This document shows, piece by piece, positions 1-64,000 of a stretch of 64,000 bases of DNA. The notes under the pieces are model-generated. The model saw only the letters and a list, made by a program, of their open reading frames with translations. It searched no databases and had not been told where the DNA came from. The position numbers were made by a program, and so were the translations under genes. How positions within the stretch are numbered: position 1 is the first letter of the stretch; every line of letters starts with the position of its first letter. This DNA is from Hydrogenobacter sp. T-2. GTDB lineage: Bacteria > Aquificota > Aquificia > Aquificales > Aquificaceae. Location: positions 1,122,041 through 1,186,040 of the forward strand of contig NZ_CP117180.1 in NCBI RefSeq assembly GCF_033971325.1. Direction: 5' to 3'.

Positions 1-1
1 C

Positions 2-115
2 ATAGAAGTTAGGATGGTAGTGCCAAGAAGCACTATAGATGAGTATGGTATAAAGGTAGGCGATAAGGTATACGTTATGATAGAAAACCAGAATGTATTC
101 CTTTTCAAGAGATAA
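2..115 (+). CDS. C-terminal end of a TOBE/Mop-like domain protein (5' end outside window)
   Basis: The frame is open from the window edge to a TAA and encodes the last 37 residues of a protein. The tail, with a VGDKVYVMIEN-type strand followed by a short basic end, resembles the TOBE/Mop oxyanion-binding domain of molybdate or tungstate ABC-transporter ATPases and ModE regulators. That would fit a neighbourhood full of molybdenum/tungsten enzymes. Only this fragment is visible, so the full architecture is unknown. It converges on the NifV-like gene with an 8-base gap. Confidence 0.5.
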   Translation: MEVRMVVPRSTIDEYGIKVGDKVYVMIENQNVFLFKR

Positions 116-123
116 TTTTCCTT

Positions 124-1083
124 TTAGCTCTTCTTTGAATACTTTCCAAAGGCAAAGCTCATTTTTCTTCCAATAATCTCTGGATTGAAGGGTAGATAAG
201 TCCTATTGGATTTTAAAAGTCCATCTATGTGAATGCTTGATTTGTTTACGAAGGCATTTCTTCCTACTATAGGCTTGTTGGGATGCACCCTTAGACCCTT
301 ATTTTCTATAAGATACTCTATGGCTTGGTATATCTTCTTTAGGTCAACTCCCGTCTCAATCCCCTGTATGATATCAAGGTAAAAAACAACCTCCTCTGTT
401 GGCGTTATCCCGCATCTCTCCCCAAGTCCGAGAAGTGAGGTGTTTATGAACCTTGCACCACTTAAGGATGCTACCACTGCGTTTGCAGTTGCCATGCCAA
501 AGTCGTTGTGAAGATGAACCTCTACGTCAATCATGGAGGATATATTTTTCACAAGCCTCTGGGTTTGTATTGGGTTTAAAACTCCCACCGTATCCGAAAG
601 CCTTACTCTGTCCGCCCCTAAGCTTTTTACATGCAGAACAAAGTCATATAAAAAAATCTCCTCAGCCCTTGACGCATCTTCAAGCCCAACTGAAGTATAA
701 AGCCCAATAGACTTGCAGTAAGGAATAAGGTCCTTTGCAAGCTCAAGAATGTAATGTCTATCCTTTTTCAGTTTCTCCCTTAACATAATGTCTGAAATTG
801 GAAAAGCTATTTCCACCCTTTTTACACCACACTGGATAGATAGCTCCAAGTCCTTAGGGTTTGCTCTGTTCCAAACTATAACCCTATCACCGAACCTCCC
901 TTTAACCAATTCTTTTATGAATGCCCTCTCTTCCTCGCTGTGAGCTGGAACACCCACCTCTATCTCTTCCACACCCGCAGAGGCTATAAGGTAGAAAAGG
1001 CACCTTTTTTCTTCATAGGAAAGCTCCAGCTCCTTTGACTGGACACCTTCTCGCAGGGTCGTATCTGTAATAAAAACCCTCAT
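124..1083 (-). CDS. nifV: NifV-like homocitrate synthase (HMGL/isopropylmalate synthase family), short form
   Basis: The 319-residue TIM-barrel protein carries family signatures: DTTLREG at 7-13 (substrate/metal), RLSDTVG at about 161-167, the metal-binding HLHND at 190-194 and a GLGERCG loop near 220. Family members condense acetyl-CoA with a 2-oxoacid; in a nif setting the expected product is homocitrate, the organic ligand of FeMo-co. The protein stops just after the GKHSG-equivalent (GKYSKKS), so it lacks about 60 C-terminal residues of usual NifV. The start ATG overlaps the stop of the upstream NifS-like gene (ATGA), indicating translational coupling. It is last in the AOR operon. A citramalate or isopropylmalate role cannot be excluded. 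Confidence 0.72.
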   Translation of the reverse strand: MRVFITDTTLREGVQSKELELSYEEKRCLFYLIASAGVEEIEVGVPAHSEEERAFIKELVKGRFGDRVIVWNRANPKDLELSIQCGVKRVEIAFPISDIMLREKLKKDRHYILELAKDLIPYCKSIGLYTSVGLEDASRAEEIFLYDFVLHVKSLGADRVRLSDTVGVLNPIQTQRLVKNISSMIDVEVHLHNDFGMATANAVVASLSGARFINTSLLGLGERCGITPTEEVVFYLDIIQGIETGVDLKKIYQAIEYLIENKGLRVHPNKPIVGRNAFVNKSSIHIDGLLKSNRTYLPFNPEIIGRKMSFAFGKYSKKS

Positions 1084-2147
1084 GTTAAGGCTCCTATACT
1101 GTGGAGTGTGTTTCTTAATGTATACAAAAACCTCTCTAATTCATCAATGGGGACTAAAGGTGGTAGCCTAAAGCTAAGAAGGTGGTCAAAACCACACCTT
1201 CTTCTGTTTGCCATACATGGAGTGGAAGTATTTAGATAGAAACCCCCTCTTTCTAAGAGAGATATGACCATCTCCAGTTCTACACCTTGTAAGCCAAAAG
1301 AAAAGAGGGCTGGAGCCTTACAGCCCTCCTTGAAAGCTGGTGGCAGAGGCAGGTTTTCCAAGACAAGCCCATCATACATTTCAAAGCTCTTTTTTATTTC
1401 ATCTCTTTTTTCCATTAAAAACCTCACAGATTGGGACAAAAGGTATATACCAAATAGATTTTCCTCACCTGCCCTTACCCCCCTTTCCTGAATACCCCCT
1501 TCAATAAGAGGCTTTAGTCTAATGCCCTTTTTAACATATAGAAAACCCACCCCTTGAGGAGCCATCAAAGAAGGTCCATCAAAACTCGCCATATTCAGCT
1601 CCTCCATGCTTATGCTGGGATAGTAAAGACCCCACATATCAAAGTGACATACCACATTGGGATTGACCTCCTTGACCGCAGAGACTATACCCTTAATATC
1701 CCTAAGGGTGGAAGTTTCTCTGCAGACAGCACCCATTGTAACCATTAGAGTATCTTCTCTAACCTGCTCTGCAACAGCCTGAGGGTCTACCCATCCCTTT
1801 TCGTCAGTTTGTATGTATACCACCTCAAAGCCCTGCCTTTCAAGCCCTTTTAGAGGATGGGTGATAGATATATGTTCAAAGTTTGTGGTGAGTATACTGC
1901 CCTTTTTACCGTATACATAGCCTTTGATGGCTAAATTGTTGCTCTCTGTAGAGCTTGAGGTGTATATAACCTCAAGGTTAGAGCATCCCAAAAAGCTCGC
2001 CAAAACACCCCTTGACCTTACCAGCATCTCCTTTGACCTTGTTGACAAGCTGTTTATACCAGTTGGATTTATGAAAAAAATGGATAAAAGTTCTTGCCTA
2101 AAGGCTCCATCAAGGGGTTGAGAAGAGGTAGGGTCAAGAAGTAGCAT
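1080..2147 (-). CDS. NifS/IscS-like class V aminotransferase-fold protein lacking the PLP lysine
   Basis: The 355-residue protein aligns by eye with NifS over its length: TSSSTESNN near 63-71, the FEHISI histidine near 92, the HFD motif at 168-170 and GGIQERGVRAGEEN near 217-230. The Schiff-base segment, usually (S/G)HKxxxPKG, reads GPSLMAPQG (191-199), so the catalytic Lys is Ser193 and the preceding His is Pro192. The Gln after the HxD motif is also lost. I re-read these codons from the raw sequence. The cysteine loop is remodelled to STPCMANRRRC. It is probably not a PLP cysteine desulfurase; a scaffold or sulfur-carrier partner role is speculation. It lies between AOR and nifV with overlapping ends; SD GAGGAG precedes the ATG. 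Confidence 0.78.
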   Translation of the reverse strand: MLLLDPTSSQPLDGAFRQELLSIFFINPTGINSLSTRSKEMLVRSRGVLASFLGCSNLEVIYTSSSTESNNLAIKGYVYGKKGSILTTNFEHISITHPLKGLERQGFEVVYIQTDEKGWVDPQAVAEQVREDTLMVTMGAVCRETSTLRDIKGIVSAVKEVNPNVVCHFDMWGLYYPSISMEELNMASFDGPSLMAPQGVGFLYVKKGIRLKPLIEGGIQERGVRAGEENLFGIYLLSQSVRFLMEKRDEIKKSFEMYDGLVLENLPLPPAFKEGCKAPALFSFGLQGVELEMVISLLERGGFYLNTSTPCMANRRRCGFDHLLSFRLPPLVPIDELERFLYTLRNTLHSIGALT

Positions 2148-3933
2148 GCGTAAACTCCTCCATAGAAAGCCTTATCAAGGTTTCCTTCTTTGGTATACCC
2201 AATTCATCCCATCCAAAAGCCTGATAAAATTCCTTTATCATCGCATTAAGCTCCTGCAGGCTTGTTCTATAGCCCTTTTCCGATGGCTCCTCTAAAATCC
2301 TGCGTGGTAGAGTATCATCCTTTCTGGAAAAGCCTTCCCTTACATTAAAGAGCCTTTCAAGGGTGTAAACCCTCTCTCCAACTGCGTATAGCTCCTCCAT
2401 AGACATGTCCCAGTCCATTAGGGCGTTTACCATGTCAAGTATCTTCTCATTAAGGGTTAAGCCCACAACCCTCTCCGCACTTAGACAGTAAATAATACTG
2501 TTTACTATACTGGTCCATACCGCAAGGTCTTTCCCCACCTTGCCCTTTCCCTCCCATTTTCCCAGAGGCGTTATGTTGTTCTCCTCAAGACCAGGTCTTA
2601 TATCACAGTGAACAGGACCTCTGTTGGCTACCGCATAACCAAGGGCTTGAGTTTTTACAGCTCTTGGAGAATGCCCCGCTGTTTCCATACCCTTTACCGT
2701 CATCACAAACTCGCCCCCTACCCCTAACCTTCGAGATGCCTTCTCAGAGCCTTCAGCAAGAAGGTCTCCTATACCCTCTCTAAAGGCAATTTTCCTTAAA
2801 AGCTCCCTAACAGCCTCTGTGTTGCCAAAGTAAAGCTCAAGCCCATCCAAGTCTTCTCTTTTTAAGAGCCCTTTCTCATAGCACTCCATCACCCAAGCTA
2901 CCACACCACCGGTTTGTATCTGACCAAGCCCAAGCTCGTCAGTAAGCCTATCAAGCTCTATAAGATGGTCCAAGTTTCCATTTCCTATGATAGTTCCCAT
3001 GGCGTATATGCCCTCATACTCGGGTCCTACCGTAAAGGTATTTTGAGCCACGGAATACTTTCCGCAGGGAACTATGCATCCGGGACAGGATACATCCTTT
3101 ATTACCCTCTCTCTTAATCTTTCACCGCTGACCTCTTCTGCATAGGGGAAAACCTCCTTCTGCCAGTTGTAAGAGGGTAAAATTCCAAGGTGTTGAAGGT
3201 GCATTACTCCTGCGGAGGTTCCATACTTTATGAGATTTTTAACGCCCGGATGGCTGTATACAGCCTTCTCAAATTCTTTTACGAAGTCTATAAGCCTTTT
3301 AGGGTTTTTGGGTTCTATTAGCTTAGTTCCTCTTACGGTTATTGCCTTTATTCTTTTTGACCCCATCACTGCACCCATACCCCCTGTGCCTACAGCCCTC
3401 AGGTCTGAGATAATACAGGCATATTTAACAAGATTCTCCCCTGCAGGCCCAATTACCAGAGCCTTTATGTCCTCTCCATATCTTCTTTTTAGTTCTTGCT
3501 GAGCTTGACTGGTGTGGAAGCCTCTCAGATATTCAGCATCAAAAAAGTAAACTCTTTGGTTTTCTATGTGTATGTGTGTCCATTGGTCACAAGAGCCAGT
3601 TATTATAATGCCATCCCAACCTGCAAACTTACATTCATGACCAAACTCCCCTCCACAGAAACCCTTGGTAAATCCCATGGTTTGAGGTGACTTGGAATAT
3701 ACACCAAACTTTGAGGACATAGGCACAAGTGTACCGTTGGCAGGACCAGTATTTACAATAAGTATGTTTTCCTCAGAGAGCGGGTCTATACCCTTTTTCA
3801 TAAGGGTGTATAGAAGATAAGCACCTATGCCGTTACCCCCTATGTACCTTTCCACAACCCGCTCAGGCACCTCGTAAACATCCACCCTTTTGTGCGTAAG
3901 GTCTATAAACAGATATCTGCCAAACCAACTCAT
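2134..3933 (-). CDS. Aldehyde:ferredoxin oxidoreductase family tungsten/molybdo-pterin enzyme
   Basis: The 599-residue length and the N-terminal block (GGNGIGAYLLY, NTGPANGTLVP, SKSPQTMGFTKGFCGG) are typical of AOR enzymes, which bind a tungsten or molybdenum bis-pterin cofactor and a [4Fe-4S] cluster and oxidise aldehydes to acids while reducing ferredoxin. A CPGCIVPC motif near residue 285 provides three cluster cysteines. The start overlaps the ferredoxin stop (ATGA) and the 3' end overlaps the NifS-like gene. Together with a MoaD-like protein and a dicluster ferredoxin it forms a self-contained W/Mo oxidoreductase module. The operon starts at a sigma-54 promoter with a NifA site, so co-expression with nitrogenase is likely. 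The aldehyde substrate is unknown. Confidence 0.88.
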   Translation of the reverse strand: MSWFGRYLFIDLTHKRVDVYEVPERVVERYIGGNGIGAYLLYTLMKKGIDPLSEENILIVNTGPANGTLVPMSSKFGVYSKSPQTMGFTKGFCGGEFGHECKFAGWDGIIITGSCDQWTHIHIENQRVYFFDAEYLRGFHTSQAQQELKRRYGEDIKALVIGPAGENLVKYACIISDLRAVGTGGMGAVMGSKRIKAITVRGTKLIEPKNPKRLIDFVKEFEKAVYSHPGVKNLIKYGTSAGVMHLQHLGILPSYNWQKEVFPYAEEVSGERLRERVIKDVSCPGCIVPCGKYSVAQNTFTVGPEYEGIYAMGTIIGNGNLDHLIELDRLTDELGLGQIQTGGVVAWVMECYEKGLLKREDLDGLELYFGNTEAVRELLRKIAFREGIGDLLAEGSEKASRRLGVGGEFVMTVKGMETAGHSPRAVKTQALGYAVANRGPVHCDIRPGLEENNITPLGKWEGKGKVGKDLAVWTSIVNSIIYCLSAERVVGLTLNEKILDMVNALMDWDMSMEELYAVGERVYTLERLFNVREGFSRKDDTLPRRILEEPSEKGYRTSLQELNAMIKEFYQAFGWDELGIPKKETLIRLSMEEFTHATS

Positions 3934-4151
3934 GAGTATACCTCCAATGCCCTAAGGGTGCAAAACTCAACGCAGTAGTGTTCCTTACAATCTGTGCATG
4001 CATCGAGGCTAAAGGCCACAGGTCTGTGCCCTAAGTCTGTGTATATCTTTATGGAGGAGAACCTCGTGTTAAAGCCCCCTGTTCTGTAAAAGGAGCAGGC
4101 AAGCATACACCTCTTACATCCAGAGCAGGCGTCCAAATTGACCTTTACCAT
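3930..4151 (-). CDS. Small ferredoxin-like electron carrier of the AOR operon
   Basis: This 73-residue protein has two cysteine groups, CSGCKRCMLAC near the N-terminus and CTDCKEHYCVEFC near the C-terminus, consistent with one or two [4Fe-4S] clusters in a HycB/AOR-associated ferredoxin fold. It probably carries electrons to or from the adjoining AOR. Its Shine-Dalgarno is formed by the last codons of the upstream MoaD-like gene (GGA GGA TGA), so translation is coupled. The stop overlaps the AOR start by four bases. Confidence 0.8.
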   Translation of the reverse strand: MVKVNLDACSGCKRCMLACSFYRTGGFNTRFSSIKIYTDLGHRPVAFSLDACTDCKEHYCVEFCTLRALEVYS

Positions 4152-4152
4152 A

Positions 4153-4407
4153 TCATCCTCCTGCGGTTGGGAGCGTTATTACCAGCTCGTCATCCTCTTT
4201 TACAGGAGCATTAAGCTCTGATATGAGCTCGCCATTCAGTATAAGCACCACACCCTCCCAAAGGCCTTTTTCATGGAAGATCAGCTCCTCTATCTCTGCT
4301 AAGTTGGACAGCCTTCTTATAACTTCTTCTACGCTTTTAACTTCCCTTAACTCAAAGCTGTCTTTTCCAGCAACATAACTTAGATAGCCCAAAAGCTTTA
4401 CACGCAT
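4153..4407 (-). CDS. MoaD/ThiS-like beta-grasp sulfur carrier
   Basis: The 84-residue beta-grasp protein ends in Gly-Gly (LPTAGG), the C-terminal tail that is adenylated and thiocarboxylated in MoaD and ThiS. It probably donates sulfur to the pterin dithiolene of the AOR cofactor. It is first in the AOR operon; the predicted sigma-54 start site is only a few bases upstream of the ATG, implying a very short leader. The two terminal Gly codons double as the ribosome-binding site of the ferredoxin gene. No MoeB-like activating enzyme is visible in the window. Confidence 0.8.
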   Translation of the reverse strand: MRVKLLGYLSYVAGKDSFELREVKSVEEVIRRLSNLAEIEELIFHEKGLWEGVVLILNGELISELNAPVKEDDELVITLPTAGG

Positions 4408-4421
4408 CTCACATAGATATA

Positions 4422-4437
4422 TGCAATAAATATACCA
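4422..4437 (-). promoter_or_regulatory. Sigma-54 (-24/-12) promoter of the AOR-nifV operon
   Basis: Read on the minus strand, TGGTATATTTATTGCA has GG and GC dinucleotides at the exact sigma-54 spacing (consensus TGGCACGN4TTGCA). The -24 half is weaker than consensus. It lies 15-30 bases upstream of the MoaD-like ATG and points into that operon. Confidence 0.72.
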
Positions 4438-4477
4438 AGACTTTTCCCTTCTTTTTGTATTATTTATTACATAAGGT

Positions 4478-4493
4478 TGTAAGCTACCTTACA
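4478..4493. promoter_or_regulatory. NifA upstream activator site (TGT-N10-ACA)
   Basis: TGTAAGCTACCTTACA is an exact TGT-N10-ACA site with extended dyad symmetry (TGTAAG-N4-CTTACA). It is also embedded in TAAGGT-N8-ACCTTA. It lies about 75 bases upstream of the predicted AOR-operon start site and 40 bases upstream of the activator gene on the other strand, so it could serve activation of the operon and autoregulation. Confidence 0.65.
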
Positions 4494-4532
4494 TAATAGT
4501 GTTGGAAACATTACACAAAGGAGGTCTTTCGC

Positions 4533-6125
4533 TTGGCATCAATGTTGCATATATTTAAATTGATGATGGATGAGAAGTTTACAAGCCTTGAAGTTAATCT
4601 GCTTTATAACCTCTCAAAAGAGCTAACCAGTATGAACCAGGACCCGGAGAGGATTATAAGGTGGGTGGTGCGTATGATTGGCGAAATACCAGGCATCAGA
4701 AGGGTTGTGTTTTACATAGCGGATAGTGAAACCTCCAAAGCATCTCTTATTGCCAGCGTTGGCGTGGACGAGGGTAGCATAACCCTCAGTAAAAAGGAGG
4801 GGGTGCTGGGCTTCGTGCTAAGGGAGGGCTATCCTGTGGTTATAAAGAACCTCTCAGAAGAGCCCATCTTTTTAAACAAAATAAGGAGGCAAAGTCTGAC
4901 AGACGTAATATTTATTGCGGTGCCCGTAAAGCATAGCAATAGGGTTGTGGGAATAATAACGGTTGATGTGAGTAAAGAGTTTGGCAAGACAGCTCATCTC
5001 ATGGAGCTACTGGTTATGATATCAAACCTCATAGGTAATTACATATACACTTATATGAAGCTAAAGGAAAAGGAAGAAGCCTATAAGGAAGAGATAGCTA
5101 TACTAAAGAAGGAGGTGTTGAAAAAGTTCAAGGTTGAGGGTTTTGTGGGTGGGAGTAAGGCTTATCAAGATATTGTAAAACAGGTGATAAAGCTGGCAAA
5201 CCTTGACACCATAGTGATGATACGCGGAGAGTCTGGAACGGGTAAGACTACAGTGGCAAGAGCCATACATTACCTTTCTCCCAGAAAGAACCGCTCCTTT
5301 GTTGAGATAAACTGTTCCACCATACCTGCGGAGCTCTTTGAGGCTGAGCTCTTTGGATACGAAAAGGGAGCTTTTACGGGTGCCTACGCCAGCAAGCCAG
5401 GTAAGGTGGAAATAGCCAACGGCGGAACTCTCTTCTTTGACGAGGTGGGTGACCTAAGCCCTGCGGTGCAGGCAAAACTACTCAGGTTCATACAGACAAA
5501 GGAGTTTGAGAGGTTAGGAAGTAATAAAACCCTTAAGTCGGACGCCAGAATAATAGTCGCCACCAACAAGAACCTTGAAGAAATGGTGGCAAAGGGTGAG
5601 TTTAGGGAAGACCTCTATTACAGAATATCAGTATACCCTCTCTATATTCCACCCCTCAGGGAAAGAAAGGAAGACATCCCCGTTTTGGTTGAGCACTTTC
5701 TTAAACGGATGAGTAGCACTATGGGTAAGAACATAGGAATAGAAGACGAAGCCCTCAGAGTTTTAGCGTCCTGTGACTTTCCTGGAAATGTAAGAGAGCT
5801 TATAAACTGTCTTACGAGGGCTGTTATAAACTCCAACGGAAAGGTTATAAAAGCACAGGATATCTCTTGTATAGGCTCTAGGGTATGTTTTTCTCACATG
5901 ATAAAAAGTTATGCTAAACCAAAAAGCGAGGAGAAACAAGAACAGATAAACACACCCCCTGTAAAAAGTGAAGAGAAGCCCTCAAAGGATGAAAGAACTC
6001 TCATAATAGAAACTCTGGAAAAGGTTGGATATGTGCAAGCAAAAGCTGCAAGACTACTTGGAATGACCGTAAGACAGCTCAACTACAGAATAAAGAAGTA
6101 TGGAATACCAATAAAGAAAATTTAA
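4533..6125 (+). CDS. nifA: NifA-type sigma-54-dependent transcriptional activator
   Basis: The 530-residue protein has an N-terminal GAF domain (about 20-175), an AAA+ ATPase domain (about 205-440; Walker A GESGTGKT at 232-239, sigma-54 contact loop GAFTGA at 279-284, Walker B GGTLFFDE) and a C-terminal Fis-type helix-turn-helix (about 495-530). Cysteines 414, 426, 446 and 452 give C-X11-C-X19-C-X5-C, nearly the C-X11-C-X19-C-X4-C of oxygen-sensitive NifA proteins. TTG at 4533 is chosen because AAAGGAGG sits 8 bases before it; the next ATG is 17 bases away. The gene converges on nifX with a 4-base overlap. It probably activates both sigma-54 promoters in this window. Confidence 0.9.
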   Translation: MASMLHIFKLMMDEKFTSLEVNLLYNLSKELTSMNQDPERIIRWVVRMIGEIPGIRRVVFYIADSETSKASLIASVGVDEGSITLSKKEGVLGFVLREGYPVVIKNLSEEPIFLNKIRRQSLTDVIFIAVPVKHSNRVVGIITVDVSKEFGKTAHLMELLVMISNLIGNYIYTYMKLKEKEEAYKEEIAILKKEVLKKFKVEGFVGGSKAYQDIVKQVIKLANLDTIVMIRGESGTGKTTVARAIHYLSPRKNRSFVEINCSTIPAELFEAELFGYEKGAFTGAYASKPGKVEIANGGTLFFDEVGDLSPAVQAKLLRFIQTKEFERLGSNKTLKSDARIIVATNKNLEEMVAKGEFREDLYYRISVYPLYIPPLRERKEDIPVLVEHFLKRMSSTMGKNIGIEDEALRVLASCDFPGNVRELINCLTRAVINSNGKVIKAQDISCIGSRVCFSHMIKSYAKPKSEEKQEQINTPPVKSEEKPSKDERTLIIETLEKVGYVQAKAARLLGMTVRQLNYRIKKYGIPIKKI

Positions 6126-6508
6126 ATATAATCTGTATCCCCAGTCCTGTCTTTGGTAAGGGCTTTTCTTAGCCATGGAGGTGGGTTTTCTCTCAAGGTT
6201 TTTAAAAGTTGGTCTAATATATCCTTTATGGGTGTAGGCTCGTTAACCTTGACGGGATGGATCTTTGCCTTAACTACCCTTGCGGCCGCCGTGGCCCCTA
6301 TGGCTATAACATAGACTATAGCACAATCCTTTATGGCTTCAACTTTTGAATTTATCTTGTCATACTCCTCGTCTGGCACGTCTTCAAAGTTTCTATACTC
6401 CAAAAATTCGTAGCCCTTCTCATCTATCTCGTAAACAGCCATGGTTCTTGCGTGACCAAAATGGTCATCCACCTTATCAAGACTTTTGGTTGCAAAGGCT
6501 ACCCTCAT
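6122..6508 (-). CDS. nifX: NifX-family FeMo-cofactor carrier
   Basis: The 128-residue protein begins MRVAFATKSLDKVDDHFGHA, the hallmark N-terminus of the NifX/NafY/VnfX cofactor-binding family, with a conserved HFGHA loop. NifX shuttles NifB-co and the VK-cluster to and from NifEN during FeMo-co maturation. It is the last gene of the long nif operon, 3 bases after nifN, and its stop overlaps the 3' end of nifA on the other strand, so no terminator fits between them. Confidence 0.9.
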   Translation of the reverse strand: MRVAFATKSLDKVDDHFGHARTMAVYEIDEKGYEFLEYRNFEDVPDEEYDKINSKVEAIKDCAIVYVIAIGATAAARVVKAKIHPVKVNEPTPIKDILDQLLKTLRENPPPWLRKALTKDRTGDTDYI

Positions 6509-6511
6509 GGC

Positions 6512-7846
6512 TCACCTCCTTTTTATGTGCTCAGGAATATGATAAGATGCTTCTTCATCCCTTTCCATGAGTAGATTAGCAAGTTCAAAGACAAGGTTTG
6601 CAGTGCCTTCATAGCCTATATAGCCCTTTAAAAAGTGTCCAAGTCTATCAAAAATAGGAATTCCAACCCTGTAATGTGGAGCTTTTATCTCCTTGGCAAT
6701 ATGCCTTAGGTTTGTATTTCCTATAAGTAAGTCTATATCCGAGCCATCTATATGTAAGAGTATATCTTCAAGGTCTCCAATGATAACCTTACCTACTGGC
6801 AGATTCTCCAAACCATCAGCGTATGTGGGGCTTACAATTAGGGGAACCTCCGCGCCCATCTCTTTAGTGAGGAAGTTAGCCATACCCCAGAGAAAATCAG
6901 GCTCACCAGCCACCACTACCTTTTTACCAGTTAGATAAAAGTGGCTGTCCACCATGGCATCTAAAAGCCTATCTCTCCATCTTTTAACCGACTCTGGTGG
7001 CTCCTTCCCGCTGAGGTTTATAAGCAGGCTTATGAGACTGTCAAAGTTTTCCAGACCTATAAGGCTATCGTAATAAAACATGGGTATCATAAACTTCTTT
7101 TCCAAATACTCCCCTGCTTCCCTTACGCTCTCACCTATGGCTATGGTTATAGTAGAGGCTGGCATCATTTCTATGTCTCTTATATCAGTTCCATATTTTG
7201 TTATGCTGGAAAATGCTTTAGCCTGCCCGTCCAAACTGCGCATATCTGGGAATATAACCGGCTTGAAACCAAAGCTCTTTATAAGCTCTTCTATAGCGTC
7301 TATATCCTTTGCGGTCATGGAATAACTGATTAGAAGGTTTATTTGATTTGGGCTTTTCTTCATTGGAGCTCGTAGGAGGCTTCTTAGGATAGAGCTAACC
7401 GCCTTTGAATAGCCCTCGTGGAAGGAGCCCACGTAGTCGGGTGTGGAAACAAAGACTATCTTTGTATGAGAATACTCATCGTAGAGTTCTCTAAACATCT
7501 TTATAGAACCCTCAGTGTCATCTCCTCTCGTTTCGCTTACACCGGTGGAAACAACGCCAACAAACTCTGGTTTATTCTTTTCTATGACATTTTTGAGGGC
7601 TGTATGCAGGTTTTCGTCGCCACCCATAATGGTGACTATCTCTGAAAGTGCAGTGGTTTGCATGGGTATGTTCTCCCAAAAGTGCCTTGTTAGAAAGGTC
7701 TTGGCAAAGGCTGCACATCCTTGAGAGCCGTGCATTATGGGCATGGAATTTTTAACACCCAGAATCGCATACACAGCACCAAGTGGTTGGCTCATTTTTA
7801 GAGGATAGACAGAACAAGCCTTCGAAGACCTTATAAGCTCTGCCAT
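6512..7846 (-). CDS. nifN: Nitrogenase FeMo-cofactor scaffold subunit NifN
   Basis: The 444-residue NifK homologue shows SKACSVYPLKMSQPLGA near 8-24 and a GSQGCAAFAKTFLTRHF block near 41-57, both diagnostic of NifN. It forms the NifE2N2 scaffold on which NifB-co is converted to FeMo-co. Its start lies inside the last codons of nifE (16-base overlap). It lacks the third P-cluster Cys region of NifK (STGVSE instead of TTCMAE), as expected for NifN. Confidence 0.93.
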   Translation of the reverse strand: MAELIRSSKACSVYPLKMSQPLGAVYAILGVKNSMPIMHGSQGCAAFAKTFLTRHFWENIPMQTTALSEIVTIMGGDENLHTALKNVIEKNKPEFVGVVSTGVSETRGDDTEGSIKMFRELYDEYSHTKIVFVSTPDYVGSFHEGYSKAVSSILRSLLRAPMKKSPNQINLLISYSMTAKDIDAIEELIKSFGFKPVIFPDMRSLDGQAKAFSSITKYGTDIRDIEMMPASTITIAIGESVREAGEYLEKKFMIPMFYYDSLIGLENFDSLISLLINLSGKEPPESVKRWRDRLLDAMVDSHFYLTGKKVVVAGEPDFLWGMANFLTKEMGAEVPLIVSPTYADGLENLPVGKVIIGDLEDILLHIDGSDIDLLIGNTNLRHIAKEIKAPHYRVGIPIFDRLGHFLKGYIGYEGTANLVFELANLLMERDEEASYHIPEHIKRR

Positions 7847-9189
7847 GGTGCCTTCCTCCTGTAAAGTTTGAACACGGGGCTGTAAAGGGTTCTTACAAGC
7901 TCCTGTGCAAGGATGAGCATACCATCATAGCCTGCATAGGGCTTTATCCTCTCTTGGTTTGTATCCAGGAAGGGGATACCTTCTTTGAGTGCTACAAACT
8001 TACTCCGACCCCCCGCCATTAGGAGGTCTACATCATACTCCTTAAACATACGAACCAGCTCTTTTGGATTAGGGTCATCCACTATTTTGCCTTCATCTCC
8101 AAGTAGCTCTATCATCCTTTCCTTGTCCCCTGAGGTGCTTTTTTTGCCACTGGTTCCTACTACCACCATACCAAGCTCCTGAACCTGAGAAACCATTGAC
8201 CAACTCTTTACCCCACCAGTGTTTATAAGAACCCTTTTCCCTCTCAACTTTTCTATGTAGGGCTGTAGCTTTTCTTTTATCCTCTTTTCCTCTCTTTCTA
8301 TTAACCTCTCAGTTCTCTCTATGAGTTCCTCACTACCAAGCAATCTTGCAAAGTTTCTAAGGGCATCGCTGGTGTCCTTTATACCATAAAAGGAGCCTTC
8401 AAAGTAGGGTATTCCATACTTTTCCTCCATCTTTCTTGCGAGGTTCAGCATGGTTTTTGAACACACAACCATGTTAACCCTTGCCCTGTGAGCACAGGCA
8501 ACCTGCCTGTAGGTAACATCCCCGCTTATACAGGCAAGTATCCTTATACCAAGCTCTTTAAACAGAGGTTTTACCTGCCAAAGCTCCCCCGCTATGTTGT
8601 ATTCACCCAGTAGGTTCACATCATAGTCTGTGGTGTATTCTGGCTCTTGAGTTCCTATTACATATCTAAAAAGGGCATCACCCGCAAGTTTATTGCCGAG
8701 GTTCTTACTACCCACAAACCCGGGAGATTCCACTGGTATAATAGGCACACCCAAATCCTCAGAAGCCTTCTTACATACGCTCACAACATCATCGCCTATC
8801 ATAGCAGGCACGCAGGTCTGATATACAAAAACCGCAGAAGGTTTATACCTTTCTACCACCTCTTTTATAGCTCTGTATAGTTTCTTTTCACCCCCATGCA
8901 CCACATCCATCTCGCTCATATCCGTAGTAAGCCCAATTCTGTAGTTGGTAGAAAAGGAGGAACGCGTCCCTCTGTTGTCCCAGCTGTTTCCTGCACAAGG
9001 AATAGGTCCATGAACGAGGTGCAGGGCATCCGAAATGGGAACTAACGCTATCTGTGCACCATCAAAGGCACATCCGCCAGATGCACCGCCTGGCTTTGGT
9101 TTTGAACAGCCCTGTTTCTTTTCCTTCTCGCTCTTTAGCTTATTATGTCCACAATTAGGTTCAAAGAAGAATTCTTCAAGCCTTTTCAT
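7831..9189 (-). CDS. nifE: Nitrogenase FeMo-cofactor scaffold subunit NifE
   Basis: The 452-residue NifD paralogue contains GGCAFDGAQIALVPI, GPIPCAGNSWDNRG and the QTCVPAMIGDD motif, which supply the cluster cysteines of the NifEN scaffold. A Cys/Lys-rich N-terminal stretch (CGHNKLKSEKEKKQGC) precedes the fold. It sits after the DegT-like gene with a 12-base gap and SD GGAGG, and overlaps nifN. Confidence 0.93.
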   Translation of the reverse strand: MKRLEEFFFEPNCGHNKLKSEKEKKQGCSKPKPGGASGGCAFDGAQIALVPISDALHLVHGPIPCAGNSWDNRGTRSSFSTNYRIGLTTDMSEMDVVHGGEKKLYRAIKEVVERYKPSAVFVYQTCVPAMIGDDVVSVCKKASEDLGVPIIPVESPGFVGSKNLGNKLAGDALFRYVIGTQEPEYTTDYDVNLLGEYNIAGELWQVKPLFKELGIRILACISGDVTYRQVACAHRARVNMVVCSKTMLNLARKMEEKYGIPYFEGSFYGIKDTSDALRNFARLLGSEELIERTERLIEREEKRIKEKLQPYIEKLRGKRVLINTGGVKSWSMVSQVQELGMVVVGTSGKKSTSGDKERMIELLGDEGKIVDDPNPKELVRMFKEYDVDLLMAGGRSKFVALKEGIPFLDTNQERIKPYAGYDGMLILAQELVRTLYSPVFKLYRRKAPWQSL

Positions 9190-9201
9190 GGCACACCTCC
9201 T

Positions 9202-10266
9202 TTAATGGTCCACACTGCCTGCACCTATTTGGACTGCGTGTTCCTTCAATCTTTCACACACAAAATACACATCATCCTCTTCCATATCCTGATGTAAAGG
9301 TAAAAGGAGGGCTCTTGTGCTCACCTCGTGGGCTATATGGAGATGCTCGAGCGGTTTGCCTTCCAGCATGTCCTGAGATATGGGATACTCCAAGACCTCT
9401 ATTCCATCGTCATACATAAGGTTCTTAATGAGCCCTCTCGCATCCTTTGAGTATCTCTTACCAAAATGCACAGAAAAGTAAGACCAGCACATCTTTGTTA
9501 CATACTTGGGAGGATATTGAGCCTTTATCCCTTCTATGGCAAGCAGATAGCGAGAATATAGATTGGCTAAATCTCCTCTAATCGCAATAGTATCGTCAAG
9601 TTGTTTGACCTGAGAGAATATTACGGAGGACATAATATCATCCAGTGGGGGTGAATCCTCCTTTAGTCTTTCATAAATAAGTCTATCGTCGGTCAAAACT
9701 ATGCCACCGTATCCCATCAACACGGAGCTCTCTGAAAACTCAAGGAAAGAAACATGCCCAAAAGAGCCTGCTGGTTTTCCCTTATACTCGCTGAATAGTG
9801 TCTCTCTTGAATCCTCTATCAATAGGATACCTTTGCCGTTGACCAACTCCCTGAGAGCGTCCCAGTCCATGGGGTTTCCCAAGGAATTACTGCCTATGAT
9901 AACTTTTATGTCCTCAGACATAACATTAGAAAGCCTTTTTGTGTCAATGTTTAAAAACCACCTTTCAGCGTCAGGATAAAGGGGGCAAGCACCTATGAGC
10001 CTTAGGTAAGGGGAAAAATGTTTGTGAAAGGATAGGGGAGAGATTAACACCTTTGAGCCATTACTTACACCTGCATACTTTAAAAGGGTTAGAAGTGGCA
10101 GTATCAGGTCTCTAACTGCAAGCGCGTATCTTCTTTTCGTATATTCACAGAAGAAGTCTTCCAGCTCTCGCCTTTTTAGTCCTGAAAAGGCATAAGGGTA
10201 GCTCATGGCTTCAACTGCGGAAAACATGTTCTCTTTTGAAAAGCTACGAGGCTTAAAGGTTATCAT
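9202..10266 (-). CDS. DegT/DnrJ/EryC1/StrS aminotransferase-fold protein lacking the PLP lysine
   Basis: The 354-residue protein follows the DegT/DnrJ pattern: an N-terminal YAFSGLKRRELE-type segment, SPLSFH, a NSLGNPMDWDAL stretch, the IEDSRE acidic motif near 150-155 and YKGKPAGSFGHVSF. Where family members have a Lys five residues before GEGG, this one reads SESSVLMGYGG, with Ser180 in the lysine position; I checked the codons. PLP aminotransfer by the usual mechanism is therefore unlikely. It lies between a TPR-like gene (overlapping it) and nifE, so it belongs to the nif operon. A structural or small-molecule-binding role in nitrogenase assembly is possible. The exact function is unknown. 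Confidence 0.75.
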   Translation of the reverse strand: MITFKPRSFSKENMFSAVEAMSYPYAFSGLKRRELEDFFCEYTKRRYALAVRDLILPLLTLLKYAGVSNGSKVLISPLSFHKHFSPYLRLIGACPLYPDAERWFLNIDTKRLSNVMSEDIKVIIGSNSLGNPMDWDALRELVNGKGILLIEDSRETLFSEYKGKPAGSFGHVSFLEFSESSVLMGYGGIVLTDDRLIYERLKEDSPPLDDIMSSVIFSQVKQLDDTIAIRGDLANLYSRYLLAIEGIKAQYPPKYVTKMCWSYFSVHFGKRYSKDARGLIKNLMYDDGIEVLEYPISQDMLEGKPLEHLHIAHEVSTRALLLPLHQDMEEDDVYFVCERLKEHAVQIGAGSVDH

Positions 10267-10726
10267 CTTCCCTTACCTCTATAAGTCCTAACATTGTGGA
10301 AATACCAAACTCGCCCTTCTCATCTATCTCCTTAAGGAGGCTTAGTATCTCTGTAGCCTTTTCTAAGGAACCAAGCCTCATAAGCATAAAGGCGTATGCG
10401 GAGTAAGCATTTATGAAAAGCCTTATATCGTAATCCTCAAGGTTAGACCTTAGGTAGGCTAACATTTCCCTTTTTTCCTCGGGTATGTTCCTCTTTGAAC
10501 GAAGCATATCCATAATTTTTAGAGCTACCTGAATAGCCATAGAGTAGTTTTGTCTATAAAAGAAAAACCTATATGCAGAAACAAGCACATTCAGGTTGTC
10601 CCTGTCTTCCTCAAGGGCTTTTAACACATACTGGCTTGACTTTTCTGTGTCCTCCCAGCTCTCTACAGCCCTTTGTAAGTTCGCCTTTACATGTTCTGGA
10701 GCTTCAAACCAGGAAAAGGAAGTCAT
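10253..10726 (-). CDS. Helical-repeat (TPR-like) protein of the nif operon
   Basis: The 157-residue protein is all-helical, with TPR-like pairs (ASWEDTEKSSQYVLKALEE-like, NYSMAIQVALKIMDML, SAYAFMLMRLGSLEKATEIL). No enzymatic motif is visible. It overlaps the DUF269 gene upstream (4 bases) and the DegT-like gene downstream (14 bases), so it is translated with them. A scaffold or chaperone role in nitrogenase assembly is an inference from location only. Confidence 0.6.
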   Translation of the reverse strand: MTSFSWFEAPEHVKANLQRAVESWEDTEKSSQYVLKALEEDRDNLNVLVSAYRFFFYRQNYSMAIQVALKIMDMLRSKRNIPEEKREMLAYLRSNLEDYDIRLFINAYSAYAFMLMRLGSLEKATEILSLLKEIDEKGEFGISTMLGLIEVREDDNL

Positions 10727-11175
10727 ATGTTTGCCACCTCGATGTATTTTTCAACAAGCTCTAAAGCCTTATCTATAAACTTTTGTGCCTGCAAAGCCAT
10801 TTCATCAAGGGATTTAAAGCGAAACTTGTTGGCATCCCTTATGCTTTTGTTGACAAGGATAAGGCGTCCCGAGTATATAAGCACAATGCCGTTACCTTCC
10901 TCATCAAGGTTTATGACCACAGAGGTTAAAAGACCAGAAGACTTTTCTATGAGAGCACCTATAGCTTTGAAGTAGGCATGTAGTTTAAGCAGAGCCTTTG
11001 GGTCCACCTCGCAGTGTCCCATAAGAGAAAGAGAAGCTTGTTTCTCAGACTTTGTTAGGAAAAGATGGTTCAGGATGTCATGGTCGCTCTTTTTTTCCCA
11101 TGTTCCGTAGGTGTCGTAGGCTCTTATCTGATTTACTATCTCTTTAAGGATCTCTTCTCCCCTTTCCGCTACCAT
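10723..11175 (-). CDS. NifX-associated protein (DUF269)
   Basis: The 150-residue protein carries the DUF269 signature: VNQIRAYDTYGTWEKKSD near the N-terminus, LIYSGRLILVNKSIRDANKF in the second half, and a C-terminal helix with LELVEKYIEVA. Members are found almost only beside nifX/nifEN and are needed for full nitrogenase cofactor maturation in some diazotrophs. Here it follows the CRP-like gene (7-base overlap), with AGGAGG of that gene's last codons acting as its ribosome-binding site. Confidence 0.88.
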   Translation of the reverse strand: MVAERGEEILKEIVNQIRAYDTYGTWEKKSDHDILNHLFLTKSEKQASLSLMGHCEVDPKALLKLHAYFKAIGALIEKSSGLLTSVVINLDEEGNGIVLIYSGRLILVNKSIRDANKFRFKSLDEMALQAQKFIDKALELVEKYIEVANI

Positions 11176-11741
11176 ATCCTTAACCTCCTACTTTCCAAAG
11201 TTTTTAAACCGCTCATACACCTTACCGTATGCTCATAACTGAGCCCAGCCATGCTGGATATCTGAAATTTGTTTACGGTGAGTTTTATGTTTCTTTCTTC
11301 TAAGTTTTTATCCAACAACTGCAGAAGGTTTCTTATTCTATCCGTTGCCCTTGTGGCAGAAAGAAGGGTAAAAACTCTGTATAGGTAAGCCTGCCTGTCA
11401 AGAAGGGAGGAGAAGAGCTCAAGGATAAGCCCTGGCTCAGTCTCTCCCAGTTTTTTAAGCCCGTCCATGCTTGTGTGGAGCACCTTTGACGCTGTTATAG
11501 CCCTAGCTCCGTAACTTGTTTTATAGGTGCTATTAGAGATAACACCAAACACATCGCCCGGTAGCAGAAGGTCCAACACGTTCCTTTTGGATTTTACAAA
11601 GGTGTATAGCTCAACCGCACCATCTTCGAGCACATATATACCCTCTTCACTTGAGCCTTCCGAGATTATACTTTCTCTCCTTTTATAACTTAGCTCCCTT
11701 ATAAGTCCGCAACGTGTGTATTTTTTCAGCTCCTCAACCAT
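11169..11741 (-). CDS. CRP/FNR-family regulator embedded in the nif operon, short C-terminus
   Basis: The 190-residue protein has a cyclic-nucleotide-binding-like beta-barrel (IISEGSSEEGIYVLEDGAVELY; LLLPGDVFGVI near 65-80), a long dimerisation helix and a helix-turn-helix (KFQISSMAGLSYEHTVRCMSGLKTLE). It ends at about the recognition helix plus one strand (RRLRIW), about 20 residues short of CRP and missing the wing. No FNR-type N-terminal cysteine cluster is present. It is 4 bases after the second nifK ORF. It might sense redox or energy state and tune nif expression; the target is unknown. Confidence 0.8.
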   Translation of the reverse strand: MVEELKKYTRCGLIRELSYKRRESIISEGSSEEGIYVLEDGAVELYTFVKSKRNVLDLLLPGDVFGVISNSTYKTSYGARAITASKVLHTSMDGLKKLGETEPGLILELFSSLLDRQAYLYRVFTLLSATRATDRIRNLLQLLDKNLEERNIKLTVNKFQISSMAGLSYEHTVRCMSGLKTLESRRLRIW

Positions 11742-11745
11742 GGCT

Positions 11746-12633
11746 CTACCTTATAAGGTCAAAGCTGTAGTCGGTTTTGGCTATTTCTATGGTGTTTCTG
11801 TCTGTCTCGTCAAGTATGGTGTTTACTATCCAAGTAAGCAGGTTTATAGCACCCTTGTAAAAGAGTATCCCGTATCTATGTAGATGGTGTCTGTCAAAGA
11901 TGGGATACCCTATCCTTATGAGTGGTGTTTTTGTGTCTCTCCATAGGAATTTTCCATAGGAAGTTCCTATCATGTAATCCACGGGTTCTGTAAACAGAAG
12001 GCTTCTCATATGCCAAAGGTCTTTGCCAGGAAAGACTTGTGCATATTTACCATTGTCATATTTTGCACATAGCTCTTTTATCTCGTTTGCCCATTCCTCT
12101 CCAGCGTTAGTGCATAATATGTGCACTGGCTCCGCACCAAGCTCTAACAGAAAGGAGGTGATGCCATAGACGAAGTCTGGGTCACCCCAGAGGGCAAACC
12201 TCTTGCCGTGTATCCAATAATAGGAGTCCGCCATGGCGTCAAGGAGTTTCTGCCTTTCTACGGAGAGGCTTTCTGGCACTGGTTTGCCAGTTAGCTTGGA
12301 GATGAGCTGTAAAAATTCATCCGTCCCCTGCACGCCGTAGGGTCTTACTATATAGGCGGGTTGTTTCCATGCGTTTTCTATGTATTCCCTCGTCTTCTGA
12401 GTAGAGTATTTCTGAAAACTTATGGTAGCAAGGGAAAACTTAGCCCTGTATATGTCCTTTATGGGAGTTCCACCGTAGTAGAGTTTATACTCTCCTGTAA
12501 GCCCAGAGTCTAAGTTGTCCGAAGGGTCGGAGAGTATTATGCATTCTTCACCAAACTCTTTTATTATCCTTTTGGTTTCCCTAAAATCTTCCAAGTAAGT
12601 ATGAAATCCAAGTATAAGGTTTAAAGTGCTCAT
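11746..12633 (-). CDS. nifK: C-terminal half of nitrogenase MoFe protein beta chain (split nifK, part 2)
   Basis: The 295 residues begin at the NifK position that normally reads (K)INIIPGFDTY (here [19 protein letters not shown]) and continue with ILSDPSD, YYGGTP and [16 protein letters not shown] to a natural C-terminus. The first ORF supplies the N-terminal domain. Start ATG overlaps the first ORF's stop (ATGA), and AAAAAGGAGG lies 7 bases upstream, so independent re-initiation is expected. All P-cluster cysteines are in part 1; this part supplies the second and third Rossmann-like domains. A sequencing frameshift is less likely because the junction has its own good SD and falls at a domain boundary. 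Confidence 0.85.
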
Positions 12634-13379
12634 GGCTGTGCCTCCTTTTTCTCTTCAAGCCAAGCGAGCAGTCCACCATTCTGGTAGAACTCTCCGCTCT
12701 CTGAGTCATACTTGTCTATGTTGTCCACGCCGTATTTATCAAAGTAGTTTGTCATATACTCTAGGATGCCCTTTAGCTGATTATCGTATCCTGTGATATG
12801 AGAACCAACAAAGGATGGTGTATGGGCAAAGGGTACTGGAAAGTCTTCTGGTATAAGCCCCTTTTCCTTTGTAACCCTTATAAAGCCGTTGAGGTCATCT
12901 CCTATAACTTCCGCCATGCATGTGGTGCTTACCGCTATCATCTTAGGTCTGTATAGTGCTATGGCGTTCTGCAAACCCTCGTTCATATTGCTTAAACCTC
13001 CAAAGACCGCCGCATCTTCTGTCATGGAAGTGGATACCATAGGCACTGGTTCCTTAAAGTGCCTTGCCATATGTGTTCTGAAGTAAGCCACACAACCCTG
13101 AGAACCATGAGAAAAGGGCAGGGTCTTTTCAAAACCAAGGGCGCAGAAGAGCGCCCCAAGAGGCTGGCAGGCTTTGGCGGGATTTATTGAAATCGCTTCC
13201 CTTTTAAAGTTGAGCTCTCTGTATTCCCAGCTCTTAGTCCACTCCGCAACCTCTTTTACCTTATCCTCTCCTACCCAGTTCTCAAAGTTTTCCCTTTTGT
13301 TCTTTATCATCTGGGCAAACTCATCGTTCCTAAAACACTCAAGATGGTCTTTTATGTTTAGTTCATGATGTATACCCAT
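12630..13379 (-). CDS. nifK: N-terminal half of nitrogenase MoFe protein beta chain (split nifK, part 1)
   Basis: The 249 residues match the N-terminal domain of NifK, with P-cluster cysteines Cys71 (KACQPLGA), Cys96 (GSQGC) and Cys154 ([11 protein letters not shown]) and the ARHFKEP segment. After the [17 protein letters not shown] block comes an extra stretch of about 40 residues ([12 protein letters not shown]...[15 protein letters not shown]) where other NifK proteins run straight into the next domain, then TGA. Parts 1 and 2 sum to 544 residues, close to full-length NifK plus this linker. It lies 13 bases after nifD. Confidence 0.87.
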
Positions 13380-13392
13380 AGCTATTACCTCC

Positions 13393-14841
13393 TTACTGCT
13401 CCCAAGGAGCCTTTATAAGTTTCCATACACCGCCGTTTACAGCCATATCCATATCCCTCGCAAATATCTCAAAGCCCTCTATGCCGTGATAGGGTCCGCT
13501 GTAATCCCAGCTGTGCATCTGTCTGAAGGGCACTCCCATCTTCTGGGACTGATACTTTTCCTTTATGCCAGAGGCTACAAGGTCTGGCTTGAGCTTTCTC
13601 GTGAGCTCTTCTATCTCATAGGCTGTGGCATCGTCAACCACTATGGTTGCGTTTTTGTCTATGTAGTGGAGGGTTCTATCGTAGTCATCCTGGTGAGCAA
13701 ATTCGTATCCTGTGGCTACCACGTTCATCCCCAGGTCCTCAAAGGCTGTTATGATATGCCTTGGTCTTAGTCCGCCCACATAGAGGATAACCGTTTTGCC
13801 CTCCAACCTTGGTCTGTATTTCTCTATTACCCTGTCAAGCCTTGGCTTATATTCCTTCTCTATAAGCTCCTCCGTTCTTTCTTTTATCTTGTCATCAAAT
13901 AGGCTTGCTATCTTTCTCATAGATTCAAAGATCTGGGTTGGTCCAAAGAAGTTGTACTCTACCCAAGGTATTCCAAACTTCTCCTCAAAATACCTCGCAA
14001 GATAGTTGGATGATCTATAGCAGTGCACCAAGAGATATTTGACCTTTACAGCGTTTGCCACCTCGCTTAATGTTCCGTCGCCTGACCATTGGGTAACCAC
14101 CCTTAACCCCATGGCTTCGAGTATTTTTCTAGAAGCCCAAGCATCACCACCTATGTTGTAGTCACCCCATATAGCCACATCATAGGGAGATGGTTCTATC
14201 TTCTGTCCCTCAACCTTTTTCTCGTAAATCCAGTCTCTCATGGAGTCGTTGGCTATATGGTGTCCTAAGGACTGAGAAACGCCTCTAAAACCTTCACATC
14301 TTACTGGGACAACTAATTTACCGATTTCCTTTGCGGTCTGTCTTGCTACAGCCTCTATATCGTCCCCTATGAGACCTATTGGACATTCAGATTGTATTGT
14401 AATTCCCTTTACAAGAGGAAACAACTCATTTAGTTCCTGTATGGCTTTCGTGAGCTTTTTATCGCCGCCGAAGACTATATCCCTTTCTTGAAAGTCCGTA
14501 GTAAAGTGTGGTGTCACAAAGGTATCAACACCCGTTGTTCCTATGTAGTAGTTTCTGCGACCAGCCCTTGAGTAGTATCCACAGCCCACGGGCCCGTGGG
14601 ATATATGTATCATATCCTTGATAGGACCCCACACCACGCCCTTTGAACCAGCATAGGCACAGCCTCTAACGGTCATAACGCCGGGTCTGGTTTTGATGTT
14701 GGATTTGGGAGCACACTTGGCGTCCCCCGGCTCAGTTACAACTACATGCTTTTGCCTATCCTTTTTAGCCTTTGAGGGATAGGCACTCAACACCTCTTCT
14801 ATAAACTTTAGTGCGGTTTCCTTATCTACGATTATACCCAT
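13393..14841 (-). CDS. nifD: Nitrogenase MoFe protein alpha chain
   Basis: The 482-residue protein has the P-cluster cysteines Cys61 ([11 protein letters not shown]), Cys87 (GPVGCGYYS) and the [10 protein letters not shown] cysteine, the FeMo-co ligand cysteine in [11 protein letters not shown] and the cofactor histidine in [11 protein letters not shown]. Catalytic residues therefore look intact for a molybdenum nitrogenase; vanadium and iron-only AnfD/VnfD-type features are not seen and no delta subunit is present. It follows nifH by 12 bases. Confidence 0.96.
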
Positions 14842-14853
14842 GATAAAACCTCC

Positions 14854-15720
<867 letters not shown>

Positions 15721-15734
15721 TCACCCTCTATACA

Positions 15735-15750
15735 TGCAATATTTGTGCCA
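15735..15750 (-). promoter_or_regulatory. Sigma-54 (-24/-12) promoter of the nifH operon
   Basis: Minus-strand TGGCACAAATATTGCA matches the sigma-54 consensus at both boxes with exact spacing. The predicted start site is near 15,724, leaving a leader of about 28 bases before nifH. It resembles the -12 half of the AOR-operon promoter (TATTGCA). Confidence 0.9.
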
Positions 15751-15831
15751 ACTGAAGGGAGAGTAAAGATAGACCTTGTGCTTCAAGGCTTTTGATGTTT
15801 TTATGAGCTATTGGAGGATATGACAATTCCT

Positions 15832-15857
15832 TGTAAGAAAGATTACCTTTGTAAGGT
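15832..15857. promoter_or_regulatory. Imperfect NifA-type site and AAGGT/ACCTT dyad upstream of nifH
   Basis: TGT-N10-ACC (15,832-15,847) is one base from the NifA consensus and sits about 110-125 bases above the predicted nifH start, a normal activator distance. It overlaps ACCTT-TGT-AAGGT (15,845-15,857). The half-sites TGTAAG, AAGGT and ACCTT recur in the site in front of nifA. Confidence 0.45.
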
Positions 15858-15864
15858 TTCTGCC

Positions 15865-15908
15865 AATTGTTGATTACTCTTGACAATTCAATTTTGGGAT
15901 TGTATATT
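15865..15908 (+). promoter_or_regulatory. Sigma-70 promoter of feoAB with overlapping inverted repeats
   Basis: TTGACA (15,880-15,885), a 17-base spacer and TATATT (15,903-15,908) form a near-consensus vegetative promoter 30 bases before feoA. AATTGT-N12-ACAATT (15,865-15,888) and ACAAT-N11-ATTGT (15,884-15,903 region) overlap the -35 box and spacer, where an iron-responsive repressor could bind. No classical Fur box is evident. Confidence 0.65.
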
Positions 15909-15938
15909 AATTTCTAAATTTTTTCTTGGAGGTCTGGC

Positions 15939-16151
15939 ATGAACCTTGAAGAGGTCAAACCTGGGCAGGAAGTGGTAATCCTTAGTCTCAACGGCAAGGA
16001 AGAAGTATTGGAGAAGGTAAGGGCTATGGGTCTTAGGAGTGGCAGAAGGGTGTCCCTTGTGCAAAGGGTAGGGAGAAACCTGCTCCTTAAGGTAGATAAC
16101 TCACGCATAATCATAAGTAGAGACCTCGCAAAGGGCATAGAAGTTCAATGA
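15939..16151 (+). CDS. feoA: Ferrous iron transport protein FeoA
   Basis: The 70-residue SH3-like protein has the FeoA pattern KPGQEVVILSLNG...LEKVRAMGLRSGRRVSLVQR. It is a cytosolic partner of the FeoB ferrous iron channel. SD GGAGG is 11 bases upstream of the ATG. The stop overlaps feoB by four bases (ATGA). Its promoter region is shared back to back with nifH. Confidence 0.9.
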   Translation: MNLEEVKPGQEVVILSLNGKEEVLEKVRAMGLRSGRRVSLVQRVGRNLLLKVDNSRIIISRDLAKGIEVQ

Positions 16152-18220
16152 AAATTATAAAGGTAGCCCTTGCAGGCAATCCTAACGTAGGAAAGACAAG
16201 CCTTCTTAACCATCTTGCGGGAACAAACCTCAAGGTGGGTAACTGGCCTGGAGTAACCGTTGAAAAGAGGGAAGGGAAGGTAAGGTTTTGGGACTACGAG
16301 ATAAACCTCGTAGACCTTCCGGGTATATACACCCTTGAGCCCATATCGGAGGATGAGTGGGTTGCATACAACTATGTAACGCAGGAAAAACCAGACTTGA
16401 TACTCAATATCATAGAAACACCCAATATGGAAAGGGACCTGCTCTTAACCATAGAACTTCTTGAACATGAAATACCCCTCATTATAGTCCTAAACATGAC
16501 AGATGAGGCTCGGAAATTGGGAGTAGAGGTCAACGACCGCTGGCTTTCTGAACTGCTCGGTGTAAGAGTGCTCAGAACCAACGGAAGGACTGGTGAGGGT
16601 GTAAGGGCTTTACTTCCAAACATAGTGGAAGTTTTTAACCTTAAGGAAAAACCGAAACCCTTAAGATACAGTAAGGAGTTGGAAGACCTTCTTGAAAAGG
16701 TAAGAGAAAGAGAGAATGAAACCAAGGCGGAGCTTATAAGAAAACTCCTCAGCTTAGAAGAATTTAGGGAGCTCAGAGAATCCATAAAGAGGATTATGGG
16801 TAAAGAGTTTCAAGATATCGTTAAGGATGAGAGATATGCAAAAGCCCATGGTCTGTATAGGGAGGTGGCAGAAAGAAAGCCTCTAACCGCAAGAGATATA
16901 ACAGATTCCCTTGATAAGGCTTTATTGCACCCTATCTTTGGCATACCCATATTCTTTTTGTTAATGTTCTTGCTCTTTAAGTTCTCCTTTGACTTTTCTG
17001 CACCTTTTATGGAGTGGGTAGAGGGGTTTGTAAATGGTTTTATCGCTCCAATTATTTCAGAAGGTCTGTCCCTTCTTGGTGTTAGTGATTGGGTTCAAAG
17101 GCTCTTCGCAGAAGCCTTGATAGGCGGTGTGGGCTTTGTTTTGACCTTTGTTCCTCTTATTGCGGTTATATACTTTTTGCTGGCTCTAATGGAATTTTCT
17201 GGGTATCTTCCAAGGGTCGCCTTTCTTATGGACAGGTTTATGCATAGGCTTGGTCTACACGGCAAGAGCCTTGTTCCTCTTCTTCTTGGCTTTGGATGTA
17301 ATGTGCCTGCCATAGTTGCCACAAGGGCGTTGGAAACAAAGAGAGATAAGTTTCTCGTCATAGCCATGATACCCTTTATGAGTTGTCCTGCAAGGCTTGT
17401 GGTTTTTTCCTTTTTTGCGGTGCTCTTTTTCAAAAACCCTGCGGTTGTGATATTTTCCCTTTATCTCTTAGGCATTTTCGTTGCATTTTTGACTGCCTTC
17501 CTTCTAAGAAAAACTCTATACGGAGGAGCTCTCTATCACTTCGTCATGGAATTGCCCCCTTACAGGCTTCCCACGCTGAGACTTCTTTTCAGAGTTGTAT
17601 GGGTTTATGTAAGGGATTTTCTATACAGGGCTGGCACCCTAATATTTGCAGCATCGGTTTTCATATGGCTTTTGCTTAACCTACCACCGGGTGTCAAAAA
17701 CCCTTCTGAAAGCATTGCGGGACAGATAGGGAAAGCCATATCTCCCATCTTTAAACCTTTAGGTCTTGAAGACTGGAGGATATCAACCTCTCTTATACCA
17801 GCCTTTCTTGCCAGAGAGATAGTGCTAAGTTCTATGGGAACCATATACACTGCGGAGGTAGAAAAGGAAGAAGAGCCTTTTGTTTTTTCTGAGGCTCTAA
17901 AGGAGCAAGCTATTGGCTTTGGTAATGCCTTAAAGGAGGCTGTGGTAAATGTCTTTAAGCCAGTGCCAACCGCCTTTGAAGTAGAGGAAGAAGGAAGCGA
18001 TAGCTTAAGAAGTTTAATAGCACAAAGTATCTCACCAGCATCCGCTCTGGCTTTTATGGTATTTTTACTGCTATACACTTCCTGTCTGGGAACAGTGGCG
18101 GTAATGTGGAGGGAGGCAGGAAAAGGTTTTGCACTTGCATTTCTCACATATAGTCTACTCTTAGGCTGGCTCTTTGGTTTCTTTGCATACAGGATAGGAA
18201 GTGTGATATGGAATACTTAG
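16148..18220 (+). CDS. feoB: Ferrous iron transporter FeoB
   Basis: The 690-residue protein has an N-terminal G domain (G1 GNPNVGKTSL at 10-19, the LPGIYTL G3 region, NMTD G4), a helical GDI-like linker and a C-terminal polytopic membrane domain with two Gate motifs (LLGFGCNVPAIVATRALE; PAFLAREIVLSSMGTIY). It imports Fe2+ across the inner membrane. Iron demand of nitrogenase and the Fe-S-rich sHdr and oxidoreductase systems makes the location beside nifH meaningful. Confidence 0.95.
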   Translation: MKIIKVALAGNPNVGKTSLLNHLAGTNLKVGNWPGVTVEKREGKVRFWDYEINLVDLPGIYTLEPISEDEWVAYNYVTQEKPDLILNIIETPNMERDLLLTIELLEHEIPLIIVLNMTDEARKLGVEVNDRWLSELLGVRVLRTNGRTGEGVRALLPNIVEVFNLKEKPKPLRYSKELEDLLEKVRERENETKAELIRKLLSLEEFRELRESIKRIMGKEFQDIVKDERYAKAHGLYREVAERKPLTARDITDSLDKALLHPIFGIPIFFLLMFLLFKFSFDFSAPFMEWVEGFVNGFIAPIISEGLSLLGVSDWVQRLFAEALIGGVGFVLTFVPLIAVIYFLLALMEFSGYLPRVAFLMDRFMHRLGLHGKSLVPLLLGFGCNVPAIVATRALETKRDKFLVIAMIPFMSCPARLVVFSFFAVLFFKNPAVVIFSLYLLGIFVAFLTAFLLRKTLYGGALYHFVMELPPYRLPTLRLLFRVVWVYVRDFLYRAGTLIFAASVFIWLLLNLPPGVKNPSESIAGQIGKAISPIFKPLGLEDWRISTSLIPAFLAREIVLSSMGTIYTAEVEKEEEPFVFSEALKEQAIGFGNALKEAVVNVFKPVPTAFEVEEEGSDSLRSLIAQSISPASALAFMVFLLLYTSCLGTVAVMWREAGKGFALAFLTYSLLLGWLFGFFAYRIGSVIWNT

Positions 18221-18291
18221 CACTATTTTTGTTGGTGGTCTCCTTGTTTTACCTTTGGTGGAGGGGAAGGAAAGGTTCGTGCTGTAGTTGA
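18208..18291 (+). CDS. 27-residue FeoB-associated Cys-tailed membrane peptide
   Basis: An ATG inside the last codons of feoB opens a 27-codon frame: one hydrophobic helix (about residues 4-18), then WWRGRKGSCCS. Its size, position after feoB, single helix and cysteine tail match the FeoB-associated Cys-rich membrane peptides (FeoC-like position). The stop lies inside a 12-bp repeat that begins the next AT-rich segment. It could be chance, but the translational overlap supports it. Confidence 0.55.
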   Translation: MEYLALFLLVVSLFYLWWRGRKGSCCS

Positions 18292-18299
18292 GGGTTGAG
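18288..18299 (+). repeat. Left copy of a 12-bp inverted repeat flanking an AT-rich patch
   Basis: TTGAGGGTTGAG here is matched in inverted orientation by CTCAACCCTCAA at 19,395-19,406. The enclosed 1.1 kb is AT-rich and carries only small unknown membrane ORFs. The repeat itself is low in complexity. Confidence 0.5.
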
Positions 18300-18344
18300 T
18301 GGGTTGTATAATAATTAAGGTAATCTTGTGGGGGATTTGGATTT

Positions 18345-18584
18345 ATGTCTGAAAACTTGCTAAAGATAGAGCTGTATAGGATTTTGGTAAGCATAGCGGT
18401 AGGGCTTATAACTATATTGGTTTTTATTTTTAATGTTAGTGTTGCAGAGAGGTATTATCATAGTCTAAATATTCATGTTCAATCAACCCAAACGAATAAT
18501 GAGGAGAGAAAAGGTAGCAATCAAAACATAAACGATACTAAAAACACAAATCAAGACAACAGAGGCGATCCCACTTTGAAGTAG
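18345..18584 (+). CDS. Small membrane protein, possibly the first part of an amber-interrupted gene
   Basis: The 79-residue product has one transmembrane helix (about 12-32) and a polar Asn/Lys/Thr-rich tail. No family is recognised. SD GGGGGA precedes the ATG and a TATAAT -10 box lies at 18,307-18,312. The frame ends at TAG (18,582-18,584) but stays open in the same frame to 18,977, so this and the following ORF may once have been one gene of about 210 codons. Base composition is more AT-rich than the surrounding feo and secA genes. Confidence 0.5.
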   Translation: MSENLLKIELYRILVSIAVGLITILVFIFNVSVAERYYHSLNIHVQSTQTNNEERKGSNQNINDTKNTNQDNRGDPTLK

Positions 18585-18977
18585 GAGGATTTAAAGTCAG
18601 CTTTAAACAGAACTTTAAAGTTTTTTAATGAAAACATTATAGCATTTTTAGTTGTTTCCATTTTCGTTGGCGAGTTTATAAGCTGGATTGGAATGATTTT
18701 TATTCTCGGATTATACGAAAGAGGATTAGATAAAGGCCTATACAATAGAGAGCTTTATGTGGATGAAGATATAGGATGGAAACTATCTACAACTCTCCTT
18801 AGACCTATGGTTGATGAAAAACCAAAATTTGCCTTAGGGGTTTCTGAAATTCATTTTGCATTGGCAAAGGCTTTTTCTGGTGTTTCTTTGAGTATGTATA
18901 TATGCTCTTCTGTATTAATTCCATCAACTGCAATTTCCTTTATTATAAAGGAACTCTATGTATTTTTTTCATGGTGA
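18585..18977 (+). pseudogene. In-frame continuation after TAG: membrane ORF with no clear start
   Basis: Directly after the TAG codon the same frame runs open for about 130 codons: EDLKSALNRTLKFF, a transmembrane helix (FLVVSIFVGEFISWIGMIFIL), a charged loop, and a second hydrophobic segment near the end. The first internal ATG is at 18,693, inside the first helix and without an SD; AGGAGG at 18,583-18,588 has no ATG or GTG at a usable distance. Either a non-standard start, stop readthrough or a nonsense-disrupted gene explains it. The end overlaps the next ORF by 7 bases. Confidence 0.45.
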
Positions 18978-19468
18978 TGCTTTTTGTTGTAGTTTATATT
19001 TTATTACCAATACTAATTTTAGCGAACGTGTTTATTAACTTGTTATCTAAACTTTTTATGCTATTATATAGATTGTTCGCATATAGACTCCTTAAAATTT
19101 GTTATATAAGTATAGAATCTATGAAGGCTCCAGAAAATATTGAACCACTGTTTTTAGTAAAGCACATAGAAAAGCTAATACTTACATCCTCTGCTTTATT
19201 CACTTTTATTATTTTTATATCATTTTTGGGTTTTACAGTGGGTTATCCTATAGAGACTTTATTACTTGTTGAAATCTTCACAGCTTTTATATCTTTTTTG
19301 TTATCAATATACCATATGAGGTTTGCCAATCAATTCATGTGCCTTGCATTAGAAGAATGCTATAAAAAACCAGACACAACAGAGAATACTAACCCTCAAC
19401 CCTCAACAAACCAAAGTCCACCACAATCACCACTTCAGCATACTCAAGAGCACCACACACAGAACTAA
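18971..19468 (+). CDS. Hypothetical multi-helix membrane protein with polar tail
   Basis: Starting from the ATG that overlaps the previous stop, 165 residues contain about four hydrophobic helices (VMLFVVVYILLPILILANV; FINLLSKLFMLLYRLF; LILTSSALFTFIIFISFLGF; IETLLLVEIFTAFISFLLSIY), then a Pro/Gln/Thr/Asn-rich tail. No homology is recognised. The tail's codons contain the right-hand copy of the inverted repeat. An upstream in-frame ATG at 18,902 exists but lies deep in the preceding gene. Confidence 0.55.
   Translation: MVMLFVVVYILLPILILANVFINLLSKLFMLLYRLFAYRLLKICYISIESMKAPENIEPLFLVKHIEKLILTSSALFTFIIFISFLGFTVGYPIETLLLVEIFTAFISFLLSIYHMRFANQFMCLALEECYKKPDTTENTNPQPSTNQSPPQSPLQHTQEHHTQN
19395..19406 (-). 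repeat. Right copy of the 12-bp inverted repeat
   Basis: CTCAACCCTCAA is the exact reverse complement of 18,288-18,299. It lies in the 3' coding end of the hypothetical membrane protein, about 80 bases before secA. Confidence 0.5.
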
Positions 19469-19473
19469 AGCAT

Positions 19474-19479
19474 TATAAT
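19474..19479 (+). promoter_or_regulatory. -10 box (TATAAT) of secA, implying a leaderless transcript
   Basis: A consensus TATAAT ends 9 bases before the secA ATG, and no Shine-Dalgarno fits in between. Transcription would start at or within two or three bases of the ATG. Confidence 0.55.
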
Positions 19480-19488
19480 TTTAATACC

Positions 19489-22290
19489 ATGATAGACTGG
19501 CTTGTTAAAAAGCTACTTGGCACCAAAAGCGAGAGAGAAGTCAAGAGGCTAAGAAAGGTAGTTCAAAGGATAACACAAAAGGAAAGAGAACTTGATCAAC
19601 TTTCAAACAAAGAGATAAGGCTTATGGCACAAGACCTAAGACAGAAGATACTTCAGGATGAAGAGCTAAAGCAGAAAATAATAAAAGGCGGAATAACTCC
19701 AGAGGTGGAGCTTGCCTTTGCTCTTGTAAGGGAGGCGGGCAAAAGGGCGCTTGGGCTCAGATTTTTTGATGTTCAGCTCATAGGTGGGCTTGTGCTTCAT
19801 GAGGGTAAGATAGCAGAGATGAAAACAGGCGAGGGTAAAACCTTAGTGGCTACTTCTGCCACAGTGGTCAACGCCATGACTGGGGAAGGAGTTCATGTGG
19901 TCACCGTCAATGACTACCTTGCCAGAAGGGACGCTCAATGGATGGGTGGGCTATATCTTTTTCTTGGTCTTGATGTGGGTGTTATAAACTCTGACTATAG
20001 CTCCTACAGAGTAGAATGGGCAGACCCAGAGCTGGCACATAGGGCTATTGAGGAAGACTGGAGGGTTTGGCCAAAGGGCTATTTTGAGGAAACTTTGCCA
20101 TCAGACCTAATAAACGTTCAAGCAAAGAAAGCCTTTTATACTAAGCTAACCTCTTGCACAAGAAGACAAGCCTATGAGTGCAGTATAACCTATGGCACTA
20201 ACAATGAATTTGGCTTTGACTATCTTAGAGACAATATGGCTTTTTCTCTTGAGGAGATAGTGCAGGTAAAGGGGCACAACTTTGCCATAGTGGACGAGGT
20301 GGACTCCATACTCATAGATGAGGCGAGAACTCCTCTTATCATCTCAGGTCCTGCGGAGATGGATACATCTGTGTATTACAAGGCGGATGAGGTGGTGAGA
20401 AAGCTCACAAAAGACGAGGATTTTACAGTAGACGAGAAAAATAGAACTGTCCAGCTCACAGAGCAGGGTATAGGCAAAATAGAGGAGCTTCTTGGCGTGG
20501 AAAACCTTTACGATATAAGGAATATAGACCTACTGCATGCGGTAAATCAGGCACTTAGAGCTCATACGCTTTTCAAGAAGGATGTGCACTATATAGTGAG
20601 AGATAAGGAAGTTCTCATAGTGGATGAGTTTACTGGAAGGGTTTTGCCCGGCAGAAGGTGGAGCGATGGTCTGCATCAGGCTATAGAGGTAAAGGAGGGT
20701 GTTCCCATACAGAGGGAAAACCAAACTCTTGCAAGCATAACATTCCAAAACTACTTTAAGCTCTACAAAAAGCTCTCTGGTATGACGGGAACTGCAGAGA
20801 CAGAAGCCCTTGAGTTTAAGGAAATATACGGTCTTGAGGTGGTTGTTGTCCCAACTCATAGACCCATGAGAAGAAAAGACCATGCGGATTTGGTATACAA
20901 GACAAAGGGAGAAAAGTGGCAATCAGTTGTGGATATCATAAAGCAGGAACATGAGAAGGGTAGACCCATATTGGTGGGAACAGTCTCCATAGAAGACTCG
21001 GAGCATCTCTCAAGACTTTTGCAGAAAGAGAAGATACCACACAATGTTTTAAATGCTAAACAGCATGAGAAGGAAGCAGAGATAATAGCTCAGGCTGGAA
21101 GGCTTGGTGCGGTAACCATATCCACCAACATGGCAGGAAGGGGAACAGATATCCTTCTTGGTGGAAACCCTGAATACCTTGCAAGGGAAATATTAAGGTC
21201 TAAGGGCAAGGCGGTGGAGGAGGCAACGGAGGAGGAATGGAAGGAAGCCTTAGAAAAGGCATACAAGATAACGGAAGAAGAGAAAAAGAAGGTAGTTGAG
21301 CTTGGAGGCCTGCTCGTTATTGGCACAGAAAGGCACGAATCAAGGCGGATAGACAACCAGCTAAGAGGTAGGGCAGGAAGACAAGGAGACCCAGGAGAGT
21401 CTCGCTTTGTGTTATCTCTGGAAGATGACCTAATGAGGATTTTCGGTGGTGATAGGGTAAAGAAACTCATGGAAATACTCAAAATCCCAGAAGGAGAGCC
21501 AATAGAGAGCGGTATGGTTACCAAGGCTATACAAAACGCACAAAAGAGGGTAGAAGCCCAGAACTTCCAGATAAGAAAGAGGCTCCTTGAGTATGATATG
21601 GTGATGAACACACAGAGGCTCACTGTCTACTCCATGAGAAGGGACCTTCTTGAGTCCAAAGGTCTTGAGGAATATCTACGGGAGTTTATCTACGACCTTG
21701 TAGCCCAAAAGGTGGAAGAGCTCATTAAGGAGGAAGAGCCAGAGCTTTGGGAACTTGAACCTTTAAGGGATTATTTCAAAGAGCTTTTAGGCAGGGAAAT
21801 AGAAGTCCCTCCAGCCAGAGACAAAGAGGAGCTCATAGAGAACCTATCTCAAAAGGTGCTTGAGGTGATAAACTTAAGAAAGGAAGAGCTTGGTGAAGGG
21901 GTCTTTTGGGAGCTTGTTAAAATAGTTATGCTCTCAAACCTTGACCACCTATGGAGAGAGCATCTGCATACTATGGACAGGCTTAGAGAGAGCATATACC
22001 TTAGGGGCTACGCCTCAAAGGACCCCTTGGTGGAATACAAAAAGGAAGCCTTTTACCTCTTTGAGGATATGCTTTCAAGGTTTAGAGCAAGGACCATATC
22101 GGACATCTTGCACATGCAGGTAAGAACTCAAGAAGAAGTGGAAGAAGAGCTCAAAAGGGAAGAGCAGGAAAGAGATAAGCTCCTAAGTATGGCAGTCTTT
22201 AGCGGAGTGGAGGGAAAGGCAGATCAGGGTCAAAAGGGTCCAAAGAGGAAGACTCTAAAAGAGCGTCTTCAGGCAAGGCGGAAAAGGTAG
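19489..22290 (+). CDS. secA: Preprotein translocase ATPase SecA
   Basis: The 933-residue motor protein has Walker A MKTGEGKT, the DEVDSILIDEARTPLIISG block, the GMTGTAETEA motif and the NMAGRGTDI motif of NBD2. It drives post-translational export through SecYEG. There is an extra segment of about 55 residues after NSDYSSYR (near 165-220), as in other Aquificales SecA. The C-terminus ends in a Lys/Arg tail and lacks the Zn-binding CxCxS...CH element. No SD precedes the ATG. Confidence 0.97.
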   Translation: MIDWLVKKLLGTKSEREVKRLRKVVQRITQKERELDQLSNKEIRLMAQDLRQKILQDEELKQKIIKGGITPEVELAFALVREAGKRALGLRFFDVQLIGGLVLHEGKIAEMKTGEGKTLVATSATVVNAMTGEGVHVVTVNDYLARRDAQWMGGLYLFLGLDVGVINSDYSSYRVEWADPELAHRAIEEDWRVWPKGYFEETLPSDLINVQAKKAFYTKLTSCTRRQAYECSITYGTNNEFGFDYLRDNMAFSLEEIVQVKGHNFAIVDEVDSILIDEARTPLIISGPAEMDTSVYYKADEVVRKLTKDEDFTVDEKNRTVQLTEQGIGKIEELLGVENLYDIRNIDLLHAVNQALRAHTLFKKDVHYIVRDKEVLIVDEFTGRVLPGRRWSDGLHQAIEVKEGVPIQRENQTLASITFQNYFKLYKKLSGMTGTAETEALEFKEIYGLEVVVVPTHRPMRRKDHADLVYKTKGEKWQSVVDIIKQEHEKGRPILVGTVSIEDSEHLSRLLQKEKIPHNVLNAKQHEKEAEIIAQAGRLGAVTISTNMAGRGTDILLGGNPEYLAREILRSKGKAVEEATEEEWKEALEKAYKITEEEKKKVVELGGLLVIGTERHESRRIDNQLRGRAGRQGDPGESRFVLSLEDDLMRIFGGDRVKKLMEILKIPEGEPIESGMVTKAIQNAQKRVEAQNFQIRKRLLEYDMVMNTQRLTVYSMRRDLLESKGLEEYLREFIYDLVAQKVEELIKEEEPELWELEPLRDYFKELLGREIEVPPARDKEELIENLSQKVLEVINLRKEELGEGVFWELVKIVMLSNLDHLWREHLHTMDRLRESIYLRGYASKDPLVEYKKEAFYLFEDMLSRFRARTISDILHMQVRTQEEVEEELKREEQERDKLLSMAVFSGVEGKADQGQKGPKRKTLKERLQARRKR

Positions 22291-22903
22291 CCCTTAGCTC
22301 CCTATAGGCTTGAAGTATTTTTTTAAAGGGTATGTTGCCTTCTCTTACGAGCCTAAGACCTTTGGGGTATAGAGCTCTTACTATGGTTGAGGGTTTGCCC
22401 TTTCTTACACCACCATCCACATAAAGGTCAACACTATTGCCAAAGTAATCCATTGCTTCCTTTATCGTTGTGGCTGGCTTTTGACCCTCTGGGTTTGCAC
22501 TAGGTGCTACCACAGGTGCCTTTAAATATTCAAGAAGCTCATAAACGTGACTATCAAAGGGAGGTATCCTTACCGCAAGGCTTTTTCTACCACGCGTAAG
22601 ATATAGTGGAAAGGTATTCTTTTTGTAGAAAATAAATGTGGCATTAAAGATGTTCATAAGCCTTTCATGGATAGGTCTATAGATAACTCCAAGGTCCTTA
22701 AGCCAATACGTACCATCTATAAGCATCAAAAAGGGTCTATTAGAAGGTCTTCTTATGGAGTATAGTCTTTCTATAGCGGAACTGTCATTGGCTTTTACCA
22801 AAAGTCCATAGATGGTATCTGTGGGAAAGCAAACTATCTTACCCTCTTCAAGGGCATCAGCCACTTTATCAAGATTGCTCCTTGTGAGTTTTATGACCTT
22901 CAC
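22199..22903 (-). CDS. tsaC: L-threonylcarbamoyladenylate synthase (TsaC/Sua5/YrdC family)
   Basis: The 234-residue protein carries the YrdC fold motifs: GKIVCFPTDTIYGL near 20-33, IRRPSNRPFLMLI near 50 and APSANPEGQKPATT near 135-150. It makes threonylcarbamoyl-AMP for tRNA t6A37. The start is GTG overlapping the thrC stop (GTGA). Its last 30 codons run antisense over the end of secA (92-base convergent overlap). The tail after about 205 is low-complexity Leu/Ser/Pro-rich and may be incidental. Confidence 0.9.
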   Translation of the reverse strand: MKVIKLTRSNLDKVADALEEGKIVCFPTDTIYGLLVKANDSSAIERLYSIRRPSNRPFLMLIDGTYWLKDLGVIYRPIHERLMNIFNATFIFYKKNTFPLYLTRGRKSLAVRIPPFDSHVYELLEYLKAPVVAPSANPEGQKPATTIKEAMDYFGNSVDLYVDGGVRKGKPSTIVRALYPKGLRLVREGNIPFKKILQAYRELRATFSALPEDALLESSSLDPFDPDLPFPPLR

Positions 22904-23958
22904 AGACTTATAACTCCTACTACTTTATCCACATCTGGTGGAAGTGTTATGGGCTCTTCGCATACCCTCATAGCAGTATCTGGGTCCTTTAAGCCGTTTC
23001 CCGTGAGGGTGCATACTACCGTTTCTCCACCCTTAAAAAAGCCTTCTCTGGTGAGTTTTATAAGTCCTGCGACAGACGCGGCAGATGCAGGTTCGCAGAA
23101 TATGCCTTCTGTTGAGGCGGTTAGCTTGTATGCATAGAGTATTTCATCATCGCTTACCGCATCTATTAATCCGCCAGACTCATGCACTGCTTGAAGGGCG
23201 GGTTGCCAGCTGTAGGGATTGCCAATCCTTATGGCAGTAGCTATTGTCTGTGGGTTCTTTATGGGGTAGCCTTTTACTATGGGAGCAGAGCCTTCCGCCT
23301 GCCAACCCATCATCTTAGGAAGGTTGTCTATCTTACCCACTTGGTAATATTCCTTATATCCCTTCCAGTAAGCGGTTATATTTCCTGCATTACCCACGGG
23401 AATAAAATGATAATCTGGTGCCTTGCCAAGAGCATCACATATCTCAAAGGCTCCCGTTTTCTGTCCCTCTATCCTATAGGGGTTTACCGAGTTCACTATC
23501 TCCACAGGCATTAGCTCTCCTATTTTTCTTACAATATACAAGGCATCGTCAAAGTTTCCTTGAATAGCTATCACCTTTGCACCGTATATGACCGCCTGTG
23601 AGAGCTTACCCAGGGCTACAGCACCCTTCGGAAGAAGGACAAAGGCTCTGAGACCAGCCTTTGCCGCATAAGCGGCCGCAGAAGCGGAGGTATTGCCCGT
23701 TGAGGCACATATTACCGCTCTCTTTCCTGCCTCCACCGCCTTGGATATGGCTACTGTCATACCCCTGTCTTTGAAAGAGCCCGTAGGGTTCAGACCTTCG
23801 TATTTGAGAAATATGCCCCCTTTAAAGCCTATAGCCCTTGCTAAGTTCTCTGCATAGACTAAGGGAGTATTTCCTTCACACAGTGTTATTATAGGTGTTT
23901 TCTCGTTTACAGGTAAAAACTCCTTATATTTGTGTATTATACCTCGCCAGTAGCTCAT
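22900..23958 (-). CDS. thrC: Threonine synthase
   Basis: From the ATG at 23,958, 352 residues match PLP fold-type II threonine synthase: LCEGNTPLVYAENL, the PLP-lysine motif NPTGSFKDRGM, ASTGNTSASAAAYAA and the phosphate-binding GNAGNI loop. It converts O-phosphohomoserine to threonine. The longer frame back to 24,168 reads antisense through tRNA-Leu and is rejected. A TATAAT on this strand (23,974-23,979) lies 15 bases upstream. Confidence 0.95.
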   Translation of the reverse strand: MSYWRGIIHKYKEFLPVNEKTPIITLCEGNTPLVYAENLARAIGFKGGIFLKYEGLNPTGSFKDRGMTVAISKAVEAGKRAVICASTGNTSASAAAYAAKAGLRAFVLLPKGAVALGKLSQAVIYGAKVIAIQGNFDDALYIVRKIGELMPVEIVNSVNPYRIEGQKTGAFEICDALGKAPDYHFIPVGNAGNITAYWKGYKEYYQVGKIDNLPKMMGWQAEGSAPIVKGYPIKNPQTIATAIRIGNPYSWQPALQAVHESGGLIDAVSDDEILYAYKLTASTEGIFCEPASAASVAGLIKLTREGFFKGGETVVCTLTGNGLKDPDTAMRVCEEPITLPPDVDKVVGVISL

Positions 23959-23973
23959 AACTCTGCGAGAAAT

Positions 23974-23981
23974 ATTATAAT
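23974..23981. promoter_or_regulatory. Overlapping divergent -10 boxes for tRNA-Leu and thrC
   Basis: ATTATAAT contains TATAAT on the plus strand (23,976-23,981, 11 bases before the tRNA) and TATAAT on the minus strand (23,974-23,979, 15 bases before thrC). The two promoters share four bases and probably compete. Confidence 0.5.
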
Positions 23982-23992
23982 TTATATCTGCA

Positions 23993-24075
<83 letters not shown>

Positions 24076-24084
24076 CACCTTGCC

Positions 24085-24615
24085 ATGATATTGAGCGATA
24101 AAAGTATTAAGGAGCTTATAAAGAGAGGCAGGCTGGTAATAGAGCCCTACAGGGAAGAGAACATCCAAGCGTCTTCCATAGACCTCACTTTAGGTGGAGA
24201 GCTTATCTACTATAGGTCTGAGTGCATAGACCTCAAAAGCGAACATATACCAGTGGAGAAGATAAATATACCCGAGGAAGGAATTCTTATACCACCAAAG
24301 GCTTTCCTTTTGGCAACCACAGAGGAATATATAAAACTCCCGGATAATATCACCGCCTTTGTGGAGGGTAGGTCTTCTCTGGGAAGGCTTGGGCTTTTTA
24401 TAGAAAACGCTGGCTGGGTGGACGCAGGCTTTGAAGGACAGATAACCCTTGAGCTATACAACGCCAACAGCTGTCCCATACGCATATACAAGGGCGTGCG
24501 CATATGCCAAATAGTGCTTGCAAGGCTTGACACAAAGGCGGAAAAACCCTATAGAGGTAAATATCAAGGACAAAGAGGAGCTACGCCTTCAAGAGTATAT
24601 ATGGACTTTAAGTAG
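24085..24615 (+). CDS. dcd: dCTP deaminase
   Basis: The 176-residue protein has the Dcd signature FVEGRSSLGRLGLFIENAGWVD (near 102-123), with the RSSxxR phosphate-binding motif and the catalytic Glu in QITLELYN, plus the C-terminal KYQGQRGATPSR. It converts dCTP to dUTP, or to dUMP if bifunctional. The start is placed at the first ATG after the tRNA; an upstream in-frame ATG lies inside tRNA-Leu. Confidence 0.93.
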   Translation: MILSDKSIKELIKRGRLVIEPYREENIQASSIDLTLGGELIYYRSECIDLKSEHIPVEKINIPEEGILIPPKAFLLATTEEYIKLPDNITAFVEGRSSLGRLGLFIENAGWVDAGFEGQITLELYNANSCPIRIYKGVRICQIVLARLDTKAEKPYRGKYQGQRGATPSRVYMDFK

Positions 24616-24622
24616 CTTATTA

Positions 24623-25126
24623 TTAAGTTTTATGAGGAATTTCCAAGACTTTAAACAGCACCAACCTTATCTCTCTTATATCTTCAAGAAGCCTATCGTA
24701 TCTCCTATCGCTCTCCTGCTTTAGTTCTCTTATATCTGCCTTTAACTCTTCATACTTTCTGTTTAAGTCAAGTTTAAGCTCTCTTACATCCGCACGCAGG
24801 TCTTCATACTTTCTATTCATTTCCTGCTTTAACTCCTCATAAGCCTTAAAACTTTCTTGTTTGGCAATTACTACTTCGTTTTTGAGTTCTTCGTGTTTGA
24901 TATTTGTTTCTACTCTTATCTGATTTATCTCTTCCTTAAGCTCTTGGTATTTTTGATTCATTTCATTTTTTAGTTCCATATACTTAGATTCCATGTCCTG
25001 TCGTAAGGAGTTTAAGCTATCTCTTATATCATCAAGCCTTTTATCTATGTGCATCATAAGGAAAACTGCCATGCCGATAACAGTTCCTATTACAGATATC
25101 AATCCTAAAAGTTCTGCAAAACCCAT
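24623..25126 (-). CDS. Membrane-anchored coiled-coil protein with an 18-residue repeat
   Basis: The 167 residues comprise an N-terminal transmembrane helix (about 5-26) followed by continuous charged coiled coil. The coil repeats an 18-residue unit: NRKYEDLRADVRELKLDL, NRKYEELKADIRELKQES, then a diverged DRRYDRLLEDIREI copy, with earlier KYxELKxEMNQKYQELKEEI units. No catalytic motif is seen. It faces dcd tail to tail with a 7-base gap. Confidence 0.65.
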   Translation of the reverse strand: MGFAELLGLISVIGTVIGMAVFLMMHIDKRLDDIRDSLNSLRQDMESKYMELKNEMNQKYQELKEEINQIRVETNIKHEELKNEVVIAKQESFKAYEELKQEMNRKYEDLRADVRELKLDLNRKYEELKADIRELKQESDRRYDRLLEDIREIRLVLFKVLEIPHKT

Positions 25127-25135
25127 GGTCTAAAT

Positions 25136-25519
25136 TTAGCCCTCATTATAAAGCAGTTCAATAGGCTTTCTACCAGCAAAACCCTCATCAAGCTCGTGCC
25201 AATACATAAGAGTGTCTTCGTCCTCCTTCCAACATAGCCATATGTAACGGTTTTGGTGAAAAGATAGAAAGTCTACGAGGATTGGGTCTATTCCCTTTAT
25301 AACACCACCCAGAGCTTCTATCTTTTGAAAGAGCCTCCTTATTTCCATGTCAAGGTCTTCTACATGGCTCTTGAGATAGAGCCTCTCTAACTCGTCCTTT
25401 TCCTCTTCCAACCTTGCAAGGCAGGAATAGAGTTCTTCCTTTTTTAGGTTTATATCCTCTACTATGGGCTTTATAACTGTTATTAGGTCTCTTGCTGTGT
25501 CAATATCAAAGACTTTCAT
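25136..25519 (-). CDS. DUF2203 family protein
   Basis: The 127 residues match the DUF2203 pattern: an N-terminal FDIDTARDLITVIKPIV helix, a coiled-coil middle, KGIDPILVDF and the C-terminal YLCW-type ...YIWLCWKEDE...YWHELDEGFAGRKP. Function of the family is unknown. I place the start at ATG 25,519, which has TAAATT exactly 8 bases upstream, rather than at 25,555 inside the radical SAM gene's last codons. Confidence 0.8.
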   Translation of the reverse strand: MKVFDIDTARDLITVIKPIVEDINLKKEELYSCLARLEEEKDELERLYLKSHVEDLDMEIRRLFQKIEALGGVIKGIDPILVDFLSFHQNRYIWLCWKEDEDTLMYWHELDEGFAGRKPIELLYNEG

Positions 25520-25527
25520 GGCTTTTA

Positions 25528-25533
25528 AATTTA
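25528..25533 (-). promoter_or_regulatory. Leaderless-type -10 box of the DUF2203 gene
   Basis: Minus-strand TAAATT followed by 8 bases (TAAAAGCC) and ATG, with no SD. It has the same layout and nearly the same sequence as the frdA start. Confidence 0.4.
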
Positions 25534-26544
25534 ATGCAAAAATACGGTAGAGCAACAGTTTGGTGAAACCACAGGGTTCAACCCAAGGCTTTTCGCATAG
25601 GTAAAAATACCTTCTGCGGGGAAGGTTATACCGTTTACTCCAGCATAAATGGAGTAGAGGTCAAACTTCACCCTTTCTGGTCCAGCAGGTCTTGCACATC
25701 CTATAACTACAGGTTTACTTGGCAGTGCTTTTCTGGCATGAAGTATTACTTTTGCACTCTCTTCTGGCTTTGGAGGAGGCAAGAGTTGAAAGCGAGCTTT
25801 TCCATAGTAGGGCATTACAACCACCATAACAAGGGCAGAGGGTTCAAACTGGGCTATCATGTCTATAGCTCTGTATTCGCCTCTTATTTGTCCATAGTGA
25901 AGTCCTATTATCACGTGCGGAACTATGTTGTGTCCTGCCTCTTTAAGAAGCCTCAAAGATTCCTCATAGTCTTTAACGCTCTTGTGAGGTAGCTTGTATA
26001 CCTCTGCTATGGTCTGGTTATCTCCCATGATATCAAGAAGAACCGCATCCACCCGAGCATCCTTTAAGCCCTCTGCGAGCTCTTTGTCTACCAAACCCAC
26101 ATGACAGCTTACGAACATACCAAGCTCTTCTTTTATCCTCCTCATAGTATTTAAGAAAGGATACAGCTCCACCACACCATCCCTGTTAGAACCTCCAGAT
26201 ATGAGAACTCCATCCACACCCTTGTGCTTTAGCTCATTGGCTACCTTCCAAAGCTCCTCTGGTGTTAAGGCAGGTATCATGTGCCAAAGTATCTTAGAGG
26301 CACAATGGTCGCACATAAGCTCACAGTTTCTGCCAGTTATGGATATATCCACAAACTTAGGACCTGTCTTTATGGAGAAGTCATCCACCTCGTAGTGTTT
26401 AAACCCGGGGCTGTGGAAAAGTATATCCCTTCCGAAGTTTTTGAGCCTTATTTCAAAACCTTCATAAAGCTCTTCAACAAGAGCATGGTCTACTTCTATA
26501 TCTTCAAGAGAGGAGGGGAGGGCTACTCCCCTGAAGTCTATCAT
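25531..26544 (-). CDS. Radical SAM protein, candidate LipS-type lipoyl synthase component of the sHdr system
   Basis: From ATG 26,544, which overlaps the lbpA2 stop, 337 residues form a radical SAM barrel with a CX3CX2C cluster motif (CELMCDHC, about residues 71-78), LISGGSN, and ARPAGPE near the end. Two additional cysteines close the C-terminus (PNCCSTVF). sHdr gene sets in many sulfur oxidisers carry paired radical SAM enzymes, LipS1 and LipS2, that lipoylate LbpA; the position directly after lbpA2 suggests this is one of them. The second partner and a lipoate ligase are not in the window. A biotin-synthase-like role is less likely. Confidence 0.6.
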   Translation of the reverse strand: MIDFRGVALPSSLEDIEVDHALVEELYEGFEIRLKNFGRDILFHSPGFKHYEVDDFSIKTGPKFVDISITGRNCELMCDHCASKILWHMIPALTPEELWKVANELKHKGVDGVLISGGSNRDGVVELYPFLNTMRRIKEELGMFVSCHVGLVDKELAEGLKDARVDAVLLDIMGDNQTIAEVYKLPHKSVKDYEESLRLLKEAGHNIVPHVIIGLHYGQIRGEYRAIDMIAQFEPSALVMVVVMPYYGKARFQLLPPPKPEESAKVILHARKALPSKPVVIGCARPAGPERVKFDLYSIYAGVNGITFPAEGIFTYAKSLGLNPVVSPNCCSTVFLH

Positions 26545-26987
26545 CCGCACTTTATACCCTTCTCGTTTATAACCTTTGTGAGGGCGTCCACTGCCGCTTG
26601 ACCTTTGAGTAGGCTGTTTATCTCTTCTGGATTTGTAGGCTTTATCTTGGCTATCCATCCTGCACCGTAGGGGTCATCGTTTGCAAGGGCTGGGTTGCCT
26701 TTGAGGGCTTCGTTTATTTCCACCACTTCTCCAGTTAGAGGTGTAGGAACTGGACCCACCCATTTACCGCTCTCAATGGTAGCTATGCTCTTGCGTCTTT
26801 CTATGACCTTGCCAGCCTTCTTTGGTGTGTAGGCCACAAGCCTTCCTGCCATTGCTGCAGCCACAGAGGTGAGACCCACGGTGTAAGTGCCGTCGCCATT
26901 GTCTTTTGCCCATGTAAAGGCGTTAGCCTCTGGGTCCACATCATAGAGCAGGTCTTCGGGTATGTTGCACCCATTAACTGTTGCCAT
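26541..26987 (-). CDS. lbpA: Lipoate-binding protein LbpA (GcvH-like), copy 2
   Basis: The 148-residue GcvH-like protein has a lipoyl attachment loop IESGKWVGP with Lys75 as the expected lipoylation site, followed by PLTGEVVEINEAL and the PYGAGWIAKI strand. In sHdr sulfur oxidisers these proteins carry lipoate-bound sulfur, not glycine-cleavage intermediates. No gcvP or gcvT is near. SD GGAGGG precedes the ATG. Confidence 0.85.
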   Translation of the reverse strand: MATVNGCNIPEDLLYDVDPEANAFTWAKDNGDGTYTVGLTSVAAAMAGRLVAYTPKKAGKVIERRKSIATIESGKWVGPVPTPLTGEVVEINEALKGNPALANDDPYGAGWIAKIKPTNPEEINSLLKGQAAVDALTKVINEKGIKCG

Positions 26988-27011
26988 GTCTTACCCTCCT
27001 TTATAGAAATT

Positions 27012-27401
27012 TTAAAAAGTTAGCACCTTATCTGCTTCCATAGCCCTCAGGGCAAACTCACTGGCTGGAAATACTCCATCCAGCTCAGGTATGAGGTCTT
27101 CGGGTTTATAACCCATAGAATCTATAGCTTGCTTGCAGGAGTAAAACTTCACCCCTGCCTGCTTGGCATCCTTCATAAAATCATAAACCGTTTTCAGTTT
27201 TTTACCGTTGGGAGAAAGGCAGTTAGGCTCTGCAGGAAGAAGCCTCTCCGCCACACCCCTTTTTAGTAGCTTTGTCCCGTCCATATTAAAGAAAACTTCC
27301 ACCTCCGCCTCGTTTGCAGACATCAGAGCCGCTATGTAAAAGGGTGAGGCACATCTCCAGGGCGTTCTCGGTCCGCTGGTCATAAGTATAACTACCTTCA
27401 T
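27012..27401 (-). CDS. DsrE-family sulfur-transfer protein
   Basis: The 129-residue protein has the DsrE/F fold: an MKVVILMTSGP start, an internal CKQAIDSMGY segment whose Cys (about 98) is at the usual sulfur-accepting position, and a C-terminal ALRAMEADKVLTF. It probably relays persulfide sulfur between the thioredoxin-like protein, LbpA and the Hdr complex. It overlaps the thioredoxin-like gene by four bases. Confidence 0.75.
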   Translation of the reverse strand: MKVVILMTSGPRTPWRCASPFYIAALMSANEAEVEVFFNMDGTKLLKRGVAERLLPAEPNCLSPNGKKLKTVYDFMKDAKQAGVKFYSCKQAIDSMGYKPEDLIPELDGVFPASEFALRAMEADKVLTF

Positions 27402-27658
27402 GACTCTATTGCCCTTCTGGCTTCTGCTTCATCTGGGACGCCTACGAAGGCGAGCTTTCCATTGATTATAGTGGATGGCACTGCCCTTACTATGAGCTTC
27501 TTTGCCCACATTCTTCCCTCTGGCTGTGCCACATCAAGCACCTCATACTTAAAACCATATTCGGACTGAAGTCTTTTCCAGAGGGCATCCGCGTCAGGAC
27601 ATGTGGCACACCACTGAGAAACAAGCAATATCACATGCTTATCCTTGGCAGCCATCAT
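27398..27658 (-). CDS. Thioredoxin/glutaredoxin-fold protein with CATC motif
   Basis: The 86-residue thioredoxin-fold protein has WCATCPDAD near its N-terminus and the cis-Pro segment VRAVPSTIING. It is likely a dithiol oxidoreductase of the sulfur operon, perhaps reducing LbpA or DsrE persulfides. The start ATG at 27,658 overlaps the lbpA1 stop, with GAGGTG as SD. Confidence 0.78.
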   Translation of the reverse strand: MMAAKDKHVILLVSQWCATCPDADALWKRLQSEYGFKYEVLDVAQPEGRMWAKKLIVRAVPSTIINGKLAFVGVPDEAEARRAIES

Positions 27659-28134
27659 GTGCACCTCATACAGATTATATCCCATTCATCAATGTATTTT
27701 CTCATTTCCTCTATGGCTTCTTTACCATAGAGGAGCTCCTTTATATCTCTTTGCAAGTTTACTGGCTTCATCTTTACTATCCATCCCTCACCGTAAGGGT
27801 CATAGTTTATTATATCAGGCTGTTCAAGGACTTTCTCGTTCCTTTCCACCACCTCACCCTCAACAAGAGCGTTTATTGGTCCTGCCCATTTGCCACTCTC
27901 AAGGGATGCCACAGGTTTACCCTTCTGAATCACCTTGCCCACATTTTTGATACGGGCGTGCAGGAGCCTTCCAGCCCTAACCTGACCCACATCGGTAAGA
28001 CCCATGGTGACTGTGCCATCCTCGTTCACCTTGAGCCATGTCTGGGTTTCTATTTCGTAGTATAAGTCAAGAGGGACAACGCATCCGTTGTATTCCCACT
28101 CGTTCCCGCTTTCCAGCTCCTGCACCACACCCAT
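27655..28134 (-). CDS. lbpA: Lipoate-binding protein LbpA (GcvH-like), copy 1
   Basis: The 159-residue protein has the lipoyl loop SLESGKWAGP with Lys82 as the expected lipoylation site, and the PYGEGWIVKM strand. It differs from copy 2 in an extended C-terminal helix ending CMRCT. It sits next to hdrB2, as lbpA does in sHdr operons. Two divergent LbpA proteins in one operon suggest separate partners. Confidence 0.87.
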   Translation of the reverse strand: MGVVQELESGNEWEYNGCVVPLDLYYEIETQTWLKVNEDGTVTMGLTDVGQVRAGRLLHARIKNVGKVIQKGKPVASLESGKWAGPINALVEGEVVERNEKVLEQPDIINYDPYGEGWIVKMKPVNLQRDIKELLYGKEAIEEMRKYIDEWDIICMRCT

Positions 28135-28145
28135 CTTTCACCCTC

Positions 28146-29105
28146 TTAGGCAAGTCCCAATCTTTTGAGCACTGGCAAGGGGTCTGAAAGGTTATCCTTG
28201 AGCTTTACCTCGTTTGCACTGTAGCCAAAGGCAAGCCCAAGAAGCTGTGTAAAGTATGCAGCTGGCACATCCACATCGGGCACACCCTTCATCATAAGCC
28301 TGTGGCGATACATTTCAAGGGAAGCATGGCATAGAGGACACTCGGTGGCTATTATGTCCGCACCGTTGCGTTTAGCAGTCTGCAATATCATCATCACGAA
28401 CTTTTCAGAGACCATCTCATCAGAGAGCGAGTGAGGACCTCCACAGCATTGGGTATGCATGGGTTCAAACTCCACGCTTGTGGCACCAGCAGCCTCAAGG
28501 AGGGCGTTCATATAGTATGGATGTTCGTCGTCATCCGCAGTTTCTCTTCTTCTTGGTCTTGCATCTTCATCCTGACCGCCTGCGTGTGCATAGGTTCTTG
28601 CATAAAAGTGTGGTCTTGTGTATAGGCATCCGTAGTAATTGGCAACCTTAAGACCTCTCAGAGGCTTCCTTGTCTTTTCCTTGACCTTCTGTGGACCAGC
28701 TTCATGGTAGAACCACTCCAGTATGTGATAGGTTTGAGGTATCTGGTCAAGAGGGTCCACACCACCTTCTCTAAGAAGTGCATTAACCTTATCGTAAACC
28801 GCCTTGTCTGTCTCAAGGAAATACTCAGCCCTCTGAAGGGAGAAGGAACATCCATTACAAGGAGCTACTATCACATTGTGCCCTTGCTTTTTTGCCAAGG
28901 ACATATTTCTGGCATTTAGGAGCATTGTGCCCATAAAGGTAACATTTTTGGACTCCATAGCACCACAGCAATTGTAGTCCTCAAGATAGTCCAATTCAAG
29001 ACCAAGCTCCTTCGCTACTATCCTTGTAGAAACATCATAAGACCTTGCTGCACCCTCAAGGGAACAGCCTGGATAATAGGCAACCCTTTTTCCTATCACA
29101 CCCAT
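28146..29105 (-). CDS. hdrB2: sHdrB2, heterodisulfide-reductase-like subunit B
   Basis: The 319-residue protein has two CCG-type cysteine domains: YYPGCSLEGAARSY with NCCGAMES and APCNGCSF, then YYGCLYTRP with TQCCGGPHSL and TECPLCHASL. These bind noncubane [4Fe-4S] clusters in HdrB. An insertion of Asp/Arg/Glu-rich residues (near 180-195) interrupts the second domain. It follows hdrC2 by 11 bases. Confidence 0.9.
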   Translation of the reverse strand: MGVIGKRVAYYPGCSLEGAARSYDVSTRIVAKELGLELDYLEDYNCCGAMESKNVTFMGTMLLNARNMSLAKKQGHNVIVAPCNGCSFSLQRAEYFLETDKAVYDKVNALLREGGVDPLDQIPQTYHILEWFYHEAGPQKVKEKTRKPLRGLKVANYYGCLYTRPHFYARTYAHAGGQDEDARPRRRETADDDEHPYYMNALLEAAGATSVEFEPMHTQCCGGPHSLSDEMVSEKFVMMILQTAKRNGADIIATECPLCHASLEMYRHRLMMKGVPDVDVPAAYFTQLLGLAFGYSANEVKLKDNLSDPLPVLKRLGLA

Positions 29106-29116
29106 CTTAAACCTCC

Positions 29117-29875
29117 TTAATGTAATGCACCTTCTTCCTGCATAACCTTGCGTAGCACTTGCTTAAACCTGCTCCAGTTCTTTGTCCTTGGATGGAAAAG
29201 CATATGCTTGGCGTTAAGCACCAAAAAGCCTATGTTCATGGACTTGATAGGCTTCATAGTCAGCTGTTTGAGCCACTCGGGGGTTTCACCTATAAAGGGT
29301 ATGGGCTTTTTAAGTATTGGGTCTTTGAAGACCTTGTATCCTTGCTTTTCTATCCATCCAAAGAGAAGCTCTCCATCTTCTATTCTTCCGTATTCAAGCA
29401 CAGACTCAGTAAAGAACTTATCAAATTTCTTGGAAGGATATTCCTCTATAAGTCCCTTCTTTGCCATAGTTCTAAGTATGGCTTTTAGGACCTCTTCCAC
29501 AAGCACGCCCTTTGGGCATCTGTGGGTGCATTTGTGGCAAGAAACGCACCTCCACATTACATCCGCACGCTTTTGAAGCTCATCTATCATACCCAGCCTT
29601 GCCAGGTATATAAAGTGCCTTGGGTTATATCTCTCATCCCAGTAGTTATGCACAGGACAGGACGCGGTGCAGTAAGAGCACTGATAGCACTGGTTTATGG
29701 TCTTGCCATCTGGAGAGTTTATAACCTCTTTGGCAAAGTCAAGGTCATAGTCGTTTATAACCCTAGGCAGGATTATAAGGTTCCAGTCTCCAGAAACGTC
29801 AACACCATCAACAACAAGCCTCTCTTTCCTTAAAATTCTCTCTGGCTCTACAAGGCTACGCTCATGTATTGCCAT
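29117..29875 (-). CDS. hdrC2: sHdrC2, iron-sulfur subunit
   Basis: The 252-residue protein holds two [4Fe-4S] motifs, CYQCSYCTASCP (about 62-73) and CVSCHKCTHRCP (about 110-121), in a helical HdrC fold. It passes electrons between HdrA and HdrB. The gene lies 2 bases after the hyp gene. Confidence 0.9.
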   Translation of the reverse strand: MAIHERSLVEPERILRKERLVVDGVDVSGDWNLIILPRVINDYDLDFAKEVINSPDGKTINQCYQCSYCTASCPVHNYWDERYNPRHFIYLARLGMIDELQKRADVMWRCVSCHKCTHRCPKGVLVEEVLKAILRTMAKKGLIEEYPSKKFDKFFTESVLEYGRIEDGELLFGWIEKQGYKVFKDPILKKPIPFIGETPEWLKQLTMKPIKSMNIGFLVLNAKHMLFHPRTKNWSRFKQVLRKVMQEEGALH

Positions 29876-29877
29876 GT

Positions 29878-30612
29878 TTACACCTCCAAAAGGTCTTCAT
29901 TTCTTATAACACCAAGGAGCCTTCTCGCCATAACGCCAGCTGGCGGGAAAAAGCCCTTGGCACTGTGCATGGTGGACAGGGTCATATAGTCCACATAGGT
30001 GGCGTATATCATAGCAAGGAATATATCCACAAAAAGATACCCCCTTACCTTTATACCGAAATCTATGAGCTTTTCCTGAACCTGCTTGTATATTAGCTCA
30101 AACTCCTCGTAAGTCTCTCCATACATACTCCTCTTTGGAGGCTCTTCCTTTAGAAAAACCACCGCACCGCTTTCGCTCTCTGGGTCCCATATCCAGCTGG
30201 TCCAGAGCACATACTCCTCTGGAAAGGTAAAGTGGAGTATCTCGCTGGCTATATCCCTTGCAAACTTTCTGTCCACACCCCTTATCTCTCTTACAAACTT
30301 TTCTACCCTCTCTTCCCAACTTTGGGCTTTGCCATAGAGAAGGTCGCTTATGGCTCTTTTGAGCTTGTCAACGCCCGTTTCTTGGATTATTTTCTGTCTT
30401 CTTCTTCTTGCAGGGAATATCTTTTCAAGCACAAGGTCAAGGTCTTCCTCTGTCAGAGAGGGTAGCCTTTCCTTGGAAAAGGCTTGTTGAAAAAGGAGGG
30501 ACTTGGCGAGGAGGTCCTTGTAGAACTCTTGCACAAACTCCTCGCCTTCTCCAAGTATCTTTATCAGATAGTCCCTAACCAAAAAGTCGTCAAGAATAAC
30601 TGGCTTTTTCAT
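29878..30612 (-). CDS. sHdr-associated conserved hypothetical protein (Hyp)
   Basis: The 244-residue soluble, largely helical protein has no cofactor motif. Its position between hdrA and hdrC2 is that of the conserved hyp gene in the sHdr order C1-B1-A-hyp-C2-B2, so it is probably part of or needed for the complex. Start ATG overlaps the hdrA stop (ATGA). Confidence 0.8.
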   Translation of the reverse strand: MKKPVILDDFLVRDYLIKILGEGEEFVQEFYKDLLAKSLLFQQAFSKERLPSLTEEDLDLVLEKIFPARRRRQKIIQETGVDKLKRAISDLLYGKAQSWEERVEKFVREIRGVDRKFARDIASEILHFTFPEEYVLWTSWIWDPESESGAVVFLKEEPPKRSMYGETYEEFELIYKQVQEKLIDFGIKVRGYLFVDIFLAMIYATYVDYMTLSTMHSAKGFFPPAGVMARRLLGVIRNEDLLEV

Positions 30613-31667
30613 ACTGTCACCTTTGCACCAAGGAATGCTGCAGCCTCTGCAGCAGCAGCCTCACCTTCTGAAAGGGAGGATTCTATATCTATAGGACCCT
30701 TACAGGCACCCGCTATGAATATACCAGGCTTGTTAGAAATAATGTTAGAGCCAGACTCTTCAGAAGGGACAAGGAATTGGCTATCGGGGTCTTGGGCAAG
30801 ACCAAGTATCTTGGCAACCTTCTTTGTTCCGGGGGATGGCTCCATTCCAAGCACAAGCACCACAAGGTCCATAGGAACTTCTGAAGGTCTTTGGACTATG
30901 GTGTCCTCGTGCTTTACCCTTAGCCTACCGTCCGCAGGGCTATAGGTTATCTCTGCAATCCTACCCCTTACATACCTCACACCATACTGCTCCTGAGGAG
31001 CCCAGTAGAAGGGGTATTCCCAAGTGCCGTAGGTTCTTACATCCATGTAGTAGCAGAATACGTCCACATCTGGGTAATGCTCTCTTATTTCAGAACCCTG
31101 AAGACCAGAAAGAGCACAGCCATACCTACAGCAGTGCACGTTTGTCACACCAAGCTGTCTGTCTCTTGAGCCTACACAGAAGACAAAGGCAACCCTTTTA
31201 GGAAGCTGTCCGTTAGAAGGCCTGTAGAGCTTACCTTCCTGAGAGAACATTCTCTCAAGTTCAAGGTTTGTGATAACATCGGGATAAAGCCCGTAGCCAA
31301 GCTCTCCCTTTCTCCTTGGGTCAAAGTGTTCAAAGCCAGTGGCAACCACGATGGCACCAACTTCATGCTTTTCTCCATTGGAAAGGGTTACCCTATATTC
31401 TCCTGGCTCTCCTTCACAGGCGGTTATCTCCGTGTTAAGAAGCACCTTCACATTGGGATTTTGCTCCACCTCCTTTATGTAAGGACCTATCACCTGGGAG
31501 GGTTTTAGCTTTCTTGGTATTAGCGTGTGGTAGTGGTTTTTGATGGGGTTCCCACCCAGCTGACCGTCCTTCTCCACGAGGATGGTGGATACTCCAAGCC
31601 TTCCTAAGGCTCTTGCTGCTGCAAGCCCTGCTGGACCGCCACCGATCACCAATACGCTCTTAGCCAT
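30609..31667 (-). CDS. hdrA: sHdrA, FAD-containing subunit
   Basis: The 352-residue flavoprotein begins with the Rossmann motif VIGGGPAGLAAARALG, has an ATGFEHFDP loop, a cluster-binding FCVGSRD...HCCRYGC set of cysteines (about 170-195) and a C-terminal FIAGACKGP FAD motif. It is much shorter than methanogen HdrA, as expected for the sulfur-oxidising form. SD AGGAGG precedes the ATG. Confidence 0.92.
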   Translation of the reverse strand: MAKSVLVIGGGPAGLAAARALGRLGVSTILVEKDGQLGGNPIKNHYHTLIPRKLKPSQVIGPYIKEVEQNPNVKVLLNTEITACEGEPGEYRVTLSNGEKHEVGAIVVATGFEHFDPRRKGELGYGLYPDVITNLELERMFSQEGKLYRPSNGQLPKRVAFVFCVGSRDRQLGVTNVHCCRYGCALSGLQGSEIREHYPDVDVFCYYMDVRTYGTWEYPFYWAPQEQYGVRYVRGRIAEITYSPADGRLRVKHEDTIVQRPSEVPMDLVVLVLGMEPSPGTKKVAKILGLAQDPDSQFLVPSEESGSNIISNKPGIFIAGACKGPIDIESSLSEGEAAAAEAAAFLGAKVTV

Positions 31668-31693
31668 GTTAAACCTCCTTTAATTGTTCTTAA

Positions 31694-31708
31694 GGGGGCA
31701 AAGCCCCC
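31694..31708 (-). other. GC-perfect hairpin between hdrB1 and hdrA
   Basis: GGGGGC-AAA-GCCCCC forms a 6-bp all-GC stem with a 3-base loop in the 50-base gap. No T-run follows on the coding strand, so it is a candidate mRNA processing or stabilising element rather than a terminator. Confidence 0.6.
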
Positions 31709-31717
31709 AGAAAGAGC

Positions 31718-33070
31718 TTAGGACTTAAACAGAGGCATGTTTGCAGTTGCGGAAGCCTTTGGTTTACCTGTGGAGGTTCTGCTATAAGGCTCATACAGGT
31801 CGTATTCCTTGAAGAACTCCATAAGCTCGTCGTATTTTCCAGCCTTTTCTAGGTCTGCTATGTATTTGACGGTGTCTTCCCACTCTTTTCTTAGCTCTCT
31901 CCAGTTGGTTATACCCATCTTCTCAAGGAGTGGCTCGTAGTTGGAGCAGTTCCAGTAGAGCTGGACTATCTTGAAGGGATGAGCACCACAGGCAAGTGCT
32001 GCAAACATTACGTCAGACATGACAGCCACGGGATGATACATGCCGTGAGCCTTTCCTATCCACTGGTTCTTTTCAAAGGTGGTGGTGCAACCTGTGTCGT
32101 GAGTTACTATGAGGTCTGCCTTTACCTCTTCTGCGATAACCTTGAGCTTTCTCTGTATAGCAAAAGACCTTGTGAACTCCCTTTCGGTAAGTATGTGCCT
32201 GAAGCCAAAGCCACAGCAGTCATACCAAGTGGAGTAGTCCACCACTTGTGCACCAAGAGCCTTTACCACCGCTGTAGAAGCTGCAGGTCTTTGACCGTTG
32301 TAGACCTCTGGGTCATAGGGGTAGTCATCTGCTATCATCTTGTAGGTGTGGCAGGCGTTGTGTATGGCAACCCTTACATTGGAGACATCTATGCCCTTAG
32401 CCTTACCTTCCTTCTGATAAAGGTCTGCTATCTTGTATCTCATGGCGTGGACCCACTCAGAGTAGTGGACCACCTCTTGGGGAATAACTATCCTTCCATC
32501 CTCTGTGAGCCTTCCGAGCTTTTTGAGTATGGGCTTTACCGCGTCCCTTAGTTCCTTGTTCATTATGAGTTGTTCCCTTGTTTCCTTGTATGAGCCAAAG
32601 GATGTTCCACAGTGAATAAGAGGATAGTAGCCTGTCTTCCATGCTTGGTGCATGTTTCTGAGCCAAACAGCCGCCAAGGCTACTGGGTTGGAGGTGCCAG
32701 AGCCGTGATAGTTCCATGCGGTGCAGGAGGTTTGGTGTGGCTCATTAAGGTAGTCAAGACCAAACTTATTCATAAACCAAAAGACAGAGGCAGGATATCC
32801 GGGTATATTTCCACACTGACCACAGGACTTGTGATGCCAGAGCTTGTTGGTGGGGATGGTCTTTATCCTTCCAGTTCTGGTGAAGACCTCTACAGGCTGG
32901 TGCTCCTCCGTAATCCTGTGTATGAGAATTTCACCCTTGGCTTCGAGCTCCTCCATCATCTCAAAGATGTGGTCGTAGTGGGCACTGTATTCTTTGAGTG
33001 GGAAGGGTGGCTCTTCTGGATATCTCAAAAGGCCTCCGGGGCTGTTATGTCCAAAGCCGTGCTTTGCCAT
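31718..33070 (-). CDS. hdrB1: sHdrB1, heterodisulfide-reductase-like subunit B
   Basis: The 450-residue protein has cysteine clusters CGQCGNIPGYP (near 84-94), HNACHTYKM, YDCCGFGFRH and HDTGCTTTF that correspond to CCG domains. It is longer than hdrB2's product because of extra N- and C-terminal segments. The latter ends in a Ser/Thr/Ala-rich tail. The gene has its own SD (AGGAGG) and is flanked by hairpins on both sides. Confidence 0.88.
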   Translation of the reverse strand: MAKHGFGHNSPGGLLRYPEEPPFPLKEYSAHYDHIFEMMEELEAKGEILIHRITEEHQPVEVFTRTGRIKTIPTNKLWHHKSCGQCGNIPGYPASVFWFMNKFGLDYLNEPHQTSCTAWNYHGSGTSNPVALAAVWLRNMHQAWKTGYYPLIHCGTSFGSYKETREQLIMNKELRDAVKPILKKLGRLTEDGRIVIPQEVVHYSEWVHAMRYKIADLYQKEGKAKGIDVSNVRVAIHNACHTYKMIADDYPYDPEVYNGQRPAASTAVVKALGAQVVDYSTWYDCCGFGFRHILTEREFTRSFAIQRKLKVIAEEVKADLIVTHDTGCTTTFEKNQWIGKAHGMYHPVAVMSDVMFAALACGAHPFKIVQLYWNCSNYEPLLEKMGITNWRELRKEWEDTVKYIADLEKAGKYDELMEFFKEYDLYEPYSRTSTGKPKASATANMPLFKS

Positions 33071-33094
33071 GATTACACCTCCTTAATTTTTTTT

Positions 33095-33108
33095 GGGGTA
33101 TTAACCCC
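33095..33108. other. Hairpin between hdrC1 and hdrB1
   Basis: GGGGT-ATTA-ACCCC with a run of eight A on the coding-strand 3' side (T8 on the plus strand 5' side). The T-rich tract following the stem lies on the plus strand (TTTTGTT), so it does not terminate the hdr mRNA in the usual way. Confidence 0.5.
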
Positions 33109-33118
33109 TTTTGTTAGC

Positions 33119-33847
33119 TTACTCTTCCTCTTCATAAAGCTCCTCATACCTCTCTTCATTTTCCTCTACTATGTCCATGATAACGTTGTAGAGGTTGGGG
33201 TCAAGTTTTTCAAGCATCTCAAAGATGCCTGTCTCTCTCCATATGGTATACATCTCCACTGCGGTCTCCAAAGACACTTCCCATGCGGTTTTGACAGACT
33301 TGCCCACGTCAAAGGGTATGGCAAGCCTCTTTGCCCTTAGGTTTTCCATATTGTCCGCCATCTTGGGACCCCAGTCTGGGAAGAAGTCTGGCTGGAGCAT
33401 GTCCGCAGAGAGCTGGTTTCCTGTGGTCATAACCTTGAGAAGGACTCTTCCGTAGGGTTTTAGAAGGTCTTTTGTAGCCTCAAAGGCATTACGCACCGCC
33501 ACCTCTCTCATTATGGCAACAAGACCACCAGGGTTATTCACAAAGGGGCATCTTATCCAACAGGTAAAGCATTGAGAACATGCCCATATGTATTCGTGCA
33601 TCATGTCATAAAGCACTTCCACGTCCTCTTCCAAGAACCTTTGAACTATCTCTCTGGGAGAATAGTCAAAGAACCTGTTGGAAGGGCAGGATGCGGTGCA
33701 AACGCCACAGTTTAGACAGCCAAAGATGTATTCTTTATAACGGAAGTCTGACTTTACCTCCTCCACTATACGGACCTTCTCTTCCCAAGGCACTGCCTTG
33801 GTTTTCTCTGATATGGGTAGGTTATATCCGTAAATGTGTCCGTCCAT
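33119..33847 (-). CDS. hdrC1: sHdrC1, iron-sulfur subunit
   Basis: The 242-residue protein holds CLNCGVCTASCP (about 44-55) and CSQCFTCWIRCP (about 90-101), two [4Fe-4S] sites in an HdrC fold, with an acidic Glu-rich C-terminus. It is first in the hdr gene block; a separate promoter region with several palindromes precedes it. Confidence 0.9.
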   Translation of the reverse strand: MDGHIYGYNLPISEKTKAVPWEEKVRIVEEVKSDFRYKEYIFGCLNCGVCTASCPSNRFFDYSPREIVQRFLEEDVEVLYDMMHEYIWACSQCFTCWIRCPFVNNPGGLVAIMREVAVRNAFEATKDLLKPYGRVLLKVMTTGNQLSADMLQPDFFPDWGPKMADNMENLRAKRLAIPFDVGKSVKTAWEVSLETAVEMYTIWRETGIFEMLEKLDPNLYNVIMDIVEENEERYEELYEEEE

Positions 33848-33884
33848 GGTAAACCTCCTTAAGGTTTCTAACTTCTATAAAAGT

Positions 33885-33956
33885 ATTATACACATGATAA
33901 AAGTCAATTAAATTTTGCTTATGTGTATATAAGGATAAACTTATGAGTGTATACTC
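33885..33956 (-). promoter_or_regulatory. hdrC1 promoter region with palindromic operator-like sites
   Basis: Minus-strand TATAAT (33,885-33,890) is a candidate -10 box 37 bases above the ATG. TATACACAT (33,887-33,895) and ATGTGTATA (33,921-33,929) are perfect 9-bp inverted copies, the first overlapping the -10 box. A third related dyad, GAGTGTATACTC, is at 33,945-33,956. The pattern suggests repressor control of the hdr block. Confidence 0.55.
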
Positions 33957-33981
33957 AAAAAAGGGGGAGGTGGAAAAAGCC

Positions 33982-34398
33982 TTAAAGGGTAAGAACCGCA
34001 TACTCGCCACTCATAAGTTTGTCAAGGAAGGCAGCACCGCCTATTATGCCGTCGCAGAGCTCAGGGTTTACATCTTCCTTTTTATATATTTCTGTTAGGT
34101 CAAGAGAAGGCACGCAGAGGTATATTTTCACACCCGCATCCTTTGCCATCTTTATAAAGTCGTAAATGGTTTGCTCCACTCCCGGTCTGACTTTTACCTT
34201 TTTGGCGTTGTCTCTCATAAGCAAAAAGCCTGCCTCTGAGGTTATAACCATTTCCACTTCATAGTCCATGGTGGTGGCTGCGGTAGCGAGGAAGAAAGGA
34301 GCACCAGCCTGTGGGTTGATTAGCTCTCCTGTGGTTGGCTCCGCCCTCTCAAAGAAGGGCACGGTAAGGATGTAGAAAAGCACCTTTTCGTAAGCCAT
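33982..34398 (-). CDS. DsrE3-like sulfur-transfer protein
   Basis: The 138-residue DsrE-fold protein has a YLCVPSLDL segment with a single Cys near 105 at the sulfur-carrying position and a second Cys near 125 (PELCDGI). It follows dsrE2 and tusA, matching the tusA-dsrE2-dsrE3 triad that hands sulfane sulfur to sHdr systems. Confidence 0.75.
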   Translation of the reverse strand: MAYEKVLFYILTVPFFERAEPTTGELINPQAGAPFFLATAATTMDYEVEMVITSEAGFLLMRDNAKKVKVRPGVEQTIYDFIKMAKDAGVKIYLCVPSLDLTEIYKKEDVNPELCDGIIGGAAFLDKLMSGEYAVLTL

Positions 34399-34409
34399 AT
34401 CTATCCTCC

Positions 34410-34943
34410 TTAAACGAAGATTATCATGGGTTTGTCCGCCTCAAGCACATAGTTCATAAAGGTGGCAGCGCCGGCTGGAGGTTCAAGACCATCTATAAGG
34501 TCTTCTTGTTTATAACCAAAGAGTTCCATGGTCATCTGGCAAGCTATAAGTTTCACCTCCGCCTCCTTACAAGCTTCAATAAGCTCTGGTATATCCGCCA
34601 CGCCATGCTCCTTTATGGTCTTTTTCATCATAAAACTCATAAGGTCTGTCATGCCGGGTATTATACCCATTATCTGTGGAGGTCCTGGGAATATGGAAGA
34701 TATTGCGTTTGTTACTGGGTTCTGCATGGAGGGAGGGAAAGCCATAGGCATGGCAGGGTTTCCTATGGGAGCTATTTTTAACTCGTGCATTTTCTTTTTA
34801 TGAATAATATTAAGCCCGTAGAAGGTAAAGAATATGGCGGTTTCTATACCAAGAGATGCGGCAGTTGAGGCGAGTATTAAAGGCGGGTACGCCATATCAA
34901 GCGTACCCTTTGTGGCTATTATGGCAAGCCTTTCTGTAGCCAT
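34410..34943 (-). CDS. dsrE2: DsrE2-family sulfur carrier
   Basis: The 177-residue protein starts RLAIIATKGTLDMAYPPLILASTAASLG, contains a hydrophobic Pro/Met/Gly-rich middle (membrane-associating in this family) and CQMTMELFGY with the family Cys near 137. DsrE2 works with TusA and rhodanese in sulfane-sulfur trafficking. It starts 12 bases after tusA. Confidence 0.85.
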   Translation of the reverse strand: MATERLAIIATKGTLDMAYPPLILASTAASLGIETAIFFTFYGLNIIHKKKMHELKIAPIGNPAMPMAFPPSMQNPVTNAISSIFPGPPQIMGIIPGMTDLMSFMMKKTIKEHGVADIPELIEACKEAEVKLIACQMTMELFGYKQEDLIDGLEPPAGAATFMNYVLEADKPMIIFV

Positions 34944-34955
34944 TCTTATCCCTCC

Positions 34956-35192
34956 TCATTTCTTCTTGAGGTAGAAGATAATCTTTCCTCCCTCTTCTAC
35001 CGTTTCAAGGAGCTGATGTCCTGTTCTGTTGCAAAAGGCTGGTATGTCCGCCTTTGCACCTGGGTCCGTGGTTATGACCTCAAGGATCTGCCCAGATTGA
35101 AGCTCCTCAATAGCTTTCTTTGTTTTAAGAACAGGAAGAGGACAATTAAGACCTGATGCATCAAGGGTCTTATCGGGTGTTATTGTTGCCAT
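34956..35192 (-). CDS. tusA: TusA-family sulfur carrier
   Basis: The 78-residue protein has the TusA CPxP motif at Cys17 (GLNCPLPVLKTKKAI). It accepts and donates persulfide sulfur. ATG 35,192 is chosen because AGGAGG lies 8 bases upstream; a GTG at 35,201 overlaps that SD. It is the first gene of the tusA-dsrE2-dsrE3 unit. Confidence 0.92.
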   Translation of the reverse strand: MATITPDKTLDASGLNCPLPVLKTKKAIEELQSGQILEVITTDPGAKADIPAFCNRTGHQLLETVEEGGKIIFYLKKK

Positions 35193-35225
35193 TTTAGACA
35201 CCTCCTAAGTAAGATTATCATCATA

Positions 35226-35254
35226 TTATAAGCATTGCATATGGCGTGTGCCAT
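35226..35254 (-). promoter_or_regulatory. tusA promoter with inverted repeat over the -35 region
   Basis: Minus-strand TATAAT is at 35,226-35,231. ATGGC-N4-GCCAT (35,241-35,254) covers the -35 region and is followed by GCATATGC. This is an operator-like arrangement. A TGGCAC/TGC pair here is two bases too long for sigma-54. Confidence 0.45.
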
Positions 35255-35290
35255 TAATAATTATGATACAGATTATAAGTTTTCCTTATA

Positions 35291-35584
35291 TCAGTGCGTG
35301 AGCCAAAGAACATCAGACACAAGGCAGGCACCACCAACTTTTTTAAGAAGTGGTCTAAGCTCCTCTGCTATCTTATAAGCGGTCTCTTCTGGACAAACTG
35401 TAAACACATAGCTATTTTTAAACACATCTGTGAGCTCATCACCGGCCATCATACCCCTTTCCCCCTTTCCAAGGGCATCCTTTATGACCGTGTAGCCAGA
35501 AACACCAGCCTTTTCTAACACATTGAGCACCCTGCTGAGGTATATGCTGTCAATGACCACTTCCACCTTTTTCATAGGTTTCAT
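35291..35584 (-). CDS. P-II-like signalling protein paired with SbtA
   Basis: The 97-residue ferredoxin-like fold protein (KVEVVIDSIYLSRVLNVLEKAGVSGYTVI, then a Gly-rich T-loop-like GKGERGMMAGDELTD) resembles the SbtB/P-II-like proteins that bind adenine nucleotides and gate SbtA. It lacks a Tyr51-type uridylylation site in the loop. It sits 4 bases after sbtA. Confidence 0.75.
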   Translation of the reverse strand: MKPMKKVEVVIDSIYLSRVLNVLEKAGVSGYTVIKDALGKGERGMMAGDELTDVFKNSYVFTVCPEETAYKIAEELRPLLKKVGGACLVSDVLWLTH

Positions 35585-35588
35585 GCTC

Positions 35589-36560
35589 TCACCCCCATAG
35601 GTGGTTTATTAGAAAGTAGTATAAGGGTATACCTACCGCTATATTGAAGGGAAAGGTAATAGCAAGGGACATGGTCACGTAAAGGCTTGGGTTCGCCTCT
35701 GGCACAGAAAGCCTCATGGCAGCAGGAACCGCTATATAAGAGGCACTGGCACATAGTATAGAAAACATAAAGGCATCCCCCTTGGCAAAGCCAAAGGTCT
35801 TTGCTAAAAATATCCCTACCAGAGCATTAAACACGGGCAAAAGAATTCCAAAGGCTACAAGAAACACTCCAACCCTTTTTATATCTCCTATCCTGCGACC
35901 AGCTACTATACCCATATCAAGTAGGAAAAAGGCAAGCATACCCTTAAACAAGACACCGAAAAGTGGGTCCATAGCCTTCCAACCCTTTTCACCCGTTAAG
36001 AAACCTATAAGAAGAGTTCCCATTAGTATATAAACGGATGGGTTAAGGAAAGCCTCTCTGAGAACTTCTCCCCAGTTTACCTTTGAGTTATTTTCCCTCT
36101 TAGCGAAGAGCGTTAAAAGTATAAGCCCTACAACTATAGCGGGAGACTCCATAAGGGTCATAGCAGCTACCATATAGCCACCATAACTCTCCCCGAGGTT
36201 GTTTAGAAAAGAGCCGGCAGTTATAAAGGTTACTGCGCTGATAGAGCCATAGGTGGCGGATATGGCAACCGCGTTGTATACATCCAGCTTTAATCTAAGA
36301 ATAAAGAAGGCGTAAACAGGCACTAAAACCGCCATAAACACTGCAAGCAAAAGCACCTTTAGAACCTCAAGGGTAATACCGCTCTTGGAAAGCTCATAGC
36401 CACCATGAAGACCTATGGCTATAAGAAGATAGAGAGAAAAGAGCTTTGGCAGAGGTTGTGGAACTTCAAGCTCCGTTTTAAGAAGAACCGCACCAAGCCC
36501 AAGAAGAAACATAAGAACGGGAGGGTTTAATATATTTTGCAAGAGAAGGTCAAATCCCAT
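35589..36560 (-). CDS. sbtA: SbtA-type sodium-dependent bicarbonate transporter
   Basis: The 323-residue integral membrane protein has about ten helices in two inverted halves (MFLLGLGAVLLKTELEVPQPL; LLAVFMAVLVPVYAFFILRL; AISATYGSISAVTFITAG; AFFLLDMGIVAGRR; ASASYIAVPAAMRLSVPEANPS). These match the DUF897/SbtA family, which imports bicarbonate with Na+. Placement after a reductive-TCA enzyme operon fits a carbon-acquisition role. Confidence 0.85.
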   Translation of the reverse strand: MGFDLLLQNILNPPVLMFLLGLGAVLLKTELEVPQPLPKLFSLYLLIAIGLHGGYELSKSGITLEVLKVLLLAVFMAVLVPVYAFFILRLKLDVYNAVAISATYGSISAVTFITAGSFLNNLGESYGGYMVAAMTLMESPAIVVGLILLTLFAKRENNSKVNWGEVLREAFLNPSVYILMGTLLIGFLTGEKGWKAMDPLFGVLFKGMLAFFLLDMGIVAGRRIGDIKRVGVFLVAFGILLPVFNALVGIFLAKTFGFAKGDAFMFSILCASASYIAVPAAMRLSVPEANPSLYVTMSLAITFPFNIAVGIPLYYFLINHLWG

Positions 36561-36572
36561 AGATTGCCCTCC

Positions 36573-37463
36573 TTAGTTTTCTATTAATAAAAGAAAGGAG
36601 GGTCCGTCGTAGTCTTTTATCTCTATTGGGTTATCCACATATCCAAAGGAATAGTTTACAGCAACGGGAAAGGGATAATGCTTGAGCCTTACTATGCCCT
36701 TTACCCTTATTACGTTTTCTGGCAAGTTTTTTAATTTCCTTTCAAGCTCTTCATAGTCTACGGGTTCAATAAGGTTTATAACTTTGTGGTTATGCTTGTG
36801 TTCGTGGTCTGTGGGGAGGTTTTTTAGTTCGGGCATAGTGTAAGCTCCAGAGAATACCTCTTTAGGAAGTTTACCGTATACGGTCTTATATATCCTAATC
36901 TTTGTGTAGAGTGGCTCACCTGTAAAGGAGTTTACAGGTCTATATAAGTTCCAGATCTCTCTTATTTCCTTTTCTATAGCGTCCAGTTTACTCTCTTCAA
37001 CCAAGTCCACCTTGTTGAGCACTATCACATTAGACCCACCTATTTGATACCTTGCGGTGCTGTCTTCTTGATACCTTTTAAAGTTAGCACAGTCTACTAC
37101 GCATATAACTCCATCCACAGAGCAACCCAATGATTGAAGACTTATTACCACAGGAAAGGGCACCGCACCACCAGAGGTTTCTACCAGTAAAAGCTCAGGG
37201 TCATATTTATTTCTTATCTCCTCTATCGCCTTTTCAAACTCCGAGTGAAGAGAGCAACAGATACAACCCTCTGGAAGCTCCAGCACCTCTGAGTAAGAAT
37301 TTTTCAACACCTTTCCGTCAACGCCCACCTCACCAAGTTCATTAACTATAACCGCCACCCTTTTGTTAGAAAAATGCTCTCTTGCAGAGTTAAGCAATAG
37401 AGTAGTCTTACCGCTTCCGAGAAAGCCTGTTATTACAAAGGCAGGAAGCATTTCACTCTCCAC
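36573..37463 (-). CDS. CobW/COG0523 family GTPase metallochaperone
   Basis: The 296-residue G3E GTPase has Walker A GFLGSGKTT (13-21), the CxCC metal motif GCICC near 66-70, the ETSGG switch, LNKVDLV, and a His-rich loop (DHEHKHNH) for metal binding. Such proteins insert Zn or Co into target enzymes. Between the oxidoreductase genes and sbtA it may serve a metal-dependent carbon-fixation enzyme. Its start overlaps the upstream small gene by 11 bases. Confidence 0.87.
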   Translation of the reverse strand: MESEMLPAFVITGFLGSGKTTLLLNSAREHFSNKRVAVIVNELGEVGVDGKVLKNSYSEVLELPEGCICCSLHSEFEKAIEEIRNKYDPELLLVETSGGAVPFPVVISLQSLGCSVDGVICVVDCANFKRYQEDSTARYQIGGSNVIVLNKVDLVEESKLDAIEKEIREIWNLYRPVNSFTGEPLYTKIRIYKTVYGKLPKEVFSGAYTMPELKNLPTDHEHKHNHKVINLIEPVDYEELERKLKNLPENVIRVKGIVRLKHYPFPVAVNYSFGYVDNPIEIKDYDGPSFLLLIEN

Positions 37464-37749
37464 CGTATTCTACAGAGTCTATCTCCTCCATAAACTGCTG
37501 TATCTGAAAGGTAACAAGACCAGCAAGGTCTTTTATATCCTTTTCCCAATACATGGGGTCTATGTCTATCTCCTTTTCATAAACATCGTGTCCCTCTACC
37601 ACATACTTTACCTTGATGTAGGGATAGCCCTTGACCTCACAACCTTGGTCAACTTCATTGGGAAAGCAAAGCTCAATGTCAAGGTCGGGGTTTACCATAC
37701 TCTTCTTTAATTCCTCCGCCAATTGATTGAATTTTTCTTCTAAGCTCAT
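37453..37749 (-). CDS. Small conserved hypothetical protein of the carbon operon
   Basis: The 98-residue acidic soluble protein (LDIELCFPNEVDQGCEVKGYPYIKVKYVVEGH; YWEKDIKDLAGLVTFQIQQFMEEI) has no recognised domain. Two cysteines lie 10 residues apart. It is 11 bases after the ferredoxin subunit and overlaps the CobW gene, so it is cotranscribed. Confidence 0.65.
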   Translation of the reverse strand: MSLEEKFNQLAEELKKSMVNPDLDIELCFPNEVDQGCEVKGYPYIKVKYVVEGHDVYEKEIDIDPMYWEKDIKDLAGLVTFQIQQFMEEIDSVEYGGE

Positions 37750-37760
37750 GCCTCACCCCC

Positions 37761-37985
37761 TTAATCTCCAGCGGTTACCATTACCATCTCTATACAGTTT
37801 CTCTTTAAAAGGTCAGAGCAAACATAAACGCATATGGCACAGCCCTTACACCTTGAGTAGTTTACCCACGCCACATGCTTGGAGTCGTGATACATGAGGG
37901 TGTTTGGCTCTGGACAGAAGAGCACACACTGCTTACAGTTATACTTAGCACAATCTGATTCCTTTACATCCGCCACATAGTACAT
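37761..37985 (-). CDS. forE: Ferredoxin-like subunit E of 2-oxoacid:ferredoxin oxidoreductase
   Basis: The 74-residue protein has CAKYNCKQCVLFCP and CKGCAICVYVC motifs for two [4Fe-4S] clusters. It is the electron-exit subunit. The gene order D-A-B-G-E matches the published for (2-oxoglutarate) operon of Hydrogenobacter rather than the porEDABG order, though pyruvate specificity cannot be ruled out from sequence alone. Confidence 0.72.
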   Translation of the reverse strand: MYYVADVKESDCAKYNCKQCVLFCPEPNTLMYHDSKHVAWVNYSRCKGCAICVYVCSDLLKRNCIEMVMVTAGD

Positions 37986-38012
37986 ACCTGCCTTGCCTCC
38001 TTATAGATTAAT

Positions 38013-38696
38013 TTAACCCGTAAGAGCTTCTTCTTCCACCCAGCCCCTTTCCTCCGCTATCTTGAAGGCTTCTCTTATAACCTGCATATTTTTCTCAAGA
38101 AGCTCCATCTTCTTTTTGAACTTCTTCTCTATAGCACTGTCAAGGGCTGTTGTTCCACCAGAAGCTACGAAGGTGTTTCCAAGAAACCTTTCTCTTACAG
38201 CTTGCTCTATGTGTTCAAAGCCTACAATACGGGTTATACCAAAGAAAAGACCTATCATTGCCATGTTTGTGGCAAGCTCAGTTCCAGCAATGTCAAGGGC
38301 TATTTTTGTGGCTGGGAACATGTAGACCCTTGTGTTGAGTTCTTTGAGAATATTCCAGTCCTCTTCTGGGATTATGTCTACGTCTGTGTTTATTATCACA
38401 AGACCGTTTTCTTTCAAACCTGAGTAGAAGGGCATGGTGTAGGACTTTCCGTGGGTTATGACCTGAGGATGATAAATCATTATCACGTTTGGATAGACTA
38501 CCTCACCAACTTCGTATATAGGTTGGTCAGAGACCCTAACGTAGGCTTCAACAGGTGCCATCCTCTTTTCTGAACCAAAGAAGGGAACAAGGGTTGCATA
38601 TTTGCCTGCGGCGGACATGGCATTACCAAGGATATGGGCGGAGGTGACCACCCCCTGCCCACCAACACCAGCTATGCGTATGTTATACCTTTTCAT
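38013..38696 (-). CDS. forG: Gamma subunit of 2-oxoacid:ferredoxin oxidoreductase
   Basis: The 227-residue protein has the gamma-domain start IAGVGGQGVVTSAHILG (about 7-23) and VRVSDQPIYEVGEVVYPNVI. The subunit binds CoA together with alpha. Start ATG overlaps the beta-subunit stop (ATGA). Confidence 0.83.
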   Translation of the reverse strand: MKRYNIRIAGVGGQGVVTSAHILGNAMSAAGKYATLVPFFGSEKRMAPVEAYVRVSDQPIYEVGEVVYPNVIMIYHPQVITHGKSYTMPFYSGLKENGLVIINTDVDIIPEEDWNILKELNTRVYMFPATKIALDIAGTELATNMAMIGLFFGITRIVGFEHIEQAVRERFLGNTFVASGGTTALDSAIEKKFKKKMELLEKNMQVIREAFKIAEERGWVEEEALTG

Positions 38697-39559
38697 GCCT
38701 TTACCTCCTCTGGCTTCCTCTCTATCTCTTCAAAGAATTCCTTTACCTCATCGGTCATCCACTCATAGAAGCCAAAGTCTTGCTTTTCTCTCTTTCTGGC
38801 ATCCTCAAGGACCTTTTCTGTTGGTATGGAGTATTCTATGTTGCAAGAGGTGTAGGCATGTATAAAGGTAGGTCCAAAGTGCCTTGCGGCAAGTATTGCC
38901 CTACGCACTGTCTTTGCTATTCTCTTGGGATTGGTAGGTGCCAGCTTTGCTACGTATACACAGCCTGCGGTCTTGGCAAGCTCCACTGCGTTTATCTTGT
39001 CAAACTGCTTGCCCTTAGGTGCCATCTTTAGCTGAACGCCTCTTGGAGACATACCACTTTCCTGACCACCAGTGTTTCCATAGACCTCATTGTCTACCAT
39101 TATAGTGGTGAACTTCTCTCTTCTGAACCATGAATGCATGGTCATTCCAAAGCCTATGTCTATAAGACCACCGTCACCTGCTATAACCACCACATCCTTT
39201 TCCTTGTCAGGGAACCTTATATTGAGGGCTCTCTTTAGACCAGAGGCAACTGCGTTAGTGTCTCCATAATTTCCGTATATAAAGGGAACAGCTGCCTGAG
39301 AAAGGGCAAGCCTTGCACAACCTGCTGTACCTATAACTATGGTGTCCTCTGGTTTTGGAAGAGAGGCATAGAAAACCCTTATGAAGTATGCCATAAAGCA
39401 TCCAGCACACATGGGGTGCTCTTCCACAAGCTCCTTGAACTGTCCGAGCTGTTGGACGTCTAGTTCCTTGCCAAACTGCCCATATTGGACCAAGTCTACA
39501 TAGTCCTTGGGCATATATTTTTCAAAGCCTGGTGATATCCTAACATATTCCAGACCCAT
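38693..39559 (-). CDS. forB: Beta (TPP-binding) subunit of 2-oxoacid:ferredoxin oxidoreductase
   Basis: The 288-residue protein has the cluster segment PMCAGCF, GTAGCARLALSQAAVPF, and the thiamine-pyrophosphate motif GDGGLIDIG...VDNEVYGNTGGQ (about 125-165). It reductively carboxylates an acyl-CoA to the 2-oxoacid in the reductive TCA cycle. It lies 21 bases after the alpha gene. Confidence 0.87.
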   Translation of the reverse strand: MGLEYVRISPGFEKYMPKDYVDLVQYGQFGKELDVQQLGQFKELVEEHPMCAGCFMAYFIRVFYASLPKPEDTIVIGTAGCARLALSQAAVPFIYGNYGDTNAVASGLKRALNIRFPDKEKDVVVIAGDGGLIDIGFGMTMHSWFRREKFTTIMVDNEVYGNTGGQESGMSPRGVQLKMAPKGKQFDKINAVELAKTAGCVYVAKLAPTNPKRIAKTVRRAILAARHFGPTFIHAYTSCNIEYSIPTEKVLEDARKREKQDFGFYEWMTDEVKEFFEEIERKPEEVKA

Positions 39560-39580
39560 ATCTATACCTCCTTAAGTTTT

Positions 39581-40750
39581 TTATACAACAACCTTCTTTT
39601 CCTTCTTTATGCCAAGGGCATTGTATATCTTTTCCATTATAAGCTCCACCGGTAGCGTCATGCCACCATAAACCCTTGGACCGCCCACTACTATATCGCT
39701 GTTGGGTATGGCCGCCTTTACTTCTTTTGCAAGCCATCCCACTATGTTGTGTTCAGGTACTATAACCGCCTTAGCCCTGGAGAGGGCTTGTCTTATCTCT
39801 TTCTCTGGGAAGGGTCTTATGGACTTGACCTTTACAAGACCTACATTTAGACCCTCAAGCTGTGCATAACGCACCGCCTCTCTTCCTTGTGCAGCAGCGC
39901 ATCCAGAAGCAACTACGAAAACTTCTGCCTCTGGGTTCACCACCTCTATAGGACCGCCAAGGTATTTGTAGATGTATTTCATAGCCCTTATGTTAGAAGA
40001 CCAGACCTCTTGTTGCCATACCGCGTGTATCAGGTAGCTCATAAAGTTAGACTTCTGAACTGGTGCGTCCCTTTGTATTCTTGCGGGAGGGATCTCACAG
40101 TCTGTGGGAGGCACTGGTGCCTTGTAGGGGTCTCTTGGTGGCAGTTTCATGTCCTCTGGTGTCATATTTACATAGCCCTTGGCATGGGTTACAAAAAAGC
40201 CCTCAGTGCAAACCGCTATAGGTATATAAACGTCCACCTTTTCAGATATGACAAAACTTGCGAGGGTAAAGTCAAAAACATCCTGTTGGTTTTCCGCATG
40301 AAGAACAACCACTCCAGAGTGAAGCAGGTAAGCTATCTCCACATTGTCAGGCTGTATGGAAAGTGGTGCGTTTACAACCCTTGTGAGAACACCAAGAACC
40401 GCGGGTATTCTATGTCCTGGCCAAGAAGCTATAGCCTCCAAACCTCTAAGGAGACCTGGCCCAGAAGTAGCAGAAAAAGCCCTTGCACCTCCTCTGACCG
40501 CTCCAGCTATAGCAGACATAGCTCCGTATTCCTCTTCCGCCCTGTAGTAGTCCTTGAGATAGCCCTGAGCCCATATATCACCCACAAGGTGCATAACCTC
40601 AGATTGGGGTGTTATAGGGTATGCTATTGCAATGTCCACGTTGGCACGCTTGACAGCTTCCGCCATAGCTTGGGCACCGGTTATAAACTTCCTCTCCCTC
40701 GGTGCCTCCAAAAGAAGGTAATCCGCATCTACAACTCTTTGCTCTGGCAT
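39581..40750 (-). CDS. forA: Alpha subunit of 2-oxoacid:ferredoxin oxidoreductase
   Basis: The 389-residue protein shows FITGAQAMAEAVKRANVDIAIAYPITPQSEVMH (domain I), the EEEYGAMSAIAGAVRGGARAFSATSGPG block and a C-terminal transketolase-like domain (FVVASGCAAAQGREAVRYA). Short insertions around PLSIQPDNVEIAYL are as in anabolic Aquificales enzymes. Confidence 0.87.
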   Translation of the reverse strand: MPEQRVVDADYLLLEAPRERKFITGAQAMAEAVKRANVDIAIAYPITPQSEVMHLVGDIWAQGYLKDYYRAEEEYGAMSAIAGAVRGGARAFSATSGPGLLRGLEAIASWPGHRIPAVLGVLTRVVNAPLSIQPDNVEIAYLLHSGVVVLHAENQQDVFDFTLASFVISEKVDVYIPIAVCTEGFFVTHAKGYVNMTPEDMKLPPRDPYKAPVPPTDCEIPPARIQRDAPVQKSNFMSYLIHAVWQQEVWSSNIRAMKYIYKYLGGPIEVVNPEAEVFVVASGCAAAQGREAVRYAQLEGLNVGLVKVKSIRPFPEKEIRQALSRAKAVIVPEHNIVGWLAKEVKAAIPNSDIVVGGPRVYGGMTLPVELIMEKIYNALGIKKEKKVVV

Positions 40751-40766
40751 GACACTACCTCCGTTT

Positions 40767-41480
40767 TTATTCGCTTTCTGTTACCTGTTCTCCCCTTCTG
40801 GGGATTAAAAGATAAGAATACTCTCCATAGTCAAGCACAGAAAGGGTTTGATACTCCTCTTTTGGAAGGGATGGATTCTCTGGTGGAAGTTTGGGCTCCC
40901 ACTTTATGCCAAGCTCTTCTCTAACCTGCACAAGCACATCCTTAAAGCGTCTAATCTCCTCCGCATGCTGGTCTCTGAGGGAAACCATAGCATCCTCATG
41001 GCCCATCTCCGCACACAGGGCTATGGTAAAACAGTTGGTTCCAGCCCTTATCATTCTCAGAGATAAATTTGCATAGTGGCAGTGGACACCCACGAATATA
41101 CAGGCTTCTATTTTATTGTGAAGTATGGTGAGGTTTGGATGGTTTGGGTTTATCTCTGCCTCTGGGTCTATCTTGGGATATTTGGGCCTGTAGTCGGGCA
41201 TGGGTATTATCCTGCAGTTGGGTATCTCCATAGCCAGCTCAAGAACCGCCTTTGCCTTTTCCATGGCTCCGGCGTTCCATCCCCAGAGAACCAGTGGTCC
41301 TGGGAATATGGTGGGGTTTCTTCTTGTTAGCATAGCCTTTGCAGCTTCTCTCATTGCGGTCCCTTCGTCCACTATTTTTCCATAGAGCAGTGCTTTTCCC
41401 GGGGGAGGAAGTTCAACACCTTCAAAAGCTGCAGGGGTTGGTATATAGCCAGCCGGTCCTGGCAAAACTTCCATTGGCAT
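40767..41480 (-). CDS. forD: Subunit D of the five-subunit 2-oxoacid:ferredoxin oxidoreductase
   Basis: The 237-residue protein is unlike the usual ferredoxin-type delta subunit: it begins with a Pro/Gly-rich segment (LPGPAGYIPTPAAFEGVELPPPG) and then a gamma-like fold (LVLWGWNAGAMEKAKAVLELA; FVGVHCHYANLSLRMIRAG). Such a D subunit is characteristic of the Hydrogenobacter five-subunit enzymes. It is first in the operon, with a promoter 40-60 bases upstream. Confidence 0.72.
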   Translation of the reverse strand: MPMEVLPGPAGYIPTPAAFEGVELPPPGKALLYGKIVDEGTAMREAAKAMLTRRNPTIFPGPLVLWGWNAGAMEKAKAVLELAMEIPNCRIIPMPDYRPKYPKIDPEAEINPNHPNLTILHNKIEACIFVGVHCHYANLSLRMIRAGTNCFTIALCAEMGHEDAMVSLRDQHAEEIRRFKDVLVQVREELGIKWEPKLPPENPSLPKEEYQTLSVLDYGEYSYLLIPRRGEQVTESE

Positions 41481-41511
41481 GCCTTACCTCCTTAATGAAT
41501 GGGTTATCAAA

Positions 41512-41539
41512 AAATTAGCATGAGCTTAAAAGCTGTCAA
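41512..41539 (-). promoter_or_regulatory. Sigma-70 promoter of the oxidoreductase/SbtA operon
   Basis: Minus-strand TTGACA (41,534-41,539), 16-base spacer, TAATTT (41,512-41,517). The spacer contains AGCTT-TT-AAGCT, a small dyad. The start ATG of the D subunit is about 30 bases below. Confidence 0.6.
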
Positions 41540-41560
41540 GGGGAATTTATATGATAAAAG

Positions 41561-41776
41561 TCATGCCTTTTTCTTCCCTTTCTTATCCTTGCTCCTTTTT
41601 TCCTCTTCCTCAAGTTCTCTTATCCTTTTTTCCCTTAGTTCTTCGTATCTTGGTCCTACTTTCTTATATACCTTGTCTGCTACGAAGATTATAATAAGGA
41701 GAAGGGGCAAACCCACGAGAAGCATAAGGAGTAATAGCTTTCCAAAAAACAAGAGCAAGTTTATGAGGTTCTCCAT
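41561..41776 (-). CDS. Small membrane protein with charged helical tail
   Basis: The 71 residues comprise a transmembrane helix (about 7-32, very Leu-rich), followed by a charged helix ending in Lys/Arg/Glu repeats. It starts 2 bases after the leuS-beta stop and so is cotranscribed. No family is recognised. Confidence 0.55.
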   Translation of the reverse strand: MENLINLLLFFGKLLLLMLLVGLPLLLIIIFVADKVYKKVGPRYEELREKRIRELEEEEKRSKDKKGKKKA

Positions 41777-41777
41777 T

Positions 41778-42641
41778 TCAAACCACCAAGTTGAGAAGTT
41801 TGTTCTTTATGTATATGACTTTTCTTACTTCCTTACCGTTCAACCACTGGCTTATCTTTGGGTCTTTGAGAGCAAGCTCTTTTGCCACGGCCTCTTCTGT
41901 ATCCACTGGCACCCTTATAACCGCCCTTAGCTTTCCATTTACTTGCACTGGAATTTCCAATTCTTCAAGGACAAGAGCCTTCTCGTCGGGTTCTGGGAAG
42001 GGATAGAAAACCATAGGTTTGTTATATCCAAGAGATTGCCAAAGCTCTTCGCATATGTGGGGTGTAATAGGATAAAGCATGAAGAGTATGCATTCAAAGG
42101 ATTCTCTTAGCACCTTGTAGTCCAAATTGTCAGAAGGTTGGAAGTCTTGAATGGTGTTTAGAAGCTCCATTATGCTTGCTATGGCTGTGTTGAAGGAGAG
42201 GTCTTCTATGCTTGAGAGGTATCTTTTGAGGGTCTGATAGGTCTTGTGTCTTATCTCCCTGATGTTTCCACTGAGGTTTGCAAACTCTTCCCTGTAATAT
42301 GTGGCTTCTTTCATACCTTGAAGATGCTGATGGAAGAGAGCCCAGAGCCTTCTGAGAAACCTATAAGCACCTTGAACGCCTTCTTCCGTCCATTCAAAGT
42401 CCTTCTCCACAGGACCTGCAAAGAGTATATATAGTCTTACGGTATCTGCTCCATACTTCTTTATGGCCTCTTCTGGGTCAACGGTATTTCCCTTTGATTT
42501 AGACATTTTGGCGGGCTCACCTACCTCTTGCTCTATCTTTCTTATATAGCGTTCCTCCTCAAGATTTAGCTTCTCAAGTAGAAGTACAAAGTTGTCTCCT
42601 ATGGATATGGCATTTTCTTTTAAAAACTCATGCACCTTCAT
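41778..42641 (-). CDS. leuS: Leucyl-tRNA synthetase beta subunit (split LeuRS)
   Basis: The 287 residues form the C-terminal part of class Ia LeuRS: the KMSKS loop (PAKMSKSKGNTVDP near 46-59), the anticodon-binding helical domain (FNTAIASIMELLN; YPITPHICEELWQ) and the C-terminal domain (VQVNGKLRAVIRVPVD). The HIGH half is absent. Aquifex aeolicus is known to encode LeuRS as separate alpha and beta chains and this matches the beta chain. ATG 42,641 (second of two adjacent ATGs) has TATAAT exactly 8 bases upstream. Confidence 0.93.
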   Translation of the reverse strand: MKVHEFLKENAISIGDNFVLLLEKLNLEEERYIRKIEQEVGEPAKMSKSKGNTVDPEEAIKKYGADTVRLYILFAGPVEKDFEWTEEGVQGAYRFLRRLWALFHQHLQGMKEATYYREEFANLSGNIREIRHKTYQTLKRYLSSIEDLSFNTAIASIMELLNTIQDFQPSDNLDYKVLRESFECILFMLYPITPHICEELWQSLGYNKPMVFYPFPEPDEKALVLEELEIPVQVNGKLRAVIRVPVDTEEAVAKELALKDPKISQWLNGKEVRKVIYIKNKLLNLVV

Positions 42642-42649
42642 CATGCTTT

Positions 42650-42655
42650 ATTATA
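42650..42655 (-). promoter_or_regulatory. Leaderless-type -10 box of leuS-beta
   Basis: Minus-strand TATAAT followed by 8 bases and the second ATG. No SD is present. Confidence 0.5.
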
Positions 42656-42690
42656 GCACCCAGATTATAATCTTTCTAAGGAGGTTTAGC

Positions 42691-43020
42691 ATGTTTGAGG
42701 GCTTTGAAGAGCTTACAGATAGAGACTTTTACGAAAAAGCTATGGCTGGAGAAAAGCCAGCGGTTGTTTTGCTTACCACACCAGACAATCCACAGAACCA
42801 AACCTTTTACGAAAGGCTCATAAAGTTTCAGAGGCTCTATGGGGACAAGATAAACTTTTACTGGCTTGACGTTAGTAAACATACCAGTGCAGAAGACCTT
42901 GGGGTATTTAGCTTTCCTACAGTTCTCTACTTTAGGGACACTATGGAATTGGAGAGGCATGACTATACTCCAGAGGAAGAGGATGTAGAAAGGGCTATAA
43001 GGAGGCTTTTGAGGCTATGA
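42691..43020 (+). CDS. Thioredoxin-fold protein lacking the CxxC motif
   Basis: The 109-residue protein follows the thioredoxin layout (ELTDRDFYEKAMAGEKPAVVLLTTPDNPQNQTFYERL; NFYWLDVSK; GVFSFPTVLYF) with the cis-Pro, but TPDNPQNQ replaces the active-site WCxxC, so it is not a dithiol oxidoreductase. AAGGAGG lies 8 bases before ATG 42,691; TATAAT at 42,665-42,670. It overlaps the HIT gene by 4 bases. Confidence 0.7.
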   Translation: MFEGFEELTDRDFYEKAMAGEKPAVVLLTTPDNPQNQTFYERLIKFQRLYGDKINFYWLDVSKHTSAEDLGVFSFPTVLYFRDTMELERHDYTPEEEDVERAIRRLLRL

Positions 43021-43520
43021 AGCTCCTTTGGGCACCTTGGAGAAGCCAATACGTGGAAAAGGTAGACGAGCAAGAGGGATGCTTTCTCTGTGAAGCGGTA
43101 TCTCAACCAGAGGAAAAGCTCAGAGATTATCTTGTTCTGCATCGTGGCAGGAGGGCTTTTGTTATATTTAACAAGTTTCCCTACAATCCTGGACATCTAA
43201 TGGTGGCACCCATAGACCACATAGGGGATTATCTGCTTCTTGACCAAGAGACCGCGCTTGAAATACACAAGCTAACAAGAGTTTGTATACAGCTTATAAG
43301 GGAAGTGATGAAGTCTCACGGCATAAACGTAGGCTATAACCTTGGCAGGGCTGCAGGTGCTGGATTGGAAAGCCACATACATCTCCATCTCGTCCCAAGA
43401 TGGTTTGGAGATACCAACTTTATGCAAACCCTTGCGGATACTAAGGTTATATCTCAAGACCTCTATGAGCTTTATGACAGGATGAAGCCCGTATTCAAAA
43501 GGATACTTGATGCTTCTTGA
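43017..43520 (+). CDS. HIT-family nucleotide hydrolase/transferase
   Basis: The 167-residue protein has the histidine triad HIHLHLVPR (near 122-130), preceded by an N-terminal CFLCEAV Zn site and NKFPYNPGHLMVAP. The Zn-bearing form resembles HIT proteins acting on dinucleoside polyphosphates such as Ap4A. Substrate is not resolved by sequence. Confidence 0.88.
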   Translation: MKLLWAPWRSQYVEKVDEQEGCFLCEAVSQPEEKLRDYLVLHRGRRAFVIFNKFPYNPGHLMVAPIDHIGDYLLLDQETALEIHKLTRVCIQLIREVMKSHGINVGYNLGRAAGAGLESHIHLHLVPRWFGDTNFMQTLADTKVISQDLYELYDRMKPVFKRILDAS

Positions 43521-44256
43521 GATAAGGAACTTAAACCTTTACTACGATGGTAATCACGTTTTAAAGGATATAAACTTTGAGCTAAAAGAGGGTGAGGTGC
43601 TTTGCATAGTAGGCGAGTCAGGCTCTGGAAAAACTTCCATATTATACTCCATAATAGGACTTTTGCCAGAGAAGGCTAAACTTGAAGGCTCTATCAAGTT
43701 CAAAGGACAGGAATTGGTAGGTCTTTCAGAAAGGGAATACAGAAGCATACGAGGAAGGCACATATCAATAGTTTTCCAAGAACCCTCCGTCTATCTTGAC
43801 CCTCTTTATAAGGTGGGTATCCAAGTAGAAGAAGCCTATATGGCACACTTTGGGAAAAAGGGTGCAAGGGAAAAGGCTCTTCAGGCACTCAAAAAGGCAG
43901 GCATTAAGGAGGTAGATAGGATATACGGTAGCTATCCTCATCATCTCTCAGGTGGGTTAAAGCAGAGGGTTTGCATTGCCATAGCTACCGTATGCGACCC
44001 ACAGCTTGTGCTTGCGGATGAGCCCACCACTGCCTTAGATGTTTCCATTCAGAGTAGGATACTTAAACTCTTCAGAGATATGAAGGAGGTGAGCAGAAGC
44101 GTTATTCTTGTTACTCATGACTTTGGCGTTGTGGCGGAGGTGGCAGATAGGGTTATGGTTTTAAAGGATGGCATGATGGTGGAGGAAGGAGATGTGTGGA
44201 GTATCTTTGACAACCCAAAACACCCCTACACTCAAGAATTACTGAGGGCTATTTAG
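43510..44256 (+). CDS. ABC transporter ATP-binding protein (oligopeptide/nickel type)
   Basis: The 248-residue ATPase has Walker A GESGSGKTS, the Q-loop VFQEPSVYLDPLYKVG typical of Dpp/Opp/Nik ATPases, signature LSGGLKQRV and Walker B LVLADEPTTALD. No permease or binding-protein gene is adjacent, and the Opp-type C-terminal Fe-S or Pro-rich extension is missing. It overlaps the HIT gene end by 11 bases. Confidence 0.85.
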   Translation: MLLEIRNLNLYYDGNHVLKDINFELKEGEVLCIVGESGSGKTSILYSIIGLLPEKAKLEGSIKFKGQELVGLSEREYRSIRGRHISIVFQEPSVYLDPLYKVGIQVEEAYMAHFGKKGAREKALQALKKAGIKEVDRIYGSYPHHLSGGLKQRVCIAIATVCDPQLVLADEPTTALDVSIQSRILKLFRDMKEVSRSVILVTHDFGVVAEVADRVMVLKDGMMVEEGDVWSIFDNPKHPYTQELLRAI

Positions 44257-44512
44257 AGGAAAGGAACTTCTCAAGACCTTGGATTATCTTGTCTGGAGAG
44301 ATCTCATAGGCGTTTTTCTGAAGCTGAGACCTTATACTTTCAACCTTCTTGCTTAGATGCTCATAATCTACAGCGTGATTCCTCTGAGGTGGGTTAGAAA
44401 GCTCAACACTAACGCTCTTACTTTCCTCTTTTTCTTTAACCTGCCTTCTACTCCTTTCCTCAAGCTCTGCTATATACCCAACTATCTTTTGTAGCTCTAT
44501 CCTGTCAATCAT
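44249..44512 (-). CDS. flgM: Anti-sigma-28 factor FlgM
   Basis: The 87-residue protein resembles Aquifex FlgM: an IDRIELQKIVGYIAELE N-terminal helix, a disordered Ser/Glu middle and a YEISPDKIIQGLEKFLSS C-terminus that binds FliA. It would hold sigma-28 until hook assembly. No other flagellar gene is in the window. Its 3' end overlaps the ABC ATPase gene by 8 bases, convergently. Confidence 0.75.
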   Translation of the reverse strand: MIDRIELQKIVGYIAELEERSRRQVKEKEESKSVSVELSNPPQRNHAVDYEHLSKKVESIRSQLQKNAYEISPDKIIQGLEKFLSSK

Positions 44513-44526
44513 GATTATATTATCGG

Positions 44527-45297
44527 CTATGTGGGTGTTTTTTTCAAGGTAATAGACTCTCCAACCCTAACTCCAAGTTTTTCCTTAAGGTTTTCCATAG
44601 GTAGGAACACTTCCATAAGACCAAAACTTCCACACACAAGGGCAGGCTTACCTTTCTCCGCCTCAAGAAAGTAAGAAACCACCCTTAACTTCTGTCCTCT
44701 GAAATATCCCTCCTTATACCTGCCACAGGGCACATTGGTTATGCCATTACCAAAACGGTCAAAGTAGAGTATTTTTCCCAGCACTGTATCTCCCATATCT
44801 TCTGGCTCTTCCCATGGAAGTTTAAACTGATACTCTATTGGACTTCCAACTTCTTGAGGGGCTAAACCCTTACTTAACCACCCAGCTATAGGTGCAAACA
44901 CATCTCTACCATGAAAGGTCTCATTTATTCTTGAGAGGGCAAATCCTTCCATATTTATCTTGTATGCCTTAGGCTTATCTTCTATATTTTTAAGGGCAAG
45001 GTCAAAAAGTCCATTGTAAGGTCCTACGAAGGTATACCCTCCAGAGCTAACCACTATTGGAAGTCTTTCGGAGCCTACACCTGGGTCCACCACACATAGA
45101 AATATCGTGCCCTTTGGAAAATAAGAAAAATGAGCTTTTAAAAGTAAGGCACCATGAAGTATATTAAAAGGCTCTACTTCATGGCTTATGTCAATTAGCT
45201 GAACCTCGGGGTTTATGCCAAGTATTACGCCCTTCATAACTCCCACAAAGCCATCTCTAAGTCCAAAGTCAGTAAGTATTGCCACAAACCCCTTCAT
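44527..45297 (-). CDS. S-adenosyl-L-methionine hydroxide adenosyltransferase (DUF62)
   Basis: The 256-residue protein starts ILTDFGLRDGFVGVMKGV and has DISHEVEPFN, VVDPGVGSER and GPYNGLF, all diagnostic of the DUF62 SAM hydrolase/adenosyltransferase family. It splits SAM to adenosine and methionine. It starts from ATG with TAACAT 8 bases upstream and no SD. It is divergent from the DUF2892 gene. Confidence 0.88.
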   Translation of the reverse strand: MKGFVAILTDFGLRDGFVGVMKGVILGINPEVQLIDISHEVEPFNILHGALLLKAHFSYFPKGTIFLCVVDPGVGSERLPIVVSSGGYTFVGPYNGLFDLALKNIEDKPKAYKINMEGFALSRINETFHGRDVFAPIAGWLSKGLAPQEVGSPIEYQFKLPWEEPEDMGDTVLGKILYFDRFGNGITNVPCGRYKEGYFRGQKLRVVSYFLEAEKGKPALVCGSFGLMEVFLPMENLKEKLGVRVGESITLKKTPT

Positions 45298-45338
45298 GGT
45301 CTATTATGTTAAAATGAATACCAAAGGAGGTGCAAACC

Positions 45339-45524
45339 ATGGAAAAGAACATGGCAGGTTGGGACAGGGCTATAAGGATAGTGTTGGGAGTGATTTTCCT
45401 TTACCTTGCTTTCACAAATGGCGGTGTTTGGTGGATACTGGGTTTAATAGGCATAGTGTTCATAGGGACTTCCGCTATAGGGTATTGCCCCCTGTATAAG
45501 GTGGTAGGCATAAAGACGGGTTGA
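45339..45524 (+). CDS. DUF2892 inner-membrane protein
   Basis: The 61-residue protein has NMAGWDRAIRIVLGVIFLYLA followed by a second helix and GYCPLYKVVGIKT, the DUF2892 signature often linked to rhodanese and sulfur metabolism. ATG 45,339 has AAAGGAGG 8 bases upstream; the in-frame GTG at 45,330 overlaps that SD. Confidence 0.85.
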   Translation: MEKNMAGWDRAIRIVLGVIFLYLAFTNGGVWWILGLIGIVFIGTSAIGYCPLYKVVGIKTG

Positions 45525-45925
45525 AGATACTTTCAATAGACTATGGTATTAAGCGTATAGGATTAGCCCTTGGAGATACGACCCTTGGTATAGCTTTACC
45601 GCTGGAGGTTATTGAAAATAAGGGTGAGAAAACCTTACAAGCTATATCTGATAAAGTAATAGACCTTGGAGTTCACACTATTCTGATAGGACTTCCTCTT
45701 ACACAAATGGGGAAGGAGGGACAAAGGGCAAAAGAGGTAAAAGGATTTACAGAAAAACTAAGGGATTTCCTGCCAGAAGATGTTGAGATAATACTTTGGG
45801 ATGAGAGATACACTACAGAAGAGGCTTATAGGCTCATGCAAGGTGTAGGCTTAAAGAGAAAGGAAAGACTGAAAGACAGCCTGTCAGCCTACATTATACT
45901 TCTGGAGTATATGGAAAGCTTATGA
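45521..45925 (+). CDS. ruvX: RuvX/YqgF pre-16S rRNA nuclease
   Basis: The 134-residue RNase H-fold protein has SIDYGIKRIGLALGD, IGLPL and DERYTTEEAYRLM motifs. YqgF processes 16S rRNA 5' ends. The start is TTG overlapping the previous stop (TTGA). Confidence 0.9.
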   Translation: MKILSIDYGIKRIGLALGDTTLGIALPLEVIENKGEKTLQAISDKVIDLGVHTILIGLPLTQMGKEGQRAKEVKGFTEKLRDFLPEDVEIILWDERYTTEEAYRLMQGVGLKRKERLKDSLSAYIILLEYMESL

Positions 45926-46893
45926 GACACCTAAGGTTCATTTTCCCAGCTATTATTTTAGCACTCCTTGCCCTTTATTCTTTCCTACCTGTAAAAACAC
46001 AAGAGAAAACTGTAGAAATAACATACGGCACGCCTACAAAGGATATAGCCTTCCAGTTATACAAAGAAGGACTTTTGAGAAACCCATTGAGTTTTCTATT
46101 TATTCACGCTTTATACAAGAAAAAACTTGAGGCTGGAGAATACGAGTTCAAGGGTCTTGTATACCCTTGGGACATATACGAAAAGCTCAGCAAGGGTCTA
46201 AAGAAGACTTACAGAATAACCATACCAGAAGGCTCAGATATATATGATATAGGAAGAATCTTGGAAGAAAACCACATATGCTCCGCAAAAGACTTTCTAA
46301 AGTATGCCCTTTCTGAGGACACCGTTAAGAAATATGGTCTTAAGGTAGGCAGTATGGAAGGCTTTCTTTTTCCAGACACCTACTTCTTTTCAAAAAACAC
46401 CCACCCTCTCAGGGTTATAGATGTAATGCACAAAAACTTCCTAAGAAGAACCGAGGAGCTTAGGAAAAACCTTGAAGAAAAGGGACTTACCCTCGAAGAG
46501 TGGGTCACCATAGCATCCATGATAGAGAAGGAAACTTCAAAGCCCGAAGAGAGACCTCTCGTGTCCGCAGTTATACACAACAGACTAAAAAGGGGTATGA
46601 AACTGCAGATAGACCCTACCGTTATATACGCACTAAAAAGAAGAAATATGTGGGAAGGTCGCCTTACACTAAGACATCTTAGACTGGAAGACCCCTATAA
46701 CACTTACGTTTATTTTGGTCTTCCACCCTCTCCCATATGCAACCCTGGGCTTGAATCCCTAAAGTCCGCTCTTGAACCTGCAGAGGTTAATTATTTATAC
46801 TTTGTTGCAGATGGTTCGGGTGGACACTATTTTAGTGAAACCTATCGGGAACACAACAGAAGGGTAAGGGAATTTAGAAATGCAAGAAGGTAG
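45922..46893 (+). CDS. mltG: Endolytic transglycosylase MltG
   Basis: The 323-residue protein has an N-terminal membrane anchor, a LysM-like domain and the YceG catalytic region (VTIASMIEKET with its catalytic Glu; NRLKRGMKLQIDPTVIYAL; PYNTYVYFGLPPSPICNPG). It cleaves nascent peptidoglycan to end glycan chains. It overlaps ruvX by 4 bases. Confidence 0.93.
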   Translation: MRHLRFIFPAIILALLALYSFLPVKTQEKTVEITYGTPTKDIAFQLYKEGLLRNPLSFLFIHALYKKKLEAGEYEFKGLVYPWDIYEKLSKGLKKTYRITIPEGSDIYDIGRILEENHICSAKDFLKYALSEDTVKKYGLKVGSMEGFLFPDTYFFSKNTHPLRVIDVMHKNFLRRTEELRKNLEEKGLTLEEWVTIASMIEKETSKPEERPLVSAVIHNRLKRGMKLQIDPTVIYALKRRNMWEGRLTLRHLRLEDPYNTYVYFGLPPSPICNPGLESLKSALEPAEVNYLYFVADGSGGHYFSETYREHNRRVREFRNARR

Positions 46894-47395
46894 ATTCATA
46901 TATTTAGCTGGTTTTGGTGTAGAAAAAAGACTTATACTTGCTACAGCGAAGAACATAAGAGAGGTGTTTGGCTTTGAAGTAAGATTCTCATATATCACAC
47001 TTTCACCGAGACTGGGCTATAACCCTTATAGAAGACAATATCATGCCAGTACAATTTTAGAGTCCCTGTCAAGAGTCCACTATCCTGACATGTTAAAGTT
47101 TGCAGCACTTTTGTCCTTTGACCTCTACGAAGAAGGTTTGAATTTTGTATTTGGACTTGCCCAACTTGGCGGAAGGTATGCGGTGGTAAGCACATACAGA
47201 TTAAAGAGTGAAGATGAGAGGCTTTTCTTTGAAAGGGTTTTCAAGGAGGTGAACCACGAACTGGGTCATACTCTTGGACTGATGCACTGTAAAAATAAAA
47301 AATGCGTTGTGAGATTCTCCAACAGTCTGCAGGATGTGGATGCCAAGAGTAGGTTTTTCTGTGAGAATTGTAGTAAAATACTTCCAAAACCCTAA
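46880..47395 (+). CDS. amzA: Archaemetzincin-type zinc metalloprotease
   Basis: The 171-residue protein has the zinc motif [12 protein letters not shown] followed by CxxxxC and a late CENC pair, as in archaemetzincins (HExxHxxGxxHCx4CxM...CxxC). The Met of the met-turn CxM is Val here (KCVVRF). It overlaps mltG by 14 bases. Substrate unknown. Confidence 0.85.
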
Positions 47396-47406
47396 GGAGG
47401 TTTGTT

Positions 47407-48918
47407 ATGGCAACTATAACCTATGAGGAAGCTCTTCAGTTATTGAGAGAGCAGATAAAAGGCTTTGAAGCGTCCGCAAAGATGGAAGAGGTGGGTGTGG
47501 TCTACTACGTGGGTGATGGTGTGGCAAGGGCTTATGGGCTTGATAATGTGATGGCAAACGAGCTTGTGGAGTTTGAAGGCGGAACCATGGGACTTGCCTT
47601 TAACCTTGAAGAGGACAACGTGGGTATTATAGTGCTTGGTAGCGAAAGCGGTATAAGGGAAGGCTCAATAGTTAGAAGAACGGGAAGAATCTTGGACGCT
47701 CCTGTGGGTGAGGGGCTCATAGGAAGGGTTATAGACCCCTTGGGTAATCCTCTTGATGGAAAGGGTCCTATAAAGTATGAATACAGGTCTCCAGTGGAGA
47801 AGATAGCTCCAGGGGTTGTAAAGAGAAAGTCGGTCCATGAGCCACTCCAGACGGGTATAAAAGCTATAGATGCCATGATACCCATAGGAAGGGGTCAAAG
47901 AGAGTTAATAATTGGAGACAGGTCAACTGGAAGAACCACCATATGTATAGACACCATACTAAACCAGAAGGACACAGATGTCTATTGCATATACGTTGCC
48001 GTAGGTCAAAAGAGGTCAACTACTGCGAGGATTATAGAACTACTTGAGAGAAGTGGTGCTATGGAATACACTTGCGTGGTTGTGGCATCTGCCACGGACC
48101 CAGCATCTTTGCAATACCTTGCTCCCTTTGTAGGATGCACCATAGGAGAATACTTCAGAGACAACGGAAAGCACGCCCTTATCATCTATGATGACCTTTC
48201 AAAGCACGCAGAAGCCTACAGACAGCTTTCCCTTCTTATGAGAAGACCTCCTGGTAGAGAAGCATACCCTGGAGATGTCTTTTATCTGCACTCAAGGCTT
48301 TTGGAGCGTGCAGCAAAGCTAAATGACGAAATGGGTGCAGGTTCTCTTACCGCCTTGCCCATAATAGAAACCAAGGCGGGGGACGTGGCCGCCTACATTC
48401 CTACAAACGTTATATCCATAACCGATGGTCAGATTTACCTTGAGCCAGACCTCTTTAACAAGGGCATAAGACCCGCCATAAACGTGGGTCTTTCTGTTTC
48501 AAGGGTTGGTGGTGCGGCACAGATAAAGGCTATGAAACAGGTGGCTGGAACTCTCAGGCTTGACCTTGCACAGTTTAGAGAACTGGAAGCCTTTGTGCAG
48601 TTTGCCTCGGAGCTTGATAAGGCAACCCAGCAGACCATAAATAGAGGTCTTAGGCTTGTGGAGCTCCTAAAGCAAGAACCCTATAACCCTATTCCTGTTG
48701 AAAAGCAAATAATAGCCATATACGCAGGAACAAACGGATACATTGATGACCTACCGCCTCAGTCTGTAAGAAAGTTTGAGAAGGAGCTATATACATACCT
48801 TGACAAGGAAAGTTCAGACTTGCTAAAAGAGATAAGGGAGAAAAAAGCCCTTGATGACCAGCTTAAGGCAAAGATAGACCAAGCCCTAAAGGACTTCAAA
48901 TCTAAGTTTATTCCTTGA
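47407..48918 (+). CDS. atpA: ATP synthase F1 alpha subunit
   Basis: The 503-residue protein has GDRSTGRTT (P-loop at about 171-179, with R in place of the usual Q/K), the [11 protein letters not shown] and [11 protein letters not shown] blocks, and a conserved C-terminal helix bundle. The remaining ATP synthase genes are not here, as in Aquificales, where atp genes are scattered. SD AAGGAGG. Confidence 0.97.
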
Positions 48919-49706
48919 GGGTATACATAGGCTGTAGTGGTTTTTTCTACAAAGACTGGGTGGGAGGGTTCTACCCTCCCCTTTTAAAGAGAGAGGATTA
49001 CATAAGGTTCTATTCTAAATACTTTGAGGTTGTGGAGATAAACTCGTCCTTTTATAACCTTCCCAACAGAGGAGCTGTAAAAAGTATGCTTTCCAGAACT
49101 TCAAGTTTGAAGTTTGCTTTCAAAGCCAATAGAGTTTTCACCCACCATAGAAACTATCTCCAAGAAGACGTTAAGAAGTTTCTACATGCCATAGAGCCTG
49201 TCATTGAAGAGGATCGCTTTATTGCAATTCTTTTCCAATTTCCTGAAAGCTTTGGCTACAGAGAAGAAAACCTTCAGCATATAAAAAGACTCTCAGAGGA
49301 TTTCAGAGGTTTGCAAAAGGTTGTTGAGGTAAGAAACAAGAGCTTCAAAAAGTCAGATTTTTATGGTTTCCTTGAAGAGCTTGGCTTCTCTCTCGTTAAC
49401 ACCGATGCACCGAAAGGAGGTGGCTTTCTTGTGGGTCCGTGGGTTGAGGTAGGTGGAGTAAACTATGTGAGACTTCATGGTAGAGACTCTGAAAAGCCTT
49501 ACGACTACCTTTATTCCCTTGAAGAGCTCAAAAAGATAAAGGAAAAAATCAAAAAGTTAGGAAACAAGGACACATACGTGTTTTTTAACAACACGGTAAA
49601 AGCCCGAGCGGTGCTTAACGCACTTCAGCTAAAACTGCTTTTTGGCATAAGGGCAGACATTCCCAAAAGTCTTCAAAGTTCTCTTAGAGAGAAGGAGTGG
49701 GAATAG
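48915..49706 (+). CDS. DUF72 family protein
   Basis: The 263-residue TIM-barrel protein starts [18 protein letters not shown], with [25 protein letters not shown] and VRLHGRD, all hallmarks of DUF72 (YecE). Its biochemical role is unknown. The TTG start overlaps the atpA stop. Confidence 0.88.
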
Positions 49707-49730
49707 ATTATTATCAAACGGAGGTGCGCT

Positions 49731-49862
49731 ATGGTAAAGTTCCTTTTTATATTCCTACTCTTTGGTATTGCTTTTCCTAAGGAAGTTCCCTTTACCTTAG
49801 AAGACAGAGACAGAATAATCAGGCTTGAGGAAGGGCAAAAGGCTATCGTGCAGAGAGTTTAG
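49731..49862 (+). pseudogene. Truncated secreted coiled-coil protein gene (remnant)
   Basis: A 43-codon frame has GGAGGTG as SD and a signal-peptide-like start (MVKFLFIFLLFGIAFPKEVPF) followed by TLEDRDRIIRLEEGQKAIVQ, the beginning of a coiled-coil protein, before a TAG. The opening matches secreted coiled-coil proteins that normally run on for 100+ residues. It is probably a broken copy. Confidence 0.5.
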
Positions 49863-50062
49863 CAATAGGACAGAAAGACAGTGGTTAAAAAAGCTACAAC
49901 TGAGACTCCTGAAAAGTTTGAAAGTGGAAGGTTCAAAAACTTATTGTAAGCTGTGAGAGATGTGGCAAAGGAATATGAACAAATTGCAGGGGCTTTGAAA
50001 AAGCACAATCTATTGTAAGTATGTGCTTTAGTCCCTTGTTGTCAATTTTTGTGATAGGGATA
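49863..50062 (+). other. Decayed coding remnants between DUF72 and the TPR gene
   Basis: The rest of this 370-base gap has no intact gene. Short pieces look like old coding sequence: DRKTVVKKATTETPEKFESG in one frame to TAA at about 49,948, then VRDVAKEYEQIAGALKKHNL to TAA at about 50,018. Confidence 0.35.
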
Positions 50063-50068
50063 TATTTA
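50063..50068 (+). promoter_or_regulatory. Leaderless-type -10 box of the TPR gene
   Basis: TATTTA followed by 8 bases and ATG 50,077; no SD. Confidence 0.35.
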
Positions 50069-50076
50069 AACTTACT

Positions 50077-50556
50077 ATGAGGGATATAAGCAAGGATGCC
50101 AAGGAGCTTTTGGAGAAGGCTCTTCAGGAGCACATGGCTGGAAACATACAGCAAGCTATTGAACTATATCAGCAATCTATAGATATTCAGCCTACCGCAG
50201 AAGCCTACACTTACATGGGCTGGGCATACAGCATGCTCGGTGAACTTGAAACCGCAATAGAGCTGTGTTTGAAGGCTATAGAAATAGACCCTGATTTTGG
50301 AAACCCATACAACGACATAGGTTCATACCTTATGGCTATGGGAAGGCTTGACGAAGCCATTCCCTGGCTCAAGAGGGCAATAACTGCACCAAGATACGAA
50401 CCAAGGCAATATCCTCACATGAACTTGGCAAGGATATATCTCATGAAGGGAATGTATAAGGATGCACTAATAGAAGTGGAGAATGCAATAAGGGTGGCAC
50501 CAGACTACAAACCAGCTCATATATTGAGACATCAGATATTGGCTATGTTAAACTGA
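50077..50556 (+). CDS. TPR-repeat protein
   Basis: The 159-residue protein is built from about four TPR units (AEAYTYMGWAYSMLGELETAIELCLKAIEIDPD; GNPYNDIGSYLMAMGRLDEAIPWLKRAI; YPHMNLARIYLMKGMYKDALIEVENAI). It probably acts as a protein-interaction adaptor. It lies 4 bases before smpB. Confidence 0.85.
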   Translation: MRDISKDAKELLEKALQEHMAGNIQQAIELYQQSIDIQPTAEAYTYMGWAYSMLGELETAIELCLKAIEIDPDFGNPYNDIGSYLMAMGRLDEAIPWLKRAITAPRYEPRQYPHMNLARIYLMKGMYKDALIEVENAIRVAPDYKPAHILRHQILAMLN

Positions 50557-50560
50557 TAGA

Positions 50561-51037
50561 ATGGCTAAAGAAAGTGGAGAGCTTACTGTAGCCTACAACA
50601 AGGAAGCAAAGGCGGAATACGACATATTGGAAACTTACGAAGCTGGAATAGTGCTTGAAGGTCCTGAGGTAAAGGCTCTCAGAAACAGACAGACGGTTTC
50701 TTTCAAAGACAGTTTTGTGAGGATTCAGGATGGAGAGGCATGGCTCTATAACCTGTATATTGCACCTTATCGTTATGCGACCATAAAACCTCCAGACCCA
50801 CTCAGAACAAGAAAGCTCCTGCTTCATAAGAGGGAAATACTTAGGCTTATGGGAAAGGTAAAGGAAAAGGGTTATACCCTTATACCTTTAAGGGTATACT
50901 TCAAAAAGGGAAAGGTGAAGGTGGAGGTAGCTCTCGCTCGAGGCAAAAAGGCTCACGATAGAAGGGAAGAGCTCCGTCAAAGAGACCTTGAGAGACAGCT
51001 AAGAAGAGAACTAAAGGAAGGTAAAATAAAACTATAA
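50561..51037 (+). CDS. smpB: SsrA-binding protein SmpB
   Basis: The 158-residue protein has YDILETYEAGIVLEGPEVKALR, SFKDSFVRI, LHKREI and the C-terminal ARGKKAHDRREELRQRD tail that mimics mRNA in the ribosome during trans-translation. No ssrA gene is recognised nearby. Confidence 0.96.
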   Translation: MAKESGELTVAYNKEAKAEYDILETYEAGIVLEGPEVKALRNRQTVSFKDSFVRIQDGEAWLYNLYIAPYRYATIKPPDPLRTRKLLLHKREILRLMGKVKEKGYTLIPLRVYFKKGKVKVEVALARGKKAHDRREELRQRDLERQLRRELKEGKIKL

Positions 51038-51054
51038 TAGTAGGAGGCAAGAAG

Positions 51055-51672
51055 ATGGAAGGCGGAGAGGTTAGTGAATTATTCAAAGCATTACTGGATA
51101 AGTTAAATGATTTGCTGTTATCAATACGCAACGATGCTATGCATATAATACAAGAAGGTAATTATGCAAAGGCACAAGAATACATAATATTGGCACAGCA
51201 AGTAGAAAGATTTATTGCGGAAATGCATGTTAAATATCAAGAATGGCAGATGCTATCAAACAAACCGATGTTGCATCAAAAAAGCACGGCACTAACCAAA
51301 AATGAACCATATGAACGAATAAATAATATAACTTCACAAGTAAAATATAAACTGCCACGTGGACTTCGCACACCAGAGCAAGCTTATCGAATCCCAATCC
51401 TAAAAGCTCTTGTTGAGTTGGGTGGAGAAGCTCCAATGCAAGAAGTATTAAAAAAAGTTTACGAACAGATGAAAACTATCCTAAAGCCTGTTGACCTTGA
51501 ACCACTGTCATCCGATCCAAAAAAAACCCCGCGATGGAAAAATACAGCCATGTGGGAGAGATTTAATATGGTAAGAGATGGTTTACTGCGCGGCGATTCT
51601 CCAAGAGGTATTTGGGCAATTACAGAACGTGGACGGGAATATTTATACTATCACAAAGAATACAGTCAGTAA
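51055..51672 (+). CDS. Winged-helix (Mrr N-terminal-like) protein of unlike composition
   Basis: The 205 residues have a helical N-terminus and a C-terminal winged helix resembling Mrr-N domains (PILKALVELGGEAPMQEVLKKVYEQM; GLLRGDSPRGIWAITERGREYL). No nuclease domain is attached. It uses CGA/CGT/CGC codons and is AT-rich compared with neighbours that favour AGG/AGA, which suggests transfer. It lies just 5' of tRNA-Ser. SD AGGAGG. Confidence 0.65.
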   Translation: MEGGEVSELFKALLDKLNDLLLSIRNDAMHIIQEGNYAKAQEYIILAQQVERFIAEMHVKYQEWQMLSNKPMLHQKSTALTKNEPYERINNITSQVKYKLPRGLRTPEQAYRIPILKALVELGGEAPMQEVLKKVYEQMKTILKPVDLEPLSSDPKKTPRWKNTAMWERFNMVRDGLLRGDSPRGIWAITERGREYLYYHKEYSQ

Positions 51673-51681
51673 TTTTTGGAG

Positions 51682-51687
51682 TATAAT
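51682..51687 (+). promoter_or_regulatory. -10 box of tRNA-Ser
   Basis: TATAAT ends 11 bases before the tRNA 5' end, the same distance as for tRNA-Leu. Confidence 0.55.
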
Positions 51688-51698
51688 TTTACACCTTA

Positions 51699-51789
51699 GG
51701 AGGGGTGGCCGAGTGGACGAAGGCGGGTGATTTGAAATCACCAGTGGGTTCACAGCCCACCGGGGGTTCGAATCCCTCCCCCTCCGCCA
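51699..51789 (+). tRNA. tRNA-Ser (anticodon UGA)
   Basis: The acceptor GGAGGGG pairs with CCCCTCC; anticodon stem GGTGA/TCACC presents TGA in loop TTTGAAA; long variable arm GTGGG...CCCAC; T arm GGGGG-TTCGAAT-CCCTC. Discriminator G and CCA are encoded. Its 3' part overlaps the opposite-strand ispA frame by 40 bases. Confidence 0.96.
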
Positions 51790-52568
51790 ACCACAATCTC
51801 TAAAAGTTTCAAAAACTCCTCGGTCTTTATGCCTATATCCTTAGCTAAAGTTATACACTCTCTTTCAAGTTCCTGTATCTTTTCCAATAAAGCCTCGCCA
51901 TACAAAAGATAAAAGCCATCCTTGTCCTTTAGGTCATCCACCATCTGAAAGAGCAAACCTGTCTTTAGACCCAAAACTTCAAGATTTCTAAAAAGGTCTG
52001 ACCTTTTGGCTACTATGCCACCAGCTTTGAAACAAAAGGAGAAAAGCCTTGCGGTTTTCTTGAGGCTTATCTCTTCTTGAGAGGAGAGCTTTCTTATATC
52101 CATAACCTGTCCACCCACCATACCATTAAGTCCAGAATCAAAAGCAAGTTCTCTGATGAGTAATATAAGTTCTCTGTCTTGTATGCTTCTGAAGTTTTCC
52201 CTTTTTGAAAGCACTTCAAAGGCATAAGTAAGCAAGGCATCACCCGCCAGTATGGCAAGGTCTTCACCAAAAACTAAATGGCATGTGGGTTTTCCTCTCC
52301 TTACGCTATCGTTATCAAGTGCAGGAAGGTCGTCGTGAATCAAAGAGTAGTTATGCACCATCTCCACCGCACAGCCTACAGTAATGGCATCCTCCATATC
52401 ACCACCAAGGGCGTTGCATACCGCACACAAAAAGAGAGGTCTTATGCGTTTACCTTCCTGAAAAAGGTAATAGGACATAGCTTGGTAAAGGAGCTGTGGC
52501 TCAAAGGGTCTTAGAAGGTCTCTAAGCCTCCCTTCTATCTTCTCCTTCCATCTTTGGAGGTTTTCCAT
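51750..52568 (-). CDS. ispA: Polyprenyl (farnesyl/geranylgeranyl) diphosphate synthase
   Basis: The 272-residue protein has the first Asp-rich motif HDDLPALDND (near 77-86) with GKPTCH, the GQVMDI segment and the second motif FQMVDDLKD. The usual GK...KxTY loop after the second motif is absent (DDLKDKDGFYLLYG), a deletion of about 20 residues. The C-terminus has no natural stop before the tRNA: after LKLLEIVV it reads antisense through tRNA-Ser as GGGGGIRTPGGL. Normal endings in the family (FIVNRxK) are thus replaced. Confidence 0.87.
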   Translation of the reverse strand: MENLQRWKEKIEGRLRDLLRPFEPQLLYQAMSYYLFQEGKRIRPLFLCAVCNALGGDMEDAITVGCAVEMVHNYSLIHDDLPALDNDSVRRGKPTCHLVFGEDLAILAGDALLTYAFEVLSKRENFRSIQDRELILLIRELAFDSGLNGMVGGQVMDIRKLSSQEEISLKKTARLFSFCFKAGGIVAKRSDLFRNLEVLGLKTGLLFQMVDDLKDKDGFYLLYGEALLEKIQELERECITLAKDIGIKTEEFLKLLEIVVGGGGGIRTPGGL

Positions 52569-52571
52569 TCT

Positions 52572-53018
52572 TTAACGTTCCACTGGAGAGATTTCAGAAT
52601 TTTCTATTCTGTATAGGTCTCCCTCTTTGCCTGAATGCATCTGTCTTAGGTCATAGTTAACTAAAAACCTATTGCCCTTGTATTCAAAAAGCACGCTACA
52701 TTTAAAGACTCCCTCTTCTGTCTTACGAGCTTTACCTTTTTCTATGAGCTTAAGCTCCTTCATAACGGGTTCTATCTTGTTCATTAAAGCACTTTCCACT
52801 TCTTGAGTTTCACCAGTGATAAGAGAAAAGCCTACGCCTAAACCTAAGAGGAGTGCTTCCATGGGATTTTGTTGAGACCATACATAAAAGGCGGTCTGAG
52901 CTCTTACGTCCTCTAAGAATTTTTCCTCATAGCAGGGGTTTGTGAAGGGTAGACCTTTGCAACTCACAGAGAAGGCAAAAGCAAGTATAAAAAGCAGTTT
53001 ATAGTAGCTCTTTTTCAT
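52572..53018 (-). CDS. Putative lipoprotein
   Basis: The 148 residues include a signal peptide with lipobox-like FSVSC (Cys20) and a soluble domain of unknown family (VFKCSVLFEYKGNRFLVNYDLRQMHSGKEG). It lies 3 bases upstream of ispA on the same strand. Function unknown. Confidence 0.65.
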   Translation of the reverse strand: MKKSYYKLLFILAFAFSVSCKGLPFTNPCYEEKFLEDVRAQTAFYVWSQQNPMEALLLGLGVGFSLITGETQEVESALMNKIEPVMKELKLIEKGKARKTEEGVFKCSVLFEYKGNRFLVNYDLRQMHSGKEGDLYRIENSEISPVER

Positions 53019-53077
53019 AGCTTGCCTAATTAATTATACACCAGACGGAGCATCCAAAGTAAAGGCAAAGTGCAAGT

Positions 53078-53815
53078 TTAAAATATTATGGCAGTCAAGA
53101 AGTAGTCGGATATTAGGATAAGCATAGATGAGGTTACTACGCTGTTGGTAGTAGCTCTTCCCACGCCTTCTGTTCCACCCTTTGTGTAGTATCCAAAATA
53201 ACAGCTAACCGCAGAGATAATAAAGCCAAAAAAGACCGCCTTGTATAGACCGCCGATAAAGTCATAAAGCTCTGCAAGGTCTTTCATTTTCTCCCAGAAG
53301 AGGTATTCGTTTACTCCAAAGAGTTTGACTGCCACAAACCATCCACCAAATATGCCAGAAATGTTCGCAATTACCACAAGCATAGGGACACCCACAATGC
53401 CCGCAAATAACCTTGGAGACACAAGATAGCTCTTTGGGTTTATTCCCATTACCTCAAGGGCGTCTATCTGCTCTGTTATCCTCATTGTGCCTATGTTGGC
53501 GGTCATTGCAGAGCCTACCCTTGCCACCACCATGAGGGATGCAAGCACTGGTCCAAGCTCCCTTCCCATGGATATGGCAACCACCGCACCAATGAGAAAC
53601 TCCGCATTAAAGCGATGAAAGGTGCTATAGGTCTGGAGTGCTATAACGCCACCAGAAAAAATAGAGGTTATAACTACCACAGGTATAGTTTCTGATGCCA
53701 AATAGGCAAGCTGTTTAAAAAAATGTCTTGCCTTCGGAGGTTTTCTAAAAAGGTAATACAGACCCCAAAGGGTAAGAAGTGTAGCTTTTCCAACCTCTTC
53801 AAAAATTCTTAACAT
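53078..53815 (-). CDS. mlaE: MlaE/DUF140-family ABC lipid-transport permease
   Basis: The 245-residue permease has five helices and the MlaE signature blocks GVIALQTYSTFHRF, AISMGRELGPVLASLMVVARVGSAMTANIGTMRITEQIDALEVMG and the C-terminal GRATTNSVVTSSMLILISDYFL. It works with an MlaF ATPase and MlaD protein to move phospholipids; neither is adjacent. Start ATG 53,815 lies within the last codons of aroC. Confidence 0.9.
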   Translation of the reverse strand: MLRIFEEVGKATLLTLWGLYYLFRKPPKARHFFKQLAYLASETIPVVVITSIFSGGVIALQTYSTFHRFNAEFLIGAVVAISMGRELGPVLASLMVVARVGSAMTANIGTMRITEQIDALEVMGINPKSYLVSPRLFAGIVGVPMLVVIANISGIFGGWFVAVKLFGVNEYLFWEKMKDLAELYDFIGGLYKAVFFGFIISAVSCYFGYYTKGGTEGVGRATTNSVVTSSMLILISDYFLTAIIF

Positions 53816-54962
53816 GTTGGATATACCTTTCAAACCTTTCCTTTATCTCCTCCATGAAGTCTCCACCCAGTTTTTCAAGTAGGGCGTCTGCGAGCACTAT
53901 AGCAAGCATGGCTTCACCTACTACAGACGCGGCAGGCACTGCCACCACATCGCTTCTTTCCTTTCCAGCCTTTACTCCTTCCTTGGTGTTTATGTCCACA
54001 CTTCTGAGTGGTTTCGTCAAAGTTGGTATGGGTTTCATAACACACCTAACCACAATAGGCATGCCGTTAGTTATACCTCCCTCTGTGCCACCAAGGTTGT
54101 TGCTGTATCTAAAATACCCTTCCCCTTCCGACCAACCTATTTCGTCATGAACCTCAGAGCCAAAACGCTCCCCGCTTTCAAAGCCGAGCCCAATCTCCAC
54201 ACCCTTTATTGCCTGCATGCTCATCATAGCCTGAGCTATCCTACCATCTATACGCTTGTCCCATTGAATATGACTTCCAAGACCGGGAGGAACGCCCAAA
54301 GCAAAGACCTCAAAAACACCACCAAGGCTCTCTCCTTTTTCCTTTGCCTCATCTATTGCTCTTATAAACTCCTCGTCCTTTGTAGGGTCTGGAAAACGCA
54401 CCTCGGAGAGTTCTGCAAGTTGATGTCTTCTCCAAAGGTCTTGCTCCTCTATGGGAGGCTTAACCTTTCCTATGCTAAGCACATAGCTACCTATTTTTAT
54501 ACCAAACTCTTCAAGAAACCTCTTGCAAACCGCTCCAACCGCAACCCTTGAGGCGGTTTCTCTGGCGGATGCTCTTTCAAGGATGTTCCTTAGGTCTCTT
54601 TGGTTATACTTTATGCCACCTGCCAAGTCCGCATGACCTGGGCGAGGTCTCACAAAGGGCACAACGCTCTCTGATGGCTCGCCTTCGTATGCCATCTTCT
54701 CCTGCCAGTTTTCCCAGTCCTTGTTCCATATGACCATACTTATGGGACTTCCCAAAGTTTTGCCAAAACGCAGACCAGAAAGAAACTCCACCCTGTCGCT
54801 TTCTATCTTCATCCTCCCTCCTCTGCCATAGCCTCTTTGCCTTCTTTGAAGCTCTCTGTTTATATACTCGGAGGAAAGCTCAAGGTTTGCAGGAATACCC
54901 TCAAGGATGCAAACTAATGCCTTCCCGTGCGACTCTCCTGCGGTAAGAAACCTAATAGGCAT
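53799..54962 (-). CDS. aroC: Chorismate synthase
   Basis: The 387-residue protein has FLTAGESHGKALVCILEGIPAN, RGYGRGGRMKIESD, RPGHADLAGGIKY and the ASARETASRVA motif. It makes chorismate from EPSP with reduced FMN. Its start shares a base with the rpmB stop (TGATG). Confidence 0.97.
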   Translation of the reverse strand: MPIRFLTAGESHGKALVCILEGIPANLELSSEYINRELQRRQRGYGRGGRMKIESDRVEFLSGLRFGKTLGSPISMVIWNKDWENWQEKMAYEGEPSESVVPFVRPRPGHADLAGGIKYNQRDLRNILERASARETASRVAVGAVCKRFLEEFGIKIGSYVLSIGKVKPPIEEQDLWRRHQLAELSEVRFPDPTKDEEFIRAIDEAKEKGESLGGVFEVFALGVPPGLGSHIQWDKRIDGRIAQAMMSMQAIKGVEIGLGFESGERFGSEVHDEIGWSEGEGYFRYSNNLGGTEGGITNGMPIVVRCVMKPIPTLTKPLRSVDINTKEGVKAGKERSDVVAVPAASVVGEAMLAIVLADALLEKLGGDFMEEIKERFERYIQHVKNF

Positions 54963-55165
54963 CAGCTTTTTACAGAAACCGCCTTTACCACCTTACCTGC
55001 TTTTAGACACTTGGTGCAAACATATACTCTTTTTACAGTGCCATCTTCAAGAACAATCTTGACTTTCTGAAGGTTCGGCTTAAAGGTCCTTGAGTTTTGC
55101 TCTGCAGAGAAGGTTACGCTCTTTCCAAACTTGGTGGTCTTTCCACAAACATAACACCTTGCCAT
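54962..55165 (-). CDS. rpmB: 50S ribosomal protein L28
   Basis: The 67-residue protein begins MARCYVCGKTTKFGKSVTFS and has a second Cys pair CTKC, giving the zinc-binding C+ form. ATG 55,165 has AGGAGG 6 bases upstream; the TTG two codons earlier is not needed. Confidence 0.93.
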   Translation of the reverse strand: MARCYVCGKTTKFGKSVTFSAEQNSRTFKPNLQKVKIVLEDGTVKRVYVCTKCLKAGKVVKAVSVKS

Positions 55166-55198
55166 CTTCAACCTCCTTCAAAAGGGTAATATTATAAA

Positions 55199-56455
55199 CT
55201 ATGTGCCAAACTCCCAAGAGGATAGATATTTTACCTGCTCTGGTGTTAGTTGGTCTATTTCCACCCCCATGCTCCTTAGCTTCAAAGAAGCCACCTCTTT
55301 GTCTATCTCTTCTGGCACTCTGTAGACGTCTTTTTTGAGGTTTTGGTGGTTTCTGAGGATATACTCCGCAGAGAGGGCTTGGTTAGCAAAGCTCATATCC
55401 ATCACGGAAGCAGGATGACCTTCCGCACTGGCAAGGTTTACAAGCCTTCCTTGTGCCAAAAGATAGAGTCTTCTACCATCCTTGAGCCTATACTCCTCAA
55501 CGAAAGGTCTTATCTCCCTTTTACTCACACTTAACCTTTCGAGAGCCTCTATGTCTATCTCCACGTTGAAGTGTCCAGCGTTGGAGATAATGGCACCGTC
55601 TTTCATCCTCTCAAAATGCTCCTCTCTTATTACAGAGGTATTGCCTGTAACCGTCACGAAAAAGTCCCCCAGTTTGCAGGCTTCTCTCATGGGCATAACC
55701 AAGAAGCCGTCCATCTTAGCCTCGAGTGCCTTTATGGGGTCTACCTCGCAGACTATAACCGTTGCTCCCATACCTCTTGCCCTTTGGGCTACACCTTTGC
55801 CACACCATCCGTAGCCTGCAACCACAAAGTAAGAACCTGCTATAAGTCTGTTGGTAGCCCTCATTATGGCATCTATGGTGGACTGTCCTGTGCCATACCG
55901 GTTGTCAAACATATGCTTTGTATAAGCATCGTTTACCGCTATTATGGGAAACTGCAAAACTCCCTGCTGAGCCATAGCCCTTAGTCTTATAACTCCTGTG
56001 GTGGTCTCTTCCATTCCTCCGTAAACTCTTTTTGCAAGCTCGGGAAACTCCTTATGAAGCGTGGATATAAGGTCCGCACCATCGTCTATCACTATGTGTG
56101 GTTCCCTTTTTATGACCTCTCTTAGGTGCATATAGTAGGTGTCTGTGTCTTCGCCCTTTATGGCAAAAACTGGAATGTCGTAGTATTTTACCAATGCGGA
56201 TGCGGTGTCATCTTGGGTAGAAAGGGGGTTTGAGGCTGTCAAAAAGACCTCTGCACCACCTTCTTTTAGAGTTATCATAAGGTTTGCAGTCTCTGTGGTA
56301 ACGTGAAGACATGCGGATATGCGTATACCTTTAAAGGGTTTTTCTTTGGAAAACCTCTCCCTTATGCTTCTAAGCACTGGCATATCCCTTTCTGCCCATT
56401 CAATCCTCTTTTTGCCAAGCTCCGCAAGGCTTAGGTCTTTTACATGGTAATCCAT
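55199..56455 (-). CDS. ahcY: Adenosylhomocysteinase
   Basis: The 418-residue enzyme shows [32 protein letters not shown], the NAD-binding [22 protein letters not shown] and the [18 protein letters not shown] motif. It hydrolyses S-adenosylhomocysteine and regenerates the methyl cycle. Its start overlaps the small upstream gene. Confidence 0.97.
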
Positions 56456-56748
56456 CTTACTCCTCCAAACTTAATATCTTTCGCTACCTCCTTCAGGAAG
56501 ACCTCAAAGTTTCTAAACTCTGAGCTTCCTATTATAGCAAAGGTTAAGTGGTTTCTCCTCTGGTCGTGCTCTGCCTTCATTGGGTCAAAAACCCTACTTT
56601 TACGACATGCTCTGCAGTGCCAAGCCCATAATATGCAGGGCATTCTCTTGCAAGGCACTCTAATCTGTCTCTTGCTACCCTTAGAAGAACCTTCAAAAAC
56701 CCTTCCTCTCCCTGCGTTCTTCTCTTTGCATAAGCTAAACTCATGCAC
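56440..56748 (-). CDS. Small Cys-rich hypothetical protein between kaiC-like and ahcY
   Basis: A GTG-started 102-residue frame overlaps the KaiC-like stop by 8 bases and ahcY by 16, the tight packing of a real operon gene. It contains CKRMPC and WHCRAC pairs (a likely zinc ribbon) and an ordered C-terminal half ([21 protein letters not shown]). The first 25 residues are basic and low in quality, so the start is uncertain. No family recognised. Confidence 0.5.
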
Positions 56749-57598
56749 TCAAAGGAGGTCCTATCCTTACCAGACCGAGCTCCGTTATCTCCATGTAGTG
56801 CGTTCTTGTGTCATGACCGCACATCCTGCATCCATCTATACGAAAGAGCCTAACTATCTCACCTATAGGCTTTTTGTAGAGCCTTGATTGTGCCTGCGTG
56901 AGAATTATGTCCTTAGATAACACCATAGAGCAGTCCACTATGTGGCTTATAGCGTAGCCACCTGCAGCTTCTGCGGTAAGCTCCTCATGTCCGCTTCTTT
57001 TTTGAGAGATAAAAAGAGCGGTCTGATACCACCTTTTCATAAAGTTGAAGAGTTGACGCACCACAACTCTTGCTTGCATTTCACGGGCTTCATAAAGTCC
57101 AGTTATTGAGTCTATGACCGTGTGTCTTACCTTGTAGGTCTTTATTACGTGTGCGAGTGTGGCAAGAAGGTCTGGTATGTTTTCCCTTAGCCTTCCGTGG
57201 CTTGCAGCGTCTATTAGGATTATGCGGTCTTGAATGCTTTCAAAGTCTATTCCCATGGCTTTTGCCCTTTCCCTTATACCCGTAATGGTAAAGTGTGCAG
57301 GAGACTCTACAGTTATGAAAGCCACAGGCTCTCCTCTGCTTGCCTGCATCACCGTATACTGCTCAGCCATAAGACTTTTACCCGTATCAGAAACTCCCGT
57401 TATATTAGTAACCGAGTAGGCTGGTATACCACCGAGAGGTTTTCTTACTGGCTTACCCTCTTGTATATCCGATGTGAAGAAAAGCTCGTCAAGACTCTCA
57501 ACACCCGTAGGCACTCCGTATAGTTTTGGAGCTTTCTTTATCGCTTCTTCCGCAGTCCATATGCTTTCTTCTACGACCTCTGGCTTTTTCTCTTCCAT
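56741..57598 (-). CDS. KaiC-like RecA-fold ATPase
   Basis: The 285-residue protein has one KaiC/RadA-type domain: Walker A GVSDTGKSLMA, ITVESPAHF, HTVIDSITGLYEAREM (Walker B) and a C-terminal CRMCGHDTRTHYMEI zinc-type pair. ATG 57,598 is preferred to the GTG at 57,616 because TAAAAT lies exactly 8 bases above it. Role unknown; similar single-domain KaiC ATPases occur in archaea and Aquificales. Confidence 0.82.
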   Translation of the reverse strand: MEEKKPEVVEESIWTAEEAIKKAPKLYGVPTGVESLDELFFTSDIQEGKPVRKPLGGIPAYSVTNITGVSDTGKSLMAEQYTVMQASRGEPVAFITVESPAHFTITGIRERAKAMGIDFESIQDRIILIDAASHGRLRENIPDLLATLAHVIKTYKVRHTVIDSITGLYEAREMQARVVVRQLFNFMKRWYQTALFISQKRSGHEELTAEAAGGYAISHIVDCSMVLSKDIILTQAQSRLYKKPIGEIVRLFRIDGCRMCGHDTRTHYMEITELGLVRIGPPLSA

Positions 57599-57603
57599 GG
57601 TAG

Positions 57604-57612
57604 TAAATTTTA
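57604..57612. promoter_or_regulatory. Shared divergent leaderless-type -10 boxes (kaiC-like / miaB)
   Basis: Plus-strand TAAATT (57,604-57,609) lies 8 bases before the miaB ATG; minus-strand TAAAAT (57,607-57,612) lies 8 bases before the KaiC-like ATG. The boxes overlap, so polymerases cannot occupy both at once. Confidence 0.5.
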
Positions 57613-57617
57613 ACACT

Positions 57618-58928
57618 ATGAAGTACTACATAAAAACCTTTGGATGCCAGATGAATTTTAACGATTCAGAGAGGTTAAAGGGTATACTGCAGAGTATGGG
57701 CTACGAACCTGCGGAAAGTTGGGAACATGCGGACATAATCCTCATTAACACCTGCACTATAAGGGAAAAGCCAGACCAAAAAGTCTACTCTCACCTTGGG
57801 GAATACAAGAAGATAAAGGAGAAAAACCCGGGGGCTATCATAGGCGTATGTGGATGCCTTGCCCAGAGGATGGGAGAAGAGTTGGTGCAAAAAGCTCCCG
57901 TTATAGACATAATGTTTTCCAGCTTTAATATGCACCATCTACCAGAGTTAATCCAGCAGGCTCAGGCGGGATATAAGGCTATAGCCATCCTTGAAAACCC
58001 ACCAGAGGACGAGGACAAGCTGTGGGAATATGCTACCGTAAGGGATAACCAGTTTTGTGCCTATGTGACGGTTATGAAGGGCTGTGATAAAAACTGCACC
58101 TACTGTGTGGTGCCAAAAACAAGAGGCAGACAAAGGTCAAGAAGTCTTGAAAGCATACTATCGGAGGTCAAAAGCCTCGTGTTAGATGGTGTAAGGGAAA
58201 TACATTTGCTTGGTCAGAACGTGACCGCATGGGGGCAGGACCTTGGTATTCCCTTTGAAGAATTACTTTACAGAGTTGCGGAAATTCCCGGCGTGGAAAG
58301 AATTAGGTTTACCACAGGACATCCCAAAGACCTAACGGAGGGCATAGCAAAAGCCATGGGAGAGATACCTCAAGTTTGCGAGCATATACACCTACCTGTG
58401 CAGGCAGGCTCTACAAGGATACTCAAGCTCATGGACAGGGGTTATACAAAGGAGGAATACCTACAAAAGATTGACATGCTAAGGCACTATATAAAGGGCA
58501 TTACCTTCTCCACTGACATAATTGTAGGCTTTCCCACAGAAACAGAAGAAGACTTTGAGGATACCTTGGATATTTTAGAAAAGGTGAAGTTTGAACAGGT
58601 TTTCTCCTTTAAATACTCGCCAAGACCAGACACACCAGCCTACAGCATGGAGGGGCAGATTCCTGATGAGATTAAATCCCAAAGGATGTCAAGACTTCTT
58701 GAATTGCAAAAGAGGATACTATCAGAGATAGCCAAGTCCTACGAGGGGACGGAGCAAGAGGTCTTGATAGAGAGCTACGAAGATGGAAAGCTCACGGGCA
58801 GAACAAGAACAAACAGGTGGGCTACCCTTAAGGGAGATAGTAGCCTGCTTGGAAAGCTGGTAAAGGTAAAGGTGCTAAACTCAAAGCCCTTCAATATGGA
58901 GTGCGAAGTCCTAAGGGTAATAGGATAG
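57618..58928 (+). CDS. miaB: tRNA-2-methylthio-N6-dimethylallyladenosine synthase MiaB
   Basis: From ATG 57,618, 436 residues give an N-terminal UPF0004 domain (TFGCQMNFNDSERL; NTCTIREKP; GCLAQR), the radical SAM motif CDKNCTYC (CX3CX2C) and a C-terminal TRAM domain (GTEQEVLIES...GRTRTNRWA). It methylthiolates tRNA A37. No SD. Confidence 0.96.
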   Translation: MKYYIKTFGCQMNFNDSERLKGILQSMGYEPAESWEHADIILINTCTIREKPDQKVYSHLGEYKKIKEKNPGAIIGVCGCLAQRMGEELVQKAPVIDIMFSSFNMHHLPELIQQAQAGYKAIAILENPPEDEDKLWEYATVRDNQFCAYVTVMKGCDKNCTYCVVPKTRGRQRSRSLESILSEVKSLVLDGVREIHLLGQNVTAWGQDLGIPFEELLYRVAEIPGVERIRFTTGHPKDLTEGIAKAMGEIPQVCEHIHLPVQAGSTRILKLMDRGYTKEEYLQKIDMLRHYIKGITFSTDIIVGFPTETEEDFEDTLDILEKVKFEQVFSFKYSPRPDTPAYSMEGQIPDEIKSQRMSRLLELQKRILSEIAKSYEGTEQEVLIESYEDGKLTGRTRTNRWATLKGDSSLLGKLVKVKVLNSKPFNMECEVLRVIG

Positions 58929-58984
58929 GCGTTTCATATTGCTACAGGTAAGGAGAGGAGTAAATTTATACATGGAGGTCTGCC

Positions 58985-59467
58985 ATGATTGAGATGGTGG
59001 TGCATGGAGTTACCCTTGACCCAGTGTCTCAGATGCCTATAGTGGTGCTTAGAGCAAAGGATAATGAGGAGGTATTATTGCCCATATGGATTGGTATCTT
59101 TGAGGCGGACAGCATAGTGCGTCAGCTTCAAAATATAGAGCCTCCAAGACCTATGACCTATGAGCTTACAAAGAGCATAATAGAGAATATGGGTGCAAAG
59201 TTAGAAAGGGTGGTGATAAACGACTTGAAGGATAGCACCTACTATGCGGAGCTCCATATACTGCAAGGCAACAACCTTATAGTAATAGACTCAAGGCCGA
59301 GCGATGCCATAAACCTTGCCTTGAGGTTTGATGCTCCTGTATTTGTAGAGGAAGAGGTGCTTGAAAAGTCCAGGGTGCCAAAGCCAGAGGAGGAGGAAGA
59401 GAAGGAAAAGCTAAAGGAGTGGCTTGAAAACATAAAGCCAGAAGATTTTGAAAAAGGGTTAAGCTGA
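58985..59467 (+). CDS. Bifunctional nuclease domain protein (DUF151)
   Basis: The 160-residue protein shows LPIWIGIFEADSI, PRPMTYELTKSIIENMGA and SRPSDAINLALR, the DUF151 signature, then an acidic Glu/Lys-rich tail. SD GGAGG is 9 bases upstream. It converges on the next gene with a 9-base overlap. Confidence 0.92.
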   Translation: MIEMVVHGVTLDPVSQMPIVVLRAKDNEEVLLPIWIGIFEADSIVRQLQNIEPPRPMTYELTKSIIENMGAKLERVVINDLKDSTYYAELHILQGNNLIVIDSRPSDAINLALRFDAPVFVEEEVLEKSRVPKPEEEEEKEKLKEWLENIKPEDFEKGLS

Positions 59468-59887
59468 TATAACCTTCTTGAGACATTCCAACATTAGCTC
59501 CTTTGGAGGGCTACCCACATCTATCACGGGTTCTACAGCTACAAGGTTATCCCTTTTGAGGTTCTCATAAAGAAGCCTGTATACCCTTTCCAAACCCTCT
59601 TGAAAACTTAGTCCTTCCTTGAAAATATACAGCTCCAAATCCTCCCTGTAGCCCATAAGGTCGTAGTCCTGTGGGTTTTTTATCTCTTCGTCAAAGCCTA
59701 TGGCGTAAGCCATGCCATGCTCTACTGCCAACTTGGCGGGTGCGTATTCAGAGGCGTAGCACTCCATATCCACTGGGTTCAAGGGCTTGTCCTCTGGTAG
59801 AGCGACCACATATACCGCAGAAACACGGTCTTTGCTACCCTTCTCGTAGTATCCTAACAGTTCTATATAATATACCCAAGACCTCAT
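59459..59887 (-). CDS. Hypothetical protein (possible nucleotidyltransferase-like)
   Basis: The 142-residue soluble protein has no motif I recognise with certainty (YASEYAPAKLAVEHGMAYAIGFDEEI; NLVAVEPVIDVGSPP). Its start overlaps the M50 protease stop (ATGA), so it ends the frdA operon. Confidence 0.6.
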   Translation of the reverse strand: MRSWVYYIELLGYYEKGSKDRVSAVYVVALPEDKPLNPVDMECYASEYAPAKLAVEHGMAYAIGFDEEIKNPQDYDLMGYREDLELYIFKEGLSFQEGLERVYRLLYENLKRDNLVAVEPVIDVGSPPKELMLECLKKVISA

Positions 59888-60531
59888 ATTCTACCTAAAA
59901 GATAGTTCCAAAGGAAAAGAATGGGCGGGAATATAGCCCTGCCTATCACTCCAGTAAAGAGAAGAAGCGTTATTATTAGAAAGCCATACATCTCAAACCT
60001 GTAGAAAAGCTCCCAGTATCTTACAGAGAAGAAGCTCATTACAGCCCTGCTTCCATCAAGAGGTGGTATGGGTATGGCGTTGAAAAAGGCAAGGACTAAG
60101 TTTATGAGGACTGCGGTTGCAGAGAATAGAGCAAGGGGTATAAGCACTGGGTCGCTCAGAAAGTTTAGATAACCTTTCATTATGGCTCTGTAGAGAAGGG
60201 CAAAGGCAAGGGCAAGCCATATGTTCATCACTATACCCGCTATGGATACAAAAAAAGTTCCTACTCTAAGGTCTCTAAATCTGAGGGGGTTTATGGGCAC
60301 AGGCTTTGCCCAGCCAAAGAGTATAGGAGAGCCTATCAATATTAGCATGCCGGGTAGTATTATTGTCCCAAGCAGGTCTACGTGTGGTATGGGATTAAGT
60401 GTAAGCCTACCAAACTCCTTGGCAGTTGGGTCTCCCATCTTGTAGGCAACCCATCCATGAGCGTATTCGTGAAGTATCACCGCCATCATAAGGGCTGGTA
60501 TAGATATAACCGCCATCTGCAAGTCCATCAA
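59884..60531 (-). CDS. Site-2 protease family (M50) membrane metalloprotease
   Basis: The 215-residue polytopic protein has HEYAHGWVAYKMGDPTAKEFGR (zinc motif near 22-26) in its first helices and the second ligand motif NAIPIPPLDGSR. It resembles the short bacterial S2P/Rv-type intramembrane proteases without a PDZ domain. Overlaps frdA by 4 bases. Confidence 0.9.
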   Translation of the reverse strand: MMDLQMAVISIPALMMAVILHEYAHGWVAYKMGDPTAKEFGRLTLNPIPHVDLLGTIILPGMLILIGSPILFGWAKPVPINPLRFRDLRVGTFFVSIAGIVMNIWLALAFALLYRAIMKGYLNFLSDPVLIPLALFSATAVLINLVLAFFNAIPIPPLDGSRAVMSFFSVRYWELFYRFEMYGFLIITLLLFTGVIGRAIFPPILFLWNYLLGRI

Positions 60532-62234
60532 TATTTCCTCTCCGCAGGTTGGTGATAGGTTATTTTTACGTCTATATATTCTATTTTCAGTTTATCACCC
60601 TCTTGCCACACCAACGTATGCTTTAAGAAGTTTTCATCATCCCTCTCTGGATAATCCTCTCTGTAGTGTCCACCTCTTGATTCTCTTCTATGAAGGGCAC
60701 AGTAGGCTACCGCCCTCGCAAGATGTAGCATATTCCTTAGCTCAAGCACCTCTATAAGGTTTGTGTTAAAGACCTTGCTTTTGTCCACCACTGGAATATT
60801 CTCCCAACGCTCTAAAAGTTCAGAAAGCTCCTCGTAAGCACTTTGTAGGGATTTCTCATCCCTGAATATACCCATCTTTTCCCAAGTTATATCACCCATC
60901 TTTTTCCTTATGTCCGCAAGTTTTTCATAGCCTTCTCTTTTCATAAGACCCTCTATAAGCTCTTTACCCTTAGCTTTTTCTCCTTCTGAAAGCTCAAGAA
61001 AATCCACCTGTTTGGCGTATTCCCTGGCGGATATGCCACAGAACTTGCCAAAGACCAGAAGTTCTATAAGGGAGTTTCCTCCAAGCCTGTTGGCACCATG
61101 CACGGACACGCAGGCACACTCACCTACTGCATAAAGACCCTCAAGGGGTGTGGAGGAGGTCATGTAGTTTTCCACATGCACTCCACCCATGCAGTAGTGG
61201 GCTGTGGGTCTTATTGGCACAGGGTCATAAACTGGGTCTACGCCTTCAAAATCTATGGCAAGCTGACGCACCTGAGGTAGTCTTTCCTTTATTTTTTCTT
61301 CTCCCAAATGCCTCAGGTCCAAAAGCACATAGGCAGACGTGCCTTCTCCAAAGCCTCTTCCTTCTCTTATTTCATACTCTATAGACCTTGAAACCATATC
61401 TCTTGGTGCAAGCTCCATTTTCTGAGGTGCATACCTTGCCATAAAACGCTCGCCAAACTTGTTTATGAGATACCCACCTTCTCCTCTACAGGCTTCTGAA
61501 AGCAGTATGCCAGTTTTGGCGAGACCTGTGGGATGAAACTGGATAAATTCCACGTCCTTGAGAGGAATTCCATTAAGCAGTGCTACCGCCACGCCGTCGC
61601 CTGTGTTTCCTATGGCGTTTGTGCTTCTTTGCCAGTATATGCGTGCAAAACCACCTGTGGCGAGGACTACCGCTTTAGCCTTTAGGTTTACCACCTCTCC
61701 GTTTTTTATATCGTATAGGGACACACCCTTGACCCTCTGTCCGTCGTGGATAAGGTCAAGAAGGAAAAACTCGTTGAAAAAATCTATGTTTTCTCTGGCG
61801 AGTGCCTGCTCAAAGAGGGTATGCAAAAGCACATGCCCCGTCCTATCTGCGGAGTAGACAGTCCTTGGGAAGGATGCACCACCAAAGGGTCTTTGGGCTA
61901 TCCTGCCATCCTCCATTCTTGAAAAGGGCACACCCCAACGGTCAAGCTCGTAAACCACCTCGGGTGCATGTTTGCACATAAAGTAGACTGCATCTTGGTC
62001 CGCCAAAAAGTCAGAACCCTTTATGGTATCAAAGGCATGGGCTTCTGGGCTATCTTGAGGAACTGCGTTTCCAAGAGCAGCGTTTAGACCCCCCTGTGCT
62101 GCACCTGTATGAGACCTTGTGGGGTAGACCTTTGAGACCACCGCCACTCTTATGGATGGGTCCCTTGCACACTCTATGGCAGTGCGAAGACCAGCACCAC
62201 CTGCACCTATAACTACCACGTCATAGCTTTTCAT
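60528..62234 (-). CDS. frdA: Fumarate reductase/succinate dehydrogenase flavoprotein subunit
   Basis: The 568-residue flavoprotein has the FAD motif VVIGAGGAGLRTA, the RSHTGAAQGGLNAALGN segment with the flavin-attaching His, HPTG and HYCMGGVHV, and RHRRESRGGHYR-type (LHRRESRGGHYRED). It interconverts fumarate and succinate; in a reductive-TCA organism it would mainly reduce fumarate. Iron-sulfur and anchor subunits are not adjacent. Confidence 0.93.
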   Translation of the reverse strand: MKSYDVVVIGAGGAGLRTAIECARDPSIRVAVVSKVYPTRSHTGAAQGGLNAALGNAVPQDSPEAHAFDTIKGSDFLADQDAVYFMCKHAPEVVYELDRWGVPFSRMEDGRIAQRPFGGASFPRTVYSADRTGHVLLHTLFEQALARENIDFFNEFFLLDLIHDGQRVKGVSLYDIKNGEVVNLKAKAVVLATGGFARIYWQRSTNAIGNTGDGVAVALLNGIPLKDVEFIQFHPTGLAKTGILLSEACRGEGGYLINKFGERFMARYAPQKMELAPRDMVSRSIEYEIREGRGFGEGTSAYVLLDLRHLGEEKIKERLPQVRQLAIDFEGVDPVYDPVPIRPTAHYCMGGVHVENYMTSSTPLEGLYAVGECACVSVHGANRLGGNSLIELLVFGKFCGISAREYAKQVDFLELSEGEKAKGKELIEGLMKREGYEKLADIRKKMGDITWEKMGIFRDEKSLQSAYEELSELLERWENIPVVDKSKVFNTNLIEVLELRNMLHLARAVAYCALHRRESRGGHYREDYPERDDENFLKHTLVWQEGDKLKIEYIDVKITYHQPAERKY

Positions 62235-62242
62235 GGCTTTAA

Positions 62243-62248
62243 ATTTTA
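62243..62248 (-). promoter_or_regulatory. Leaderless-type -10 box of frdA
   Basis: Minus-strand TAAAAT, 8 bases (TTAAAGCC), ATG. No SD. Confidence 0.5.
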
Positions 62249-62250
62249 AC

Positions 62251-62907
62251 CTATATTACCTTCAGCACATAGAAGGTTAGCACCAAGCAGGCTATAAATA
62301 TAACCACTCCATAAGCCTTGTAAAGCCAAGTGTGTGTCCTATAGAAGCCTCTGTCAACCTGCTGTATAGTTCTATGGAAGTTAGCCATGCCAAGGATTAA
62401 GGTAAGCAAGCCAACCACTATAACAAAGATACCTATGCCTACAAGCCTGTGGTGCTCTTCCGCAAGGTGAATGTTAAAAACCTTTTCAAGCTGAAGTAGA
62501 AAAAACTCAAACTTCTCTATAACAAAGCCAAAAACTATAAGAGCTATGGCAGTCCTCACCCAAGCAAGAAAGGTTCTCTCCGCTGCCATGTAAATCCTTG
62601 GGTCTATAACTTCCTTTGGATGCACAGGAATGCCTCCTTCTATGTATTTTATGTCAAGGTAGAAGGTAATTAAACCTGCGATAATCATAAAAAGCCCCAC
62701 GACCCCAGAGGCTCTGGCGGTCCATTCAAGAAGCACAGAAGCATGTATCTTTTGGGTAATGACAGCCAGCGTCTCCAACTTTCTGAGAAATACTCCAAAG
62801 GACAAGGTGTATAGGGCAAGCCTGACATAGCCAAGGTATGTTCTTTCCACAGACATGTATATGCGTGCATCCCTGGCAGAGGGTAGTTTATTCCTTAGTA
62901 TCAACAT
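62251..62907 (-). CDS. Tandem DUF202 membrane protein
   Basis: The 218-residue protein contains two DUF202 copies: DARIYMSVERTYLGYVRLALYTLSFG (first) and DPRIYMAAERTFLAWVRTAIALIVFG (second), each followed by hydrophobic helices; six helices in all. The family is small and of unknown role, normally one copy per protein. It overlaps the Kef-type gene by 20 bases. Confidence 0.83.
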   Translation of the reverse strand: MLILRNKLPSARDARIYMSVERTYLGYVRLALYTLSFGVFLRKLETLAVITQKIHASVLLEWTARASGVVGLFMIIAGLITFYLDIKYIEGGIPVHPKEVIDPRIYMAAERTFLAWVRTAIALIVFGFVIEKFEFFLLQLEKVFNIHLAEEHHRLVGIGIFVIVVGLLTLILGMANFHRTIQQVDRGFYRTHTWLYKAYGVVIFIACLVLTFYVLKVI

Positions 62908-64000
62908 AACTCACAAACTCTTTTACAAGCTCCTCAAAGGCGTAGTAGTAGGGATTTATCACCCTGTATATTCCTATCTTTTCTAACTTCTCCGCATCTC
63001 TTTGAGACCTTGCGACCGCTATTATTTTGCCCTTGTAGTCCATATCCCTTAGGTTATTTACCAGTGTCTTTATGTCTTCCAGCTCTGGAACGGTTATAAC
63101 TATTATGCTGGACTGACTTATAGGTAGCTCTTCCAAGGTTGTTTTGTCCTCCGCAGAGCCAAAGTGGGCAGGCAGTCCCTTTTCTCTAAGCTCGCTTACC
63201 CTTGAAGGGTTGTAGTCCAAGCCTATGGCGTTTATACCCATCTCCTTACAGTGCTCTAAGAGCTCTCCACCAAGCCTGCCAAGTCCAAATATGATAACCT
63301 CCACTGGTCTTTCTTCAGAAAAGAGCCTCTCAAACCTTAGCTCTGCATGAGGTGTCCTCTTTTCAAAAACACGAAGAAGAGGCTCAAGCCATCTATATAA
63401 CTTGTGGGAGTAGAGTATCATATAGGTGGAAAGGGCTATGGTTATAAGACCCACCATGGTGGTTATGCTAAGGGCGTCCATTCCCACATGACCTAAGGAC
63501 ATACCCATAGCCACGAAGATTATGGAGAACTCGCTTATCTGTGCCACTGTAAGACCTGCCAAAAAGCCTGTTTTCTTCCTGTATCCCATAATACCCATTA
63601 TCACCATAACGATAAGAGGGTTGCCAATTAGAACAAATAGGGACAGAATAACTGCAATGTGCCAGTCCATGCGAATTACAGAAAAGTCAAACTTAGTGCC
63701 AAGGTCTATAAAGAAGAAAAGGAGCAGAAAGTCCCTTATGGGCGTAAGTCTTGAGCTTATCGCATCCCTAAAGTGGGTTGCAGAGAGGGAAAAGCCTGCA
63801 AGAAAGGCACCAAGCTCCTTTGAGAGCTCAAGGTATTCTCCAAGTGCTGCAAGACTTACAGACCAAGCTACCGCAAAAAGGAGCAAAAGCTCAAGAGAGC
63901 CTGCCACGACCCTTAGGAGCCTGTCCGCTATGTATTTCATAAAGACATAGATAAAAAGACCCATAAGCGAGAGCTTTAAGATAACGGTAAGAACTATCTG
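62888..64000 (-). CDS. Kef-type cation:proton antiporter with RCK domain (5' end outside window)
   Basis: The frame is open to the window edge, so the N-terminus is missing. The visible part holds CPA2 antiporter helices (FLLLFFFIDLGTKFD; GLTVAQISEFSIIFVAMGMSL) and a TrkA-N Rossmann domain (VIIFGLGRLGGELLEHCKEMG), which binds NAD or adenosine nucleotides and gates K+/H+ exchange. No glutathione-sensing KefF partner is seen. Confidence 0.88.
   Translation of the reverse strand, partial: QIVLTVILKLSLMGLFIYVFMKYIADRLLRVVAGSLELLLLFAVAWSVSLAALGEYLELSKELGAFLAGFSLSATHFRDAISSRLTPIRDFLLLFFFIDLGTKFDFSVIRMDWHIAVILSLFVLIGNPLIVMVIMGIMGYRKKTGFLAGLTVAQISEFSIIFVAMGMSLGHVGMDALSITTMVGLITIALSTYMILYSHKLYRWLEPLLRVFEKRTPHAELRFERLFSEERPVEVIIFGLGRLGGELLEHCKEMGINAIGLDYNPSRVSELREKGLPAHFGSAEDKTTLEELPISQSSIIVITVPELEDIKTLVNNLRDMDYKGKIIAVARSQRDAEKLEKIGIYRVINPYYYAFEELVKEFVSYVDTKE

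Follow-up and report, generated by a model that had tools for sequence, protein, structure and literature searches.

The window analysed here, 64,000 nucleotides of the Hydrogenobacter sp. T-2 genome, carries an operon in which genes for a MoaD-like protein, a ferredoxin and a tungsten/molybdenum-type aldehyde:ferredoxin oxidoreductase (AOR) are joined to those for a shortened NifV and a NifS-like protein. In the hot-spring Aquificota that fix nitrogen, this nif-linked AOR probably represents a new accessory component for N2 fixation. We read the operon as an accessory module under NifA/sigma-54 control in which AOR and ferredoxin would feed electrons to nitrogenase, a reading to which we assign a probability of about 0.5. 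The five genes, recognised from the list of ORFs and from family profiles, occupy positions 124-4407 of the minus strand (Table 1). The MoaD-like and ferredoxin genes are separated by 1 nt, the ferredoxin and AOR genes overlap by 4 nt, the AOR and NifS-like genes by 14 nt, and the NifS-like and NifV-like genes by 4 nt; these coordinates and the Pfam and NCBIfam assignments agree with the tightly overlapped operon proposed in an earlier note on this DNA. The operon is divergent from nifA and lies in the middle of a complete nif island, since nifA to nifH are found on one side of it and a nifI-type gene, nifB, a ferredoxin gene and a TOBE-like gene, left of the window, on the other. The TOBE/Mop-like gene is convergent with nifV and apparently closes the nifB gene string. 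Chance or mis-annotation as the origin of the operon was ruled out by the family scores and by the conservation of the operon and its promoters in relatives.

Table 1. Features of the operon and of the surrounding nif island (positions in the window)
Feature	Position	Strand	Basis or remark
TOBE/Mop-like gene, 3' end	2-115	+	molybdate-binding type, by eye
NifV-like homocitrate synthase, 319 aa	124-1083	-	PF00682 (HMGL-like) 1e-66
NifS-like, aminotransferase-V fold	1080-2147	-	Aminotran_5 9e-29
AOR, 599 aa, nif-specific clade	2134-3933	-	PF02730/PF01314, model, tree
Ferredoxin, 73 aa, two 4Fe-4S motifs	3930-4151	-	4Fe-4S dicluster 1e-8
MoaD-like sulfur carrier, 84 aa	4153-4407	-	ThiS/MoaD PF02597 5e-7, TIGR01687
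-24/-12 (sigma-54) site of the AOR operon, TGGTATATTTATTGCA	4422-4437	-	pattern match
NifA-type box TGT-N10-ACA, copy 1	4456-4471	.	perfect match
NifA-type box TGT-N10-ACA, copy 2	4478-4493	.	perfect; 22 bp from copy 1
NifA-type box TGT-N10-ACA, copy 3	4500-4515	.	perfect; 22 bp from copy 2
-24/-12 site of nifA, TGGCATCAATGTTGCA	4534-4549	+	pattern match
NifA: GAF, sigma-54 interaction domain, Fis-type HTH	4533-6125	+	all three domains above cut-off
NifX	6122-6508	-	family profiles
NifN	6512-7846	-	family profiles
NifE	7831-9189	-	family profiles
DegT-like (DegT/DnrJ-type aminotransferase)	9202-10266	-	family profiles
157-aa protein	10253-10726	-	no Pfam match
DUF269 protein	10723-11175	-	family profiles
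CRP/FNR-type regulator	11169-11741	-	between nifK and DUF269 gene, in nif operon
NifK, split in two ORFs	11746-12633 and 12630-13379	-	nitrogenase genes
NifD	13393-14841	-	nitrogenase genes
NifH	14854-15696	-	nitrogenase genes
-24/-12 site of nifH, TGGCACAAATATTGCA	15735-15750	-	pattern match

We analysed the distribution of AOR in diazotrophic and non-fixing relatives, a comparison that the earlier note had named as able to refute the link to nitrogen fixation and that did not do so. AOR was found in 6 of the 112 genomes of the order, precisely the ones whose nif cluster is substantially complete (6/6), and was not found in the remaining 106, two of which have decayed nif remnants and 104 of which have no nif genes. 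NifD is present in the six AOR-bearing genomes and in two others, G078 and G039. In G078 (locus L105) nifD contains nine stops and nifH, nifE and nifN are broken too, while in G039 (L106) a fragment of nifD is fused to a remnant of nifA; AOR was absent at both of these decayed loci. At the level of the phylum, a profile search (E <= 1e-100) of 136 genomes revealed no AOR beyond the six. For related AOR loci in organisms other than Aquificota, 78 in number, no nif genes were found within 10 kb, and the best 80 genome loci likewise gave no nif-linked AOR there, as judged by two motifs, one of them clade-specific, which divergent cases could escape. Since it is confined to nif-complete genomes among the Aquificota searched and no nif-linked relative was found outside, we consider the AOR of the operon to be dedicated to nif. 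Together, the position in the island, the conserved promoter architecture (below) and this co-occurrence strongly support the earlier proposal that the operon is tied to nitrogen fixation.

The six AOR-bearing genomes come from two families and represent five genera. Although they are placed in different families, G031 and G077 share one clade of nif-linked AOR, which fits transfer along with nif. The gene order in G077 is nifA, an fdxB-type ferredoxin gene with AOR, nifV, and then nifB, TOBE, ferredoxin, MoaD and ferredoxin genes; G031, whose contig begins at fdxB, matches this order from there on, with a NifS-like gene after AOR. In both genomes MoaD and its ferredoxin have thus been relocated behind nifB and yet remain within the nif island, so that the linkage of AOR to nif survives rearrangement. 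A caveat to the tie with nitrogen fixation comes from G029, tentatively H. thermophilus, in which AOR is intact although nifD is interrupted by a frameshift (L021, 10344-11285 and 11260-11787). This frameshift would suit the report that H. thermophilus TK-6 does not use N2 (PMC3111988), or it may be a sequencing error.

As can be seen from Table 1, the region between the operon and nifA contains two -24/-12 sites and three perfect TGT-N10-ACA boxes. The earlier note had described the -24/-12 promoter, as we also find, and a single perfect box, a count that has to be raised to three. The pattern TGGYAN6TTGCW matched three times in the 64 kb, against 0.7 expected, and the matches precede the AOR operon, nifA and nifH. 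Three boxes were reached in only 3 of 200,000 mononucleotide shuffles of the intergenic stretch. Over the whole window, TGT-N10-ACA occurs at the chance level (14 found, 13.4 expected), and therefore only the clustering and the conservation of the boxes carry weight. In relatives, the intergenic region has one box in G028 and two, 21-22 bp apart, in G029 and G050; all three genomes have -24/-12-like elements facing both divergent genes, including sites equivalent to TGGTATATTTATTGCA of the AOR operon. Boxes followed by a -24/-12 site also precede the nifI/nifB genes of L019 (boxes at 6327 and 6359, promoter at 6404) and nifH of G050 (9771 and 9802, promoter at 9872), and nifH of the window has NifA boxes with one mismatch, one of them at 15832.

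Control of the AOR operon by NifA and sigma-54 is thus well predicted. The boxes can also be read as CRP/NtcA-like sites (GTA-N8-TAC); and a CRP-family gene lies within the nif operon (11169-11741). We favour the NifA reading because nifA itself is the divergent gene, the boxes stand together with -24/-12 sites, and they recur in front of further nif genes. NifA itself scored 507 bits with TIGR01817, 21 bits below the curated cut-off (about 529). Its start is probably ATG 4563 or 4566, and not TTG 4533, because the -24/-12 site overlaps the start of the longest ORF. Downstream in the island, the two ORFs of the split nifK overlap at an ATGA and are read in different frames. G028, G029 and G050 have kept this split, and in G031 and G077 the nifK pieces share one frame; for Pampinifervens, a split NifK has been noted before (PMC12780486).

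The AOR protein scored above the cut-offs for both Pfam domains (AFOR_N, 2e-67, 227 bits; AFOR_C, 6e-118, 395 bits), and its structure model (pLDDT 94.8) gave TM scores of 0.93-0.96 against AOR from P. furiosus (PfAOR, 1aor), AOR from C. autoethanogenum (9g7j) and the electron-bifurcating AOR (9mqx). With these known enzymes, to which it is 32-36% identical, it shares the whole fold, the four Fe-S cysteines, Glu313, His448, Thr243 and Tyr312. The 4Fe-4S ligands C288, C291, C295 and C494 (PfAOR numbering), as well as E311, Y312, E313, T243 and H448, are kept in all six nif-linked AORs. It differs from the known AORs in being encoded in a nif operon and in the changes R186→T, D343→G, D489→N and T344→Q and a Cys after His448. 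We place D343 and D489 in the two pterin-contacting DxxGL(D/C) motifs of the PfAOR structure, and R186 in the RxxGR loop; R186 and D343 correspond to T183 and G337 of the window protein; in these elements D338 and C494 are kept, and D343G, D489N and R186T are present in 6/6 nif-linked proteins. R186 and D343 are invariant in PfAOR and in 55/55 sampled other AORs; the clade also has fixed D489N and the Cys directly after His448, and a clade-specific Asp at position 515, a Gly in all 55. Within the second shell described for AOR (Thr243, Glu313, Tyr427 and His448; PMC12096430), position 427 is His, as it is in 13 of the 55 other AORs. Since the catalytic and Fe-S residues are kept and residues of the cofactor motifs are changed, the AOR looks catalytically competent, as judged from its sequence, with an altered cofactor environment. 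It is under constraint similar to that of NifE (pN/pS 0.21-0.24 and 0.17-0.20, respectively).

In the tree, the six nif-linked AORs form one clade (100/100), and the nearest sequences to it are two from Bacillota (92/81), which are not near nif genes. The neighbourhood of one of them, L027, carries another AOR gene and genes for MoaD and ferredoxin, so the MoaD-ferredoxin-AOR cassette is not restricted to nif; genes that on inspection look transporter-like or catabolic are also nearby.

The MoaD-like protein (PF02597, 30.5 bits, cut-off 22.5) has a beta-grasp fold and ends in TLPTAGG. Given this C-terminal Gly-Gly and the MoaA found in the host genomes, synthesis of a W/Mo-pterin is plausible. 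The ferredoxin gene adjoins that of MoaD in all six nif-containing genomes, and its product is the presumed electron partner of AOR. The NifV-like protein, named NifV in the earlier note, is HMGL-like with a strong homolog only in nif-containing genomes (other copies being long and like IPMS or citramalate synthase), has the motifs DTTLREG and HxHNDxG (by eye), and has homocitrate synthase 6ktq as its best PDB match; it is, however, about 60 residues shorter at the C-terminus than standard NifV and scored 319 bits with nifV_homocitr (TIGR02660), under the cut-off of 463.

For the NifS-like protein, too, the earlier description has to be corrected. It shares with the NifS/IscS cysteine desulfurases the fold, the Asp and His of the PLP pocket and the active-site Cys of the loop (S-x-P-C), but scored 153 bits with TIGR03402 (cut-off 531), and the PLP lysine is replaced in all five copies, by S, S, S, F and Y. 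No internal aldimine is possible, which rules the protein out as a cysteine desulfurase, and thus as the sulfur donor for MoaD or FeMo-co. The lysine-less form is found only in five nif-containing genomes, each of which carries elsewhere a second, IscS-type homolog of a kind common to most genomes of the order. The DegT-like protein of the island also seems to lack its PLP lysine in four Aquificaceae copies (FSESSVL-MGYGG), while the copy of G031 retains it (FNKVLTTGKGG); it is odd that a single nif island should encode two PLP-fold proteins lacking this lysine.

The source of reduced low-potential ferredoxin in Aquificota has been described as unresolved (PMC10052474). Searches of the six nif-containing genomes for ETF/FixAB (control detected in 10/14 genomes) and for RnfC gave nothing above the cut-offs, and FixABCX and Rnf are thus not evident in them. 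As AOR is under predicted nif control, AOR with its own ferredoxin would be a natural low-potential donor, and electron supply from the pair to nitrogenase or to its assembly is, we infer, the best mechanism. The earlier note had already suggested that AOR may provide low-potential ferredoxin for nitrogenase or take part in cofactor supply, and this suggestion gains from the missing ETF/FixAB and RnfC hits and from the kept catalytic and Fe-S residues. A mobile MoaD-ferredoxin-AOR cassette would have been recruited into the Aquificota nif island and its transcription placed under NifA and sigma-54. The MoaD-like protein would give the dithiolene sulfur of the W/Mo-bis-pterin cofactor, and AOR may then turn an aldehyde into its acid at very low potential, with substrate, metal and direction all putative. 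By way of the 4Fe-4S cluster of AOR, electrons would reach the 2[4Fe-4S] ferredoxin encoded beside it, the likely acceptor, which could serve either NifH turnover or reductive maturation of the cofactor. It is possible that acetyl-CoA and NADH yield acetaldehyde, which AOR would convert to acetate and reduced ferredoxin, the acetate being re-activated with ATP. Such a loop, which seems thermodynamically sensible, would amount to ATP-driven transfer from NADH to low-potential ferredoxin where cells have neither FixABCX nor Rnf.

Our confidence in this electron supply is moderate, because eight electrons per N2 from an aldehyde would demand a large flux and we know of no aldehyde source for these autotrophs. 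The altered cofactor motifs (R186T, D343G, D489N) further complicate the reading. ETF and RnfC were also missing in the two non-fixing relatives searched, and therefore PFOR/OGOR or some other route could feed nitrogenase.

The main rival is a role in reductive cofactor assembly, with AOR and ferredoxin as a low-flux donor or oxidoreductase for the NifB and NifEN reactions, maturation of the P-cluster or FeMo-co, or handling of Mo, and not as the main electron supply of NifH. We regard this as possible, if tentative. AOR shares its operon with nifV and a NifS-derived protein, the MoaD-ferredoxin pair of two distant genomes lies behind nifB and next to a TOBE-type gene, and the cofactor-motif residues are unlike those of all sampled AORs; however, no known assembly step requires an aldehyde/acid redox reaction, the catalytic residues of AOR are retained, and many diazotrophs build FeMo-co without AOR. 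It is unlikely that an ordinary aldehyde-oxidising or detoxifying cassette hitch-hiked into the island with no N2-specific role. Although cassettes of this kind are known to be mobile (PMC1779556) and the one at L027 sits in a catabolic-looking setting, a hitch-hiker would not be expected to have NifA boxes and a -24/-12 promoter, to be missing where nif has decayed and from the other Aquificota genomes searched, or to be kept across five genera under constraint near that of NifE.

The altered residues also invite readings in which AOR would not oxidise free aldehydes. The bis-pterin site may have been redesigned for another task, such as Mo/W handling or a redox step in FeMo-cofactor assembly, with the PLP-free NifS-derived protein as partner; we consider this quite unlikely, and, if true, it would mean that nitrogenase maturation has a branch not known before. 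More doubtful still is a repurposed scaffold that lacks normal catalysis and binds or sorts W versus Mo, or holds a modified cofactor, and that would protect nitrogenase in tungsten-rich springs. The clade-specific loss of R186 and D343, the new Cys beside the catalytic His and the loss of the catalytic lysine from the PLP-fold NifS-like and, apparently, DegT-like proteins of the island would suit such a scaffold, but E313, H448, T243 and the four cluster ligands are kept, as are the MoaD and ferredoxin partners, and a dead scaffold would not require a dedicated ferredoxin.

There is nothing new in AOR, MoaD-AOR cassettes or nif regulons as such, and only the recruitment of the cassette into nif appears to be new. 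MoaD-AOR(-ferredoxin) was described as a mobile gene cluster by Iyer et al. in 2006 (PMC1779556); that cluster and aorABCDE of Aromatoleum aromaticum (PMC6365974) likewise have genes for a MoaD-like and a small Fe-S protein beside AOR, whereas the nif-linked operon lacks the FAD subunit and MoeB and has nifV and a gene derived from NifS attached, behind NifA-type control elements. With FixABCX, Rnf and NifF/NifJ the operon shares a proposed role as low-potential reductant and the link to the nif regulon, but the proteins are unrelated to those of the AOR module. Our literature search found no paper linking AOR with Aquificales nif genes, and in the literature searched the union of AOR with nif, the NifS derivative without its PLP lysine and the changed residues at the site of AOR all appear to be unreported.

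For thermophilic autotrophic Aquificota, which need an electron route to nitrogenase at 70 °C, a nif-specific AOR with its ferredoxin is a concrete candidate. The MoaD, ferredoxin and AOR cassette could also be tried with engineered nitrogenase, as a portable source of low-potential electrons. If confirmed, the finding would extend the accessory genes of nif by a new class of enzyme and tie tungsten/molybdenum-pterin chemistry to N2 fixation.

Follow-up and report, generated by a model that had tools for sequence, protein, structure and literature searches.

A DegT-like protein without the Schiff-base lysine in nif clusters: probably an undescribed helper for building nitrogenase

The nif operon and its DegT-like gene

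The analyzed window is a stretch of 64,000 nucleotides from Hydrogenobacter sp. T-2 (contig NZ_CP117180.1, positions 1,122,041 to 1,186,040 of the forward strand). Along the minus strand the gene order is nifH, nifD, a split nifK, a Crp-like gene, DUF269, a TPR-like gene, the DegT-like gene, nifE, nifN and nifX; neighboring genes overlap or are separated by short distances. The nifA gene is on the plus strand, further along the window. The features used below are listed in window coordinates.

124-1083, minus strand: nifV-like gene
1080-2147, minus strand: NifS-like protein, the second lysine-less fold-type-I protein, with FDGPSLMAPQG at the lysine site and the cysteine of STPC kept (from sequence)
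2134-3933, minus strand: aldehyde:ferredoxin oxidoreductase (AOR) gene beside nifA
6122-6508, minus strand: nifX (TIGR02663, above cut-off)
6512-7846, minus strand: nifN (TIGR01285, above cut-off)
7831-9189, minus strand: nifE, directly downstream of the DegT-like gene after a 12-base gap (TIGR01283, 645.6 bits, above cut-off)
9202-10266, minus strand: nif-associated DegT-like protein, 354 residues (ORF and translation, PF01041, Aquificaceae orthologues)
9703-9735, minus strand: SESSVLMGYGG, codons 178-188, replacing K-x4-GEGG of DegT proteins, with Ser180/Ser181 at the Schiff-base lysine site (translation, 49-protein column comparison, alignment to ArnB K188)
10102-10110, minus strand: D-L-I, codons 53-55, where DegT enzymes have the phosphate-binding S-G-T (column comparison)
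10253-10726, minus strand: TPR-like protein, overlapping the start of the DegT-like gene by 14 bases (weak Pfam matches only)
10723-11175, minus strand: DUF269, NifX-associated nitrogen fixation protein (PF03270, 126 bits; TIGR02935, 129 bits, just under cut-off)
11169-11741, minus strand: Crp/Fnr-like regulator within the nif operon (PF00027; counterparts in G079, G080 and G022)
11746-13379, minus strand: nifK as two overlapping ORFs, N half 12630-13379 and C half 11746-12633 (TIGR01286 positions 5-210 and 222-516)
13393-14841, minus strand: nifD (TIGR01282, above cut-off)
14854-15696, minus strand: nifH (own sequence; ORFs 94-97% identical in the other close clusters)
15735-15751, minus strand: sigma-54 promoter-like site TTGGCACAAATATTGCA upstream of nifH (pattern scan)

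The split nifK is common to genomes G080, G079 and G022 and is not found in G081 or G042. A split NifK has already been reported for Pampinifervens in PMC12780486, which cites Palmer et al. 2025. A Crp/Fnr-like gene lies between nifK and DUF269 in all four close Aquificaceae. It is shortened in G080 (L069 9450-10021), where nifD also appears as two overlapping ORFs (L069 6344-7787), and for both genes a frameshift or sequencing error is possible. In G042, nifE is broken into two ORFs (L073 7181-8544). No counterpart of the window's TPR-like gene was seen in the other four Aquificaceae nif clusters.

The DegT-like gene belongs to the operon that runs from nifHDK to nifENX behind the sigma-54-like site. 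A GG-N10-GC site precedes nifH in four genomes (the window, G080, G079 and G022). The TGT-N10-ACA pattern occurs before nifH in G079 and G022, and in the window it is found before the AOR gene and not before nifH. The region upstream of the AOR gene (4422-4515) contains three TGT-N10-ACA sites and a sigma-54-like site, and an AOR gene lies near nif genes in all five nif-positive Aquificaceae. The NifV-like proteins have 316-330 residues in four Aquificaceae (the window, L132, L133 and L134) and 378 in G081; the window copy ends about 50 residues short of the end of the homocitrate synthase profile.

Lost PLP features in the DegT-like and NifS-like proteins

The DegT-like ORF is intact from ATG to stop, encodes 354 amino acids and matches PF01041 (DegT/DnrJ/EryC1/StrS in Pfam) with 123.1 bits (2.1e-35, cut-off 19.8). 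A first-pass annotation of the window had proposed that this protein has lost the Schiff-base lysine, and coordinates, reading frame and the motif SESSVLMGYGG (residues 178-188 of the translation) were all confirmed. In a phmmer alignment to ArnB (1mdo), D152 corresponds to D160 and S180 to K188. The loop is one residue shorter than in most compared DegT proteins, and the lysine site is S180 or S181, both serine. Lysine occupies this column in 49/49 generic homologues, a set of DegT proteins from other loci returned by these searches and including many Aquificota proteins. In the genome of the window itself, L031 and L032, the two top-scoring DegT genes besides this one, also retain it.

Other PLP-binding features have been lost as well. 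The phosphate-binding motif is well conserved in the generic set (S in 48/49, G in 42/49, T in 47/49) and is replaced in 5/5 Aquificaceae proteins, while the three full-length Proteobacterial members described below retain SGT or SAT. The FSF serine is gone in all nine nif-associated members, with L or E in the window protein depending on the alignment, and a deletion has removed the G-Y-N loop from the four close Aquificaceae orthologues, the window protein included. The pyridine-nitrogen aspartate D152 is invariant across the eight full-length members. With the lysine, S-G-T, the FSF serine and the G-Y-N loop lost, PLP chemistry is unlikely. Judged from its sequence, the window protein is a member of the DegT sequence and fold family and not of the DegT enzyme class.

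The same picture emerges from comparison with characterized members of PF01041. ArnB, PseC, WbpE and perosamine synthase share with the window protein the profile match, the IED containing the pyridine-nitrogen Asp and the G-x-GG turn after the lysine site. Unlike them, the window protein lacks the Schiff-base lysine, S-G-T, the FSF serine and the G-Y-N loop, is found in a nif context, and adds the nif-specific residues W103, N127, W135 and H267 and a C-terminal GAG. NCBIfam matches of the nif-associated proteins were all far below the cut-offs, indicating that no NCBIfam model covers the group.

The first-pass reading counted on orthologues that also lack the lysine. This holds for most members, the residues in the lysine column of the nine being S, S, K, N, K, S, S, S and L, but not for two of them. 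The close orthologue in G079 (FSEKSLITGCGG) has K at the site or one residue from it, and the divergent member in G081, the MAG UBA2488, has K at the canonical position (FDFDFNKVLTTGKGG).

ColD and E1/DdhC, which act on nucleotide sugars, are PMP-dependent 3-dehydratases that bind PMP non-covalently and in which a catalytic histidine replaces the Schiff-base lysine; they share with the window protein a DegT fold lacking this lysine. The nif-associated proteins could similarly be PLP or PMP enzymes that operate without lysine, for example with non-covalent PMP as in ColD and E1, and make or alter a small molecule for nitrogen fixation. The presence of such lysine-less enzymes in the family (ColD, 3gr9, was among the matches), the conservation of D152, the S-G-T or S-A-T of the full-length Proteobacterial members and the lysine of G081 are in agreement with this. 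However, the histidine was absent in all nine members, which have S, N, L or K at the site, and the Aquificaceae proteins have a degraded phosphate site and have lost the FSF serine and G-Y-N loop. Furthermore, the lysine column drifts among close orthologues (S, S, K, N), which suggests that there is no constraint at this position. We regard an enzyme of this kind as unlikely, although it deserves some weight.

A second lysine-less fold-type-I protein had also been noted in the window, and the NifS-like ORF at 1080-2147, with FDGPSLMAPQG, bears this out. The lysine site reads S, S, S, F and Y in the five nif-positive Aquificaceae (the window, L069/L134, L132, L133 and L071), and the cysteine at the SGSAC position is retained in each. 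Both proteins are fold-type-I PLP proteins that lost the lysine within the same presumed NifA regulon, but the NifS-like protein belongs to the class V desulfurase family and has kept its active-site cysteine. This combination suggests that the protein carries or accepts sulfur and is not a desulfurase.

The coincidence of the two losses, to which the first-pass annotation drew attention, holds for Aquificaceae but not in general. In Paraburkholderia aromaticivorans and Methylococcus, a NifS with both lysine and cysteine is encoded near a DegT protein without lysine, whereas in G081 the lysine is kept in the DegT protein and lost from the NifS-like one. Thus, the two losses are not tied across the group. 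Among the clusters examined, the lysine-less NifS-like version was seen only in Aquificaceae.

Distribution, grouping and selection

In a survey of 136 Aquificota genomes, nifE was found in eight at a threshold of 1e-120 or better. An orthologue of the DegT-like gene was present in exactly five genomes, all Aquificaceae (the window's own genome G000, G080, G079, G022 and G081), and absent from the other 131. The neighborhood search that had been proposed placed the orthologue directly upstream of nifE in 5/5 nifE-positive Aquificaceae. The three nifE-positive Aquificota genomes of other families have no orthologue; one of them is G042, whose nif cluster is in other respects much like that of G081.

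Among 293 genomes reaching many other phyla, 11 outside Aquificota had nifE and none of these a DegT score near the group. No further members came from the phyla of two other diazotrophs or from a scan of viral sequences, and in two pattern scans of genome contigs the UBA2488 MAG was the only additional chromosomal member. Nitrogen fixation in general can do without the DegT-like gene, which is missing from three other Aquificota and 11 genomes of other phyla that have nifE. Strong profile matches in other phyla (G147, G212, G180 and others) were set aside as generic DegT enzymes because no nif cluster was recognized nearby and the lysine was kept wherever the motif could be extracted.

Relatives in Proteobacteria came from a search of plasmid proteins with the G081 protein as query. 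The top matches by score were from Methylococcus and two Paraburkholderia, followed by Bradyrhizobium, and all four sit in nif clusters and lack the lysine. When the window protein was in turn used as query, Methylococcus and both Paraburkholderia scored 161-164 bits, after which scores dropped to 97 bits or less with arnB-type enzymes. In Paraburkholderia and Methylococcus the order is nifB ... nifZ-nifZ ... NifS-nifT-small protein, then the DegT gene. Paraburkholderia aromaticivorans (L077 9169-10011) and Methylococcus (L078 9773-10615) have a SIR2-like gene (SIR2_2) downstream of the DegT gene. The nif clusters listed for Rhodobacter capsulatus (PMC6925177) and Zymomonas (PMC8594446) likewise contain SIR2-like genes.

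As far as these sequences tell, the association of DegT with nif is older and wider than was supposed at first. All nine members are located within nif clusters, and orthologues in non-nif contexts, which were looked for, were not met. Since related genes were found only in nif clusters, the protein is probably a helper in building nitrogenase and not an ordinary enzyme.

In an unrooted maximum-likelihood tree of 58 sequences, with the generic homologues fetched in these searches as outgroup, a branch with support 100/97 separates the nine nif-associated proteins from the 49 generic homologues. Because long branches meet at this point, the tree was rebuilt with subsets removed, and the grouping held in each case, with support of 92 after removal of G081, 97 after removal of the four close Aquificaceae and 100 when only the Proteobacterial members were kept. 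It is also supported by residues that are characteristic of the group and seldom or never seen in other DegT proteins: W103, N127, W135 and H267 occur in at least eight of nine members and in 0, 1, 3 and 0 of 49 generic proteins, respectively, to which the C-terminal GAG can be added. Absence of the lysine does not define the clade, as it fails in G081 and G079. On this tree the state of the residue requires two changes: lysine may have been lost twice, or lost once and later regained.

These results bear on the idea that an ordinary sugar aminotransferase gene was caught in a nif operon with its function unchanged. The fold family and the Pfam match are what such a gene would show, but not the loss of the catalytic lysine and the phosphate motif, the exclusive nif context in two phyla, the separate position in the tree or the lack of sugar-biosynthesis genes nearby, and we give this idea hardly any credence.

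The gene could also be a decaying pseudogene that is kept only by its position in the operon. The Pfam signature indeed weakens from 292 bits in Paraburkholderia through 214 in G081 to 123 in the window, and the Bradyrhizobium copy seems frame-broken, for which a sequencing error is possible. In contrast, the ORFs of the Aquificaceae are intact and the C-terminal GAGS-x-D is conserved among them. The four close orthologues, from three genera, are 57-67% identical, with near-saturated synonymous change (pS 0.71-0.84) and pN of only 0.21-0.26. Such a low pN relative to pS indicates purifying selection and not decay. The constraint is similar to that on DUF269 and weaker than that on nifE in the same four genomes. 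Decay is therefore very improbable, and context, tree and selection together disfavor both the pseudogene and the ordinary sugar enzyme.

A possible role in nitrogenase maturation

The two genomic contexts have cofactor assembly in common, with nifE, nifN, nifX and DUF269 in Aquificaceae and nifB, nifZ, nifS and nifT in Proteobacteria, which points to an accessory factor of maturation in which the DegT fold would serve for binding or docking. The explanation we favor, with moderate confidence, is that a DegT-fold pseudo-aminotransferase has turned into a dedicated nitrogenase accessory protein, most likely for maturation of FeMo-co or Fe-S precursors, that works without PLP catalysis. It would have a binding, docking or scaffold role in maturation of the iron-molybdenum cofactor or iron-sulfur precursors, and would act beside NifEN in Aquificaceae and with the nifB-nifZ-nifS-nifT block in Proteobacteria. 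This supposes that the gene is expressed as protein, that the product works in maturation and not elsewhere in the nif system, and that the remodeled pocket binds something other than PLP.

Remodeling of the pocket is plausible, as N127 and E155 align to ArnB H135 and H163, which are near the PLP-binding D160 in sequence. An AlphaFold model of the protein, with two usable sequences, had a pLDDT of 35. A more specific version, which we put forward tentatively, is that this pseudo-enzyme clade of at least two phyla is an unrecognized dedicated cofactor-maturation factor of nitrogenase, in which the former PLP pocket was rebuilt (W103, N127, W135, E155 and H267) and might hold or hand over a cofactor intermediate.

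Recruitment of an inactive PLP fold, as the first-pass annotation had it, thus survives in part. A nif role without PLP is the best reading of the exclusive nif context, the grouping, the selection and the lost PLP features, but nothing indicates homocitrate or another particular ligand. A carrier for homocitrate or another organic cofactor component, as that annotation had suggested, could use the former small-molecule pocket and the conserved, nif-specific basic residues R45, K248, H267 and R271. Against homocitrate, nifV of the Aquificaceae genomes is not part of the operon containing the DegT gene but is located beyond nifA and the AOR gene. In Paraburkholderia and Methylococcus, it is absent from the genes annotated up to about 8 kb from the DegT gene. 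Overall, we consider a ligand carrier of this type quite improbable.

A dedicated maturation factor would resemble NifX, NafY, NifZ, NifW and NifT, which are likewise accessory, non-universal, encoded among cofactor-assembly genes and likely non-catalytic. These proteins belong to other families than DegT, and no DegT-like protein in such a role was found in the papers searched. Searches for papers linking DegT proteins to nif gave none that was relevant by title and abstract; Palmer et al. 2025, on nitrogen fixation in Pampinifervens, may list the gene.

Nitrogenase assembly is a main target of efforts to transfer nitrogen fixation to new hosts, and the inventory of its accessory parts is not yet complete. 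A conserved protein that was found only in nif clusters, has a recognizable ancestral fold and has lost its catalytic residue is a directly testable candidate part. For the nif-associated group, the automatic label 'aminotransferase' is probably wrong.

Because Aquificaceae fix nitrogen at high temperature, the DegT-like protein may matter for thermophilic or microaerobic nitrogenases. No test of the gene was found in PMC12780486 or PMC6307999. Growth on N2 was reported for Pampinifervens with a split nifK (PMC12780486), and nitrogenase activity at 70 °C was described for Hydrogenobacter strains (PMC6307999), which indicates that systems of this kind work. The latter paper names two Aquificae with nifH, Hydrogenobacter thermophilus and Thermocrinis albus.
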